Source: Yamagishiella unicocca
Taxonomy: Eukaryota > Chlorophyta > Chlorophyceae > Chlamydomonadales > Volvocaceae
Reading direction: 5' to 3'
DNA: 64,000 nucleotides
NCBI GenBank assembly: GCA_003116995.1
Contig: BDSL01000069.1
Coordinates: 62,001-126,000, forward strand
Shown here one piece after another: positions 1 to 64,000 of the stretch. Position numbers and translations under genes: made by a program. Below the pieces are notes generated by a model. The model was given only the letters and a program-made list of their open reading frames with translations, searched no databases and was not told where the DNA came from. Each line of letters begins with the position of its first letter. Position 1 is the first letter of the stretch.

Positions 1-121
1 GTTACTAACCCCGCGGTTTCACCCGAAGTCCCGAACCCGAACCCGAACCCTTCCAAATCCCTCCTTCCTTCCTGACGAACCCTTCCTCCTCCTCCTCCTC
101 CCCCTCCTCCGCTCCCCCCAG

Positions 122-3100
122 GCGAGGTCGTCGCCCTGGTGGGCCCCTCGGGCGGCGGCAAGTCCTCCATCGTGAAGCTGCTGGAGCGCTTCTACCTGCC
201 CACGGCCGGCAGGCGAGCAGCGACGGAGGGGGGCCCCCGGGGAACTGGAGGGCGGGGGTGTGTAAAACCCGTTTTACGGCAAAACCGTTTGGAGGGCGGG
301 GGGGGGGGGGAACAAGAGGGGGAGGGGGGAGCCAGAGGGGGAGGGGGGGTGCCGTCTAGCTTGCCAACATGCTGCCTGGTGGTCTGCCACCACCACCCTC
401 GCTGTGACCTCACGCCACGACACCGGACCTGTATCCTCTGCCGGGCCTCAAATCCCTGGCCCTGGCCCTGCCGACAGCGTACACGAGCACCCCGCGGCCC
501 CCCCCCTTCCCCTTCCCCCTCCCGGCCACCACGTCGAGTAACCGGTTCTCGTTTGTGCCCCCCCCCCCGCTGCGCGCCTCTCCCCCTCCCTGGACCCAGG
601 GTGCTGCTGGATGGCAACGAGCTAGGCGTGCTGGAGCCCAAGTGGCTCCGGCGGCAGGTGGCGCTGGTGAGCCAGGAGCCGGTGCTGTACGCTCGATCCA
701 TCCGCCGCAACATCCTGTTCGGGCTGGAGGCCGAAGACGGCTGCGCCAACCCGCCCACTGAGGAGGAGGTGGTGGAGGCGGCCAAGCAGGCGAGCAGCGG
801 CAGCGGCGGGGGGGTTACAATAATAGAACCGGTAACGCGACTGGGGAAATGTAGCGTGTGTGGGGGGGGAGGGATGAGAGGAAACCCGCGGGTCGAAACG
901 TACTGCAGAGACGAATAAACCTTTGGGGGGAAGGACTTTGGACACGTGTTTTAGTCGGTGCGTGTCGGAGAGCTTGGCCCGGAGGGCAGCGGGGGGGCAG
1001 GGGGAGGAGGTACGGAGGGTTGCAAGGAAAACCCCTGTACGAAAAGAAAACCGTTTAGGACAGACGTTTCGAGATGCATGCTGGAGGGCGGGTGTTTGGT
1101 GGCGGGGGGGCCGGGCGGTGGGACGGAAGAAGCCATGGCGCAGCGGCGCTGCCTCCTTCCCAACCCGCAAACACCCCCCCCCCCCGGCATTTCAGCGGCC
1201 TCGAGCACGTGGTCAAACACGATACCATCCAGCTAACAATGCCAGTCCTCTTTGGTCGATTCCACCCGGCCCTCCTTGGTCGCTTCACGCCCCTCTGTCC
1301 CACCCGGGCGCATCGCGCAGGCCAACGCGCACGACTTCATCACCTCCTTCCCCGAGGGCTACGAAACCAGCTGCGGCGAGAAGGGGGTGGCGCTGTCGGG
1401 CGGCCAGAAGCAGCGCATAGCCATCGCCCGGGCGCTGGTACGGCGGCCGAGGGTGCTGTTGCTTGATGAGGCTACCTCGGCGCTGGACGCGGACAGCGAG
1501 GTACGAACGTACGGCGCAGCGGGGGGCCCGGGGGGCGGGGGAGGGGGGGGGGCAGGTAGGGGGGTGCCATGTTGCCGCCTAACCAGCCGGCGGTCCAAAA
1601 CACGCAATGACACGCACAGCTCCGCCGGGTTATCACCCCGCCAAACCCTCGCAACCCTCCCACCCCCCAGCTTAGCCGCCAAAGGTCATATTACGACCTT
1701 CGGCTTTCGTATCCCCAACCCAGTTCTCCAGCATGCATCTCAAAACTTCTGTTTCAAACGGTTTTTTCGGACATCCACGGGTTTCCCTCGACCCCCCCCC
1801 CCACACCTCTTAACCCCACCCCACCCAACTCCCCACCGATCCACTCCCCCACGTCCTTCGGTTCACGGGTGTCCCCTTACCCCCCACTCTCCTTTCCGCC
1901 TTGTCCCCGCGTTTTCCTCGCACCCCCCCACACCCCCCCACCACCCCATACACGAAACACACGCAGGCGGTGGTCCAGGAGGCTCTGGACCGCGTCATGG
2001 CGGGCCGCACCGTGATCGTCATCGCGCACCGCCTGTCCACCATCCAGAACGCCAACCGCATCTACGTCATCGGAAACGGTGCCGTACAGGAGGTGGGTGG
2101 CCGTTGACGTGTCGGACGGCCGCGGCGGTCGGTATTTGGTATTTGGTAGTAAGGGGAGCGGGGGAAGACATACCGGTACCTGAGATGGCCCTCACGGCCG
2201 CAGCCGGCTTGGTTTCTGTCGGGGCACGACAACGCCTGCTTGGGACAAGACCCGGAGCCGTCGTTTACGCGCGCTCCGAAACACACATTGGACCGCCGCC
2301 CTGCCCGGCTGCTGACGTGGCCTCCGTGTCCTCCCCCCCGGCCTTCTCTCGACCAGACGGGCACCCACATGGACCTGCTGGCATCCGGCGGGGTGTACTC
2401 GCAACTGGTGCGGAGGCAGCTCACACGGCCCCTGTCGCAGGTAAGGGGGTGGCGGGGTCGCAGGGCTGGGGGGGTGGGGGGGGCAGGGTTGAGGGGGTGT
2501 CGGGGTCGCAGGGCTGGGGGGGTGTCGGGGTCGCAGGGCTGGGGGGGTGGCGGGGGCCCAGGATAGAGGGGCTCGTGTGGGGGCTGGGGGAGGGGACGCT
2601 GTCGCCCAGAGGGGGTCCCAACCGGGGGCGCAGGGGGCCATGCCGCCGATGGCGCTGCAGGCAGGCGGTGGCGGTGTGGGCGGGCAGTGGCGGGAAGGGC
2701 GGCGCCGGGTATGATAGCGCAGCGAACGGCAAGCACTGACGGCTGGGCTGGAATTGAAGGGAACGACCCGTGGGTCGGCTGCGCCTCGTGCAAACCAGCC
2801 CAGGGGATGAGGTGTTCCTGCGGCCGCTGCTGCCCGCCGCCGCGGCTGTGGCCGATGTTTTTGGGTTGCCCTGCCAGTGGTTTTGAGTACGGTATCACGT
2901 GCACACCCCAGCATGAGGCCTGCCAACGACACCTCCGCATAAACCATCGCCTCGTGTGCATGATTGCCGTCGAGCGTGTGCTGCCAGCTGGCTGGCTTGA
3001 CCCCTCCTCGTACGCGCGTGGTGCCGTGCTGTGCCGTACTGCCCGTTGCGGCAGGTGAGTCTGTCCGGAGGGGCTGGGGAGTCGCACACCCCGGGTATGA

Positions 3101-3580
3101 GTCGCTCCGGCTCCGGCCTGCTCCAAACCAACTTCCTGTCACTAGCACGGAGACAGTTGGTGAGTCACCGCTGCTGGGGGGTGGTGCGGGGGAGCGGTGC
3201 AGCTGGCCCGCGAGAGATCTTCGTCGCGACCTGGGTCGTCCAGACACCCCCCCAACCCCACCCAACACCAGCTACACTTCCCATGTCGAGTAACCTGTCC
3301 TTTTCTGTACCCCCCCCTTACCCAATCCGCCCTGTGTACGACCATGTACTACGCGGCGCAGGCCAACTTCCTAGCGAGCTCGGCCGACTTGCGGCCCTCT
3401 GTCAGCACCACGTCGCTCACGTCGCTGGCGGAAGACGCGCAACAGCAGACGCAGCAGTCACAGCCGCCGCAGCAGCCGCAGCCGCAGCAGCAGCCGGCAG
3501 CAGCAGCGGAGCGGCCAAACGGCGGCAGCGCGAGCGCAGGCGGCGGCGGCACCGACTCGGCGTCGACTAGCAGAGGGTAG
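122..3580 (+). CDS. TAP/ABCB-type half-size ABC transporter, C-terminal nucleotide-binding domain (5' partial)
   Basis: Exons by phase-consistent joining: 122-212, 600-789, 1321-1500, 1967-2092, 2357-2440, 3362-3580 (stop TAG 3578). The product contains a complete ABC ATPase domain: Walker [11 protein letters not shown]-loop VSQEP, signature LSGGQKQR, Walker [13 protein letters not shown], and the switch histidine in IAHRLST. The order and wording match the TAP/ABCB27-ABCB10 group of half-transporters, which work as dimers in organelle, vacuole or ER membranes. The membrane-spanning half lies before the window. The tail after the ATPase is Q/P/G-rich and ends STSRG. Introns 1 and 2 use GC donors (after 212 and 789) and begin with the same ten bases. 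Introns 2 and 3 carry a dispersed repeat. The substrate cannot be told from this fragment. The last intron (2441-3361) is 921 nt, so a skipped small exon there is possible. Confidence 0.9.
1021..1086 (+). repeat. Dispersed intronic repeat, copy 1
   Basis: Lies in ABC intron 2 in sense orientation. It shares the core GTTTAGGACAGACGTTT and the end GATGCATGCTGGAG with copies at 13331-13450 and 13831-13908. Confidence 0.8.
1671..1792 (-). repeat. Dispersed intronic repeat, copy 2 (antisense)
   Basis: Lies in ABC intron 3. Read on the minus strand it matches the copy at 13331-13450 over most of its length, including the GGTCGA start, the CATGCTGGAG block and the far end CTTAGCCGCC (seen on plus at 1671-1680). 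Confidence 0.75.
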
Positions 3581-4414
3581 CGATGCGCTCGGGTGCTGTG
3601 CGGGGGGCCATGCCTCTCGCTGCTGGTCAGGATGGAGGGGGAGGGCGGGAGGGAAGGGGACGGGAGGGAAGGGGGCGGGCGCGCGTGCAGCGGCACAGGG
3701 GGAGGAGGAGGAGAGGGGTGCCAACGAACAGAGAGCCTGGTTGGAGAACGGAATGGGTGTGGGCTTGTCGGGGCATGACGGCGGCCGGGGTACGGCAGGT
3801 CCAGTGGGGCGGGCTGGGGGGAGCGACGCAGCTGTGCTTCCGTGCCGGAGGGCCCCTGCATGCCGAGTGGGGTCAGACAGCTGCGACACCCCGAGGTCCA
3901 GCCGGGGTCGAGTTGGGGTGGACTGCGAGCGAGCCGTGGGCGTGTAACGAGTTGGTGTACGACGACTGCACCCTGCTGGTTAGTAACGAGATGTACGACG
4001 TGCTGCATGCTGGTTCGGGGGCCCAGGACCCCGATGCTTGGAGGGAGGGCGGCTCCCGGGTGGGAGGAACGGGCTGGCCTGCGTACTTGCGTGATATTGG
4101 TGGTGGTGGTGGTGGTGCTGCTGCTGCTGGTGGAGGTGGTGGGGGCTATGCGACTGGGGCCGGGGGTTCGGGTGCCGAGCGGACTATTGCGACCCGGACA
4201 TCACATTGTACAGTCAAGGGAGGCTTCGAAACCCAGCGGGCCCCTGGCTACTAGGTTTTATATAGTATCTTCTCATCTGTCAGCCCACGGGTTCGACTCC
4301 TAACGCACGCAGACGCACGCAGACGCACGCTCATCGCCGGCCCCCCATCCACCATCGATCTTACTTTTTCAGTGCTGACCCACGGGTCTCCACTCATACC
4401 ATTATGCCGCGTCG
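3581..4414. other. Convergent 3' intergenic region
   Basis: This 834-nt space separates the ABC stop (+) from the exonuclease stop (-) and must hold both 3' UTRs. It contains a GGT/GCT-type trinucleotide stretch near 4095-4145. No gene was seen. Confidence 0.7.
3943..3947 (+). terminator. Putative polyadenylation signal TGTAA of the ABC transporter
   Basis: TGTAA, the usual green-algal poly(A) motif, lies 363 nt after the stop codon. Confidence 0.4.
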
Positions 4415-7400
4415 CTATCGCCGCGTCCCCACCGGTGACTCTCTCCGCAGCTCAGCCTCCGAAACCACACCCGCCACCGCCGCCGCGGCCGCTTCCGCCC
4501 ACCGCTTCGCCGGCATGGCTGCCGTACCCTCAGCCGGGTCGTCCTCGAAACCCTCAGCCGCCTCCCGCCGCCCCTCACCCTCCCCTCCTGGCGACCCCTC
4601 CCCCTCCACCCCCCCTCTGCACCCCCCCTCTGCAACCGGACCTCCCACGCACGTCCCCGGGACATCCCCAGCCGCGGCATCCCTGCCCTCCGCCTCCCTC
4701 TCCTCCCTCTCCGCCTTCCTCTCCGCCTTCCTCTCCATCTTCCTCTCCGCCTCCCTCTCCGCGTCCCTCTCCGCCTCCGCGCCCCCCTCACCCGCCAGCA
4801 GGTCGGCCCCAGAGCCGCCTCCGACGACGTCGCCGGCCGCGCCTGGTCCCTCCTCCGGCCCCACTTCGCCCGGCGGATATCCGTCGTTGAAGAAGCTGAG
4901 CGTGGGGGCCTCCTCCGGCTGCCGCGCCCGCGCCAGCATGCCCCCCACCAGCGCGATGGCCGATGCGGACTTGGGCCCCATCCAAAACACCTTGCCGCAG
5001 CTGCCGCAGCGCCAGAACTCCTCCACCAGCTGAAGCGGGCGATGCACGGGCAACACGTGGGACGGGTGGGGAAGGGCGGCTGGCAGGTTGGTTGCGGAAG
5101 GCGGGGCAGGACTGTTGTACTTGGTTACCGACCGGAAGCGAAAGCGCACAGGGACGCTTGCTGGCGCGGCAGGGATTCACAACCCGAGGAGAGCTGAGCG
5201 GGAGTAACGAAAGAGAGACTGGGGCATGTTAGTTGGGCCGTAAACCGGCTGTGCGGTGGCCAGCAGCCTGACCACTGCAGCTGTTCGCCAGCCGCCTGTG
5301 GCGCCCCCGCCTGGCCCCCCACCTGCTCCCCCGCCTGGCCCCCACCTGCTCCCCCGCCTGGCCCCCCACCTGCTCCCCCACCTGCCCCCCCACCTGCTCC
5401 CCCGCCTGGCCCCCCACCTGCCCCCCCACCTGCTCCCCCGCCTGGCCCCCCACCTGCCCCCCCACCTGCTCCCCCGCCTGACCCCCCACCTGCCCCTTAG
5501 CCCCTTCTTCCGCCCCCTCGCTGCGGCCGGCTCCCACCTCGAACACCCGGGCGGGCACCAGACCCCGAGCCGCCTCCCGGGGAGAGACCAGCTGGAAGGC
5601 GGCCGCGTTGCAGGCGTTACAGCGGGACATGACCAGAGCCTCGTCGAACCTGCGGGAGAGCGGCAGGTGGTGAAGAACGGGTGGCGAGTGTGCGGCCAAG
5701 GGGGGGTGGGAGAGGAAAGAGAAGAAAGAGAGACGGAGGAGAGCGGCGGATGCAGGGAAAGCTGCCGGGGGTGCAGGGACACTGCGGCCACCTGGGGCAC
5801 CTCCGCGAACACGTACACGGAAAAACGAGTGCACAAAGAGCGGAAATCGATAACCGACAACGGACGCGAAGCCGCACCTGACGTTGAAGTGCCGTACGAG
5901 CTCCTCCAACTGAGCGGTCGCGTCATCGTTGTGCAGTACGTACGGCGCCGCCACGTCACGCCGCTCAGCCAGGCGCTGGTCCCGGGTGAGGAAGATGCGG
6001 CCCTCGCGGGCGGCCCGGGCTGTGAGCTGCCCCGGGGAGGGAGGGAGGGAAACCCGGGGAGGGAGGGAGGCAGCAGGAGGGAGGCAGGGTTGAGAGGAGA
6101 CCCATTGGTCGGCGCTTGAGAGCCAGCGCGTCGGTAAGGGCCTTTCCTAAAGTACGACTGCGTCAGGCGGGAAGCATCGCTTCCGCTCGCAGCGGCATTG
6201 CCGAGGTTGCGGTCTGTGTGGGGAGTCGGGAGTCACGGTATCGGCGTCCAACAATGCCGCAACCGCAATGACAGGTGGCACAACAGCAGGGGCGCGCGCC
6301 TGACCGCCGGGTGTGTGTGTATGTGTAGGCGGCCCCCCTCCCGCCCAGCCAGCCAGCCAGCCGCTCACCCTGGCCAGCTCCAGCTTTCCGGGGGAGGTGC
6401 GCCCCACGTACTCGGCGTCCAGCCCCAGGCACCGAAGCCAGCGGCACAGGCGGCCGAGCATGCTGTCGAGGAGGAAGCGAGTGGGCGCACCAGCTCCCCC
6501 CGCCGCCGCCGCCGAGGGAGGCGAAGACCCAGATGACGAGCCGGCAGCAGCAGCGGCGGCGTCCGCGGCGGCGCCGGCAGCGGCCAGGTCGGACAGAGAG
6601 GCGTGCGGAGAGGGCCACGGCGGTGCCGCCGCCGCCGCCGAGTCGTCGTCGGCGATGTCCACTGCCCGCCCGCCAGTGAGCGCCAGCAGCTGTTCGTACG
6701 ACACCTCCACGACGGCGTACGGCAGCCCGCTGCCGCAGTACAGTGGGCAGGTGGGGCCGGCGCCGGCGGCGGCGGAGCCTCCCCCTGGGGCCTCCGTCTG
6801 CTGCCGCTGCTGCAGGGTGGTTAGGCCGGCGTCCACCAGCACAGGCACCGGGGTCGGGTGGCCAAAGGGAGGTAGCGTGCCTGGGGAGGGGAGGAGAGGG
6901 GAGGGGAGAAAACCCGTTCACATGACATAGGATGTTTCGAGGAAGACCCGTGGATGCGAGAAAAAGCCGTTTAGAACAGATAGGAGGTGGGGCAGAGAGG
7001 CACCATCAGCGGCACCGGGGGAGGAAGGTGGGGCGGCAAGATGCTGCGGGCGGTGGGCCGGGGCGGAGGAGGGCGGAGAGGCAACGCCGGGGCTGGGGCT
7101 CGGGTGCTCGGCATGGAGGGGGGGGGGCGGGCGCGTGGTACGGCGGGTACGGGGGTCCGTACCTGGTACGAAGCCGTATGCAGACACGCACTCGCCGGGG
7201 GTGGCCACCCGCAGCGCCCTGCGCGCCACCCCTACCGCAGCAGCGACCTGTCGGTTGAGGTTGGGGGTGGGAATGAGAGTGAGAGGGTGAGTGACTGAGT
7301 GTGAGTGTGAGTGGGCGGGCGGTCGGGTGCGAGGGGGAAGAAGGGTGCGCCGTTGTACAGCCGCTCCCAGGCACAGCCTCCTTCACGCACGCCGTACCCA

Positions 7401-10400
7401 CGGAGAGGCAGTTACGTCCTGGCACCCGCCCGCCATCCCCCCCCCTACACGCCCTTGCCGCGCATGTCCCCCCCAAAGCTGTTTCCCCTGCAGGCGCCTC
7501 CGCCGCCCCCTTCCCCGCTGTGCACCTTGCAGCGGCCGCGGCAGGCGCGCCCGCCACCAGCCGCCGCCGCAACATCACGCCGCTGATGCCGCCGCCGCCG
7601 CCAGCCCGCGCCCGCGCCGCTGCAGCTGCTGCCGCCGCCGCTGCCCCGACCGCCCGGCTCGCCGCGCCGCCCGATCCCGCCATGGCCCCCGTGGCAGCGG
7701 CCGCGGCGGCTGCGGCGACAGCGGCTGCCGCCGCCAACTGCGCCCGGCAGCCCGCCGCCGCCCCAAAACCACGCCAGTCCGCGCCTCCGCCACCGCCACC
7801 TCCTCCGCCACCCCAACATCCGACCCCGCCGCCGCTCCCCACGTCCCCCGCTCCTCCCGACCCCGCCGCCGCCCCCCGCGGGCCCCGCCCTGCCTTGTGC
7901 CAGTCCAGGCGCCGGTCTCCGCGCACCGCCGCTAGCCAGGGCTTGCCCGCCGCCAGCACCGCGACGCTCTTGGCCACACGGCACGTCGGAACGCCCACAG
8001 CGGCGGCGGCGTCGGCGGCGGTGGCGGTGGCGGGGGGGCCTGGTGGCGGCGCGGAGCGAGGCCAAGGCGAAGGCGGAAGAGCCGAGGCAGGCTGTTGCCG
8101 GTGCTCCTGCGCCTGCAGCAGCGGCTCCGGCTGCGGTCCCGCTGGAGCGGCGGCGCCTGGGGAGGGCACGGCGGAGATCAGGGGTGTGACGTGGCTGACG
8201 AGGGAGGAGCGCGCCCGTGCCAGCACACGTTGGACGCAGTGTACCCTTACCCCCAGGCCAGAGAGAGCGACCGCCGCTGTGCTTTTTCCTAAAGTTACAG
8301 TGTACCAAAGTTACACGCCCATCTGGCTTCTTACCTTGGCACCCCCCGGCCTGCTGCTCCCCCACGATGCCGTACTCCGGCAGGAGCCACCGTACGGCAT
8401 TGCTGAGCCCGTGCCGCTCCAGGGCGGCCGCCACGCTCGGCGGCAGCGCCATCCCGCTGTCGCCGCCGCCCGCGGGTGCTGCCGCCGCCCCCGGCCCCGT
8501 CACTGCCGGTACCGGCGGCTGTACGGCTGCCGGTACGGGCGAGGCGCCGTACGTCTTGCTGAGCGCCTTGTATGGTGTACTCGCAGGTCCACTGCTCCTG
8601 TCGCGTGCGGCGATGGCCGTGCTGCCGCCTGCTGATCCTGCTGCTACTGCCGCCGCCGCCGCTACTGCTACTGCCGAGGTCAGCCGAAGGCTGGCTACTG
8701 CTGCTGCCAATGCCGCCGCCGTACCGCCGCATCGTCCGTCACTGCCGTCGATGCCGCCTCCGTCACCGTCACCGCCACTCCGCGGTCTCGGCCCGCCCGC
8801 CCCGATGCCGCTGCCGCCCCCCTGCCCGCCGCCGCTGCCGCCGCCACCCCCCCCGCCGTCACGCGGCTCCTCTTCGCTTCGCGGCTGGCTCCCCGCCGCC
8901 GCCGCCGCCGCCTGCTGTGCTGGCGTCGTTGTCGCTGCCTGTTCCAGCGCCTACGAGGGACAGCTGGCACGAGGGGCATGCGAGGCTGATTGATCATCTC
9001 GTCACTGCCCTGAGCAGAGAAGGCCGTCATGGCCGGTGCAGCTTGACGGCCGGACCGCCCCACACGACTCCGCCCCACACGACTCCGCCCCACACGACTC
9101 CGCCCCACACGACTCCGCCCCACACGACTCCGCCCCTACAACCCAGTCCCGCCCTCTCCCTCCCAACCCAGTTCCCCCCTCCCAACCCAGTCCCGCCCTC
9201 TCCCTCCCAACCCAGTCCCGCCCTCTCCCAACCCAGTCCCGCCCTCTCCCTCCCAACCCAGTCCCGCCCTCTCCCTCCCAACCCAGTCCCGCCCTCTCCC
9301 AACCCAGTCCCGCCCTCTCCCTCCCAACCCAGTCCCGCCCTCTCCCTCCCAACCCAGTCCCGCCCTCTCCCTCCCAACCCAGTTCCCCCCTCCCAACCCA
9401 GTCCCGCCCTCTCCCTCCCAACCCAGTCCCGCCCTCTCCCTCCCAACCCAGTCCCGCCCTCTCCCAACCCAGTCCCGCCCTCTCCCTCCCAACCCAGTCC
9501 CGCCCTCTCCCTCCCAACCCAGTTCCCCCCTCCCAACCCAGTCCCGCCCTCTCCCTCCCAACCCAGTCCCGCCCTCTCCCAACCCAGTCCCGCCCTCTCC
9601 CTCCCAACCCAGTCCCGCCCTCTCCCTCCCAACCCAGTCCCGCCCTCTCCCAACCCAGTCCCGCCCTCTCCCAACCCAGTCCCGCCCTCTCCCTCCCAAC
9701 CCAGTCCTGCCCTCTCCCAACCCTGTCCCCCCCCTCTCCCAACCCAGTCCCGCCGCACCGGCCGCCGCCGCTGCTGCTGCGCCGGCGCCGCCGCGAAGGG
9801 CGCCGTACGGTCCTTGACCACCGCCTCCGCCACCCCCGGCGGCAGGCGCTCGTGGAATGTGTCCCACAGCCGCACCAGCACGTGCGCGTCCTGGGCGGCG
9901 TACACCAGCTGGCGGGGGCTGAGGGGCCGGGCCTCCCAGTCAGATACCTGCGCACGGCCACGACACCCGTGTGCGTCGTCATCAACAAAAAATAAAAAAA
10001 ATAAAAAACCAAAAAGGAAAGGAGATGAACTGAAATACGCACACACCCACAGCGCGCGTTTTGATCAGAGGGATAACAAGATAAGAGGCCCAGCGCATGT
10101 GCCCGATGAGGGGTTTTCTTTACAAAAAAAGACCGGTTCCCCGGGGGGGGGGAGGTAGGGGCTGGAACGGGGTGCTGTCAGGTGTTCGAACATGGCACCT
10201 GGCGGCAACATGGTCCATGGGGAAATCGGGGCCTGGCTGTTGTCTGCCGGAGCTATGCGGGCCGCACCTGCATGGTCTTGTCGAGGGGCTTGCCCAGCAA
10301 CGCGGCAGCGAGGGTGGACAGACCCGCCTGGAAGGCGCGGCCGGGCAGCGAGACGGGTCGGGAGTTCTGCAAGCAGAGGAGGTGGGGCGGGGCGAGGGTG

Positions 10401-13400
10401 GGTTGGGTGGGTATGAGACGAACCCCCCCTCGGTCTTCCTCGAAACCCCCCGGGGGGAAGTGGCGTAATAATCCGGTGACACGGCATGGGGGAGGGGAGG
10501 GGAGGGGTGGGTCGCAAAGCTGCGAGTGTAGATTCCGTTGCTCACAAGGACAAGGCGGGTGTACCCCGGGCCGCAAACCGCCCTCTCGCCCCAGCCCAAA
10601 CCCCGCGTCACCTCACCTTTGGCCTCGCCGCCTGCGCCTGCGCCGTGACGTACGCCTTCCACATGTCGTACAGGTCCAGGGTGGCCGCCACCCGACGGAA
10701 GGCGGCCACGTGGGGGTAGGAGGTGGCCAGCTTGGACAGGTCGCCTGGGGGCGGGCGAGGGTGGGGCGTTGGGTTGGTTGGGTCGGTTGAGGCGGTTGAC
10801 TGGCAGCGGAAAACAACCCTACTGACCATACCTTCCCCCCAGCAATGTGACTTCAGACCCATACGTCATGGATACGCCCGTGGCGTGTCAAACCCTGGAG
10901 GCCCCCCTCCCCCCCCCGGCCACCCACTCACCTCCTAGCGCAAAGCCCAGCACCAGCGCGCCACCCGGGCCGAATACCGGCAGCAGCACTGAGTCTATGT
11001 CCAGCTGCTCCTGCTGCTGCTGCTCTTCCGCTGCCGCCGCCTGGCCGCCCTGCTGCCCGGCCGCTGCCGCCCCCGTGGATCCTGGCTCCGAAACCCCGGG
11101 CTGGGCCGCTGCGCCCTCCGCCCCCGCGGCCCCCCCTCCGCCTCCTCTCCCCCCACCGCCGCACAGCGCCATCAGGTCGAACAGCATGACGGCGTCGCGA
11201 GTGGCCACCTGAAGCAAGCTGGCAGGGGAAGCCGAACCGCCGCGACCGACCCTCCGCCTGCCGCCGCCGGTTCGCCGCTCCGCCTCCCCCACTCCATCTC
11301 CCTCTTGCGCCGCCTCCGCCTCCGCCCCCTCCTCCTCCTCCCCTCCCTCCTCCCCCTCCTCCTCCTCCGCCTCGGCATCCACCCCCTGCGCCTTCCACTC
11401 CACGTCGATACCCACAACCGTGGCGCCCGCCAGCGCCGCCGCCGCGGCGCGCAGACCCACGGGTCCGTCCACGAACAGCACCTCCCCCGGCGGCAGCGCC
11501 AGCGCCAGGTACCTGTCCGCGCGCTCCGCCTCCTGCGCCGCCAGCTGCTGCGGGTCCAGGTTCAGAGCCTCGGCGGGCAGGCCGAAGCGCTTGCGATACT
11601 CCTCCGCCAGCCCCGCCTCGCCGGCCGCCACCATCTGGTTTCGGAGGAGGAGTTGGGGGGAGGTGCCGCTGGTTTCGGAGGAGGGGTTTGGGGAGGTGCC
11701 GCTGGTTTCGGAGGAGGAGTTGGGGGGAGGTGCCGCTGGTTTCGGAGGAGGGGTTTGGGGGGAAGGCCGTTGGGCGGCGGCGGCGGGGGATGGTTGACGA
11801 CGGCAGAGCGAGTAGCGGGAAGAGGAGAAGGAAGGAGGCGCAGCATATCATTACCCTGACCACGTTTTTTTCCACTTTGCCGAGTCAGGGGTTTACTCCC
11901 GCTCTCCGGCACTCGCCGCCTGACCCCTACCACTACTTTTGGAGGGCGGGCGGTGGCCGCCCATCAGGGCACGCAAGGACGGGTGGAGCCCCGCAACCCG
12001 AGGGTAGGTGGTTAGGTGGTTATGTGGTTATGTGGTTAGTTGCACCTGCAGCAGCAGCTCCATCTGCATGGCGGTATCGCCGCCCACGAAGGTGGAGGCC
12101 ACACCCCACACCCGCTTGGACGCCAGCTTGGACAGCGCGGCTCGCCGGTAGCGGGCCTCGATGTCGGGGAACTCCTGGTTGCGTTGGGGGGTGGGGCCGC
12201 GTGTGATGTGGTCCCGGCGCAAGGACCCGTACGGCAGCCGCCTCGGTACGTTCGGCCGCCCACCCCCTCTCCCCCCGTAAGTCACAACAGAAGTCGACCG
12301 GGCAGCACCCCCACCCCCTGCTGCCTGTCTCCTCCCCCCCTGCTGGCTCCCACCCTCATCGCCCATGAACATGCCCCCTTCATCGCCCACAACACGCCCC
12401 CTTCCACAGCCCCGCTCTGCAGCACCCCGCCTCCCAGCCCCCACCGCTCCACGCCCCCCACCCCCACCGCTCCACGCCCCCCACCTCCAGCGGTACACAG
12501 CGGCACACGCACCTGCCGCAGTCCAAACACGCGGGTGGCCCTGGCCGCTGCTTTGAGGCGGTCCGCGGCTATGCACGCCTCCACATACACCACCTGGGGG
12601 AGCGGGGAGGGCACACCGGGGCAGGCAGCGGAGACCGGAGCCGGGGGGGAGGGGATGGCGGTGGCGGTTACCAGACCAATGGGCGGTCACGTCTTCACCC
12701 TCACCCTCACACTCGGTTGGCTCTCACGGCCCCCCACCCCCACCGTGAGCCTAAGGCGGGAGGACCCCCGCCACCGCCCCCGCCACTGCACCCCCGCCCC
12801 CGCCACTGCACCCCCGCCCCCGCCACTGCACCCCCGCCCCCGCCACTGCACCCCCGCCCCCGCCACTGCACCCCCGCCCCCGCCACTGCACCCCCGCCCC
12901 CGCCACTGCACCCCCGCCCCCGCCACTGCACCCCCGCCCCCGCCACTGCACCCCCGCCCCCGCCACTGCACCCCCGCCCCCGCCACTGCACCCCCGCCCC
13001 CGCCACTGCACCCCCGCCCCCGCCACTGCACCCCCGCCCCCGCCACTGCACTGCACCCCACCCAAGACCACCCCAGCCTCCGCCACCGCGCCCCTGCCCA
13101 GCCCCCGCCACCCCACCGCGCCCCTGCCCAGCCCCCGCCACCCCACCGCGCCCCTGCCCAGCCCCCGCCCCCCGCCCCCCGCGCCGCCACCCCCTCCCGC
13201 ACCTGGTCTGCCCGGCTGAGGCCGGCCACCCACTTCTCCGCCGCCGCCTCCTTGCCCTCGTCCACGAGGCGGGACAGCAGCGCACGTCGGTCAACCAGGT
13301 CAGCCAGCAGAGCCTGAGGGCCCCGGGGGGGGTCGAGGAAGACCCGTGGATGCGAGAAAAACCGTTTAGGACAGACGTTTTGAGGTGCATGCTGGAGAGC

Positions 13401-15278
13401 TTGGGTGAGGAAAAGGCGGGAGGTCGTATGTCGACCTTCGGCGGCTAAGGGAAATCGGCGGCGGCGAGACGAAAGGAAGCGAGGACCCCGCGTGACGCAA
13501 GGAAACGTTTCGCGAAACCGGTGGGTTTTGCGCGCTAGCTGGCCGGGGAGGGTGGGCGGGGGGGTACGCGTGTTGGTCATCACACGAGGCAAAGCAACGG
13601 ATAGGAGTTAGGATACGACGAGTGCGGAACACCTATTCAAGTGCGCACGCCGGAGGACTTGGTGGGTCGGTCGGAGGACGAAACGCGACTCCCAACCCAG
13701 GTCCATCGTGCCAGTTGCAAGCTAGAGGGTGTTGTTTTGGAAGGTGTGGGTTCAGGAAGCAAACTGCGGACGGCAGTTGCAGGCAGACGGCGGCCGGACG
13801 GGACCGCGGTGGGGTGGGGTGGGGTGGGGGTTGCAAGGAAAACCCGTGTACGAAGGAAAGCCGTGCAGAACAGACGTTTCGAGATGCATGCTGGAGAACT
13901 TGGATGAGGTGGGGTGGTGTCCACGAGCGAGGGTGCTCGATGACGGGTTTGGGGCGGGGGAGAGGCGGGGGGGGGGGACCGAGGTGCCGACGTGGCAGCC
14001 CCCTGCGCAGTCGCACCCCCCACCTGGAAGTGCATCACGAGGCCCAGCCCCGGCGTGATGGTGACCCGGTCGCGCAGCAGCTCCGAAACCGCAGCAGCCA
14101 GGGGGCCGGGGTCGGGCACGTCGGTGCTGCGGGCGGGGGCGGGATGGGGGTTGGGGAGGTCGGCGCAGGGAGGGGTGATCAGGCGTGTGGGTGCTGCCCG
14201 GGAGGAGGCGAGACCGTGTGTTGGTGCTGCCCCCTGGCACTCCGGCCTCCTGCCGCCTCCTGCCGCCTCCGTGTGTTTGCGACGACGAAGGGGCAGAAGG
14301 TGGCAGGAAGCCGGAGTGCCTGGGGGCGGGGCGGGCGTGGGGGATGCGGTGCGGCAGCAGGCTGTGCGTGTGGCGCCACGGGGCCACATCCGCCGGTGAA
14401 CGCGCCGTGAATGTGGCCGAAGCGACAGCAGTAAGGGGCTACCGTTGGCCCCTGAACCCCGCAACCCGCTCACCCCCGCAACCCCTCACCCCCGAGCTCG
14501 GGGCTCTTCCCTTCCCCGTCTGCCATTTCCTCCCCCCCCCTCTCTCGCCCCTCCGCCCCCAGCAGCCTAGTCCGTCCCCAGCAGCCCACCTGGCCAGCCC
14601 AAAGGCCTGCGCCACCTTGAGCGCCACGCGCGCGTGCCGGGGCTGGCTGTAGCACGCCGCGAACAGCCGCAGCACGCGGTGGCGGTGCGGCGGCAGTAGC
14701 ACCTCCAGCGCAACCGCCCCCTCCACTTGCGGCTGCTTCGGGTCCCTCTGCTGCAGCTGCAGCTGCTGGATCAGCTCCAACAGGAGGTGGCTCATGGTGC
14801 CACTCCAGGAGTCGCGCTGCTGCTGCTGCCGGCCTGGCTTGCCTCCTGCCGCCGAGTCCGCCATATCGCCTTCAGCACCGGCGTCAGGTCCGCCACTCGG
14901 CGGCACCGCCACTGCCACTGCCACCGCCACGGCCGTCATCCCTTCGGCCGGCGCCGCGGCGACCACCGCCGCCGGCTCCGGAGCTGCGCCCTGCGACGGG
15001 GCTGCGGGCTCCATGCATCCTGCGGCCTTGCTGGTGTGGTCGTCGCCTTCGCGACCCGTGCCCAGCAGCAGCACCTCCAGGCAGCAAAGCAGGAAGTCCA
15101 GGCTGCGCTCCGGGTCAACCTGCCGGAAGAAGACTTCGTTCAGGCTCTGCTGCATGGCCTTGTAGTGCATCTGGGAGGACTGCAGGTGGAACTGCACCGC
15201 CACCAGGAAGGGCCGGGGCTCTGCAGCTTCGGCAAGAGCGACCCAGTTGGGCACCCCTGGTGGCCCATTTTCAGCCAT
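4415..15278 (-). CDS. 3'-5' exonuclease (DEDDy) / YbaK editing domain / Mut7-C RNase fusion, MUT-7/EXD3-like
   Basis: Sixteen exons, all in phase: 15278-14590, 14126-14024, 13313-13203, 12593-12513, 12174-12046, 11634-10932, 10744-10617, 10366-10268, 9947-9759, 8950-8335, 8276-7894, 7247-7163, 6880-6369, 6026-5878, 5649-5490, 5029-4415; 1583 aa. Residues 1-370 are helical, as in EXD3. The exonuclease (about 440-735) has D448/E450 (GIDVEW), D607 (GGDLSKLA) and Y697/D701 (YAAQDA), so all DEDDy residues are present. Residues about 930-1190 are a YbaK/ProX-like fold (GVPTCRVAKS, GDRRLDW, FVPGTLPPFGH, GSGLPYAVVEV). Residues about 1240-1430 are Mut7-C (MLGRLCRWLRCLGLD, FLTRD) with two CxxC pairs (RCNACN, WRCGSCG). 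MUT-7 relatives trim small RNAs; YbaK proteins clear mischarged tRNA. The intron after exon 11 uses a GC donor, and the 58-nt intron before exon 11 is very short. The C-terminus is an AER/KAER-rich charged tail. Confidence 0.85.
5298..5497 (-). repeat. Splice-donor-containing minisatellite at the end of exon 15
   Basis: Tandem GC-rich units lie mostly in the intron between exons 15 and 16. On the minus strand most units read CAGGTGGGG or CAGGCGGGG, so each offers a candidate GT or GC donor. The frame stays open throughout, giving VGGQAGEQ-type repeats if retained. I chose the first donor (5489/5488) because its phase fits exon 16. Confidence 0.7.
6935..6982 (+). repeat. Dispersed intronic repeat, copy 3 (antisense to host gene)
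   Basis: Lies in the intron 6881-7162 of the exonuclease gene. It matches the subtype at 13331 (TTTCGAGGAAGACCCGTGGA followed by an A-run and GCCGTTTAGAACAGA) and is truncated at its 3' end. Confidence 0.7.
9061..9135. repeat. 15-nt tandem repeat, 5 copies
   Basis: Perfect repetition of CACACGACTCCGCCC inside the exonuclease intron 8951-9758. It accounts for the long ORFs seen here in several frames. Confidence 0.95.
9136..9755. repeat. C-rich minisatellite with 25-, 21- and 19-nt unit variants
   Basis: Units begin CCCAACCCAGTCCCGCCCTC and differ only in their tails. The array fills most of the intron next to exon 9, the exon encoding exonuclease motif III. Unit lengths are not multiples of three, so the open frames here are not coding. 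Confidence 0.95.
12781..13050. repeat. 20-nt minisatellite, about 13.5 copies
   Basis: Near-perfect copies of CGCCACTGCACCCCCGCCCC in the exonuclease intron 12594-13202. A second, longer C-rich repeat follows at about 13085-13170. Confidence 0.97.
13331..13450 (+). repeat. Dispersed intronic repeat, copy 4 (longest visible)
   Basis: Lies in the intron 13314-14023 of the exonuclease gene, antisense to the host. It runs from GGTCGAGGAAGACCCGTGGA through the CCGTTTAGGACAGACGTTTT core and GCATGCTGGAG to TCGACCTTCGGCGGCTAAG. Confidence 0.85.
13831..13908 (+). repeat. Dispersed intronic repeat, copy 5
   Basis: Second copy in the same intron (13314-14023) and orientation as copy 4. It carries the TTGCAAGGAAAACCCGTGTA type of 5' end also seen at 1021. 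Confidence 0.85.
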
Positions 15279-15601
15279 TTGCTACTATATTGCGATATAG
15301 GAGGCTAAAAGCTGGATGGGTGCGACAATGGCGCGACGTGACGACACCTATGTGCTGCTGTGTCAAGGAACAGCCATTTCGTAGGACTTGGTTATCTTAG
15401 GAAAGGAAAGGACTATCTAGAGGCTAAATGCGATGCAACATATGCTGTATTACACCGTCAGTGGTCAGTCATTTGTGCATTGCCCTTGCACGACTGCCAA
15501 TCTCCCGCTCGCCATGCACGGCCCTATGGTGCGCGCGCGAATCTCGCGACAGCAGTGCTCGTGAATACATGCGACGCCGCACTTCAAACCGCTCTTCTAG
15601 G
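15279..15601. promoter_or_regulatory. Divergent promoter between the exonuclease fusion and the 2H-like gene
   Basis: Only 323 nt separate the two start codons, which face away from each other, so both 5' UTRs and promoters must fit here. The part next to the exonuclease ATG is AT-rich (TATATTGCGATATAG). No further motif was recognised. Confidence 0.7.
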
Positions 15602-18600
15602 ATGGTGAACGTCGCTACGGGCCTGCTCGCCACAGCTGCAACGGTCAGCGCCCTGCTGGTGGCGAGGTGCGAGGACACAGGATTGCTGCTATCCTTTTTC
15701 CTGAGTCCATGTTGATACGAGCGCGGTTGCATACGTGTGGCCCCGGCCAGCAGTCGTTGAGTCGTTGATTGATTGAATTACACCTAAATCCGCCCATTCT
15801 GCGCGGACTGCGCGCAGCACCTGGTACCTCCGCCATTCCAGCCGCCAGAAGCCGGTGGTGGCCTCCAGAGAGGAGCCTCACAACGATGAGGCCATCGGGG
15901 CCGTGGTCATCGCGGACGCGGGCCCCGTGTCGCAGGTGCGCCGCGAGCACGCGACCCGTCCCAGTCGGCCCCTCCAACCTCACCCAGCAGTTCCTCCCCA
16001 AAACCACCCCGCGCTCGCGGTTCCGTCTGACTCCCACCCGCCCCCGGCATGAACCCATACCCAACCCTCACAACCATACAGGACGCCAAGGACTTAGCGG
16101 CCCTGTACGGCAGGATGGCCGACGAGTTTGCTGCCAAAGGTAAGCGTGGGCCTGGCCGCGTGACGGATCGCCGGCGCGGGTGGGACGTGGGACGTCTACT
16201 GCGACCGCTCCTGGGGGTCGCCGCCACAGCACGCGGACACATCCAGGCCGGTGCCGGCCTGCCGTCTCCAACTCCTCCTCCATCCCGCTCAGGCCCACCT
16301 TTCCTCCAGCCCCGAGCTCCGGCCTACACTACTCGCTCCATCTCCAGGCCTTGAACTCTTGCCGTACCCGCGGCCCTGTTGCCGTACCGCGCAGACCTCA
16401 ACTTCCAAGCCATAGAGCCCCTGCGGTCTTGGTTCCACGGGGTGGAGGACAGCGACGAAACCCCCTGGCCCAAAAAGTATACCGAGATGGAGCCGCCGCT
16501 GCAGTTCGGCGCCATCCGGCTGCTCGTCATTCCACTGGACGATTCGCCCGTCGTACTGCGCATCGCCGCCAGCGTGACCACGGACGTGATGCGGCTCCTG
16601 CCGCAGGGGACCAAGGTGGGGGCTGCCGGGCAGGAAGGGGGATGCGGGGCTAGGGCCCCGGGGCCTGCCGGGATGAGGGGCCAGGGCCCGAAGGCGCCCC
16701 CCCCCGACTGGTAAGGCCCGCAGCGGGATGCCCGGAAACCAGCGACCCCGCCGCATTAGCGACTCGCAGTTTACAACTCCACCAACCACCGCCGTGCACC
16801 CCGGCCTTTCCGCCCCGTGTCTTGTCCCCGCCCGCAGGTCTTCGCCAACGCCCGAGGCAACTACCACTGCACCGTGTTCCACACTTCGCAGCCGACCGAC
16901 CCGCGCCCCAACCCCTGCGAGCCCGACGGCGCCACGGACCTCTCCCTGGAGCCGTCCAAGCGCCGGGTGCCAACGGCCTCCGAGTGGGCGCGCGAGATGG
17001 AGACTGTACGGCAGCTGGTAGCAGCCACGCAAGTGCCCGAGCTGCGGGTACGTTGTTGCCGGCGGCCCTTGGGGGCGGATTGGGGCGATGCGGGTTGGGC
17101 GTGGGATTTGCTGTGCGCGTGCCTCGCCGCTCGTTGACCATAAGGGTTTTCGCCCGACTCTATGTACGACCGAACACGCGTGCTTCTTGGTAGCTTGCTT
17201 GGCTGCCACCATTCAAGCAATTTCCTGTCATTTTGTTGCGTTTGGGTTTAACATGGCACTCCATGTGAGGGTCACTTCGCATTTTGGGGCGGAATCGGGG
17301 GGAGTTTCGGATTAAATTCACTCACTGCGGCGACACTCACTGCGGCGACACACTGTGGGGCCGTCCAAACGCAACTTGGCCCGAATTTGCGCAACACGGG
17401 TTTTATTCGCAGAGATTTTACGCACTCCAACGAGGAGTGAATTCGCACGCTAAGGGGTCAAATTGTGCGGGATTGGCGCAACATGGTTTTCGCGGGTGGC
17501 GAATTCGCGCAGTTATCGTGCATGGGGTGCATTTGCGCAGAATTCGCGTAACGGAAGTTAGGGTGCAGTATTCTCGTATCAAGGGGTGAAATGACGCAAT
17601 TTGGGAGGAAGTTGTGCATGATGCACGCGATGTTTTCTGAAGGGTGCACATAGGGGTGGGAATCACGCAATCTAGGGTTAATGTTCCTTAAGTAGGGCCA
17701 TTTACACGCATTTGGGTATGCCGCCACCCCCGGTTTTTACTTTCTGAATCGCCTTCATTTTAGTGTCAACGCCGAAACGCGCACATGCTGCTCGCACGTA
17801 GCTACCCACGATGCCGGGACGCCAGGCTCAGGTTGCATGTACGACGCATTCGCCTCTCCTGAGAGATCTTCCCCGAACACGGCCCGAAAGAACCATCCTG
17901 TAAACCCGGACCGACCGCTCCGCAGCTCGAGAGGGTGGTCCAGGCGTCCACTGGGGTGCTCCTGCTGACGTGGACTGAGGTGGGCGACGGCGCCGTCATC
18001 TCGGACCTCCGCCGCCGCCTGCGCGAGGCCTTCCCCGGCGCCTCCACGAAGCAGGTGCGTGAGGGTTCGAGCCGGGGCCTGACACAGCACGTGCGGAGCG
18101 CCACGGCTGCGTCAGGTCCAGCGGTCTCCAAAAAACATGGATATGCGACAAGGCGGCCTGCACCACATCAGGAGGCGCTGGGCGCCGATACGGCAACTAC
18201 CCGCATCCAGACCCCGGGCTCCCATTGCTGCCACCAACACGACCCAGTGTTTGCATTGTCTTAGCTTTGGAACCGCAATACCGGTCATTACGGCCTCCTG
18301 CCGTAATGAGGTGCAGACCGCACTGCGCGTTGTTTCTCCAGCAGCTGGCCTGCCGCCCAGGTCCAGCACATCCGGGCGGCGGCAAGCACGGGCTCACGCC
18401 ACCGAACCCTGCGCTGCCCTCGCCTCCCGATCCGCGCGCCGCATTACCCGCGCTGTCTACTCTCCCGCGCACGATTCTGGCAAGGCCGTTCGAAGCTCCT
18501 CACCCTTGCTAGCCACACACCCCTCTGCATTCTGCCTGTGTCCATTCCACACGTCCCCTGTTCGTCCATTCACACGTCCCGCGCGCGATCCACCCACGCG

Positions 18601-18859
18601 GCTGCCCCGCTTTCCCTTCCCGGTCCAGGCCACCATCATCCACTCCTCGCTGCTACGCATCGTGAGCTCCTCGCCGCTGGGGCGGGAGGCGGTGGACGCC
18701 ATTTCGGAGGCGTGCACGCGCTGGACCAACAAGCTGCGGGGGACGCGCTACCGGCCCAAGACGCTGTGGTTCATTCGGGAAACGGAATTCTCCACCATCG
18801 TGGGTGACCGGGAGGTGCTGACGCTTGGGGACGCCGGCGCGCCGCCACGGCACTGGTAG
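15602..18859 (+). CDS. Conserved-looking algal protein with two HxT/S motifs, possible 2H phosphoesterase
   Basis: Exons 15602-15666, 15842-15935, 16082-16139, 16395-16615, 16838-17047, 17926-18054, 18629-18859, all in phase; 335 aa. The N-terminus (residues 1-21, MVNVATGLLATAATVSALLV) is a hydrophobic stretch that could be a signal peptide or membrane anchor. Residue H156 starts HCT in a YHCTVFH strand and H264 starts HSS in IIHSSLLRIV. Between them lie a hydrophobic strand (TGVLLLTW) and a helix (LRRRLREAFPGA). Paired HxT/S motifs in this setting are the hallmark of the 2H phosphoesterase superfamily (cyclic phosphodiesterases and RNA-end enzymes). That assignment is inference; I do not recognise a named family. 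Nearly all of intron 6 (17048-17925) is an unusual AT-richer insert. Confidence 0.75.
17200..17760. repeat. AT-richer intronic insert with recurring GAATTCGCGCA/GCGCAA words
   Basis: This part of the 878-nt intron 6 is less GC-rich than its surroundings. It contains an exact 15-nt tandem pair (17321-17350) and several loose copies of words such as GAATTCGCGCAG, TTTGCGCAGAATTCGCG and GACGCAATTT. I cannot assign it to a known element and found no terminal repeats. Confidence 0.45.
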
Positions 18860-20359
18860 ATGGCTGCACTGTTGTCATGCGGTGTTGGCGGTGCGTTGCC
18901 AACGTGACAGCTTCAACATGATGAGCTGCGGCCTGTGATCGGCTGTTGCGAGCTGGTGTGTACGGGAGCACGGTGAGGGCAGCACTGCAGCAGGGGGAAA
19001 GGGGGCGACGGAGGGTCGTGCACGGAATTTCGTCGGGCGCGCATCGAGGGACGCGAGGAGGCGGGACGGGGAGAGCATGTCCCCGGTGCGTTTCGTTATT
19101 ATCGTACGAAGTGAATTGTCGTACGGGCTGAGTCGCTCGCTTAAGATGTGACGAGTTTCGTACACGCGCCACGGCAGCCGGCACAGATGAAAGCCCAAGG
19201 TCGAGGCGAAAGCGCGGGCGAAGTGGGAGCGAAGATGGCGCTCAGTAAGCGATGCGCTGCGCTTGCGATGGCAGGGGTTTCGTATTAAGGCGGCTGTCGC
19301 CTGGAGAGGGCGGGCGCTTGGCAGGCGTGTTCAGGCAGCACACACAAAAATGTAACAGGTGCTACTCTCACAACGTATACCACTCCGTCGAGAACTTCGG
19401 CCCGCTACACCAGGTATGTTGTGCATGAAGCTAAGGACTCCAATGAAACGGTTGGAGCGGCTGTCAGCGACGTTATCATGGTATCTCCTTGGGGATTTTT
19501 GGCCCTAGTTCGAATCTCCCCGCGACATGGTAAGTGGCCAGTCGCTGGTCTACGCAAGACGACCAAGTGCACCAGGAAGACCAGGCCAGTAGCGAAAACT
19601 GCAACAAGAGGCCCGAGGACCACGTGCGGGTTGGTCACCTGTAACGTCCGTGTCACGAAACGCTTACAGATGCAATCTACATCACAAAGGAACACAACAT
19701 TTCTTCGTTTCCAAGCAGATGGCCTTCAGATTGGGCAAAGCCCGAGACGCAAATAGTACCACTATGCGTGACCTACCATAACCCGCATTGCGCTTCCAAA
19801 TAATTGTAACCCGCCGTCCAGTTCACCACTCCCACATGGGTCAAGTAGCGATTGCCAATCGGTAAGAAGTCAAGTAGTGCAGACATTTGGTGATCGCCCC
19901 CAATTCAAGGCGATGAAGAGTCCAAACAACGTCGCTCACGTCCCTCCACAAGCTTTTCCTACAGGATGAGTGTAGACCGCGCGAAGGAATCGACGTTCCT
20001 ATTGCATATCTACTGTACTGTTCGCTATTCTGCACGGCCCATTTGTACATGCCCATAAGTAACACGAGATGGAGCCTAACGTGCTTCCTGGATGCTCCTA
20101 GCGGGCACCTGCACACCACGATTGTGAAATCCCCCGCGCATCTGTATTTCAGTATCATCAGAAAAATAACCGAACTGCAGTACGGTTGGAGAAGCTGCTG
20201 CCTCTATCCAGACACACCTTCACATCCAGACACATCTGGAGAAGCTGCTGCCTCTATCCAGATCAAGGGGGAGGGATGTCCGGTAACAACCGTACAGGCC
20301 CCTGCCCGCCCAACCAGCCGCCCAACCAGCCGCGTCCAGGAAAGTCAATCCGCAAGGAA
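18860..20359. other. Convergent 3' intergenic region
   Basis: Holds the 3' UTRs of the 2H-like gene (+) and the UDP-glucose dehydratase (-). A minus-strand TGTAA (TTACA on plus at 19664-19668) could end the latter. A 25-nt direct repeat (20188-20212 and 20238-20262) lies close to the dehydratase stop. The small ORFs here show no family features. Confidence 0.6.
19351..19355 (+). terminator. Putative polyadenylation signal TGTAA of the 2H-like gene
   Basis: TGTAA, 491 nt after the stop at 18859, preceded by CACACAAAAA. Confidence 0.45.
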
Positions 20360-22950
<2,591 letters not shown>

Positions 22951-24242
22951 AGTTCCCGACAGTTTGCCGATACAAGATGAAGGAGCTTGACTGTAATGTC
23001 AACAAGGCATGAAATATGTCACTTGACGCGCACATAATACGTTACGGTGCGACTTCGTCGTTTGGGTGACCATGCCTGTCTGCCGTACGGTGCCGGTGCC
23101 ATCGGCCCATCGCGCATGGCGCATGCGTTCTTTGCTAGTGGCAATTCTATGGCCAAACAATTACTAGGTATTTGATATTCGAACGCTTCCGTTTCTTGCG
23201 TGTGGATTTAGGACTTCTCTAAGCGACGTATGGTTTACACGCGACAGGCTGGGCTACCTGAGAACATGCGTAGATGCGACTTGAAACATGTGACACATAC
23301 GTTTCATCCTCCAAGGTCCAGACGTCACTCACTGCGCTGGGTCGCCTTGAGACTATTCATACCGGTATGCCCCGTTTGGGCCGAGAGTCGCAAACGTGCA
23401 TTAGCGTCGACAATATGTGCGGTTTTACAACCCGAAACCTGTGTGCGCCGGCGATGCGTCCTCACCTGAGGCGTCCCTTGTGTGAATTTACCCCTGGTTT
23501 GTAAGGCACAGGTCCAGCGAGTGCCAAGGTTTGTGTCCTTCGACGGCATCCTAACACCACTAGTTTTGATACTCGTGCAGAAAGGCTAACTCGTGTTGGT
23601 ATATGGGGTGTGCATCTGTTTGGGCCCCTGGAGGCGAGGGCTAATGGCCGTTGGCTCTTCTTCTCCACCCTAAACTGGGCAACGGAAAGCCCAGGCGCAA
23701 GGGGTGTGGGAGGCGGGGGAAAGGGGGAGAGAGCGCGATGGCTGATGGCGCGGCAGCGGTTCTCGTTCTGACAACCTAGACGCTTTGATGCGCGTGCCCA
23801 GCAGCGAGTGCAGCAAGTTGGACCAACCCAGGCAACGCACGCCCCACCACCTCCCGATGCTGCTCCCACCTGTGCCCAGTCTCCGCAACCGTCTGGGCTG
23901 CATCGCCCCTTTGCCCTCGCCACAAGGATCACGGGGGAGCGCACCTCGGCGCACCTCAGATCCAACTAATCCAGTGGTATCTTAAGTCACCAAGATAGGG
24001 TCAACACGAATGGATACCGGTACAAGGCGGGCCAGGAAGGCCTACAATAAACTGCTGCATCGTGTAAATACGGCCCATACATGCTAGCGTTTGGACGCCG
24101 TGTGAAGCGAGAAGGGCCTTGGGGAGCACACCAAGAGCACTTCAAGAGTCTTCAAGCATTTCCGAGGGGTGACAGGGCAGTTGCGCCAGCCACAGGATAA
24201 CCCACGCCGGTCTCCTGTACGTTTGACTTATGATTGATCCTA
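22951..24242. other. Divergent intergenic region
   Basis: About 1.3 kb between the dehydratase start (-) and the next plus-strand gene. Composition is mixed, GC-rich from about 23650 to 23960. A minus-strand open stretch at 23462-23965 has no recognisable domain and looks like chance. Confidence 0.5.
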
Positions 24243-26843
24243 ATGTGGATGTTCCAGTGCCCCAAAACCCGGGCGAATCCAGTACAAGGAGAGGGGCCCA
24301 TGTCCGTGGCCTCACCATACGAGAGCCGGGGCTATTGGCCTAGACCAGAGCTGGAGCCGCATGGTAATCTCACAGGTTTGCGTGTAAGTGTGCATGCCGA
24401 GCTCCAACACCCTAATGAAGTGGGGAGACCGGGGTGCGTGCTGGGGTAGGTAAGCACGCTCTTTGCGCTGCTTCATGGCCGCTTCATGTCAAACAATTAA
24501 CCTCTCCATACCTACGATTCGCTGATATCAAAATGTTAATTTCATAGATTCATACTGTCATTAGCTGCATGTACGACTTTAGAGTCGTACTCGAAATCAG
24601 TAATGGCCGGCAGCGGCAACGTCCAATACCCTTGACGCTTCCACTGAGTTGCAGAGAATGGCAGCGGAGCGGCTCACCGCATTTGTCCTGAGCAGAGACC
24701 GTTCCTTTGAAGGCGCGTACAATTGTAACTCTAAATCGCGCTGCACAGCATAGCTATGCCTGATGGAGTGGAACTTCAATGCAGTTAATGAACAGATAGA
24801 ATCTTCTGAATAGCCGGCTTGATGTCGGCTGAAGTTGACCGAGCCGAGAATGAGCCGAGGAGACCCACAAGCGTTGCCCGGCCAGCCCCTGCCTGGCTAT
24901 CATCAGGTCGTCAAGTACCGGCACAGGTGCGCATTTGCGAGGCTGTCTCTGAACGACGGTATGCTCGTTCCTAGCCGGACATGCCTCCTTTGTGGTGGCC
25001 CCTCCCCGCCCTATCCACAACCTTGCAGGGCAAGAATACTGGGACACCCAATAAACCCTTGACACCAAGACTTTACCGCAATAGAGTCTACACCCCACAA
25101 GCGATCAAGCTACGGGCCACCCTCAACCCCGTCCTCGGTCAAACCCTGCACGCATCGTCGGGAACCCCGCAGCCGGCCAGCGCCAGCGATGGCGCGCGGC
25201 TGCAGGCTGCAAAGGGCACTCCAGAGAGGGGCACTCCAGAGAAGTTGCGTCTCGTAAGGCCCAATTTAATGGTGCAGGTGCGGCGACGGTGTGCGCGGGC
25301 ACTATGCATAAACCCCAAAGTGCAGCAAGTGCCCCATCGGTCTCCAGGCGAGCTGTGAGAGCCCAGCTTCGAAGCGCCTCCGTTGACCACGCTTCGGGGA
25401 CTGAGGAGCGGCAATTGGTGTGATACGCATGCTGCGCGCGGCGGAAGGCTCTGGGGGTTATGTTAAGGACGTTGGCATCCTTCCACGCTAGTGAGGAGAG
25501 GTGAAGGGGTGGGATTCGGCATCGGCTGCACGCTGCCGCATCGACCTAGCATGCTTCGACTGGTGAAGTGAAGTATATCCAGCAGGACAAGGCCAAGCCA
25601 GGTCGAATGGACAGCAGCCTGGCTGCGCACAGTGGGGCGGGCACACAGTGGGGTGGGCATCATGGTTCGACCACTGCCATGGCGAGGTATACCGGCCGTG
25701 CCTCAGGGTCCGCCGCCCTTTCTGACCTCTCGGGACGTTCAGGTGGAGGAGCCGGCTAGGCTGGAGGTGCGGGGCTCTGCTCCCCGCGATCAGTCCCAAA
25801 AGACACTTGGGGCGGTCACGAGGCCGGCGCTGACATCGAGCTGGGCAGGCAACCAGATGCTCTACGTGGCCGGACCCACCATCATGCCGCTGTTCCCAAA
25901 GCTGCAGGTGCGCAAATGGGTCGGCATAATCGTACGTGGGATATGGGATGTGCCCGGCACCGGGCATCAGTGAGACGGCTGGCCTGATGGCGCAAGGAAA
26001 GGACCCCGTCTCCAGGGAGCGCGTTGGCAGGGGATGGTGAACAGCTGGGATCGTGTCGTGTGTGTGCTTGCGAGAGAGGGATGAGGGATTGCGCAGGGCT
26101 GAAACCGAAGGCCAACGTCTGGTGATTCGGCGGATGCAAGTAGTTTGGTTTCTGCAGGCTTGTGCTGCACCTGTCTTTGGCGAGCCGCCCCTGGTATGCC
26201 AAATTCTAGTAAAAACCGTCGCATGAACGGCCTGGCCGCGTTGCGGCCGATCGAACCCCACGCACTCCACCGCGTGTGAAAGTGAAAGTTCCTGCAAGAG
26301 TTCCTGCACCCACTCTCCCGGTCCCTCCGGCCCCGAGCGCAGGTCACCAAGCTGCTGGGCCCCTTGTCACCAGGCGGCAGTCAGCACTCAGCTGCTGGTG
26401 GCAGCAGCTGGCAGGGCCTCAGCCCCGTCGCCATCGCTCCCCGGTCCGCAGCAGCTCCTCTGAATGGCGGGGCTATGGCCACCGCACGGGCACCGACATG
26501 CACCGGGCAACCTAGTGCACGTCTCCCTTTGCAGAGATCCTCCGGCAGCGATGGGCGCGACAGCTGGCAGTCTGCAACGGGCGAGGCGCCGGCCGGAAAC
26601 GGGCAACCTGCCGGCCGCTTTTCCTTGCGGAGATCCTCCGGCAGTGATGGGCGCGACAGCTGGCAGCCTACAATCGGCGAGGCGACGGACGGCGGCAGCA
26701 ACACGGGCGAGCCGGAGGGGCGAGCTGCGGTAGCGGCGCCTGGTGGGTCCGACACGGGCTGGGTTGGGGCGAAATTCCTTGCCCGGTGGGAGAAGGTGGT
26801 CGGCGCGGAGTCCTCGGCGGCGGGGGCCATCCCGCCACGGTAG
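24243..26843 (+). CDS. Unrecognised low-complexity protein (predicted, five exons)
   Basis: Proposed exons 24243-24375, 24835-24926, 25029-25277, 25743-25907, 26343-26843 keep one frame through four introns and give 379 aa; an in-frame TGA at 24231 precedes the ATG. I recognise no domain. The first exon encodes PYESRGYWPRPELEPHG, exon 3 is basic (TPRLYRNRVY), exon 4 has a hydrophobic MLYVAGPTIMPLF segment, and exon 5 is Ser/Gly/Ala-rich. Exon 5 contains a 96-nt in-frame tandem duplication starting near 26529 and 26625 (SSGSDGRDSWQ in each copy). It ends 301 nt before the start of the NLR-like gene on the same strand. The first two exons are the least certain; a spurious model cannot be excluded. 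Confidence 0.45.
26529..26694 (+). repeat. In-frame 96-nt tandem duplication
   Basis: Copies start TTGCAGAGATCCTCCGGCAG and TTGCGGAGATCCTCCGGCAG 96 nt apart and agree over about 70 nt. The second differs by scattered single bases, mostly without breaking the repeated protein motif. Confidence 0.8.
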
Positions 26844-27144
26844 TGTCGGTGTGCGCCGCAGCACAGGCGCTCGTGGCTCATCCAACTGACTCAACTGGGC
26901 ACCAGGCTAGGATCGTACCCAGCAGGTCACGACGGCTGTGGCAGCGGGCGGCCCACCGATCGCTGCGCCGCAACGCACCGCACATCCTCGCGGGCCCCAT
27001 TTACCGCACGCCCCCTCCTACCTGCCCCGACGCCGATCGCTCCCTTGCTACGCCGCGTCCCTCCTCACAGGCGGCCCCGAGCCAGCCGCCGACCGCACCA
27101 GCACCAGTCCCTTGGATCCGGTGGACCCCCTGGCCGTAACCCGC
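26844..27144. promoter_or_regulatory. Short upstream region of the NLR-like gene
   Basis: The only space for a promoter and 5' UTR between two plus-strand genes. The NLR frame is open here without an ATG, and an acceptor-like CTCCTCACAG lies just before 27072, so a 5' UTR intron is possible. Confidence 0.4.
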
Positions 27145-30100
27145 ATGGGCGTCACGCTGCGGGGCCTCCGCAAGATACGTGCCTCCCTGGAGCAGCTGTT
27201 CGGGGACGCCCTGCGCGACATGAGCACCGCCGAGGTCAACCAGCGTTGGGTGGAGGAGGTGACGGCGGCGCGGCGCTGCCGTCTCTTGGAGCTAGAGCAC
27301 ATCGCGGCGCCCGCCGACGTCGCCCCCCCCATGTACTTCGTCAGCCACGCCTGGAAGAACCGCGCCCTGCTGCTGCTGGACTTCGTGCTGGACGGCTTCC
27401 TGGCCGCGGCGGGCGACTCGGTTTCCGTATGGCTGGACATCCTGGCGGTGAACCAGCACGAGGACACGCAGGCGCACTCGTACGACATCGCGGCCTTCGA
27501 ACACGTCATCCGGGCGTGTACGGCGGGCACCATCGTGGTCATGGATGTCGCCAACTGCAACCCCTCCAGCCGCGGCTGGTGTATGTTCGAGTGGGCTCAC
27601 ACGCTGGCGGCACACGGCCCCGACGGGCTGCACATGCGGCTGGAGCCGGAGGACCGCGCCGCCGTGTTCAGCTCGCTGGATATCCGCCGGGCGGAGTGCC
27701 AGTTCCCGCGCGACAAGGAGATGATCCTGGCCGCAGTGCACGAGCAGCACGGCAGCGCGGACACCTTCAACGCCAAGCTCAAGCTGCAGTTGCTGCTGGA
27801 GCCGCTGTCGTACAGCGTGGACCTGCGGCGGCTCATCCAGCGCGCGCAGGGCACCGCCTGGGCCTTCGGGGCGGTCCGGGAGTGGCTGGGGGCGGGCCCG
27901 GCGGCGGGCAGCCGGGTGCTGTGCGTGTCGGCCGGCGCGGGCGAGGGCAAGTCCACGATCTCCGCGGTGCTGTGCGAGGGGGCGGAGCGGGGTGATCTGG
28001 GCGAGGGCGTCACCGCGTACCACTTCCTCAAGTACAACGACCAGCGGCGTCTGGACCCGCTCCGCGTGATCAAGAGCCTCGCCTTCCAGCTGGCCAGCAG
28101 GTGCTGCGGCCCCCGAGGGAGCGTGTGCGCTTGCATCTGCCGCTAAGCCACGTGTGGTGGCGCCCTTGCTTGGCGGCCCTGCGCGGGTTACCGGGATGCT
28201 ACCATATAGATGGGAAGCGGCGCTCTACTTTCGACACGACAGTCCTGCGGCATTGGACTGCGCGTTCCTCCATGAGTTGATACATCACTCGCGGGGTTGA
28301 CGCGCGCAAATAGTTTACGCTGTGATAGCATGTTGCGCCGACTGCCAGCATCCGCGTGCCAGGTCCCGGCCTGCGCATGTGCCGTCCTCGCCGCCTGCTA
28401 CCCACCCAACCCCACCATGCGAAAGCGGCGCCGCCGGGCTACTCTGTCGGCATCCTTACCTGTCCTGCAAGCCCCCCCCCCCGCACACACGGGTTCTGGC
28501 ATCCACGGGTTCTGGCATCCACTGGTCTTCGTCGACCCCCCGCACACACACACACCCCTCGCGCTAAGTCTCCTTCGCGGCTCAGCTCAGCATATTTAAA
28601 ACACACACACACGGCGCCCTGTGCCCCGCCCCCCGCAGGCTGCCTGCGGTGTGCCAGGCCCTGCTCTCACTGGACGTGGCCGAGGTGGCCCAGATGAAGG
28701 ACGCGGACGAGGCGTTCACCAAGCTGCTGCTGGAGCCGCTGGAGGCCCTGCAGGACACGGCGCAGCCGCAGGGCCACGACACGCAGCAGCAGCTTCAGCA
28801 GGTGGTGTTGCTGATTGACGCGCTGGATGAGGCCGACCCCCTGGCGCAGCAGCTGGCCAGCCGCAGTAGCAAGTCCGCCTGCCCCAGCGCCTGCGGCAAC
28901 CGCATCCTGCAGCTCATCACAACATGCCTGGCCCGCCTGCCGCCCTTCGTGCGCTTCATCTTCACCACGCGGCCCGACGCAGCCGCGGGCCAGGTGCTGC
29001 CCGGCCTGGAGCGCGCCTTCGCTGCCAGCGTCACGCGGTGCTACCCCTCGGACCTGCGCGCCTGCGTCGGCGGCGCCGCGGGCGGCGGTGGTGGTGGCGG
29101 GGTGATGGTCTACCACACCGCCGCCGCGGCCGTCAACGACGACCCCGCCGCCGCCGCCGCCGGCCCTCAGGCCGCCCCGGTAGCGGCCGCGCTCCAGGAG
29201 CCCCAGCTCGAGGACGTGTATCGGCTGTACGGCAAGGTCTTTGAGTCGGCGCAGAAGCGCCTCCTCACCGACGGCGGCGTGGGAGGGGCGCGCGTGGTGG
29301 CCGACCTGCTGGCGGTGCTCATGGCCGCCCGGGAGCCGCTGTCGCAGTCCTTCCTGCAGCAGCTGGGCGGCCTGGGGGACGGCATCCCGCTGCTGCCCGG
29401 CTACCCCACGCTGTTCTTCCTGGACGAGCACCACCTCTACACGGTGCACAAGTCGCTGGGCGACTGGCTGCAGGAGCCCCTCCGCAGCGGCGCCTTCGCG
29501 GTGGACGTGTCCCGCGGCCACGAACGCATCGGCCTGCACCTGGCGGCCAACTGGCGCCAGACCAGCGGCAGCATGCCGTACACGCTCAAGTACGTCGTGC
29601 CGCACCTGGCGGCGGCGGCCGGCACGGGCAGCAGGCCCTCGGCGGCGGCGGCGGCGGCTCTGGACGCGCTGCTGTCCGACTTCGGGTTCATCCGGGCGGT
29701 CCTCCAGGCCGGCGCGGCGCCGGGCGTCATCGGGGCCCTGGGGGACATGTCGACGCACACGGGCTGCAGCTATGACGCGCTGAGGTGGCTGCGGTCGGAG
29801 CAGTACAACCTGGCGGGGAAGGCCGAGGGGGAGCTGGCGCGGGACGCAGCGCTGTGGAGCACGCCGGTCAACACCAAGCTGTACGACACGGCGGTCCGCG
29901 CGTCGGGGCTGGCCTGGCGGACGCGGCTGATGCTGCCGGCCAGCGCTGGCGACTGGCCGGCCGTGCAGGCGGTGCTCAAGGTGAGGTGGCGGCGCACGGG
30001 GCGTGTGGCGGACTCGTGGCGGCGGCTGTGGGGCGCGGTGGGCTGGCTGGCGGACCATGCGGCGTACAGCCCAGGGGACGCAGCGGCATTAGCAAGGCTG

Positions 30101-32437
30101 GGCTGAGCATTGTGCGCGGGCTTTGCGCCGTGCGCAACACGGGCGCGCACGCTCGATGGCAATGCCGCGCAACCTCCTCGTTAATACCGAATAGGGCCGC
30201 TTGGTATTTCGGTCCAATTCTGGGGTGCCTATGTTGATACCGTCCAGCCGCAGCACTTGACCAGTAAGTAGGTTCGTTCTGTCTGGAGCTCTTCGGTGGC
30301 GATACAACCACTTGACTCGCTGACGACTCGACCCGGCCCCTGCACACGGCGGCGTCGCACATGTCGCAGCAGGCGCCCGCGCCCACTTCGACCTGGCTGA
30401 TCCCCCTCCACGTATGCCTTGCGCACCTTCCGCCCAAACGTATGCATTGCGCACCTTCCGCCCAAACGTATGCCTTGCGCACCTTCCGCCCTAACGTATG
30501 CCTTGCGCACCTTCCGCTCTCCTCTCTCCTCTCAGGGTCACACGCAGAAGGTCTGCTGCGTGGCCTTCAGCCCCGACGGCCGGCAGGTGGTCAGCAGCAG
30601 CAGTGACCAGGCGCTCCGCACCTGGGACACGGCCACGGGGCGCTGCACAGCCACGTTACGGGGCCACACGGCCGACGCGTACAGCGTGGCCTTCAGCCCG
30701 GACGGCCGGCAGATCGTCAGCGGTGGCGGCGACTGCGTCGTGCGCGTCTGGGACGTGGCCACCGGCCAGTCCACCGCTGCCCTGCAGGGCCACACCGACA
30801 GGGTCCGAAGCGTCGCCTTCAGCCCGGACGGCAGCCTGGTGCTCAGCTGCAGCTGGGACAGGACGGTTCGCGTGTGGGACGCGGCCACGGGGCTGTGTAT
30901 CGCCACGCTGGAGGGCCACACGGAGCGGGTCCGGGGCGCGGCGTTCAGCCCGGACGGCAGGCGGGTGGTCAGCGGCAGCGACGACAACACGGTGCGTATC
31001 TGGGACTCGGCGACGTGGGAGCCCATTGCGACGCTGGCGGGCCACGAGGGTACGGTTCGCGGCGTGGCTTTCAGCCCGGACGGCCGGCGGGTCGCCAGCG
31101 GCAGCGATGACTGCACCGTGCGCGTGTGGGACGTGGGCACGGGCCAGTGCGCTGCGGCCCTGCACGGCCACAAGAGCCGCGTCACCGGTGTGGCGTTCAG
31201 CCCCGACGGCAGCCTCGTCGCGAGCAGCAGCGACGACCGGGCGGTGCGCATCTGGGACGCGGCCAGCGGCCAGTGCACAGCCACGCTGCGCGGCCACGGC
31301 AGCACCGTCTGCACAGTCGCCTTCAGCCCCGACGGCGGGCTGCTCTCCAGCGGCGGCGAGGACCAGGTCATTCGCATCTGGGACGTCGCCGCCGCGCAGT
31401 GCGCCGCCACGCTGCACGGCGACAAGAACTGGGTGTACAGCGTGGCGTTCAGCCCGGACGGCCGGCAGGTCGTCAGCGGCAGCGACGACTGCGAGGTGCA
31501 CGTCTGGGACAGCGCCCGGGGGCAGTGCGTCTCCAGCCTGCAGGGCCACACGGGCGACATCTACGGCACGTGCTACAGCGCCGACGGCAAGAGAGTCGCC
31601 AGCGTCAGCGCCGACGCGACGGCGCGCGTGTGGGACGTGGCCCGAGAGCGGTGCATCGCCACGATGGAGGGGCACACGGACCGCGTGAACGGGGTGGCGT
31701 TCAGCCCGGACGGCAGGCGGGTGGTCACCGGCGGGGGCGACCGGACGGTGCGCATATGGGACGCGGCCAGCGGGCAGTGCACTGCCACGCTGGGCGGGCA
31801 CACACTCACGGTGTACAGCGTGGCGTTCAGCCCTGATGGGACGCAGGTGGTGAGCGGCGGCAGTGACATGACGGTCCGCGTGTGGGACGCGGCATCCGCG
31901 CAGTGCGTGGCGGCGCTGGAGGGGCACACCAGCCGAGTCAGCAGCGTGGTGTTCAGTCGTGACGGCAGGCTGATGGCGAGCGGGAGCGACGACCGGACGG
32001 CCCGTATCTGGGACAGGGCCGCTGGGAAGTGCGCCGCCACGCTGCAGGGCCACACGCACTGGGTGTTCAGCGTGGCGTTCAGCCCGGACGGCAGGCAGCT
32101 GGTCAGCGGCAGCAGCGACCAGACGGTGCGATTATGGGACCTGACCAGCGGGCGGTGCATCGCGTTGCTGGAGGGCCACACGCACTGGGTGAACGCGGTG
32201 GCGTTCAGCCCGGACGGCAGGCATGTTGCGAGCGGCAGCACGGACCAGACGGTGCGCATATGGGCCCCAGCGGTGGGGCAGGCGGCGACGCCGGCTCCGC
32301 GGGAGCAGCGGACCGGCGCTAACAACGATGTCGGCAACGCACACGCTGTGGTCCCCATGAATGCGAGGCACGCGGTGAAAGGCGGCGGCGACAGGCGGCA
32401 ACACCTCTCGGCTGTTTTGCAGAAAGAGCAACACTGA
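27145..32437 (+). CDS. NLR-like STAND protein: FVSHAW (TIR-like?) - NACHT - 14 WD40 repeats
   Basis: Exons 27145-28100, 28639-29980, 30536-32437; 1399 aa. Residues about 63-160 hold an N-terminal domain with MYFVSHAW, VSVWLDILAVNQ and RGWCMFEW. This wording recurs in algal and protist proteins and looks like a TIR/SEFIR-type fold (inference). The NACHT/STAND ATPase follows: Walker A GAGEGKST (264-271), Walker B LLIDALDEAD (376-385) and sensor FIFTTRPD. Residues 767-1350 are 14 WD40 repeats of exactly 42 aa, each with the GHxxxVxxVAFSPDG and VRxWD signatures, enough for two seven-bladed propellers; all sit in exon 3. The combination is that of NOD-like and fungal HET-E-type proteins, in which the propeller senses and the N-terminal domain signals. 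ATG 27145 is the first in-frame Met. Intron 2 carries a 28-nt repeat just before the WD40 exon. The ligand is unknown. Confidence 0.9.
30411..30522 (+). repeat. 28-nt tandem repeat, 4 copies
   Basis: Units of CGTATGCCTTGCGCACCTTC plus eight more bases lie in the NLR intron. The array ends 13 nt before the acceptor of the WD40 exon, so it forms the pyrimidine-rich tract region. Confidence 0.95.
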
Positions 32438-34990
32438 GGAGGCGGCGGACTGTGCTATTCATTATTCAAAATGCATTCAATGGTACCGTACAGGTGTCTG
32501 AGTCCCCTACCTGCAGGGAGGCGATGCTTCATTGACTGCGCGAACGCACTGGGGTGCGTCTATAGGAGTGATGAGAAAAGGCGCGGCTGTGGGCCTGGGC
32601 CTGCTGCGCTGGGGGGGGGCGGGGGCGGCCTGGGCGTCACGGAGGGTTACCTTGGCACCGGGGTGGCAATCCTAAGCGAGGCGGATTTGTGGATGCAGCG
32701 ATGGGCTGCAAAGGTGCTCGAGAGCTGTTCGCGTTCTTGCAGATACCCTGCTGGTGGCGTGTACCGAACTGCAGGACGTTGACCTTACCTAAAGCAGCGT
32801 GCGTTCCGATTTTTTTGTCAATGATACACGTGCAACAATGTGTATATATCATTATTCAATGGAAGGCGGGTTGAAGTGGTGCACCGGACTTCTCTGACGC
32901 AGGTGCTTAGCTGCTAACCAACCAGTCCAAGTTTTGGCGGGGGGATGGCGTTGTCGCCGTGTTTCCTGTACAGTGAAAGTAATCGTTTGTCGGGTACAGC
33001 CGAAAGGCTTCGGGGAGGCCATGTAAGATGACCTTCTGCGGTGTGGGGTGCGGTGCGGTGCGGCGGGGGAAGGTGCGATGCGGCCGGATTGCTGGGTGAG
33101 GTGTGAGCGGATACGGCAACTGCATGGCCGCAGCCGGGTAGAGAAGGGTGTCTTCCGAAATGTCCGACACCTCCCCTCCAAAGGGCCTCTAAAAACGCCC
33201 TCGAAGCACAAGGCTGCCGTATCGTGAAGCTCTCGGTGTGTACGACGGCAGGATGGCGGTTACGTCCGTAACATGTAACCTCTGGTAATACTTGTCACGC
33301 CCCGGGGGGTCACCGAACGGCATCACCGCACTTGAGGAGAGAGTCCGCCTTTGCGCGGCAGCCGCGGCCAGGCCCACACGGCTCAACAGCACATCCAAAC
33401 ACCGCATTGCGCGCACCACGCATCACCGTCCGCGAGCAACGCGGCGGCCACCCTGCCTGTTCCCGCCAGCTTGATGCCGCTGCGCTGCGTTCACCAACAC
33501 CGGCAGCTCGGATGAAAAAGTGCCCTGGCGACAGCGGTCGCAAATAGCACCCCTGTGGCCACTGTTTCCCTACCCATCCAGCGATGCGTACTGTACGGCG
33601 GGTGATACGGCACCCTTGAAGGTCTTTACGGTCATACAGCCTCGCGGGCTCAAAGACGGGAACCGTCTTCTTCGTGAAGCAGATGATCGTGTATTTATTT
33701 TCGGTTTAGTATGCGTGGATGGAAGGGCGTGTGGAAGATGGGTTCGCGCGCTGTCCGGGACTTGACGACTGGCCTTGGCGTACCTGCTGGGTTGTGATTT
33801 TTGTGCGTGGGGAAGCCGCGCGCCGTTGTGCATACCGGTAGGCTCCATCTGGTCCTGGGGCCCTTAGTGCTGGCTTGACCTTTCCAGAGCAGTAGCATGC
33901 AGCGCCACCGGAAATGCCAACATAGTAGTAACGCCAGCATTATACTACGCAATTTGTCGCCTATGGTTGGGGGGAGCTTTCTTCGGCTACCAGCGCCGGC
34001 CCGGTGTCCCCTCGCCTGCACCACTACTGGAATTGCCCCCTTGCTCGTGCAATTTCGGTATGCCTGCCCGTCTATTTTGTCGGGGGCGAGCTGTGTTGCG
34101 CGCGGCGAGCGAGGTCCCTGTGTCTTTCGGTGCCTTACTTTCGGGGCATCTGCTCAGGTGTGCTGGATTGCTGTGGTCCCCCTGCTTGGGTTAGGCCCGG
34201 CTTGCCTCTCTTAAGTTCAAGACATGGCCCCCCTTCTTGTCCTGGGTAAACCGGGCTTGAGGTGACCTAAACATTTCATTTGTTTGCGTTGTGAGGTACC
34301 TTAGATCCCCAGCCTGTATCGTGAGGCGGCGTACCAGCGTAGCGCATTCGCGCGGTTTTCTCAGCTGGCGCTGTCTCGCATGGCCCCCCGTCTGCTACCA
34401 TACTTTTACAGCCAACCCAATTTGGTACCATGGACATGCTGCTGTTCCTCTTGCCTTGTAGGGCACTGTGAGTTGCGCTCGTGTGGCCCACCTGCTCTCA
34501 AAGACGTCCGTTAGAGGGATCCTTTCATAAGCATCTTCCAGGTGGCAATCCTGTCCGTTCGCGACTGCTATTTCCCGGTCCATTTGCGATCTTTTTGGGC
34601 GCAGCTTCCCAGCCCCCGCTGTAAATTTTGTGTACTGGAGACTTTTACTGTGCTCCTGGCCGAGCGGAAATGCGGCCCGATTCAGCTGTTTCTCCGGCCA
34701 CTACTTTTCGGCATCGGCGGTAGAATGTACAGGCTCGGTGCTTGTATTGTACGGTCCCGACCCATGGCACGTACGGTCTCGGCATTTTTAAGCAGGGATT
34801 GGCATGACGAGCATCCTTCGCGCGGCTTCCCGACGTTCGCTTGTATTTTTGCCTATTAGGGGTCTTCATTTTGCATTGGGTCATTTGGATTTGCGCTCCG
34901 TCTGAAGTGCTCGTCCGACCCGTGTACATAGTCTTTATTCGGCATCGGCGGTAGTTTCATACGGACTCGTCTGGGGCAAATCTCGCTACA
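32438..34990. other. Intergenic region and probable 5' UTR of the retrotransposon
   Basis: The first part holds the NLR 3' UTR. The part from about 33.8 kb is T-richer and probably includes the element's promoter/5' UTR; its left end could not be located. A 17-nt direct repeat (TTCGGCATCGGCGGTAG at 34707 and 34938) lies just before ORF1. A minus-strand 72-codon ORF (33407-33189) is noted under findings. Confidence 0.5.
33022..33026 (+). terminator. Putative polyadenylation signal TGTAA of the NLR-like gene
   Basis: First TGTAA noticed after the stop (585 nt downstream). Confidence 0.35.
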
Positions 34991-35835
34991 ATGGTCTGCT
35001 GTAACGGCTCCGGCGGCCCCAACGGCTCCGGCGGCCCCAGCGGCTCCGGCGGCCTCCACGGCTCCGGCGGCCCCCCCGTCTCCGGCGGCTCCAACGGCTC
35101 TGGTGGCCCCAGCGGCTCCGGCGCCCGCACCGGCTCAGGCGGCCCCACCGGCTCCGGCGGCCCCACCGGATCCGGCGGCCCCACCGGCTCCGGCGGCCCC
35201 ACCGGCTCCGGCGGCCCCCCCGGCTCCGGCGGCCCCGCCGGCTCCGGCGGCCCCACCGGCTCCGGCGGCCCCACTGGCTCCGGCGGCCCCCCCGGCTCCG
35301 GCGGCCCCACTGGCTCCGGCGGCCCCACTGGCTCCGGCGGCCCCAACGGCTCTGGTGGCCCCAGCGGCTCCGGCGGCCCTGCCGCCCCTACCACCACCGG
35401 GCCGATGGTGGCCCCGTGCGCGGAGGGTGCACAACTGCACCTGCAGCTGACCGAGCCCCCGGCGCCGCTTGCACCCCCTGCCCTCCCCGCCTCCCCTGGT
35501 GCTGGCGCGGCCTCTGTGGCGGGGACCCCGGCTCCCCGGGCTCCTGCGGGCCTCTCCCCCGCCCCTCCCGCCGCCCCCCCCCTGCGGCGGCTGACACCCG
35601 TGGCCACCCCCTGGACCCGCCTGTCGATGTGGAGGCCTTGCCACGACGCCAGCGCCCTCGCCTCGCCTACCTGCCCGGCGCCCTCCTCGACGATGAGGTG
35701 GACATGGGCGCTGTCCTCGACGCCCCCAGCCTGGCGACCGCTCCGCCACCGCCGCCCCCGCCCCCCGCGCCCCCCCCGCCCGCCTGGGTCGATGTCGTCC
35801 GCTACGACGGCGTCCTGGGAGGCTTCATGCACTAA
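34991..35835 (+). CDS. Retrotransposon ORF1, Gly-Ser-Pro repeat protein (frame break)
   Basis: Starts at ATG 34991 ([10 protein letters not shown]). The first 130 or so residues are about 25 five-residue GSGGP-type repeats encoded by 15-nt units. A P/A-rich part follows to the C9 run at 35574-35582. There the frame must change by one missing base to reach the downstream open frame, which has a plausible acidic C-terminus ([13 protein letters not shown]) and ends at TAA 35833-35835. ORF1 of such elements normally binds RNA; here no zinc knuckle or RRM is visible. If the frame is not corrected, translation runs on to 36691 through ORF2 in the wrong frame. Confidence 0.6.
35005..35385 (+). repeat. 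15-nt coding tandem repeat in ORF1
   Basis: Units such as GGCTCCGGCGGCCCC encode GSGGP. All three forward frames stay open through the array (GSGGP, APAAPP and RLRRPH types); the frame is set by the ATG at 34991. Confidence 0.95.
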
Positions 35836-38800
35836 TGGTGCGCCAGCACCACGGCGCCCGGCCCGGCTCTCGCCCCCTCCGGATCGGGTCGCACAACATC
35901 CGGGGTTTTCTCGGCTCGGCCCCCAGTGGCCACTCGCCACGGCTCGCGGCCCTCCTCCGCTGCTGGGCCCGACAGTCGCTGGACGTCATCTGCCTGCAGG
36001 AGACCCACGTCACAGCGGCGGCGGTCCCCATTGCACGTGCTGGCCTCCACGACGTCTCCCGGGCGCTGCACCTGGGTCAGTGGGTCTCCTGGTGGAATCC
36101 CGCACCGTCTGCATGCCGGGGGGGCGTCGCCATCCTCGTCCGCCTCTCCCTGGTGGCCTCTGGAGCCCTTTCCTTCCCCGGCCCCGCACCCGCCCTCACC
36201 GGGTCCCCCGACGGCCGCCTCCTCCACCTCCCAGTCCTGTGGGGCGGCCACGCCTTCACCCTCCTCACCGCCTACCTGCCCTCCAGCCTCGCGGCAGCCC
36301 AACGCGCCTTCATCCACCAGTCCCTCCGCCCCGTCGCCGCCCTCCCCGGCCACCACATCTGGGCGGCCGACTTCAACTTCGTGGTCGACCCCGCCCTGGA
36401 CTGCCTTGCGGCCGCAGGACGTCCGGCCGATGTCCTCACCTCCTCCGCTTTCACTGCTGCCTGCCCCGGCCTGGTGGATGTTTTTCGCCGCGCCCACCCC
36501 TCTCGCCGCTCCTACACCTATTTCCATCCCTCCGGCGCCTCCCGCATCGACCGCCTCCTGGCCTCCCCGCAGCTGGCGGCCTCCGTCCGTGCCGCCTTCG
36601 TCGCCCCTGGGCCCCCCTCGGACCACCGCCTGGTCGTCACCCACCTCCTCCCTGCCCTTGGCTCCCAGCCCCCCGGCCCCGGCCTACGTAAGACCCGGCT
36701 CCACTTCCTCGACCATGCCGACCTGCAGCAGCAGCTTGGCACCTGGCTGGCCGCAGCGGTGGCGGCGGCCCCCACCGCCCCCGCCCACCTCCTCGACTGG
36801 TGGCCGGGCTTCAAACGGGCCCTCCGGGTCTCTGCAGCCCGCCTCAACCTCACCGCCCGCGCCAGGCGGACATGTGCGGTTGGGGTTGAAGCGGCCGCCG
36901 GGGCGGCTGCTGAGGCCGCCCTGGCCGCGGTTGAGGCGGGACAGCCGGCGGCCCTCCCCGCCGCAGTCGTGGCCCGCTCCGCCGAAGCGGCCGCCGCCCA
37001 ACGTGCCACCGCTGGTGTCGCCCGCCGGACCCGCCACACGTGGCTTCGCACCGGTGAACGGCCCTCCCCCACCATCACCCGCCACCTCCGCCCGCCCGCG
37101 GCCTGTCGCACCATCCCCGCCCTCCAGCGCCCGGACGGCTCCGTCAGCGCCGACCCACAGGAGCTCCCCTCCATCGTTGCGGCCTTCTGGCAGCGCATCT
37201 GCGCGGCCCCTGCGGGCGACCCGCGGGCCCGCCAACGGGTCCTGCAGGCCCTCCGTGCGCTGGGACGCCGCTGCCCACCCGCCGCAGTGGACGCCCTGGG
37301 CGCCCCCGTCGTTACCCCGGCGGAGGTGCTGGCTGCGATCCACACCGCCCCCCCCGGCCGGTCCCCGGGTGCAGACAGCCTCCCCACCGAGATCTACCAA
37401 CACTACGCCCCGACCCTTGCCCCCGTCCTCGCCGCCGTCTTCACTGCCTTTGCCGCCACCGACCGTGCACCCGCCGGCTTCCTGGACGGGGTCATCACCT
37501 CCTTCTTCAAGGACCAGGACCCCACCCTCCCCGCCAACTACCGCCCCATCACCCTCTTGGACACCGACTACCGGACCCTGGCCCGGGTCCTGGCCCGCCG
37601 CCTTCTCCCCGTCCTCGGGGATACGATCGACCCAGTGCAGACGGCCTTCCTGCAGCACCGGCGCATCTCGGACTCCGTCCTGCTCCTCCAACTCCTCCCC
37701 GCCCTCCTCCGCGCGGAGTCTCGCTCCTGTACGGTGGTGTTCCTGGACTTCCAGAAGGCCTATGACACGGTGGACCGCGCCTTCCTCCTGGAATGCCTGG
37801 ATGCCTTGGGTGTGGGCCCTGGCTGCCTTGCCTGGGTGCGACGCCTGCTGCAGGGCACCCGCTCTGCCGCCCTCGTCAACGGCCACCTGTCAGGTTGGGT
37901 GCCCATCACTGCCGGCGTTCGACAGGGGTGCCCGGCTGCGCCCCTCCTCTACCTCGCTCCCAGTCAGGCCCTCCTCTCCTGGCTGCAGCACGAAGCCATC
38001 GGCATCTCCCTCGCCGATCTCCGCCTCACCGCCTCCCAGTACGCGGATGACTGCACCCCCCTCCTCCGGGATGCTGCGGATGTCCCCCGCTTCCTGGCGG
38101 CCATGGACACCTTCCACGCCGCGTCGGGCCAGCAGCTCAACCTCCGCAAAGTGAAGCTCCTGCCCCTGCCCGGTGGCCCCCGAGCCATCCCTGCCGCCGC
38201 CCCGCCCCCCGCCTGCCCCACGGCCGCCAGTGCCCCTCCCCTCCCCCCCACCCCGGTGGCCACTGCCGCCCCCCTGGCCGCCCCCGACGCCGGCCTGGCG
38301 CCCCGCCTCGCTGTCGTCCCCTCCGCCTCCACCCTCGGCATCACCTTCACCGCGGGCGCCCCTGGACCGTACCCTGTGGACCTCGACCGGGTCTACAGCC
38401 GTCTGCAGCGTGCTGCCACCCTGCCCCTCTCTGCCTTCGGCCGCGCCTTCGCCGCCTCGGGCTATGCCCTCAGCCGTGTCCTCTACCACATGGAGTTCGT
38501 CGGCCTCCCCCCCCTGGCCTGCGGGCGGCCCTTCAGGCCACCACCGCCGCCTTCGTCGACCGCCGCTGCACCCCCGCCGCGCATCAGGCCCGCACCAACC
38601 GTGTACCTGCCGGAGCCGGCCTGCTCTACCTCGCCCTGCCCCCCTCCGCGGGCGGCTTCGGCCTCCTCCCTCTCGAAGCCCACGTACGGGCTCGCCACGC
38701 CGTCCTGGCCGTGCGAGGCCTGGCCGGCGCGTGTGGCCTCCTGCCGTCTGCCCCCCAGTGGCCCCAGCTCCTCCTCGCCCTCCTGCGCCACGGCCACCCC

Positions 38801-40165
38801 GCGGCCCACCCCCTGTGCCTCCTGCCCCTCCACGGCGACGCCCGCACCACCGCCGCCCCGCTGGTGCTCGGCCGGCCCCTCCCACGGGGCTCCCCGGCCC
38901 TCGCCCAGCTGATTACGGCGCTCGCCCATCTCCCGCCCATCACCATCCTGGACCCCACACTGGCCGCCCCGGGACCCTGGTGCTTCTCGGCGCCCCTCTG
39001 GGGCAACCCCCTCCTGGTCGATGCCACCGGCCGGGGCCTGGAGGCCGACTTCCCCGACCTCGCCCAGCTGCGTGGGCTTGATACGGTGGGTGTCGCCGTC
39101 CAGTGCTACAATGCCCTGGGCCGGGTCCGGACGGCCCTCGCTGTCGCCGCTGCCGGGGGGCCCCCCGCCATACGCTGTACCGAGTACCTGCGGCTCGACG
39201 TCCTCCGCGACGTCCTCCGCCTCTCCCCCGCCCACCCCGTCCCGGCCTCCATGCGGGATGGGGCCACGGGCCTAGCCCGCGTCGACGCCCTCGTTGGCCG
39301 CCTTCCCGCCACCTGGGCCATCGCGGCCCTCCTCGTTCTGGCGGCCCCGGGGGGTGCGGCTGCCGCCCCCCCCGCTGCGGACGCCTGGGGCCGCATGGCC
39401 CGCTGTGTCGGCTGGCGGGTGGGCCCCGCGGCCATTCCCCTTGTCTCCCTCACCGTCAAGTCGGCTACCATCCTGCAGCTCGGCCCAGCCTTCGCTGCTC
39501 TGGCGGCTAAGCATACGGCCTTCCTTCAGGAGGCCTGGGAGGCTCCCCTTCCCCCGGCAGCCCTGGCCTCCACCCTCCGGGAATTTCAGGCCACTCTGGT
39601 GCGCCTCTGGCGTCTTCGCTGGGACAACACGCACAAGGAGCCCCTCTGGCGGCTCGCCATGAACGGGTTCCATGGCTTCCCCATGCACGCGGCCCTCCTG
39701 GCGCGGGGGTCGCCCACGACCCCCTGCCCGTGCGGAGCGCCCATGGCCACGGGCCGCCGGCGCCACCACTTCTGGGAGTGTGTGGTGGCCTTGTCATTGC
39801 GTGACGAGCTTGTGGAGGCGATGGGGGGCGCGGTTGTCCTGCTCCCGCAGCATTTGTGGCTGGGTCGGCCCCCGTTGGGGGTGCACCCGCTTGTTTGGGA
39901 TGTGGTGTGCTTGGCGGCCGTCGCGGCGTTGGGTTTGGGGCTCCGCCTCCTGTTTCGGGTGCAGGCTGGGGCCCCCGGGGGGCGCATGCCGGTGGTGCGG
40001 GTGTGCGCCGCGGTGACGGCCGACTTCTGGGCCCGCCTCAGTGCGTTTGCCGAGCTGGGGCTGGCCCCCCGCGGGTGGGGGGCCATCCCGTCCGATCACC
40101 CCTTCCTCGCCGCCTCGCCCGCGGGGGAGGTGGTCTTCCCGGGCCGCCCGGGTGCCGAGGAGTGA
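35835..40165 (+). CDS. Retrotransposon ORF2: endonuclease-reverse transcriptase (frame break at 38507-38514)
   Basis: ATG 35835 overlaps the ORF1 stop (TAATG), suggesting reinitiation. The N-terminal part is an exonuclease-endonuclease-phosphatase domain ([38 protein letters not shown]). The RT region includes [37 protein letters not shown] and the catalytic YADD near residue 735. The frame then breaks in a C8 run (38507-38514). One extra base would join it to the downstream frame ending TGA 40163, for about 1443 aa. The C-terminal part has a CPCG-x-HH-x-C arrangement typical of plant/algal L1 elements. All key catalytic residues seen are intact, so the copy is recent or active apart from the break. 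Confidence 0.9.
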
Positions 40166-40518
40166 CCCGACGGCTGACTCGGGTGCGATTTTCTGGGCCT
40201 TAGGCCCCCGCTCTGCTGTCTTTTGTGGGTGCTTTTGGGTTCTGGGGCTTGGGGCCCCCGTTTTGCCGGAACGCGTTCCTCGCGTCTCGCTGCTGGCTTG
40301 GTGCAGGTGGTTCGTGTTGTCTGGACGCGCTTGTTCTCCTCCCCGTGCTTTGAGTTGTGTGTGCTGCCTTCTCCGTGTCCTCGTGTTTGGCTGCCTTCGG
40401 CTTTTGCCCCCTCCCGGCCGGTGAGGGCGGGCTCTTTTGCCCAGTGACCCGTGTCGTGGTCTGGCCCATCGGGCCCGCCTGGTTGCGCTTCCGCGCTTGA
40501 GCCGTTCTGGCTCCCTTG

Positions 40519-40590
40519 TAATACTCGCATTCTGCTGTAACACTCGCATTCTGCTTAAAAAATACTCGCATTCTGCTTAAAAAATACGGT
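40519..40590 (+). repeat. 3' terminal tail repeats of the retrotransposon
   Basis: Three copies of ACTCGCATTCTGCT (from about 40523, 40542 and 40564), the last two separated by TAAAAAAT. This marks the right end of the element. Confidence 0.75.
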
Positions 40591-41252
40591 ATGCCGCAGC
40601 CAAGGGTGCTTTGGTCCTGTCCGCAACACAATACCTGCTAACAAAATAACCGATGCAATAAGGACCATATGTCGCTCTGTACACATATCTATAAATGCCA
40701 TAAGATTGCGGCCCAAGGCGTGTCGCTCCAACCCGCGACACGCCTAGGACTGACACACAAGGTTGGGATGCAGGCCGTACAAGAACACGTGTTGAAGGCA
40801 ACAATGACTACCTGGCCGATATGTACAGCCCGTGGGTTGGTCCGGTGGGCAACAACTATCAAAGAGAACGCTCTGGGTGTCCACATCCTTGCATATATTT
40901 CGAAAACTCCGTCACGCCTGTGCGTCAGCCTCCCTACTTAAGCAAACGTATGTGGGGTGCCCGTATGTGCCACTCCTATGTACGCGAGGTTCCAACAGAA
41001 GGCTGTCGCTGAACTACAAATCAAACGTACCCATACATGGACTACGAATGGCGAGCGACACAACATTGTGACACCGCTCTCATGCCGATGTGGCCACTCG
41101 CTGCCACGCCTCAAGGCATGGCCTCCGAGGACACCTTCGGCGGGGGTGCCACTTTCGCTGGCGGGTGCCCCCAGTTGCCCCTCCTCGGACCGCCTCGCTG
41201 GGTTAGCTGAGGTAATTCACCTAAGACCCAACGGCTGCCTTCATCGGCTGTA
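40591..41252. other. Intergenic region between retrotransposon end and C2 gene
   Basis: Contains the 3' UTR of the minus-strand C2 gene. No ORF with family features was seen, and no minus-strand TGTAA was found. Confidence 0.5.
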
Positions 41253-42537
41253 TTACCAGTACCTATCACCGCCGTTCTCAAATAGGATGACCTCCACGTT
41301 CTCCTGCTGGTGGCGATGGTGGTGGTGGTGGTGCGGGGGATACTGCTGGGCGAAGAACACCTCAGCAGGCGGCTGCTGGAAGTCCATGTACGCTGGCATA
41401 GCTGTACCTGCTGGAGGACCGTAGTATGGCTGTTGCGGCTGTTGCGGCTGCTGCAACTGCTGCTGCTGCTGCTGAGCGTAAGGGCTGTAGGCCTGGTTGT
41501 AGGCCTGGTTGAAGGGCGCCATACCCATTGCCGACCAGCGGAGGGACACGGAGACGAAGCCGTGCTGCCTCTGGGTCCTCCGCCTGATCACGGGCGCTTC
41601 AATCCGGTCGCTGCCCGCCATGCGTGCTTGAGCCAGGGTGATGGTGGCGAAACCGAGATCCTCATCCCGGCCAATCTCATCATCCTGTCGTACGGGACAC
41701 GCAGAGATTGGGGTTGATCAGTTCGGCGGCGGCAGGAGAGAGGCAACGCGACCAGAGCCGCGTGTGCGGCGCGTGTTTTACAAAAACGCCTGTGTTTTAT
41801 GAAAGCAGCGCGGCAACGGGTCCAGGGTGGCAGCCAGCCTTCTGCCGCATTATGCACACTCTCACGCAATGTGGGTGCATGCAGGATGGTCCTTGTAGGG
41901 GCTGTGGACCCGCGGCATTCACCACCGCGCAACGCACCTTGATCTCGATTTCCACGTCGTTCTCGTTGATGACGTTGAACTGGAAGGTCTCGTTCCAGAC
42001 TGGGTTGCGGCCGCCGTCCCTAGCTGTCCGGGTGCGGAAGGTCTGGCCCCCCACGCGGATGATGCAGTAGGGGTCCTGCCTGCAGCCGGGAGGCGAGCAG
42101 AAGACAAAAAGGCGGGAGGTTCGGTCTTCGATGCGGCGTGCCAAGCCGGGTCAGATCCATTGCATTGGGGCAGTCTCACACGGGAGGGGGAAAGCTTCAG
42201 GGTAAGGCGCTTCACTGGCACGTGGGGTGTTGGGTTCCTCACTCGCAGGCATTGGTCTGTTTGGAACCCAAGGAACACTGACACCAGGTGAGCGAGACGG
42301 CTTTGCGACGCTTCCGCTCCGCGCGGGCAACAAGTGCTGTGATGCACAGTTTCCGCTTCTGTGAAGGAAACCAAGCTTTGGTCCTCGCGCCGCACAACCG
42401 GGGTCGCGGCGGGTCGCGGCAGCGCGGATACCGAGCACAACTCTTTGGCACAAAGCTTGCCTGAAGATCAAGTCGCGGTCCTTAAGGTCCTTGGCGTACT
42501 CGACGGTAACCGACAGAGCTCCCGCGGGGAGGGACAT
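41253..42537 (-). CDS. Small C2-domain protein with Q/P- and His-rich tail (SRC2-like)
   Basis: Exons 42537-42461, 42079-41938, 41684-41253; 216 aa. The N-terminal 125 residues form one C2 domain: LSVTVEYAKDLKDRD, QDPYCIIRVG, the RNPVWNETFQF strand and EIEIKDDEIGRDEDLG. C2 domains bind Ca2+ and acidic phospholipids; several of the loop acidic residues are present, so Ca2+ binding is possible but not assured. The rest is disordered: Q6 and QPQQ tracts, PYYGPPAG, and a HHHHHHRHQQ stretch near the C-terminus. A single C2 domain with a P/Q/Y-rich tail recalls plant SRC2-type cold-induced proteins. Intron 1 uses a GC donor (AG|GCAAGC). No membrane segment is seen. Confidence 0.9.
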
Positions 42538-45500
42538 CGTGGTACGCAAAGGATGGCGATGGTGTGCTGTAAACTGTTGAGTTTCAAATCCTATTTGTCC
42601 AAGCGAAGTTGGGTTAGATCAGCCGCGAAGTTCTAATCCGAAGCTACGATGTGTGCTTTGGGAGTGTGAGTTCTTGGGAGGCTCTGAGTATTGACGAGTG
42701 GCTGCATAACGATAAGTACTGTTTGCGGTGAACTTTATATGCAAGGCACTAAAAATCGGCCAACTGAGGGCCGGCACCTGCAGTTAGGTGCCTAACGACT
42801 GCTTTACGAACTGTCCACCGTACCACTACTTTCAAGTCACGTTGAGTTAGTATCGATGATAGCTGATAAGCACATGTGAAAACTAACGCGTTGGGCAGAT
42901 ATGTGCAACTTAAGATGAACAATTACACATGCCGACAGTTATGGTTGTCATACAAGAGTGAAGATGACTCGGCTGCATTCAAGTAGATCCTGCTGTGTGC
43001 TCATATAACGCTGGCATTGGTCTGTTTACAAACCGTTCCTCGATTGTCGCCGAAGACAGCAAACTGGCGCCTGCGCATGAAGGCACGTGGAGCAAGCATA
43101 CACTGGAACGATCCTTAACCATCAACTTGAGCCGGGGCACAGCAGCGTCCGCATATCAACTCGTCCAAGAACGAATTTACGCTATAACAGTCATCGGAAG
43201 GCTTGCCAGCACCTCCAGGGCCAACGGCTTCCATATCCACGTGCAGCGGAAACTCTCTTGAGCCATTGATGCCACGCACTTGGGGGCAAGGCACATACGA
43301 GGCGGCCGAAGTAAGAAGGCAAGGGGCCAGCAAGGGGGCGAACCTGCCACGTATCAGGTGTCCTCATTCCAATGGCCTGTAAAGGCATGTAGCTATACCG
43401 CGAGTGTGCCGATGGCCGAATTCCGGCGCGCCTCATGGACACGCTGCGAGCAGCGTCTTCCTGGGAGGAGGGCCACCGCGTGGGGCGCTCGCACGCATCA
43501 TCGACTCCTGACCGCAAGCTAGCGGTATACCAAGGGCCCTCACACGCTTCTCTGGAGCTGAGCGGCGGACCTTTGGGCTCGGGCCTTTGGCGTCCCGGCG
43601 GCCAGGGCCTAGGCGCTCGACCTGCGTGCGTTTCGCACATGACTGCATTACTCAGCCGTAAAGGACGAGGTGACAGTTTACGCGAAACTGTAAGGAAGTG
43701 TGTGAGTTAGAAGGGGATTCTCGCCACGATCGGAACGCCAAAGCGCGCAAATTGTTTTGCCAGCTTCATGCATATTCGGTGTGTGTTGGCAGCATGTTAA
43801 GGGCTCTGTTTAATGTTACACGCCCGGTGGGTCCCTCGGGTTGCAGCTCTGCTGGTTGAGCCGCGGCCCAGATGATGAATCCTATGGCCCATCTTGCAAA
43901 TCAAATAGCCCAGATTGCGGCCCCTCCCGCGACGGACGGACCGCAACAGCCGGTCGCGTCCTGCGAATGTGTGCAGCTCTGGCAAATGCGCCGAGGCTAT
44001 GGCGGCCCGTCGAATAAATTCCACGCATATACCCTTGCTTGCTTTGATCAAAGGACAATCCTTCACCGCTTTGACCTCTGCACTTCGCGACCTCCTAACC
44101 CCTGACCTCCCTGCCTTACGCCATCCCGGCCCCCCTCGCCATTCCGTACTTGCTTCTATCAAGCAAATCCCATGACCAATTAACGTGTCGGCCAGAATAC
44201 GTGCCTACCTCTCTCTACGAGGGGATCGGCCTGGCAAGGCAAAACGAAATGCCTGCACCCAACTCGAGCCTTATCCAACGCAAATTCTACGGAGCACGGC
44301 GCGGCATTGCAGGAATGTTCGAGCATGCTCGCGCTCGCGTCAACCGCCACGCAACGGTCCCATGCATTCGTTTCCTCCCTCCCTCCCTCTCCCTCGCTCA
44401 CAAGGCCCACGAAGTTCGCAACCAGTCCCTCTCCCATCGCCACGCGCAGCGCACTGTCTGGGCACCGCCCTGCTGCTGCGTGCAACCGCAGCGAGCGGTT
44501 CAAGCAGGCGCGCGTGTTAGTTCTCGAATGGGTGCGGCGGCGGCGGCGGCGCCATCTGCGCACAGCCCCGCCGTGTCTCTAGTTTTCGCACCACTGCCCG
44601 ATAACACGGCAAGACAATAGTAAGCTCGCATGTCGTAGCACACTGCCCCCCAGCTCCACTACTTACTACGACTGGCCGGCGTGATGGTGCCGGGCATATA
44701 CGCGAAGGGGTGACAAATAGAGGGGGCTGCGGCGGCAACGCGCAATGCATGTGCCGTGTGTGTGGAAAACGCTGTTGCCGCCCCTTCGGCGCCGATGCCT
44801 CAGCCCGACATGACGCCGTCCGTGTTGCTAATAACCAAGAATGCTGACCGCCAAGCTTCAAAAAGGTATCCCTCGAGGCCTCTCCATGCTGTGCTATGAT
44901 TGGCGTAAGACAGCCGCCGAATGGCCCAGCAGCACACTGCGCAAGGCCCAAATCGACGCCACCGCCGCAGCCGCCCGCTGGGGCTCCCGCCCGCTGGAAT
45001 GATACCCACACGGTCTCATTTCGGGACCTCTCTGTATGGCACACGTACCGCAGGGTGTGCGGCTGTAAATGGACGCCGGCAACCCCGCACCAGACACCCC
45101 CCCGGGCGAAATCAAACCTCAGTGTCTGATCCTCAGTGTCTGATCCTCAGTGTCTGGTCCTCAGTGTCTGATCCTGTGGACCGGCACGCCGGGCAACGAA
45201 CCTTGCCGCCGCCACTGCAGCCCTGCTGATGTGAATAACAACAAAATCTGCCCAGACGCAGCACCCCTTCTCTCTTCTCGGACCCCAACAACCCTCTCTT
45301 TTCACCTCACACTCTCTCTCTCTCTCTCTCTTTCTCTCTCGGAACCTGACAAAATCCCTTCCCTTGCGTCCACCACAAAAATGCACCGAGCCTTGTGGCA
45401 TGGGCAACAAACATCAGCTGCGTCCATTTTGGGTTTGGTGCTCGCGCGGCTTCTGCAGCTACCCCTGACACGCTAGGGCCCCTCCTCCCACGGGAAAAGA

Positions 45501-46419
45501 GGATGGGAAAGGAGATGGGGCCATGGCAACGCTCTGTACGGCAAGCCATGCATGCATGCATGCGTGCGCATAAGCCCGAACGCAAACCAGATGCAACACC
45601 GCTAAGGCACCGGAAGGCAACGAACCGCTGCCGCCTGCACCCATGACAAGCAGCGTGAAGCCCAGCTCTGGGCGCTTCGCAGCCCCTGCTCCGGCCCAAG
45701 CCTTGAGAGACAGGTCGAGGCGCAGCCAGACCTGGGGAAGAGGTAAACGGCCAAACCCACCAGTACGGCCCCTGACCCAGTAGATGGGCTGGTGGGCAGG
45801 CCAGCAAATTTGGTTGCCTCCAAAGTCCTCCCGGCGCGCGCGTTGCCTACCGCACTACCTACTAAACAGTACTGCTACTGCTGCCTTCGCTACAGCTGCT
45901 GCTGCCATCGCTACAGCTGCTGCTGCCAACGCCGGGGCCCCCTCAGCGGTTGAGGGGGAGGGGCAGCCGCCCACGCCGCCCGAGCCCGCGGCAAGCTTTT
46001 CCTAGCCCTTCAACGCGGCAAGCTGCAGGCTCGGTGGCAGGCGCGTGGGCAGGAAGACAGCCTGCGGCGATGATGAATAATCCGACACAGACGGCCGCGT
46101 GGGCCTTCGTATTGTATTCCCCCGACATACTCGCCGGATTCTAGCCCAGGCATGCCCGCATGCATGCGAGCAGCGCGTGTGGCTTTCCAAGTACGTGACC
46201 TCCGAAAGCGCGCCTGCGGCACGCGGCACCAGGCGGAGGGGTCCGCCCGGGTGCGCCTCCAAACGCAGGGACGCAAAAGACGAGGGAGCAGCAGGGCAGG
46301 GCGGCGCAGAGACGAGCGTCTTGGCGTGGCTGCCTTCTGCCCCCCAGCCTGCCGCATGCGTACTCTCAGCCCGCCGGTTGGCAGGTCTGCGAGCGGTTGT
46401 AGGAGGAACCCAGCAGACG
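42538..46419. other. Large intergenic region (3.9 kb)
   Basis: Lies between the C2 gene start and the GARP gene stop, both minus strand, so it must hold the GARP 3' UTR and the C2 promoter. It contains a (CT)n stretch at about 45310-45345, a 14-nt repeat at 45119-45174, and CAT/TGCA runs near 45550. A minus-strand open stretch at 43118-43333 looks faintly coding (see findings). No certain gene was found. Confidence 0.5.
45119..45174. repeat. 14-nt tandem repeat, 4 copies
   Basis: CTCAGTGTCTGATC repeated four times with one A-to-G change in the third copy. Confidence 0.95.
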
Positions 46420-49400
46420 TCATTGCGCGCCGGCACTGATGGACGTCGCCGCCAGCCGCGAAAGCTGGCCCTGGGCCTGCTGCGCCTGCGCCTGGACCTG
46501 CAGGTGGCGGCTGTGCTGCTGGCTGCTGCTGGTGGGTGCCGCCGCGATGGAGGGAGACACCTGGCCGTGAGCCAGGCTGCCGCCGACGCCGCTGACGCCG
46601 CTCGCCGGCCCGCTGGCAGCGGTGACGGCAGGAGAGCCCACGGCGGTGGCGCTGCCGGCGGCCATCAGGGTTGCGAGCGCGTTGGGGCTGACCAGGCCCA
46701 TGGCGGACCCGAAGCCCTGGCCATTGCCGCCGCCGTTGATGCTGGGCAGTCCGGGCATGCCGCCGGGTGCCGCCGCCAGGCCGCCGAGGCCGCCGGGCAG
46801 TCCCGCAGCGAGCCCCTGCAGACCCCCGATGCCGTTGAGGCCCGCGGCGGCTGCGGCAGCCGCCAGCGGACCGATGCCGTTGAGGCCCGCGACCCCGCCG
46901 AGGGCGCCCACGCCGTTGAGGCCGTTGAAGCCGTTGAGGCCGCCGATGACGGCGTTGAGGCCGGGCCCGACGCCGAGGGCGCTGAGGCCGCTAATCGGTA
47001 CGGAGCACAGCGGGATGGGCATGTTGGCGGAGGCGGCCGCCAGCACACCCAGGACGCCACCAGGCGGTGCCGTGGTTGAGCCGGAAGCGGGCAAGGCCAC
47101 CGGCAAGGCGGCGGCGGGGCCGCCTCCAGCAGCGGCCACCGCCGCCGCCGCGCGCTGCAGGCCGTGTAGGGTCGCCGCCTGGGGTAGCACGGCGGCGGGG
47201 GAGCTCGTGATGCCGCCGACGGCCGGCGGCGCCGCCGCCGCCGCACTGGCGGCGCGCTGCACGGCCACCGCCGCGACCGCTGGCGCTGAGATCGGCGGCG
47301 CCGGGCCGTGGGCCGTCATGGCGGATAGCTGACTGATAAGGTCGTGGTAGCTCAGGGTGCCACCGATGCCGCCACCGACGGCGACGTTGATGAGCGTCGG
47401 CGGGCCTCCGCCCGCTGCCTGCACCATGCTCTGCTGCATGCTCTGCTGGACGGCCTGCGAGAGGGAGGGGGCGGGAGGAGGGAAGGGGTCGGCTGCCAGT
47501 CGGAGACAGCGCGGTCGACGCGGCAAGGCGGGCAAAGGCAGAGGCAAATCCACAGCCCCCGCACCGATAAGCAAAATCCCGAAGACCCCGCCCTATTCCC
47601 TCAATGCTCTCCCAACCATCGACATGCTCGCGCCACCCTCGCGCCCTTCCAAACGTCACAAACGGTCTTTCCCCCACGTCCACGTGCACGGGTTTTCCTC
47701 GCCACCCCGCCGCCCCCATCACTCCCCCCGCCACTCGTCGCCACAGCGGTCATTGCCACCTCCGCGCCCTGCCCCGCCGGCCCATCATTCCACCGCCCCT
47801 CCGGCGCCGACGCCTCTTCCCCGCCCCCCCCTCGTTCCCCTACGCCTCATGCACAGGGACTTCCTCCCCGCACCCTGCTCGCACCTGCTGCACGATCTCC
47901 AGCTTGCGCAGGTTGTCCGGGTTGAGCGGCGCGTTGGCGGGCAGCTGCGAGTGGCGCTTGAGCAGGATTCGGTACTTCTGAAGGTGGCTGGCCACGTTCT
48001 CGCGCGTGAGGCCCTCCACGTTCATCAGCTGGAGGATGGTCTTGGGCACGGCGTTCTTGAGGCCCAACTGAAACATGGCGTTGAGGAAGCGCGCGTGTAG
48101 CTCCTGGCTCCAGTTGATTCGGGGCTTCTTGGGGGCCTGAGGACAAGGTTAGGGAGGGGGGATCGGGGCGTTGGGGTGGGTTCAGTAAAAAAAACCGGCG
48201 CTGGTAACACGCGAGTGTGGGGGGGTTCGATTTGCCGTACACTGGTGCCGTACGCGTGCGGGTGGGCTGTTCGGGAGGCCTTGTCGTGTGTGTGTACCAT
48301 ACCGTACGTCGACGTGCGTGTCACATGTGAGTTGTGATCACGCGGAGGGGCCGTTCGTAGTGTGGCGCGGTTTGCATCGGGGGCAGACGCATAGGATGGA
48401 GGTTGGCTGCGGTGATGATTTTGATGGAGGGGAGGGGGAGGAAGGCAGGGGGGAAAAAGAAGGAAGAGAGAGGCAGAGGAGGACGGACGCTTGAAGCCGG
48501 CTGTGGGAGAGGCGCCGCGTAGGGGTCCGCACTCAGGGGTGTGTGCCATTGTCGGGTGCCCAATCGTGACCCCATGGGCAAGCCTCGCTGCTCAGCAACG
48601 ACATCCGCACCACCAGCCACACGGTGGGGTCCAGTGAAAGGGAGCAACGCAGCTTGGCACCGCCGCTACTCGCTTGATGCCGCACCGCCCCTACCAGCCC
48701 GGCCCTCCCCAGATCTGTCTCCCCGAGCCCCAAGTCCCACGCGTTTGTCACCTTGCACATCCCGTCGCCGCCATCGCCGGCCGCCGAGCCGTTTTGCTCC
48801 TCGCCGCCGCTTCCACTGCCGCTGCCGCCGCCGCTGCCGTTGCCGTTGGACATGCATGCGCCGCTGGATGTGCCGCCGGCGAGGGCGGAGGCCTTGCGCT
48901 TGAGGCTCGCGACGCCGCCGTTGCCGTTCGAGCGGGTCGGCTGGCTGGCGGCGAACCTCAGTGGGGAGCCGGGGATGAGCATTACCTGTGGAACAGTCAC
49001 AGGAGGAGCGACGGGTGTTGGGAAGCCAGCGGCTGTGATAGGCAATCAGGGACGGAGATGGCGCTCTCGGAGGCGGTGTTTGCAGCGCTGGTGGAAGCGG
49101 GTGGGTGCGCTCATGGTAGCATGAGCGATTGGGCGTCTGATGTGCTCGGAACGTAGGCCCACCCTCCCTGGACCTTCGTCCCTCCCTCCCTCGCCTCCCT
49201 GGACCGTCGTCCCTCCCTCCCTCCCTCCCTCCCTCCCTGGACCTCCCTCCCCTCGCGCGGCGCACCTGGCACGCCTTGTCCTGATCGCCGTCGCCGACGT
49301 TGCTGGTCATACGTTCGTCCAGGAACCCCTCGAGGGCCTCACCGCCGTCACCTGCAGGAGGTGAAGGGCAGTCGGTGGGTTTGCTCATCAGCACTTGGGC

Positions 49401-50364
49401 GCGTCAGCAGAGTGCTCAGCAGCAGAGGGCGCATCAGTAATGCCGTGGGTGTCATGGCCCCGTCACGGACGCCCTTCCCCACCCAACCATTCGACACAGC
49501 AACCAACCAGCAGCAAACCAGCAACCAACCAGCAGCAAAACCCTACCCACCGTCCATCATGTCAGAGTCGCGGTCCTCCTCCCGGTCTTCCGTCTCCTCG
49601 CCATCATCCATCGCGTCTTCAAGTTGTGCGTTGGTGATGTCCGCAAACTGGTTGAAAGAGGGTGCGGCCAGCCTGACGGGGCTCACAGAGCCCATTGGGC
49701 CATTGTCGAGGCCATTGACGTACTGTTGCTGTTGTTGTTGCTGCTGCTGAGGTGGCGGCTGTTGCGAAGGTGACCGCTGCTGGGCCGGTGGCGAGTACGG
49801 CTGCGGCTGCTGGTGTTGCTGCTGCGGGGGAGGGCCGCCGGAGCAGGAGGGGGTCGAGGAGGAGGGCCGCTGCTGCAGCTGCTGCCCCTGCTGCTCCTGT
49901 CCAGCTGTGTTCTGCCGCGTGGGGCCGCTACCAGAAGGCTGCTGCTGCATCTGTGGCTGTTGTTCTTGTTGCCGTTGTTGCTGTTGTTCTTGTTGCCGTT
50001 GTTGTTGCTGTTGTTCTTGTTGCCGTTGTTGTTGTTGTGCGGCAGACGCTGCTGCCACAGTGGCAGCCACCGAAAGCGGACCGCCCTGTGCTGCTGCTGC
50101 GCCGCCGCCGCCGCCGCCTGCACCCATCAGCGCCGCTAATACTCCTGGACCCAGGCCCGCCCCGCCGAGCGCCTGGGGACTCAACAAGCTCAGCAACTGA
50201 CCCAACACGCCGCCGCCACCTAGCCCGGAACCAAAGCTGCCGCCGAGTCCCCCAAGACCCAGAAGGCCAACGAGGCCTCCCAAGCCGCCCCCCAGGCCGC
50301 CCGTGAGACCGGCCGCAAGGCCACTGCCGCCGCCGCTCTGCAGGATCTGAAGCAGCAGCGCCAT

Positions 50365-50395
<31 letters not shown>

Positions 50396-51551
50396 AGCGC
50401 CTGCTGCAGCTGCTCCTGCGTCGCCAGGTGCTGCAGGGCCTGCTGCACTGCCGAGACGGCGCTGCCGCCGCCGTTGGGCCCCGTCAGCAAGGCCATGATG
50501 TCCGACAGCGGGGGCTGCCCGGAGGCGTGCTGCTGCTGCGACGCCAAGAGCTGCAGCAGCTGCTGCGGAGGAACAGCCGCAGTCGCAGTCGAAGCCGCAG
50601 CGGCGGACCCGGGCGCCATTCTATTCCCTGGTGGCGCCAGCTCGAGCATGGCAGTGGCTAACTGCTGGGCACTCGAGCCAGGCGGGCCGGGGCCCGCAGA
50701 GCCCGGTCCTCCAGGTCGACCCGTCTCCCTCTCGCCCCCGCGGCCCCCCCCGCGGCCGCCGCAGTCGCAGTCGTGACGGCGTACGACGCATCCAACACGC
50801 CCGACTTTGTGTCGTTCTCATTGTCGTTGTCGTTCTCGTTGTCATTCTCGTTGTCATGGTCGTTCTCGGTGTCGTTTCCGTTGTCGCCGTCGTTCTCGTT
50901 GTCCGCGTCCACGTCGCCGTCCGTGCCGTTGCCGCGCAGATCGCCGTCCTCGCTCTTGACCATGAGGTTAGACGGAGAGGCGGAGCCGGAGCCGGAGCCC
51001 GAGCCAGCGGCGGTGGCCGCGGCGGCGGCGGTAGCCAGCTCGACCAGGCGGCTGGCGGGGTTCACATCTCGGTGGCTGCTCGACGTCCCGTGGCCGTATC
51101 GGTCCGGGTGCCCCCTCTGCATGCTCACGCGCTGGTGCTGATGTGCGGAGTGCAACGGGTACGTCGGATGCGGCGGGTGAGGGTGCGAGTGCGAGTGCTT
51201 GCGGCTGTGCGGGTGCTCAGAGCTGCTTCCGTCCTGCCGCCGGGAGCTAGCGGCGGCGAGCGCGTGCCCGTGGTTGTGGCCGTGGCTGTGGCCGTGGTTC
51301 TGGCCATGGTTGTGGCCGTGGTTGTGGCCCTGGTTGACGGTGATGCGGTCGGCGGAGCTGCTGCCGCCGCCGTTGCTGGCGGCGGCGGCGGGCTCGGTGG
51401 CGGCGGACGCGGCGTCGGCGTTCGCGGCCGCAAAGGGGCGCACGTAGGCTGTGAAGGCGGAGGAGGCCCGGTCCATACCTCGGGTCAGGGGCGCCAGGCC
51501 GGTGGGGGCGCTGGTGCTGGTGCTGCCCTCAGCCTGGGAGTTGGCGACCAT
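46420..51551 (-). CDS. GARP-family transcription factor, LUX/ROC15-like (one apparent frame break)
   Basis: Exons 51551-49551, 49351-49266, 48985-48752, 48136-47885, 47454-46420; about 1202 aa. The DNA-binding GARP (MYB-related) domain is in exon 4: [32 protein letters not shown] and [14 protein letters not shown]. The [27 protein letters not shown] wording matches plant LUX and Chlamydomonas ROC15, which act in the circadian clock. The rest is low complexity: a [11 protein letters not shown] region, an acidic D/E/N repeat, glutamine runs (for example 50365-50400), Gly/Leu-rich segments and a basic LKRK stretch in exon 3. The first exon changes frame at a C8 run (50744-50751 on plus); one missing base explains it. 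The frame is open upstream to an acceptor-like CAG before 51605, so the true start may be in an earlier exon. ATG 51551 is the first in-frame Met. Confidence 0.88.
47646..47703 (-). repeat. Dispersed intronic repeat, copy 6 (diverged)
   Basis: In the GARP intron 47455-47884. On the minus strand it reads GAGGAAAACCCGTGCACGTG, a degenerate ACCGTTTGTGACGTTTGGA core and then diverges. It matches the 13831 subtype loosely. Confidence 0.5.
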
Positions 51552-51605
51552 GGCGCCGCCTTCCCAGCTACTCTTGGCGCCCTGCTGATGGCGGGGGCCT
51601 GGCAC

Positions 51606-54600
51606 CTGGGCCTGCGATGAGGGAAGGGGGGGAGGGGGGGAGTTAAAGACGGGGCGGGGCGGGGATCAAAATTTGTGTATGCCTGTATGCGCGGGCACCT
51701 CCAAGGGAAGCGGCGGAAAGGAGAAGGCGCGCGACAGAGGGGAAATGTCAAGCCTAGCTATGTGTTGTGTGTATGTACGGGCTTTGATTTTTGGTTTGGG
51801 ACGTGAGCGCAAGGGCACAAGGCGGCTAGGGAGGGGTTTGGGCGGCTAAGCAGGTTGACGACAATGGCTGACGGGTGGCGCAACAAGTATGAGGGGCGGA
51901 CGGAACGTGATCGCATTTCCGTCAGCCATTACCAAGTGTGACTCTCAAGTGTGACCAGTCCCCTCCCCGTGCGCAGCTTATCCACATTCCGTAGGCAACA
52001 GAGGCGCAGCGGCAAGTCACCCCGCAGCGGCGCACCTTGGGCCCCCTGACGCCCGGGTCCGCCAACTCGAATGGATGTATCCTGTCACCTTCGAGGAACG
52101 CGACCGCTGCCGTCGGGGCAGACGCTTGTTCCTGGACGTGTCGTGCAAGCGCACCCGAAATAGGCCTACAGCAGGCGGCATAGGCGGCGCGGGCACAGTT
52201 ATGCGAACGCATAAGGACGACGATAGAGCTTATGCGAGGTAAGAGCGACCAGCGTGCAAGCCGTCGACGCCGTCCGAATCCCCCCGCGCCCATTTCGTCA
52301 AGGGAAGTATTCCGCACAGCTGCACGCCGGAAACGAATTAAGCAGAACATTTGCATCTAATGCATGTTTCGCGCCACGATACGGCGAGCGGCGTGACGGG
52401 CAGCAGGTCGCGCGCTAAACCGCCGCAATTCTCACGCTGTCAACGGCCCTCGGCGCGCTCACCTGAGCGGTGCTGTGCACACGTTAGCGTCTCCAGCGCC
52501 TGAATTTAGTGACAAATCTCTGCTTGGCGCCGCTTTCACCGACGGTTTGTTGGAGTGCAATTGTGTCTCGCAATAGGCTTGGTACAACCTTGAGCCAGGC
52601 TTGGTCATCAGGTGACGAACTAGTTACAAGCAAGGATGATTGCTGCGCTCAATCGCGCTGCCGCGTCGGTGTCGTCCACACGCCGAGATTGCTTCAGCCA
52701 GGAAGACCGAATCGTACGACGCAATTTTCGGCCGAGCGGGACGCCAGCCAGCCAACTAGGCAAATATTTTTTCCACTTTCCCGGCTACCTTGAGTTCGAG
52801 ATCAATCTTTCATCCTACACAACCTGCTTTCAAGTGCGCGTCCATAAATGTGCTTGCTTGCAGTTAGTATACTGCCTGTCGGCTGTTGACCGTCAACTTC
52901 CCCGCCCTGATTCCGTCATGCCTCGTGTTTCCAGCAAAATCAGCGATTTGGAGAATCTTGACTCTACAATGCAGTTTCAGTCCTTTTCCTATAGAATATA
53001 GGGTCATGCGCATGCGTCGCGGGTTTCCCAGGCACGTATGATTAACGATGTTACTCGCAAAAGGGTATCATTAGCACTTTTGACCGTCAAATCCGAGCAA
53101 GGCTACCCTTGCCACACACCATCGTGTACCGGCTATCGGCTTGCATCGCTACGCAACACAATATTCGGGCGCTGGCATTACCCGTGGCCTCACCTCTCGT
53201 CTCCCTGCCAAATACCTACGACCCATGCCCTAGCTTGGCGTCATTCATAGCGCAAAACCACCCTCGGAAACACATGGTACACGCCTGTGAATGCAGGCTT
53301 GTCGTTTGGAGTGAGGGACACGGACTGGTCGTGACTGGTTGCCTGCTTGCTGACGACAGCCTGCGACAGCGCACTGATCTGCAGGGGTGCAATCACCCCC
53401 CGGATTCTTCCATGTTGGAATGAGCGCCCTTCGCCTCATTTCTGTCGACAGGAACAGGTTTCCTGAATCGCAATGCAGCTCACTGGCCTTACTTGGTTGT
53501 GATCGCACCTGATCGCACGACGTACAGGCAGGAGGCAGGACCCACGCACATGTCAGCACATTACAGCGGGTTCAACAACGTCACGCGACGTCTCGGTGCG
53601 ACTGGGCAGGCAACGCAGCCGGTCAGCTCTTCTCGTGTAGTCCCGCTCTGAAAGGTTGTGACAAGGACGGTGTAAGGCTGTGCCCCCTCCCATCCCCTCC
53701 CGGCCTGACTCGGTTTCTACTTTTTAGTGTCAACCTCGTGTTTTCGCCTCGTGCTCCCCGCCCTGACCTATCTTACTGTGTCAGACGCACCTGAGCAGCG
53801 GGAGGCGGTGACCCCGGTGAGCAGCTGACAGTTAGTAATATGTGATGTGACTTTACTTGTTCTTTACTTGACTATAACATTTCCAATCAAGCCTAACTAC
53901 GCGAGGGTAGGCACGCTTGAGGGTACGGATAAGACCCGTCAGATTGTCATGGGCCTACGGCGGCGGCCCACGGCGGCGCAGTGCAGCCCTCAGAGTGGGA
54001 AGACCGGCACGATGACCGGTAGGGCGTTGCGTGGGGCACGCAGCCAGCCCTTATATCGGACGTCCCGTAAGCTATGGTGGCAGCGACCATATACCTGCCC
54101 CTCTCAGCCCCTCTCCTCACAAACATGACGAATCTTAAGCAAAGAAGCATTGGAAGCATACCGAAAGGTGATGGTTCGGTTGAACGACGACAGGCGCAGC
54201 ACAGTGCATCCGTACGTGTATTGTGCGACAGGGAGAAGTGAGGACGTATGCACGTATCGTCAAGTCCCGTCCCGCCACTCCTCGCCACCGGGTCAGGCCG
54301 GCTTTACTTGCACGCACAGTTCTTTCGTGTCTGCCGTCATAAAAAGGTGTTACCACTCCATCTGTATGTGCAGATGCACGTCAGGTTTCCGCCTTGCGAC
54401 GGCTGCCGCCGTCGGCACCGCGCGAGCAAGCCTGTGGCCATGCTGTGGCCTCGCTATTTGCATTATCGTCAGCTAGCGTCAGCACCGCTGATTCAGATTT
54501 TGTCGAAGTATCCTCAGACAGATGAAGTGCGACTCTGACGCGTTAGGTCGAAATGGCTAATTCACCGTTACATGCAACCGTTTGCTTGCGGCCCTCACCA

Positions 54601-54813
54601 GGTGCGCAGCGCGACACAGCAGCACGTCCTCGTAAGAGAGCCATAGTATGCAGCGGCAATGATAAAGAAAGTGCACATTACCTTCAAACAAATGTTGGAT
54701 TTCCGGTACGGCATTTCCACTCGCCAAGTGCAAGACAGTGTGAGATTCACTGAAACTGTCTTCTTCTGTAAAAGCCCGTTAGCATGAGTTGAACCAGGTG
54801 ACACCGTAGGGAC
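51606..54813. other. Divergent intergenic region (3.2 kb)
   Basis: Between the GARP gene (-) and the BBS12-like gene (+), so it holds both promoters. Less GC-rich than the genes. Short ORFs on both strands show no domains, no consistent splice sites and no repeats worth naming. Upstream GARP exons may lie in the right-hand part of 51.6-52.4 kb. Confidence 0.5.
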
Positions 54814-57800
54814 ATGCCTCCCTTCGAGGTAGCACGCAAGCTTCAGGCCGCCTGCGCTATCGCGAGGTCCTTTCTCGGACCCCACAAGGCCCTGAAATGC
54901 GTCATTGACGACAGCTCCGATGCTCGAAGCTGCCTAGTCGGCACCGCCCAGGCCTTTCTGCTCGCTGCCGACGGCGACCCAACGGCAACTACCCTGCTGC
55001 TGGAAGCACTGGAATGCCAGGCAGGGCAGCGCGGCGCTGGTGTTGGGCCGGGGCGGGCCGTGGTGGGAGTCTAAGCTCAGGGGAGTGTGCGCTCCTCTTT
55101 GTCACGCAAAACCCCATCGCGTCCCCGCGGCTTCATCCCACTTCCATCACCCCCATCGCTTTCAAGCCCGATTGCCATACATTACCATTTATAATTTTAC
55201 CCTGCAACCCTTCACCTCGCACACAGCATCAGGACGGCGCGTTAGTTGCTGCGCAACCATTTGCAACTCCGAAACCCGAGCCTAACCATCCGCCCTCCTG
55301 CCTCGTCCGAAGGCACCCAGCTCGTCCGGCTCTCCCGCCCCAGGATCCAGTCCCGGTTCCGGAAGCACCTGGCTCGCGGTGTTCTGCGGCTTGCTGCTGG
55401 ACCGAATGTTGGAGCTGGTGGAGGGGCAGGGCGTGCCGTACGACTGCGTGCGTGCGGGGGTGCTTGATGCGGTGGCTGAGTGCTGCGAGGTAAATGGGCT
55501 GCCAAATGGGTTTGGCCGCTCGTGGGAGGCTTTGCGGGGAAGGCCGGAGGAGGGTCGGGTGGCCGGTAGGCTGCGGCTGGCTGGCAGGGTCTGGGGCGGC
55601 GCAATCCTTCATCCCAAAAGGTGTCCGAGCTTGCTCGCAAGCCCTCCCTCAACCCCAACAATAGGCCCCGCTGCGCCTGGGCCAGCGTCGAGCTGTCGCC
55701 ACCCAACACAAAGGCCTCACTTTCCTGTGCAGACTTTTGGCCGTTGCAGTGACGCAAGCGCGCAACCCCTCAAATTGCCAACAGCCCTTTGGACCGCCCC
55801 CATCCCGGCCCCCCCCCTCCCGCCCCCCGGCTCCCAGGTCGTTCGCAGCTGCGCTCTGGAGCTGCCAGCGGTTGTGGCGCAGTGGGACGAGCGGGCGCTG
55901 CTGTCCTACTACGAGGCCGTGTCGTCGCTGATACACGACGGCAGTGCGGCCGGTCCGGCATTGCCACAGCCGCCTGCAGCCGCGGAAGCGGAGTCGCTGG
56001 CACCTAGTTTGGAATTGCGCGAGAGGCCACCGCTGCCGCCGCCGCAGCAGATGCCCGCAGGCACTGGGGCCGCAGACAATGCGGTGACAGAGACGGCAGT
56101 GGCGGTCGCTGCAGCTAAAACTGGCGTGGAGGCGGAGGTGGAGGCGGGGCCGACCAGCCCGTGCCGGTGGGATCCAGTGCCAACGTCAGGGGGGTCCCAG
56201 GCGACGGGGTCGCTGCGGGCCCCACTCGCCACCGCTGCGAGCCATGGGGTTCAGACGTCGCCGCCGGAGCAGCCCTGCAGAAACAGCGGCGCGATGCCGG
56301 GGGCCGTTAGCTGCGACGATGATGAGTTTGGGTGGTTCGACGAAAAAGTGGACCGTTCTCAGCAGGAGCAGCGGCAGGCAGGCCCGCCTAACCACCGGCA
56401 GCAGCACCACCAACAGCAGCCGCAGGCGCGGCAGCAGCAGCACCACCCGCGGGCAACCCTCCGCCGCCCAGCCGAAGGCAGCGGCGACATTGACGATGAC
56501 GAGTTTGGCTGGTTTGAATCGTACGACACTGACAGTTGCGGCGATGCGGCGGCGGCGGCGGCTCGGGGGCTGCAGCCGGCCCCCCAAAGGAATGCCCCGC
56601 GGCCCCTCCGCGGACACGATAACCCACCGCAACTATCCCCTGCCGCACCGCCCGCAGCAGGGGACGCTCGCTGGGTGCAGGGCTCTCTGACTGCTGTGTC
56701 TAGCCTCAGCAGTGGCAGTAGCAGCAGCAGCGGAAGCGGCGACAGCGGTTACGGAAGTGGGTTTGGCCTCGTGCCGCGGCTCCTCCCAGGGGCGGGCGGC
56801 GGCGGGCGGGACCTCACCGTCGATGCGGTGCACGACACCCTGAGGAGGGACGGCGGGGGGGTGGCCAGCAGCGGCGAGGAGGAGGCGGTGCTGGTGGGGC
56901 TGGAGGAGGAGGCTGCCTGGTTCTTCGACGAGGGGGAGCTGCGGGCGGAGAGGGCGGCGCGCGCACAGCGACGGGCACTGGGTGCCGGCCTGGGGGTGAT
57001 GGTGCCCACCGAGGTGGCGCTGCTGCGGCAGAGGGGTGGGGGGGGCGGCGGCTGCGGGGGAGATGGCGGCGAGGGGCGGGATGTTAGGCGGCGAGGGGAC
57101 CAGGGGCGGCGAACCGGAGCGGAGGCGACGATAGCGCCGCCACTGGTGCTGACGCAGCCACTGCCGCTGCCGCTGCCGCTGCCGCCGGCGCCACGTCTGG
57201 GGCAGCAGCCGGAGGATCACCAGAGCATCCGCAGCAACGATTGCGATGAAGGTGGCCTCGCCACCTCGCCAGGGATCGTCATCGCCACAGACCGTACGGC
57301 CGTCGCTGCCGAACGCGGCGGCACCGGTGGCGGTTGTGGGGCCGGTGTCAGTCGTGGTCCGGACCTGCTAGCGCGACTGGTGTGCGGAGCGGCTGCTGGA
57401 CTGGCTCACGGCAGGCGGCATGAGATGCAGCTGGCCGCAGCGGCGGTGCTGCTGCTGCTGGGGCCTCTCGTACGACATCCTGAGCCGGCGCCGGCGCAGC
57501 CAGTCACAGGCGCAGCGGAGGGGCTGGAGGCGGTCTCGGCAAGGGTCCGCCGGGCGGCGGTGGCGCTGCAGTACGACCGCTGTGTGCTGACGGCGGAGCT
57601 GCTGGGCCGGGCTGCGGAGGGCGCGGCGGCGGCGATGCGCGGCGTGCTGGTGCCGCTTGCGGCGCTGAGCGCCGACCAGGCCGCGCTAGCGGCGGCGTTT
57701 TTCTGCGCCCCCCGGGAACGGCAGCCGCCGCCAGCTCCCTCCTCCGCCTCCGCCTCTGCCTGTGCCTCCGCGGACGGCACCGACGCCGCCACGGACGCCG

Positions 57801-59745
57801 CCACCATTACCGCCGTCTTCTTCCATGGCGCGCTGCATCCCGACCACGCCGCCTACGGGCCGGTGATCGTCACGGACGCGGCCAGCCTCGCGGCCGCCTC
57901 CGCCGGCGCGCGCGAGGAGGCCTTCGCTGCGCGCCTGCTGGCGGCCCTGCGCCGCCACGGCGTGCACCTGCTGCTCGCCAGCGGCCACCTGCCCGACCGG
58001 GTGGCGGCGGCGCTGCACCAGCTCAGCGGCGGCGGCGTGCTGGCGCTCGGCGGCGTGGGGCTGCGCGCCGTGCAGGCGGCGGCGTCGTGCTGCTGCGTGG
58101 CGCCGGCCGCCAGCCTGGCGTTCCTCAGCGGCCGCCACGTCGCGGTGCGTGTGCAGGCGCAGCTGGTGGGTGGGGGTCTGGACGTGCGGAGCTACCGCCC
58201 CGGTGCGACGCATGCGGAGGCGAGCGTGATGCTGCGGCTGCTTGCGACGCCAGGGGTCGATCTGGGTCGCGAGGCGGCCTCGTCCGTAGCTGGGGCTGCT
58301 GCTGGCGCACACCAACAGCAGCAGCAGCAACAGCAGCAGCAGCCGCAGCGGGGCCCCCCCGGCTGGGTGACGGTCGTCCTGGCTCACCCGTTGACCAGCC
58401 AGCTGGAGGTGCAGGCGGTGGCGTTCCGGGTGAGGCGGGGAGCGGGAGTGGGAGCGGGGAGCAGGGAGCGGGAGCGAGAGCGGGGAGCAGGGAGCAGGAA
58501 GGGAGGGAGCCGGAGCGAGAGCGGGGAGCAGGGAGGGGGGAGCGGGGAGGAACACCGGGCCCGTGGGTTTGTGGCGGTCCACGGGTTCCAGCCTCATCCC
58601 AGGTACAAACGACGACACGCCCGCATGCACCGTCCTTCGTGTGTGGTGCGGGTCAGGCCATGTTGGGTCAGACCATATGGGTCAGGCCATGTGGGGCCAG
58701 ACTGCCTGGGGTGGAGCAGCGAGGGCTGGCGGAGGCCGCCTAAGCCAGCCATGAGGTGTGGATCAAGGGCTTAGGCGGGTAAGTCTGATGACGCCGCCAG
58801 CGGCAGCTGCGGGGGCCTCACGGGGCGGCGCTCCAACGCACACACCTGGCGCGCAACAACCGCCCTAACCACCACCGGACCCCCCACTACACCCCGCCCC
58901 AGACCTGCTTCAACCGGCTGGTTGCTGCGCTGCGTGGCGGCCAGGTTCTGCCCGGTGCCGGCGCGTGGGAGGTGGCGGCGGCGGAGCACCTGGCGCGGAG
59001 GGCGGGCCAGCTGGAGCTGCAGGCGGCAGAGGCACCGACTGCGGATGTGGGGCTGGCTGGCGGAGCCGATGCGTTCGATGTTTGCGACGAGCAGGCGGCG
59101 GTGCCGTGTCCCTCTGCCGAGGCGGCGGCGCACGCGGCAGAAGAGCGGACCCTCTACCTGCCCCTATCGTACAGGGCGGTTTCGGAGGCGCTGAGGGACG
59201 TCGTGGGGGTGCTGCTGCAGAACGGCGGCTGCGGCTACGGCGAGGCGCTGCAGGCGGGGGCAGCCTGTGCGCGGGCGCTGAGAGAGGGTGACTCGGAGGC
59301 GCTGCTGCGGCTGGCGGGGTGTCACCGGGGGGAGCGGGCCACAGACTGGTACACGGGGGGTGTTAGAGCTGGCGGCGGCCTACCAGCTGCAGCTGGGTCT
59401 GCGGAGCAGACACCAAAAGGAGGGTATGGTCGGAGAGGGAGCAGCGGGCTGTGGCGGGAGCGAAAGCCAGGGTGGTGCCGGGGGGGTGCGGAAACTGCGG
59501 AGCTGCAGCGGGACGATGTGGATGAGCGCAGGCAGCTGGCAGCGGCGTTGAGTGCCCTGGTTGAGCTGAGGGACATGGCGGCAGCGGCGGCGGCGGCGCG
59601 GGCTCGTGGCGGCGGTGTGCTTGAGACGGCGCCGCCGCCAGCGCTGGTTCTGGACGAGCCGGGTGCGCGCGAGTCGGCACTGCGCGGCGGCTGCCGATTG
59701 GCGCTGTTGGCCAGCTGTGTGGATGCCGTCATCACCAATCGCTGA
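54814..59745 (+). CDS. BBS12-like, chaperonin-related (TCP-1 fold) protein
   Basis: Exons 54814-55039, 55344-55489, 55838-58429, 58903-59745; 1268 aa. The N-terminus (ARSFLGPHKALKCVIDD, LLLEALECQ) and then GSGSTWLAVFCGLLLDRM follow the layout of BBS12-type group II chaperonin relatives. Later stretches (VHLLLASGHLPDRVAAAL, GVGLRAVQAA, the AWEVAAAEHLARRA helix, LLASCVDAVI end) fit the apical and equatorial parts of a TCP-1 fold. BBS6/10/12 help assemble the BBSome, a ciliary trafficking coat, so this fits a flagellate. The protein is much longer than animal BBS12 because of a low-complexity insert (about residues 160-650) with two copies of DDDEFGWF (284, 343). The classical chaperonin GDGTT motif is not seen. 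Exon 1's donor is weak; a GC donor after 55019 is the alternative. BBS10 is the main rival identity. Confidence 0.7.
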
Positions 59746-60524
59746 CGACAATTTTGCTCCGCTGCTTACCCGGTAAAACCTGCGCCGCACACAGCACACG
59801 TGGGCAGGCGCGGGCACGGTACAGCGACGGCAGCAGGAGCTGAAACGCCTGTGCATTCTTGTTTGGCAGTATTGGACGATGTTCTTCCCTCGGATGTAGT
59901 GGAGGTACCGGAAGCAACTATGTTCGCGCACGGGTTGTGTTGCGGTGGTTAAGGACGGTTATCGAGGCCACCGTTCCGAAGGTCGGGAAGGGTTGCCCCC
60001 GATTGATTGCAACATAGAGCAAGCCTACTAGCCTGCGCTGCGCGAGATCGTGAAAACTGTGGCGTACGCGTCCGCCGGCCATACGCACAGCAACAGAGAG
60101 CAAGGCACAGGGACCTTCGTCCGCGTACCCACCTTCTCGTTCTCAAACAAAAAACACTATTCAGTTTGGACGAAGGGTTAAGGTGACCGGGAAGATAGGC
60201 TACGAGGCTGGTCGTGTCTCGTGTGGACGATCAGAAGGACGAGCATGCGATGCCGCGCCAGTCTAGATATGCAGACATGGTGACCCGTCATGATCTAGTC
60301 CTCTGGCAAGGACGGAAGAGCTTCATGAAGGAATCTGCAATTTAATTGTGTACGTTGCGTCGATTCCCCTGCCTGTCGACAGTCTAAATACCGCGGTGTC
60401 GGCCTCTGCTTTCCTGCCCTGCTAAAGCCGTCTTTAAGATATAGTTATAATAAGATATTTCCAACAAAGGAGTAAACCTCAAAGTTATTGTTGCGACCTC
60501 ATCCTGTTGATTTGACCGGGACAA
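59746..60524. promoter_or_regulatory. Intergenic region with OLA1 promoter
   Basis: Holds the 3' UTR of the BBS12-like gene and the upstream region of OLA1. The last 200 nt are AT-rich (ATATAGTTATAATAAGATAT near 60440). No gene was seen. Confidence 0.5.
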
Positions 60525-63500
60525 ATGCCGCCGAAAGCCGATGCGAAGGCCGCAGCGGAGCCGAAGGGTGCTGCCCGATTCGGCCGCGTCCGCAACAACT
60601 TGAAGATGGGAATCGTTGGTCTGCCAAACGTTGGAAAGAGTTCCTTGTTCAACTTGCTAACGGAGCAGGTAAGCCGGCGGCTGGCGGCCTTTTGTGGCGC
60701 AGGATCCCATGGCTCACATTTAAAGCGCTTCTCTGCGTCATTTCGTCTCGCAAGTAGCCCCCATAGGTGATTGTGTGTGATCTGCAACAGCGCCCATTTG
60801 TCCATGGCGTGCAGTGCTACAACGATTACGGTGCCGTTACAGCAATGACAGTGGCTCCCCCCACCTTTCCTACATCCCTTCAACGTAATGCGTACGTCCA
60901 TGGGTGTCACCTCTGTGCCCAACCAGCCCTTCCCCGCGTTTGCCATGTCGGCAAACCCGCCCTCACGCACTTCACCCATTAATCGCACATGTGCTGCCAA
61001 ACCCTAAACCACTGCACTTTCGCCAACTACCGTCCCCGGGCATCACTGCGGCCGCGCTTCCGTCTATACGGCGGGTTCCCCCGTCCGTATTGCCTGCGCT
61101 CCCTTAATGCTTTGTCGACTACCTGGCTTGCCCAGTTCTCCCCACCTGCTGTAATACTCGCTGAGCCCACCCCGCTTTATGCACTTCGTTGTGTCCTCCT
61201 CTCCCCCATAAGAGGTAATTGGAGTGAGGCGCGTGATGGTACTTGCATTCGTTCAGCTACAACCGGATCGACCTCCCCTCCCCGGCGCGCTTGCCCGCCC
61301 TCCCCTTCCCTCCACGCCAGAACATCGCCGCGGAGAACTACCCCTTCTGCACCATCGACCCCAATGAGAGCCGATGTGCCGTACCGGACGAGCGGTACGA
61401 CTGGCTGTGCGACATGTGGAAGCCGCCTAGCATGTGAGTGCGGGTTACGAGCAAGACCCGTGTGAGCGCGGGCGGGCGGTCGAAGGTCTCCGTGGTTCCA
61501 GCTGCACGTCAGTGGCGGTGCACATGGAAGTCTCGATGCACATGGAAGTGGCGGTGCACATGGGAGTGGCGATGCACATGGAAGTGGCGGCGCACATGGA
61601 AGCGGGTATGACGGCAAGTGGGGGACGGGCTGCGGCCAAAAGGGAGAGAGCCCCTGGGAGCAGCAGACCCAACAACAGCGCAGCCGGCCGGCCAGCCAAC
61701 CAGCCAGCTAGCCAGCCAGTTGTGCTGGGTTTTGCGCCAATGGAGGCTACGTTCGGCCACCTGCCTCCCGTTCCGTTGAGTGGCCTTTCCTTACGTCGAT
61801 GGGGCTGCGCCCTGCCTGGTGGGCTCCTCGACCGGCTACTTCCTGCCACGCTGCGGAAATACCTTCGGACCCAGGTTGTGTTTTTCGGCGTCCGCGGCGT
61901 CCGTCGGCGCACTACGGCGGTGATAACCGTCCGAGGCCTCCGGAAGCCGCTGCCTGTCAGGCTCCCTATCCATGTTTGCGCTAACCCGGCTGCCCACCCC
62001 CATCCCGCCACCCCCTCCACCCCCAAACCCACCCCCGCCATCCGCAGGTACCCAGCCTACCTGCACGTTACCGACATCGCAGGTCTGGTGCGCGGTGCCG
62101 CGGAGGGCGCCGGCCTCGGCAACGCTTTCCTGTCCCATATCTCGGCTGTGGACGGGATCTTCCACGTGGTGAGGCCCTTGTGAGATCTCGCACGGGGGGC
62201 AGGCAGGTCATCATGCTTCCAAGGAGGCTGGGGAAGGTTCCAGAACAAGATCATAAGCCTTACATTTGAATTGGTCGGCCTTCGCAGCGCCTCGGTCCCG
62301 CGCCTGTTGGTGCTGTGACGGCGGGGCCCACGCGGGTGCGCAATGATGACGTCATTGCTCCTCGCGCATGCCGCGACCCGCTCCCCGTGCGCAGTCAACA
62401 GCCGCGCGCTGCTGCGGACGCCATTTGAAATGTCACGTGCCAGGGACAGAGCCCATTCCCCTGTCCCCTACCCGCCCAGTCCCCGACCTCCGCAACGCCC
62501 TCGCCAGGGCCTCGCCCAAGCGAAAGCTGCCTCGCCCGGGACCCCGCACACGCCCACTCCTCCCCATCCAATGCAACCGACCCCCTGGATCAGGTCCGCG
62601 CCTTCGACAACGACGAGGTCGTACATGTGGACGACAGCGTGGATCCCATCCGTGACCTGGAGACCATTCAGGTGTGTCTGCTGAGTGGCCGCCCCGGGAG
62701 GAGGACGGGCGAGAGGAGGGGTGGGGATGGCGCCTCTTAGCTGTCCCGACTACGCCTGCTGATTCGGTCCGTCCAAACTGCCGCCTGAATTCTCAAACCA
62801 CGCACCTTTTTTGGGCTACCCCTGCTGCTGCTGCTGCAGATCGAGCTGTGCAAGAAGGACCTGGAGTTCCTGGCCAAGGCGGAAGAGAAGGAGACACGGG
62901 ACGCGAAGAAGAGCCAGGGCATGAAGATCAGCGTTGCCTTCACGTCGGCCCTTGAAAAGATCAAGGCCATGCTGCAGGTGCGGGCAACTGGCGGGGGATG
63001 TGGGGCCGCTGGGAATGGGCCCGCCGGGTTGGCCCCAGATCTCCCTGTCGCACGAGCATCTCGTGATCTCCAGATCACGTGTCCACGCCAACTGAGCCAC
63101 AGCACCTGCCTGGCGAACATTACGCAAATGCTAACACCGCCCGCCTGCGGCGCTATCCGCAGGAAAGCAAGCCGGTCCGCGGCGGTGAGTTTAACACCAA
63201 GGAGGTGAGCAGGGAGCAGGCTCGTGACTACCTTGGACGCTGTGCGCCTGGGGTTGGCGGCGGTCGTAATGCCGTACAGCTGGTGTCGTCGGGAAGCTCC
63301 TCCATTAGACCCACCTGGGCGATTATATGCGGGGTCGGGAAGCGGGATGGCGTGATGGGGCATAAGGCCTGTTACGCTGGGAGGGTCGACTGTCGCTGCT
63401 CCTGCCACCCATCCTGCCCCCTCGACTGTCGAACATCCTTGCCCACGTGCCCAGTCCAGCGCTGTCCGCTACCCGCCGGCGCACCAGAGCCGTACGACAG

Positions 63501-63987
63501 TTGACCGCCCGCCCCGGATCTCTCTCTCCAGATTGAGATCATCCGCGAGAAGCTGGACAACTTCATCACCACCAAGCCGGTGGTGTACCTGGTGAACCTG
63601 TCCGCGGACGATTACGTCCGCAAGAAGAACAAGTGGCTGGCAAAGATCCACGCCTGGATCCAGGTACGACGAGCCTTCCAGTACACAGACACCTGGTAGC
63701 TTAACACACGTGAATACGCTCCAGATCCTACCCATCTGCATCGTTGCACGAGCCCGCTGCCTCGGACCGGCACGTGCTCCGCACAACCCCGCTGGCCCTT
63801 CCTAAGCCCCCACTGGGTCCGCCATGATGCCGCATGCGCGCAGGCACACGGCGGCGGAGTGCTCATTCCCTTCAGTGTGGAGTGGGAGTCCAAGCTATGG
63901 GCCACCCGCGACGACCCCGATGGCCGTAAGGCCTTCCTGGACGCGAGCAGCGGCGTCGTGTCGGCCATGCCGAAGATGGTCGTACAG
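60525..63987 (+). CDS. OLA1: Obg-like ATPase 1 (OLA1/YchF), 3' partial
   Basis: Exons 60525-60668, 61321-61433, 62048-62168, 62594-62671, 62840-62977, 63163-63204, 63532-63663, 63844-63987; about 304 aa seen of a family length near 395, the rest lying beyond the window. OLA1/YchF is a cytosolic P-loop ATPase of the TRAFAC class that associates with ribosomes and stress responses. Visible motifs are the P-loop GLPNVGKSS, switch I region [15 protein letters not shown]3 [27 protein letters not shown], the [14 protein letters not shown] segment and the G4-like NLSADD. The K-rich N-terminus ([15 protein letters not shown]) is typical of the eukaryotic form. Start ATG is the first codon of the family-conserved N-terminus. 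Intron 2 carries an 18-nt repeat. Confidence 0.97.
61513..61602 (+). repeat. 18-nt tandem repeat, 5 copies
   Basis: Units of TGGCGGTGCACATGGAAG with few changes in OLA1 intron 2. As 18 is a multiple of three, it gives a HMEVAV-like open frame, but it lies between well-supported exons. Confidence 0.93.
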
Positions 63988-64000
63988 GTGGGAGGGCGGC

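What the first reader, a model, noticed from the sequence alone, without database searches (positions are those of the whole stretch)
27145..32437. NLR-like architecture in a green alga: FVSHAW domain + NACHT + 14 regular WD40 repeats
Signalling-like N-terminal domain, STAND ATPase with intact Walker A/B, and a sensor made of exactly 14 repeats of 42 aa in one exon. This is the layout of innate-immune or self/non-self receptors such as fungal HET-D/E. The equal repeat length suggests unequal crossover or concerted evolution could change repeat number. The N-terminal domain is not a textbook TIR, so the pairing may be little described.
Basis: partly seen in the sequence, partly recalled or inferred. 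Interest (0 to 1): 0.78.

Follow-up and report, generated by a model that had tools for sequence, protein, structure and literature searches.

The report
Green-algal NLR-like receptor with diversifying paralogues
A green alga carries a family of about two dozen immune-receptor-like genes; the one first spotted is an ordinary old member, but eight of its sisters have sensor arrays of nearly identical repeats that differ mainly at a few contact positions, a pattern known from fungal self/non-self recognition genes.

Summary

The window gene looks old. Its repeats are 68% identical (nt), no closer to each other than to paralogues' repeats, and not collinear with those of its nearest relatives.

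The striking part lies in the family. Of 25 loci found in this genome, 24 share the architecture. Eight form one clade with arrays of 15-33 repeats that are 86-95% identical. Their variation concentrates at repeat positions 4, 5, 23 and 25, in two loops of the predicted propeller. In my mapping, three of these are among the four sites under diversifying selection in fungal HET-D/E. Repeat number differs between close duplicates (15 vs 33; 22 vs 28).

I read the family as NLR-like switches, some diversifying as fungal HNWD genes do. Function is inferred, selection is not proven by my strictest count, and variation between strains could not be tested.

The parts
27145..28100 (+). exon 1: N-terminal domain and Walker A (aa 1-318 and two bases of codon 319)
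   Evidence: open frame, GT donor; splice keeps frame with exon 2; homologues align across the junction (P0001)
27322..27810 (+). TIR/HET-like core, aa 60-222
27571..27591 (+). RGWCMFE motif, aa 143-149; the Glu is invariant in the family
   Evidence: E149 in 51 of 51 sequences with a residue there; equivalence to the catalytic Glu of TIR NADases is recalled, not superposed
27934..27957 (+). Walker A, GAGEGKST, aa 264-271
28639..29980 (+). exon 2: rest of NACHT and the helical region before the propellers
   Evidence: NPHP3_N and NACHT over cut-off; weak HTH_TANC1 match under cut-off
28808..28831 (+). Walker B, LLIDALDE, aa 376-383
30536..32437 (+). exon 3: WD40 array and C-terminal tail, with stop codon
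30536..32299 (+). 14 WD40 repeats of 42 aa (126 nt)
   Evidence: 13 of 13 spacings are 126 nt; modelled as 14 propeller blades, tail after residue 579 disordered; best PDB match 2ymu_A, E 1.6e-61
28101..28638 (+). intron 1 (538 bp)
29981..30535 (+). intron 2 (555 bp), holds a 28-bp tandem repeat at 30410-30517

Best explanation
The gene encodes a STAND receptor of NLR-like build. Most likely the WD40 domain, predicted as 14 blades and matching a solved 14-repeat double propeller, binds a protein ligand; binding releases the NACHT ATPase, which exchanges nucleotide and oligomerises; this brings TIR/HET-like N-terminal domains together, which signal or kill the cell, perhaps through NAD consumption. 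Shown here: the domain layout, the intact Walker motifs, the family of 24 genes, the near-identical repeats and focused variation in eight of them. Inferred: ligand binding, oligomerisation, the output, and a role in defence or self/non-self recognition. The window gene is the slow side of the family (old, diverged repeats, relatives in Chlamydomonas and Edaphochlamys). The eight-gene clade is the fast side: repeat arrays change in number and differ mainly at predicted contact positions, as in the fungal HNWD genes.
Confidence: 0.6

Rival explanations
1. The window gene is a conserved ciliary or general signalling scaffold: the NACHT part regulates assembly and the double propeller holds fixed partners; no immune or recognition role.
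For: A C. reinhardtii relative, P0034, 63% identical over the query part, is named flagellar associated protein by its source. Relatives exist in C. schloesseri, C. incerta and E. debaryana. The window repeats show no recent homogenisation and its site ratio is within the ordinary range.
Against: The same architecture is expanded to 24 loci with a fast-changing eight-gene clade in this genome. The flagellar label rests on a source name only; I saw no paper on it. The TIR/HET-like domain and NACHT are not typical ciliary parts (recalled).
Confidence: 0.17
2. NLR-like architecture used for stress, development or programmed cell death in response to internal cues, rather than for recognising foreign or non-self molecules.
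For: STAND proteins with WD40 sensors such as Apaf-1 sense internal ligands; Apaf-1 is among the fold matches of the WD40 model. The earlier paper on C. reinhardtii suggests apoptosis regulation (PMC4773052, abstract and passages).
Against: Variable repeat number and hypervariable contact positions in eight paralogues fit a changing ligand better than a fixed one.
Confidence: 0.15
3. In the eight paralogues the focused variation comes from a local mutational process or from general tolerance of WD40 loops, not from selection for new binding.
For: Strict counts give no significant excess of nonsynonymous change at the four sites; synonymous variety is higher there as well; loop positions are variable in ordinary relatives too (ratio 1.1-2.8).
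Against: The contrast is far larger in the eight arrays (3.7-13.3); pairwise pN/pS at the sites exceeds 1 in 8 of 8 arrays (1.36-7.67); codon 5 varies at bases 1 and 2 but not 3; the loops at positions 12-16 and 32-36 stay conserved in most of the eight arrays.
Confidence: 0.2
4. The near-identical arrays of the paralogues are assembly artefacts.
For: Repeat arrays are often misassembled; no reads could be checked. Units outside the main frame occur at array ends in several loci, and one unit of L014 runs into a stop.
Against: Arrays up to 1,431 aa stay open; repeats within an array differ from each other (23 different four-site combinations in 27 repeats of L022), which collapsed or inflated arrays would not give.
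Confidence: 0.05

Closest known systems
Fungal HNWD genes (het-d, het-e, het-r of Podospora anserina)
   Same: Effector-like N-terminal domain, NACHT, WD40 repeats of the same unit length in one array; repeats over 80-100% identical within a gene and variable in number (passages of PMC12222747; PMC1805685). In eight paralogues the variable positions match: fungal codons 7, 9, 25, 27 map to my 5, 7, 23, 25, and the seven sites used in PMC12222747 map to 3, 4, 5, 7, 23, 25, 32 (my mapping).
   Different: N-terminal domain is not a Pfam HET domain; arrays have 15-33 repeats against the usual 10-12; position 4 is strongly variable and 7 less so; the window gene itself lacks near-identical repeats; no phenotype is known; no RIP-like process is implied.
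NACHT-WD40 proteins of Chlamydomonas reinhardtii (PMC4773052)
   Same: NACHT with C-terminal WD40 in a volvocine alga; four NACHT proteins reported there.
   Different: That paper, in the parts I read and searched, does not describe the N-terminal domain, the repeat identity or variable sites; here 24 loci and a diversifying clade.
TIR-NB-WD40 proteins of the red alga Chondrus crispus (PMC7145615)
   Same: Algal NB-WD40 proteins, 23 of 58 with a TIR domain (passage).
   Different: NB-encoding genes of another algal phylum; here NACHT/NPHP3_N type NTPase and an N-terminal domain that Pfam does not call TIR.
Highly repetitive WD40 proteins (PMC5587647; PDB 2ymu)
   Same: High internal identity with diversity at interaction hotspot sites; 2ymu is the best fold match of the window WD40 model.
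   Different: Of 305 such proteins surveyed none came from animals or plants (section read); most were bacterial or fungal.

Membership tests
NACHT / STAND NTPase | NACHT-type domain over curated threshold | tested here: met
   NACHT 31.2 bits (cut-off 26.7), NPHP3_N 63.3 bits (24.8)
NACHT / STAND NTPase | intact Walker A and Walker B | tested here: met
   GAGEGKST and LLIDALDE
NACHT / STAND NTPase | nucleotide-driven oligomerisation | not testable with these tools
   needs biochemistry
NLR-like receptor | effector domain, NTPase and repeat sensor in one protein | tested here: met
   N-domain, NACHT, 14 WD40; the effector role of the N-domain is inferred
NLR-like receptor | role in immunity or self/non-self recognition | not testable with these tools
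   no phenotype data
TIR domain | match to TIR sequence profiles | tested here: not met
   no TIR family in the window protein nor in 11 of 11 N-domains at E up to 10, filters on
TIR domain | TIR fold | tested here: inconclusive
TIR domain | catalytic glutamate | tested here: inconclusive
   E149 invariant in 51 of 51; residue equivalence recalled from motif, not superposed
HET domain (PF06985) | match over curated cut-off | tested here: not met
   none in the window protein; 4 of 11 relatives under the cut-off, best 19.1 of 22.5 bits
Fungal HNWD type | WD40 repeats over 80% identical within the gene | tested here: not met
   window gene 55% aa. In the eight paralogues mean aa identity is 0.773-0.896, above 0.80 in 5 of 8
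Fungal HNWD type | hypervariable propeller-surface positions | tested here: met
   fungal sites enriched in 9 of 9 arrays; but the window ratio 2.4 is within the range of ordinary relatives, so the feature is distinctive only in the eight paralogues
Fungal HNWD type | repeat-number polymorphism between strains | not testable with these tools
   only paralogues compared: 15 vs 33 and 22 vs 28 in close duplicates

The most novel reading that the evidence does not exclude
A volvocine green alga has an actively diversifying repertoire of NLR-like receptors in which near-identical WD40 units are gained, lost and reshuffled and a few contact residues per blade are selected to differ, reached independently of, or in parallel with, the fungal HNWD genes and coupled to a TIR/HET-like effector not yet described as a family.
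Probability: 0.45. Interest if true: 0.85.

Novelty: new variant of a known kind. Interest (0 to 1): 0.68.

Why it matters
If true, the repeat-shuffling route to receptor diversity known from fungi also operates in the green lineage, in relatives of Chlamydomonas and Volvox that can be transformed and crossed. It would offer a testable candidate for innate immunity or self/non-self recognition in algae, where such receptors are poorly known, and a TIR/HET-like domain that may bridge two effector families proposed to be related (PMC4986451, section read).

Tried and rejected
Tried without result: PADLOC and NCBIfam on the N-domain, 0 families; single-sequence PDB search, only an unrelated match at E 0.53; profile PDB search, a Paracoccus TIR protein at E 0.84, not significant; HET profile comparison, weak. 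VIA-align lists no HET structure; that is no evidence against HET.

Rejected: that the window array is undergoing concerted evolution; that the repeats are strictly orthologous in order with relatives: no collinearity in 7 of 7 proteins tested, though the test is weak because many window repeats have the same best match. Rejected as proof of selection: pairwise pN/pS alone, because the four sites were first picked from the same data in the eight arrays; I therefore also used the published fungal sites and report the strict count that does not reach significance. Rejected: an adenine-directed mutation pattern as a clear signature; codons at the sites vary widely.

Limits of the data. Protein searches scored only 8,000, 7,991 and 1,409 candidates. 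The genome search for the repeat scored 150 of 610 candidates and its list was cut. The tree used 20 of 25 loci and 36 of the 50 proteins, dropping those without a long enough single match. Core-repeat identities dropped 4 of 182 repeats. Papers: ten searches, full text of open PMC papers only; absence of a report there is not absence in print.

Full report
Gene and observation. The window gene has exons 27145-28100, 28639-29980 and 30536-32437 with GT..AG introns and encodes 1,399 aa. NACHT and NPHP3_N pass their Pfam cut-offs, both Walker motifs are intact, and exon 3 holds 14 WD40 units at exact 126-nt spacing. An AlphaFold2 model of exon 3 (mean pLDDT 87.4, pTM 0.54, 9 aligned sequences) shows four strands in 13 of 14 units and a disordered tail. 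Its best PDB match is 2ymu_A, a highly repetitive propeller of 577 residues (E 1.6e-61, TM 0.76/0.83). I take this as two seven-bladed propellers; the low pTM leaves their arrangement open.

Family in the genome. A search of the window's own assembly (133.4 Mb, 1,415 contigs) with the N-domain found 36 matches, which I grouped into 25 loci. In 24 of 25 the fetched DNA also has NACHT and WD40 hits; L031 has the N-domain alone. A NACHT query found the same 24 plus one weak extra place on C2. Two of the loci, L025 and L027, have one TAG inside the N-domain match.

Eight genes with near-identical repeats. L011-L016, L021 and L022 hold arrays in which a profile finds 24, 16, 30, 15, 33, 16, 22 and 28 repeats. 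Under a stricter scan (19, 14, 28, 13, 29, 16, 22, 27 repeats) mean nt identity is 0.858, 0.881, 0.882, 0.873, 0.865, 0.926, 0.926 and 0.946, and mean aa identity 0.773-0.896. The window gene gives 0.683 and 0.55. The eight group with support 1.0 in a FastTree tree of 20 loci and 36 published proteins, none of which falls inside. One metagenome protein with a related N-domain, P0074, also has similar repeats (0.79 aa over 10 units), so such arrays may exist elsewhere. Close duplicates differ in repeat number: L014 and L015 (N-domain piece 0.99, NACHT piece 0.96) have 15 and 33; L021 and L022 (0.99, 0.99) have 22 and 28. L014's last listed unit runs into a stop after a frame change, so its count may be shortened.

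Where the repeats vary. Pooled over 168 repeats, pN is 0.555, 0.599, 0.638 and 0.523 at positions 4, 5, 23 and 25; the next are 3 (0.285) and 7 (0.252), then 14 (0.169) and 16 (0.156). In the model positions 1-5 and 23-25 are loops, between strands d and a and between b and c. The fungal paper places the selected pairs in exactly these two loops on top of the propeller (PMC1805685, passage). Its codons 7, 9, 25, 27 map to my 5, 7, 23, 25 because its conserved codons 8 and 26 fit my V6 and D24; the seven sites of PMC12222747 then map to 3, 4, 5, 7, 23, 25, 32. These sets, fixed beforehand, carry more entropy than random column sets in 9 of 9 arrays, P at most 0.00185 for four sites and at most 0.0002 for seven. 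In the window gene the seven most variable positions share six with the fungal seven. But loops vary in ordinary WD40 proteins as well: the entropy ratio is 1.14-2.79 in 36 relatives, 2.4 in the window gene and 3.7-13.3 in the eight. The pattern is thus distinctive only in the eight.

Selection. Pairwise pN/pS at the four sites is above 1 in 8 of 8 arrays (1.36-7.67) and 1.23 in the window gene; elsewhere it is 0.38-1.28. At codon 5 bases 1 and 2 vary strongly and base 3 hardly, against a blanket mutation hotspot; bases 3 of the other three codons do vary. Outside six variable codons repeats within L022 are 98.2% identical while the four sites are 60% identical. Against: a strict count of distinct codons gives no significant excess of nonsynonymous change, and N-domain and NACHT pieces of the duplicates also show high pN/pS, 0.55-1.19, with no stops in 8 of 8. 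I regard diversifying selection as likely but not proven.

Homogenisation. In L016, L021 and L022 repeats are more alike within the group (0.963-0.982) than to the other five (0.921-0.943), but among the other five, within and between genes are equal (0.919-0.942). Third-position identity between the two groups is similar in NACHT (0.81-0.86) and in repeats (0.82-0.88), so I see no exchange between the groups. Concerted evolution in the strict sense is therefore shown only as shared homogenisation of the three-gene group.

Window gene. It groups with E. debaryana P0026 and P0027 and its own paralogue L010 (support 0.86), and with C. schloesseri and C. incerta proteins (support 0.53). A C. reinhardtii relative, P0034, is named flagellar associated protein. 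Its repeats behave as an old set.

Prior work. C. reinhardtii NACHT-WD40 proteins were reported in 2016 (PMC4773052; two of five parts read and passages). TIR-NB-WD40 occurs in a red alga (PMC7145615, passages). Among 305 highly repetitive WD40 proteins none was from plants or animals (PMC5587647, section 11), and high internal conservation was 0.4% in Viridiplantae (PMC4986451, passage). My ten paper searches returned no report of such arrays in green algae; most subscription papers are not in that library.

Verdict. A real, intact NLR-like gene of a known broad kind, interesting mainly through its family: a green-algal clade that resembles the fungal HNWD genes in repeat identity, variable number and variable positions. 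Mechanism and recognition role are inferred.

Noticed in passing
window 35835-38912 (+): Open frame with endonuclease (Exo_endo_phos) and reverse transcriptase (RVT_1) domains: a LINE-like retrotransposon about 3.4 kb downstream of the gene.
   Followed up: partly
window 76-2736 (+): Two open frames with the two halves of an ABC transporter ATPase domain.
   Followed up: no
window 30410-30517: 28-bp tandem repeat, 3.9 copies, inside intron 2 just before the WD40 exon.
   Followed up: no
window 35005-35379: 18-bp tandem repeat (20.8 copies) encoding a Gly-Ser-Gly-Gly-Pro-like stretch.
   Followed up: no
window 9139-9754 and 12774-13203: Long C-rich tandem repeats with periods of 20-71 bp.
   Followed up: no
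L034 (G000:C136) 1434-2855 and L035 (G000:C45): True HET-domain genes over the Pfam cut-off elsewhere in the genome, 3 places; relatives in other volvocines include NSG7 of C. reinhardtii, some with ankyrin repeats.
   Followed up: partly
L018 and L019 (G000:C42): Two family members in opposite orientation about 18 kb apart, nearly identical in the compared region: an inverted duplication.
   Followed up: no
L030 (G000:C168): WD40 block apparently duplicated: the same match score at 67307 and 70867 and a repeated spacing pattern.
   Followed up: no
G000:C63: Four of the eight near-identical-repeat genes lie on one contig, at about 17, 29, 140 and 168 kb.
   Followed up: partly
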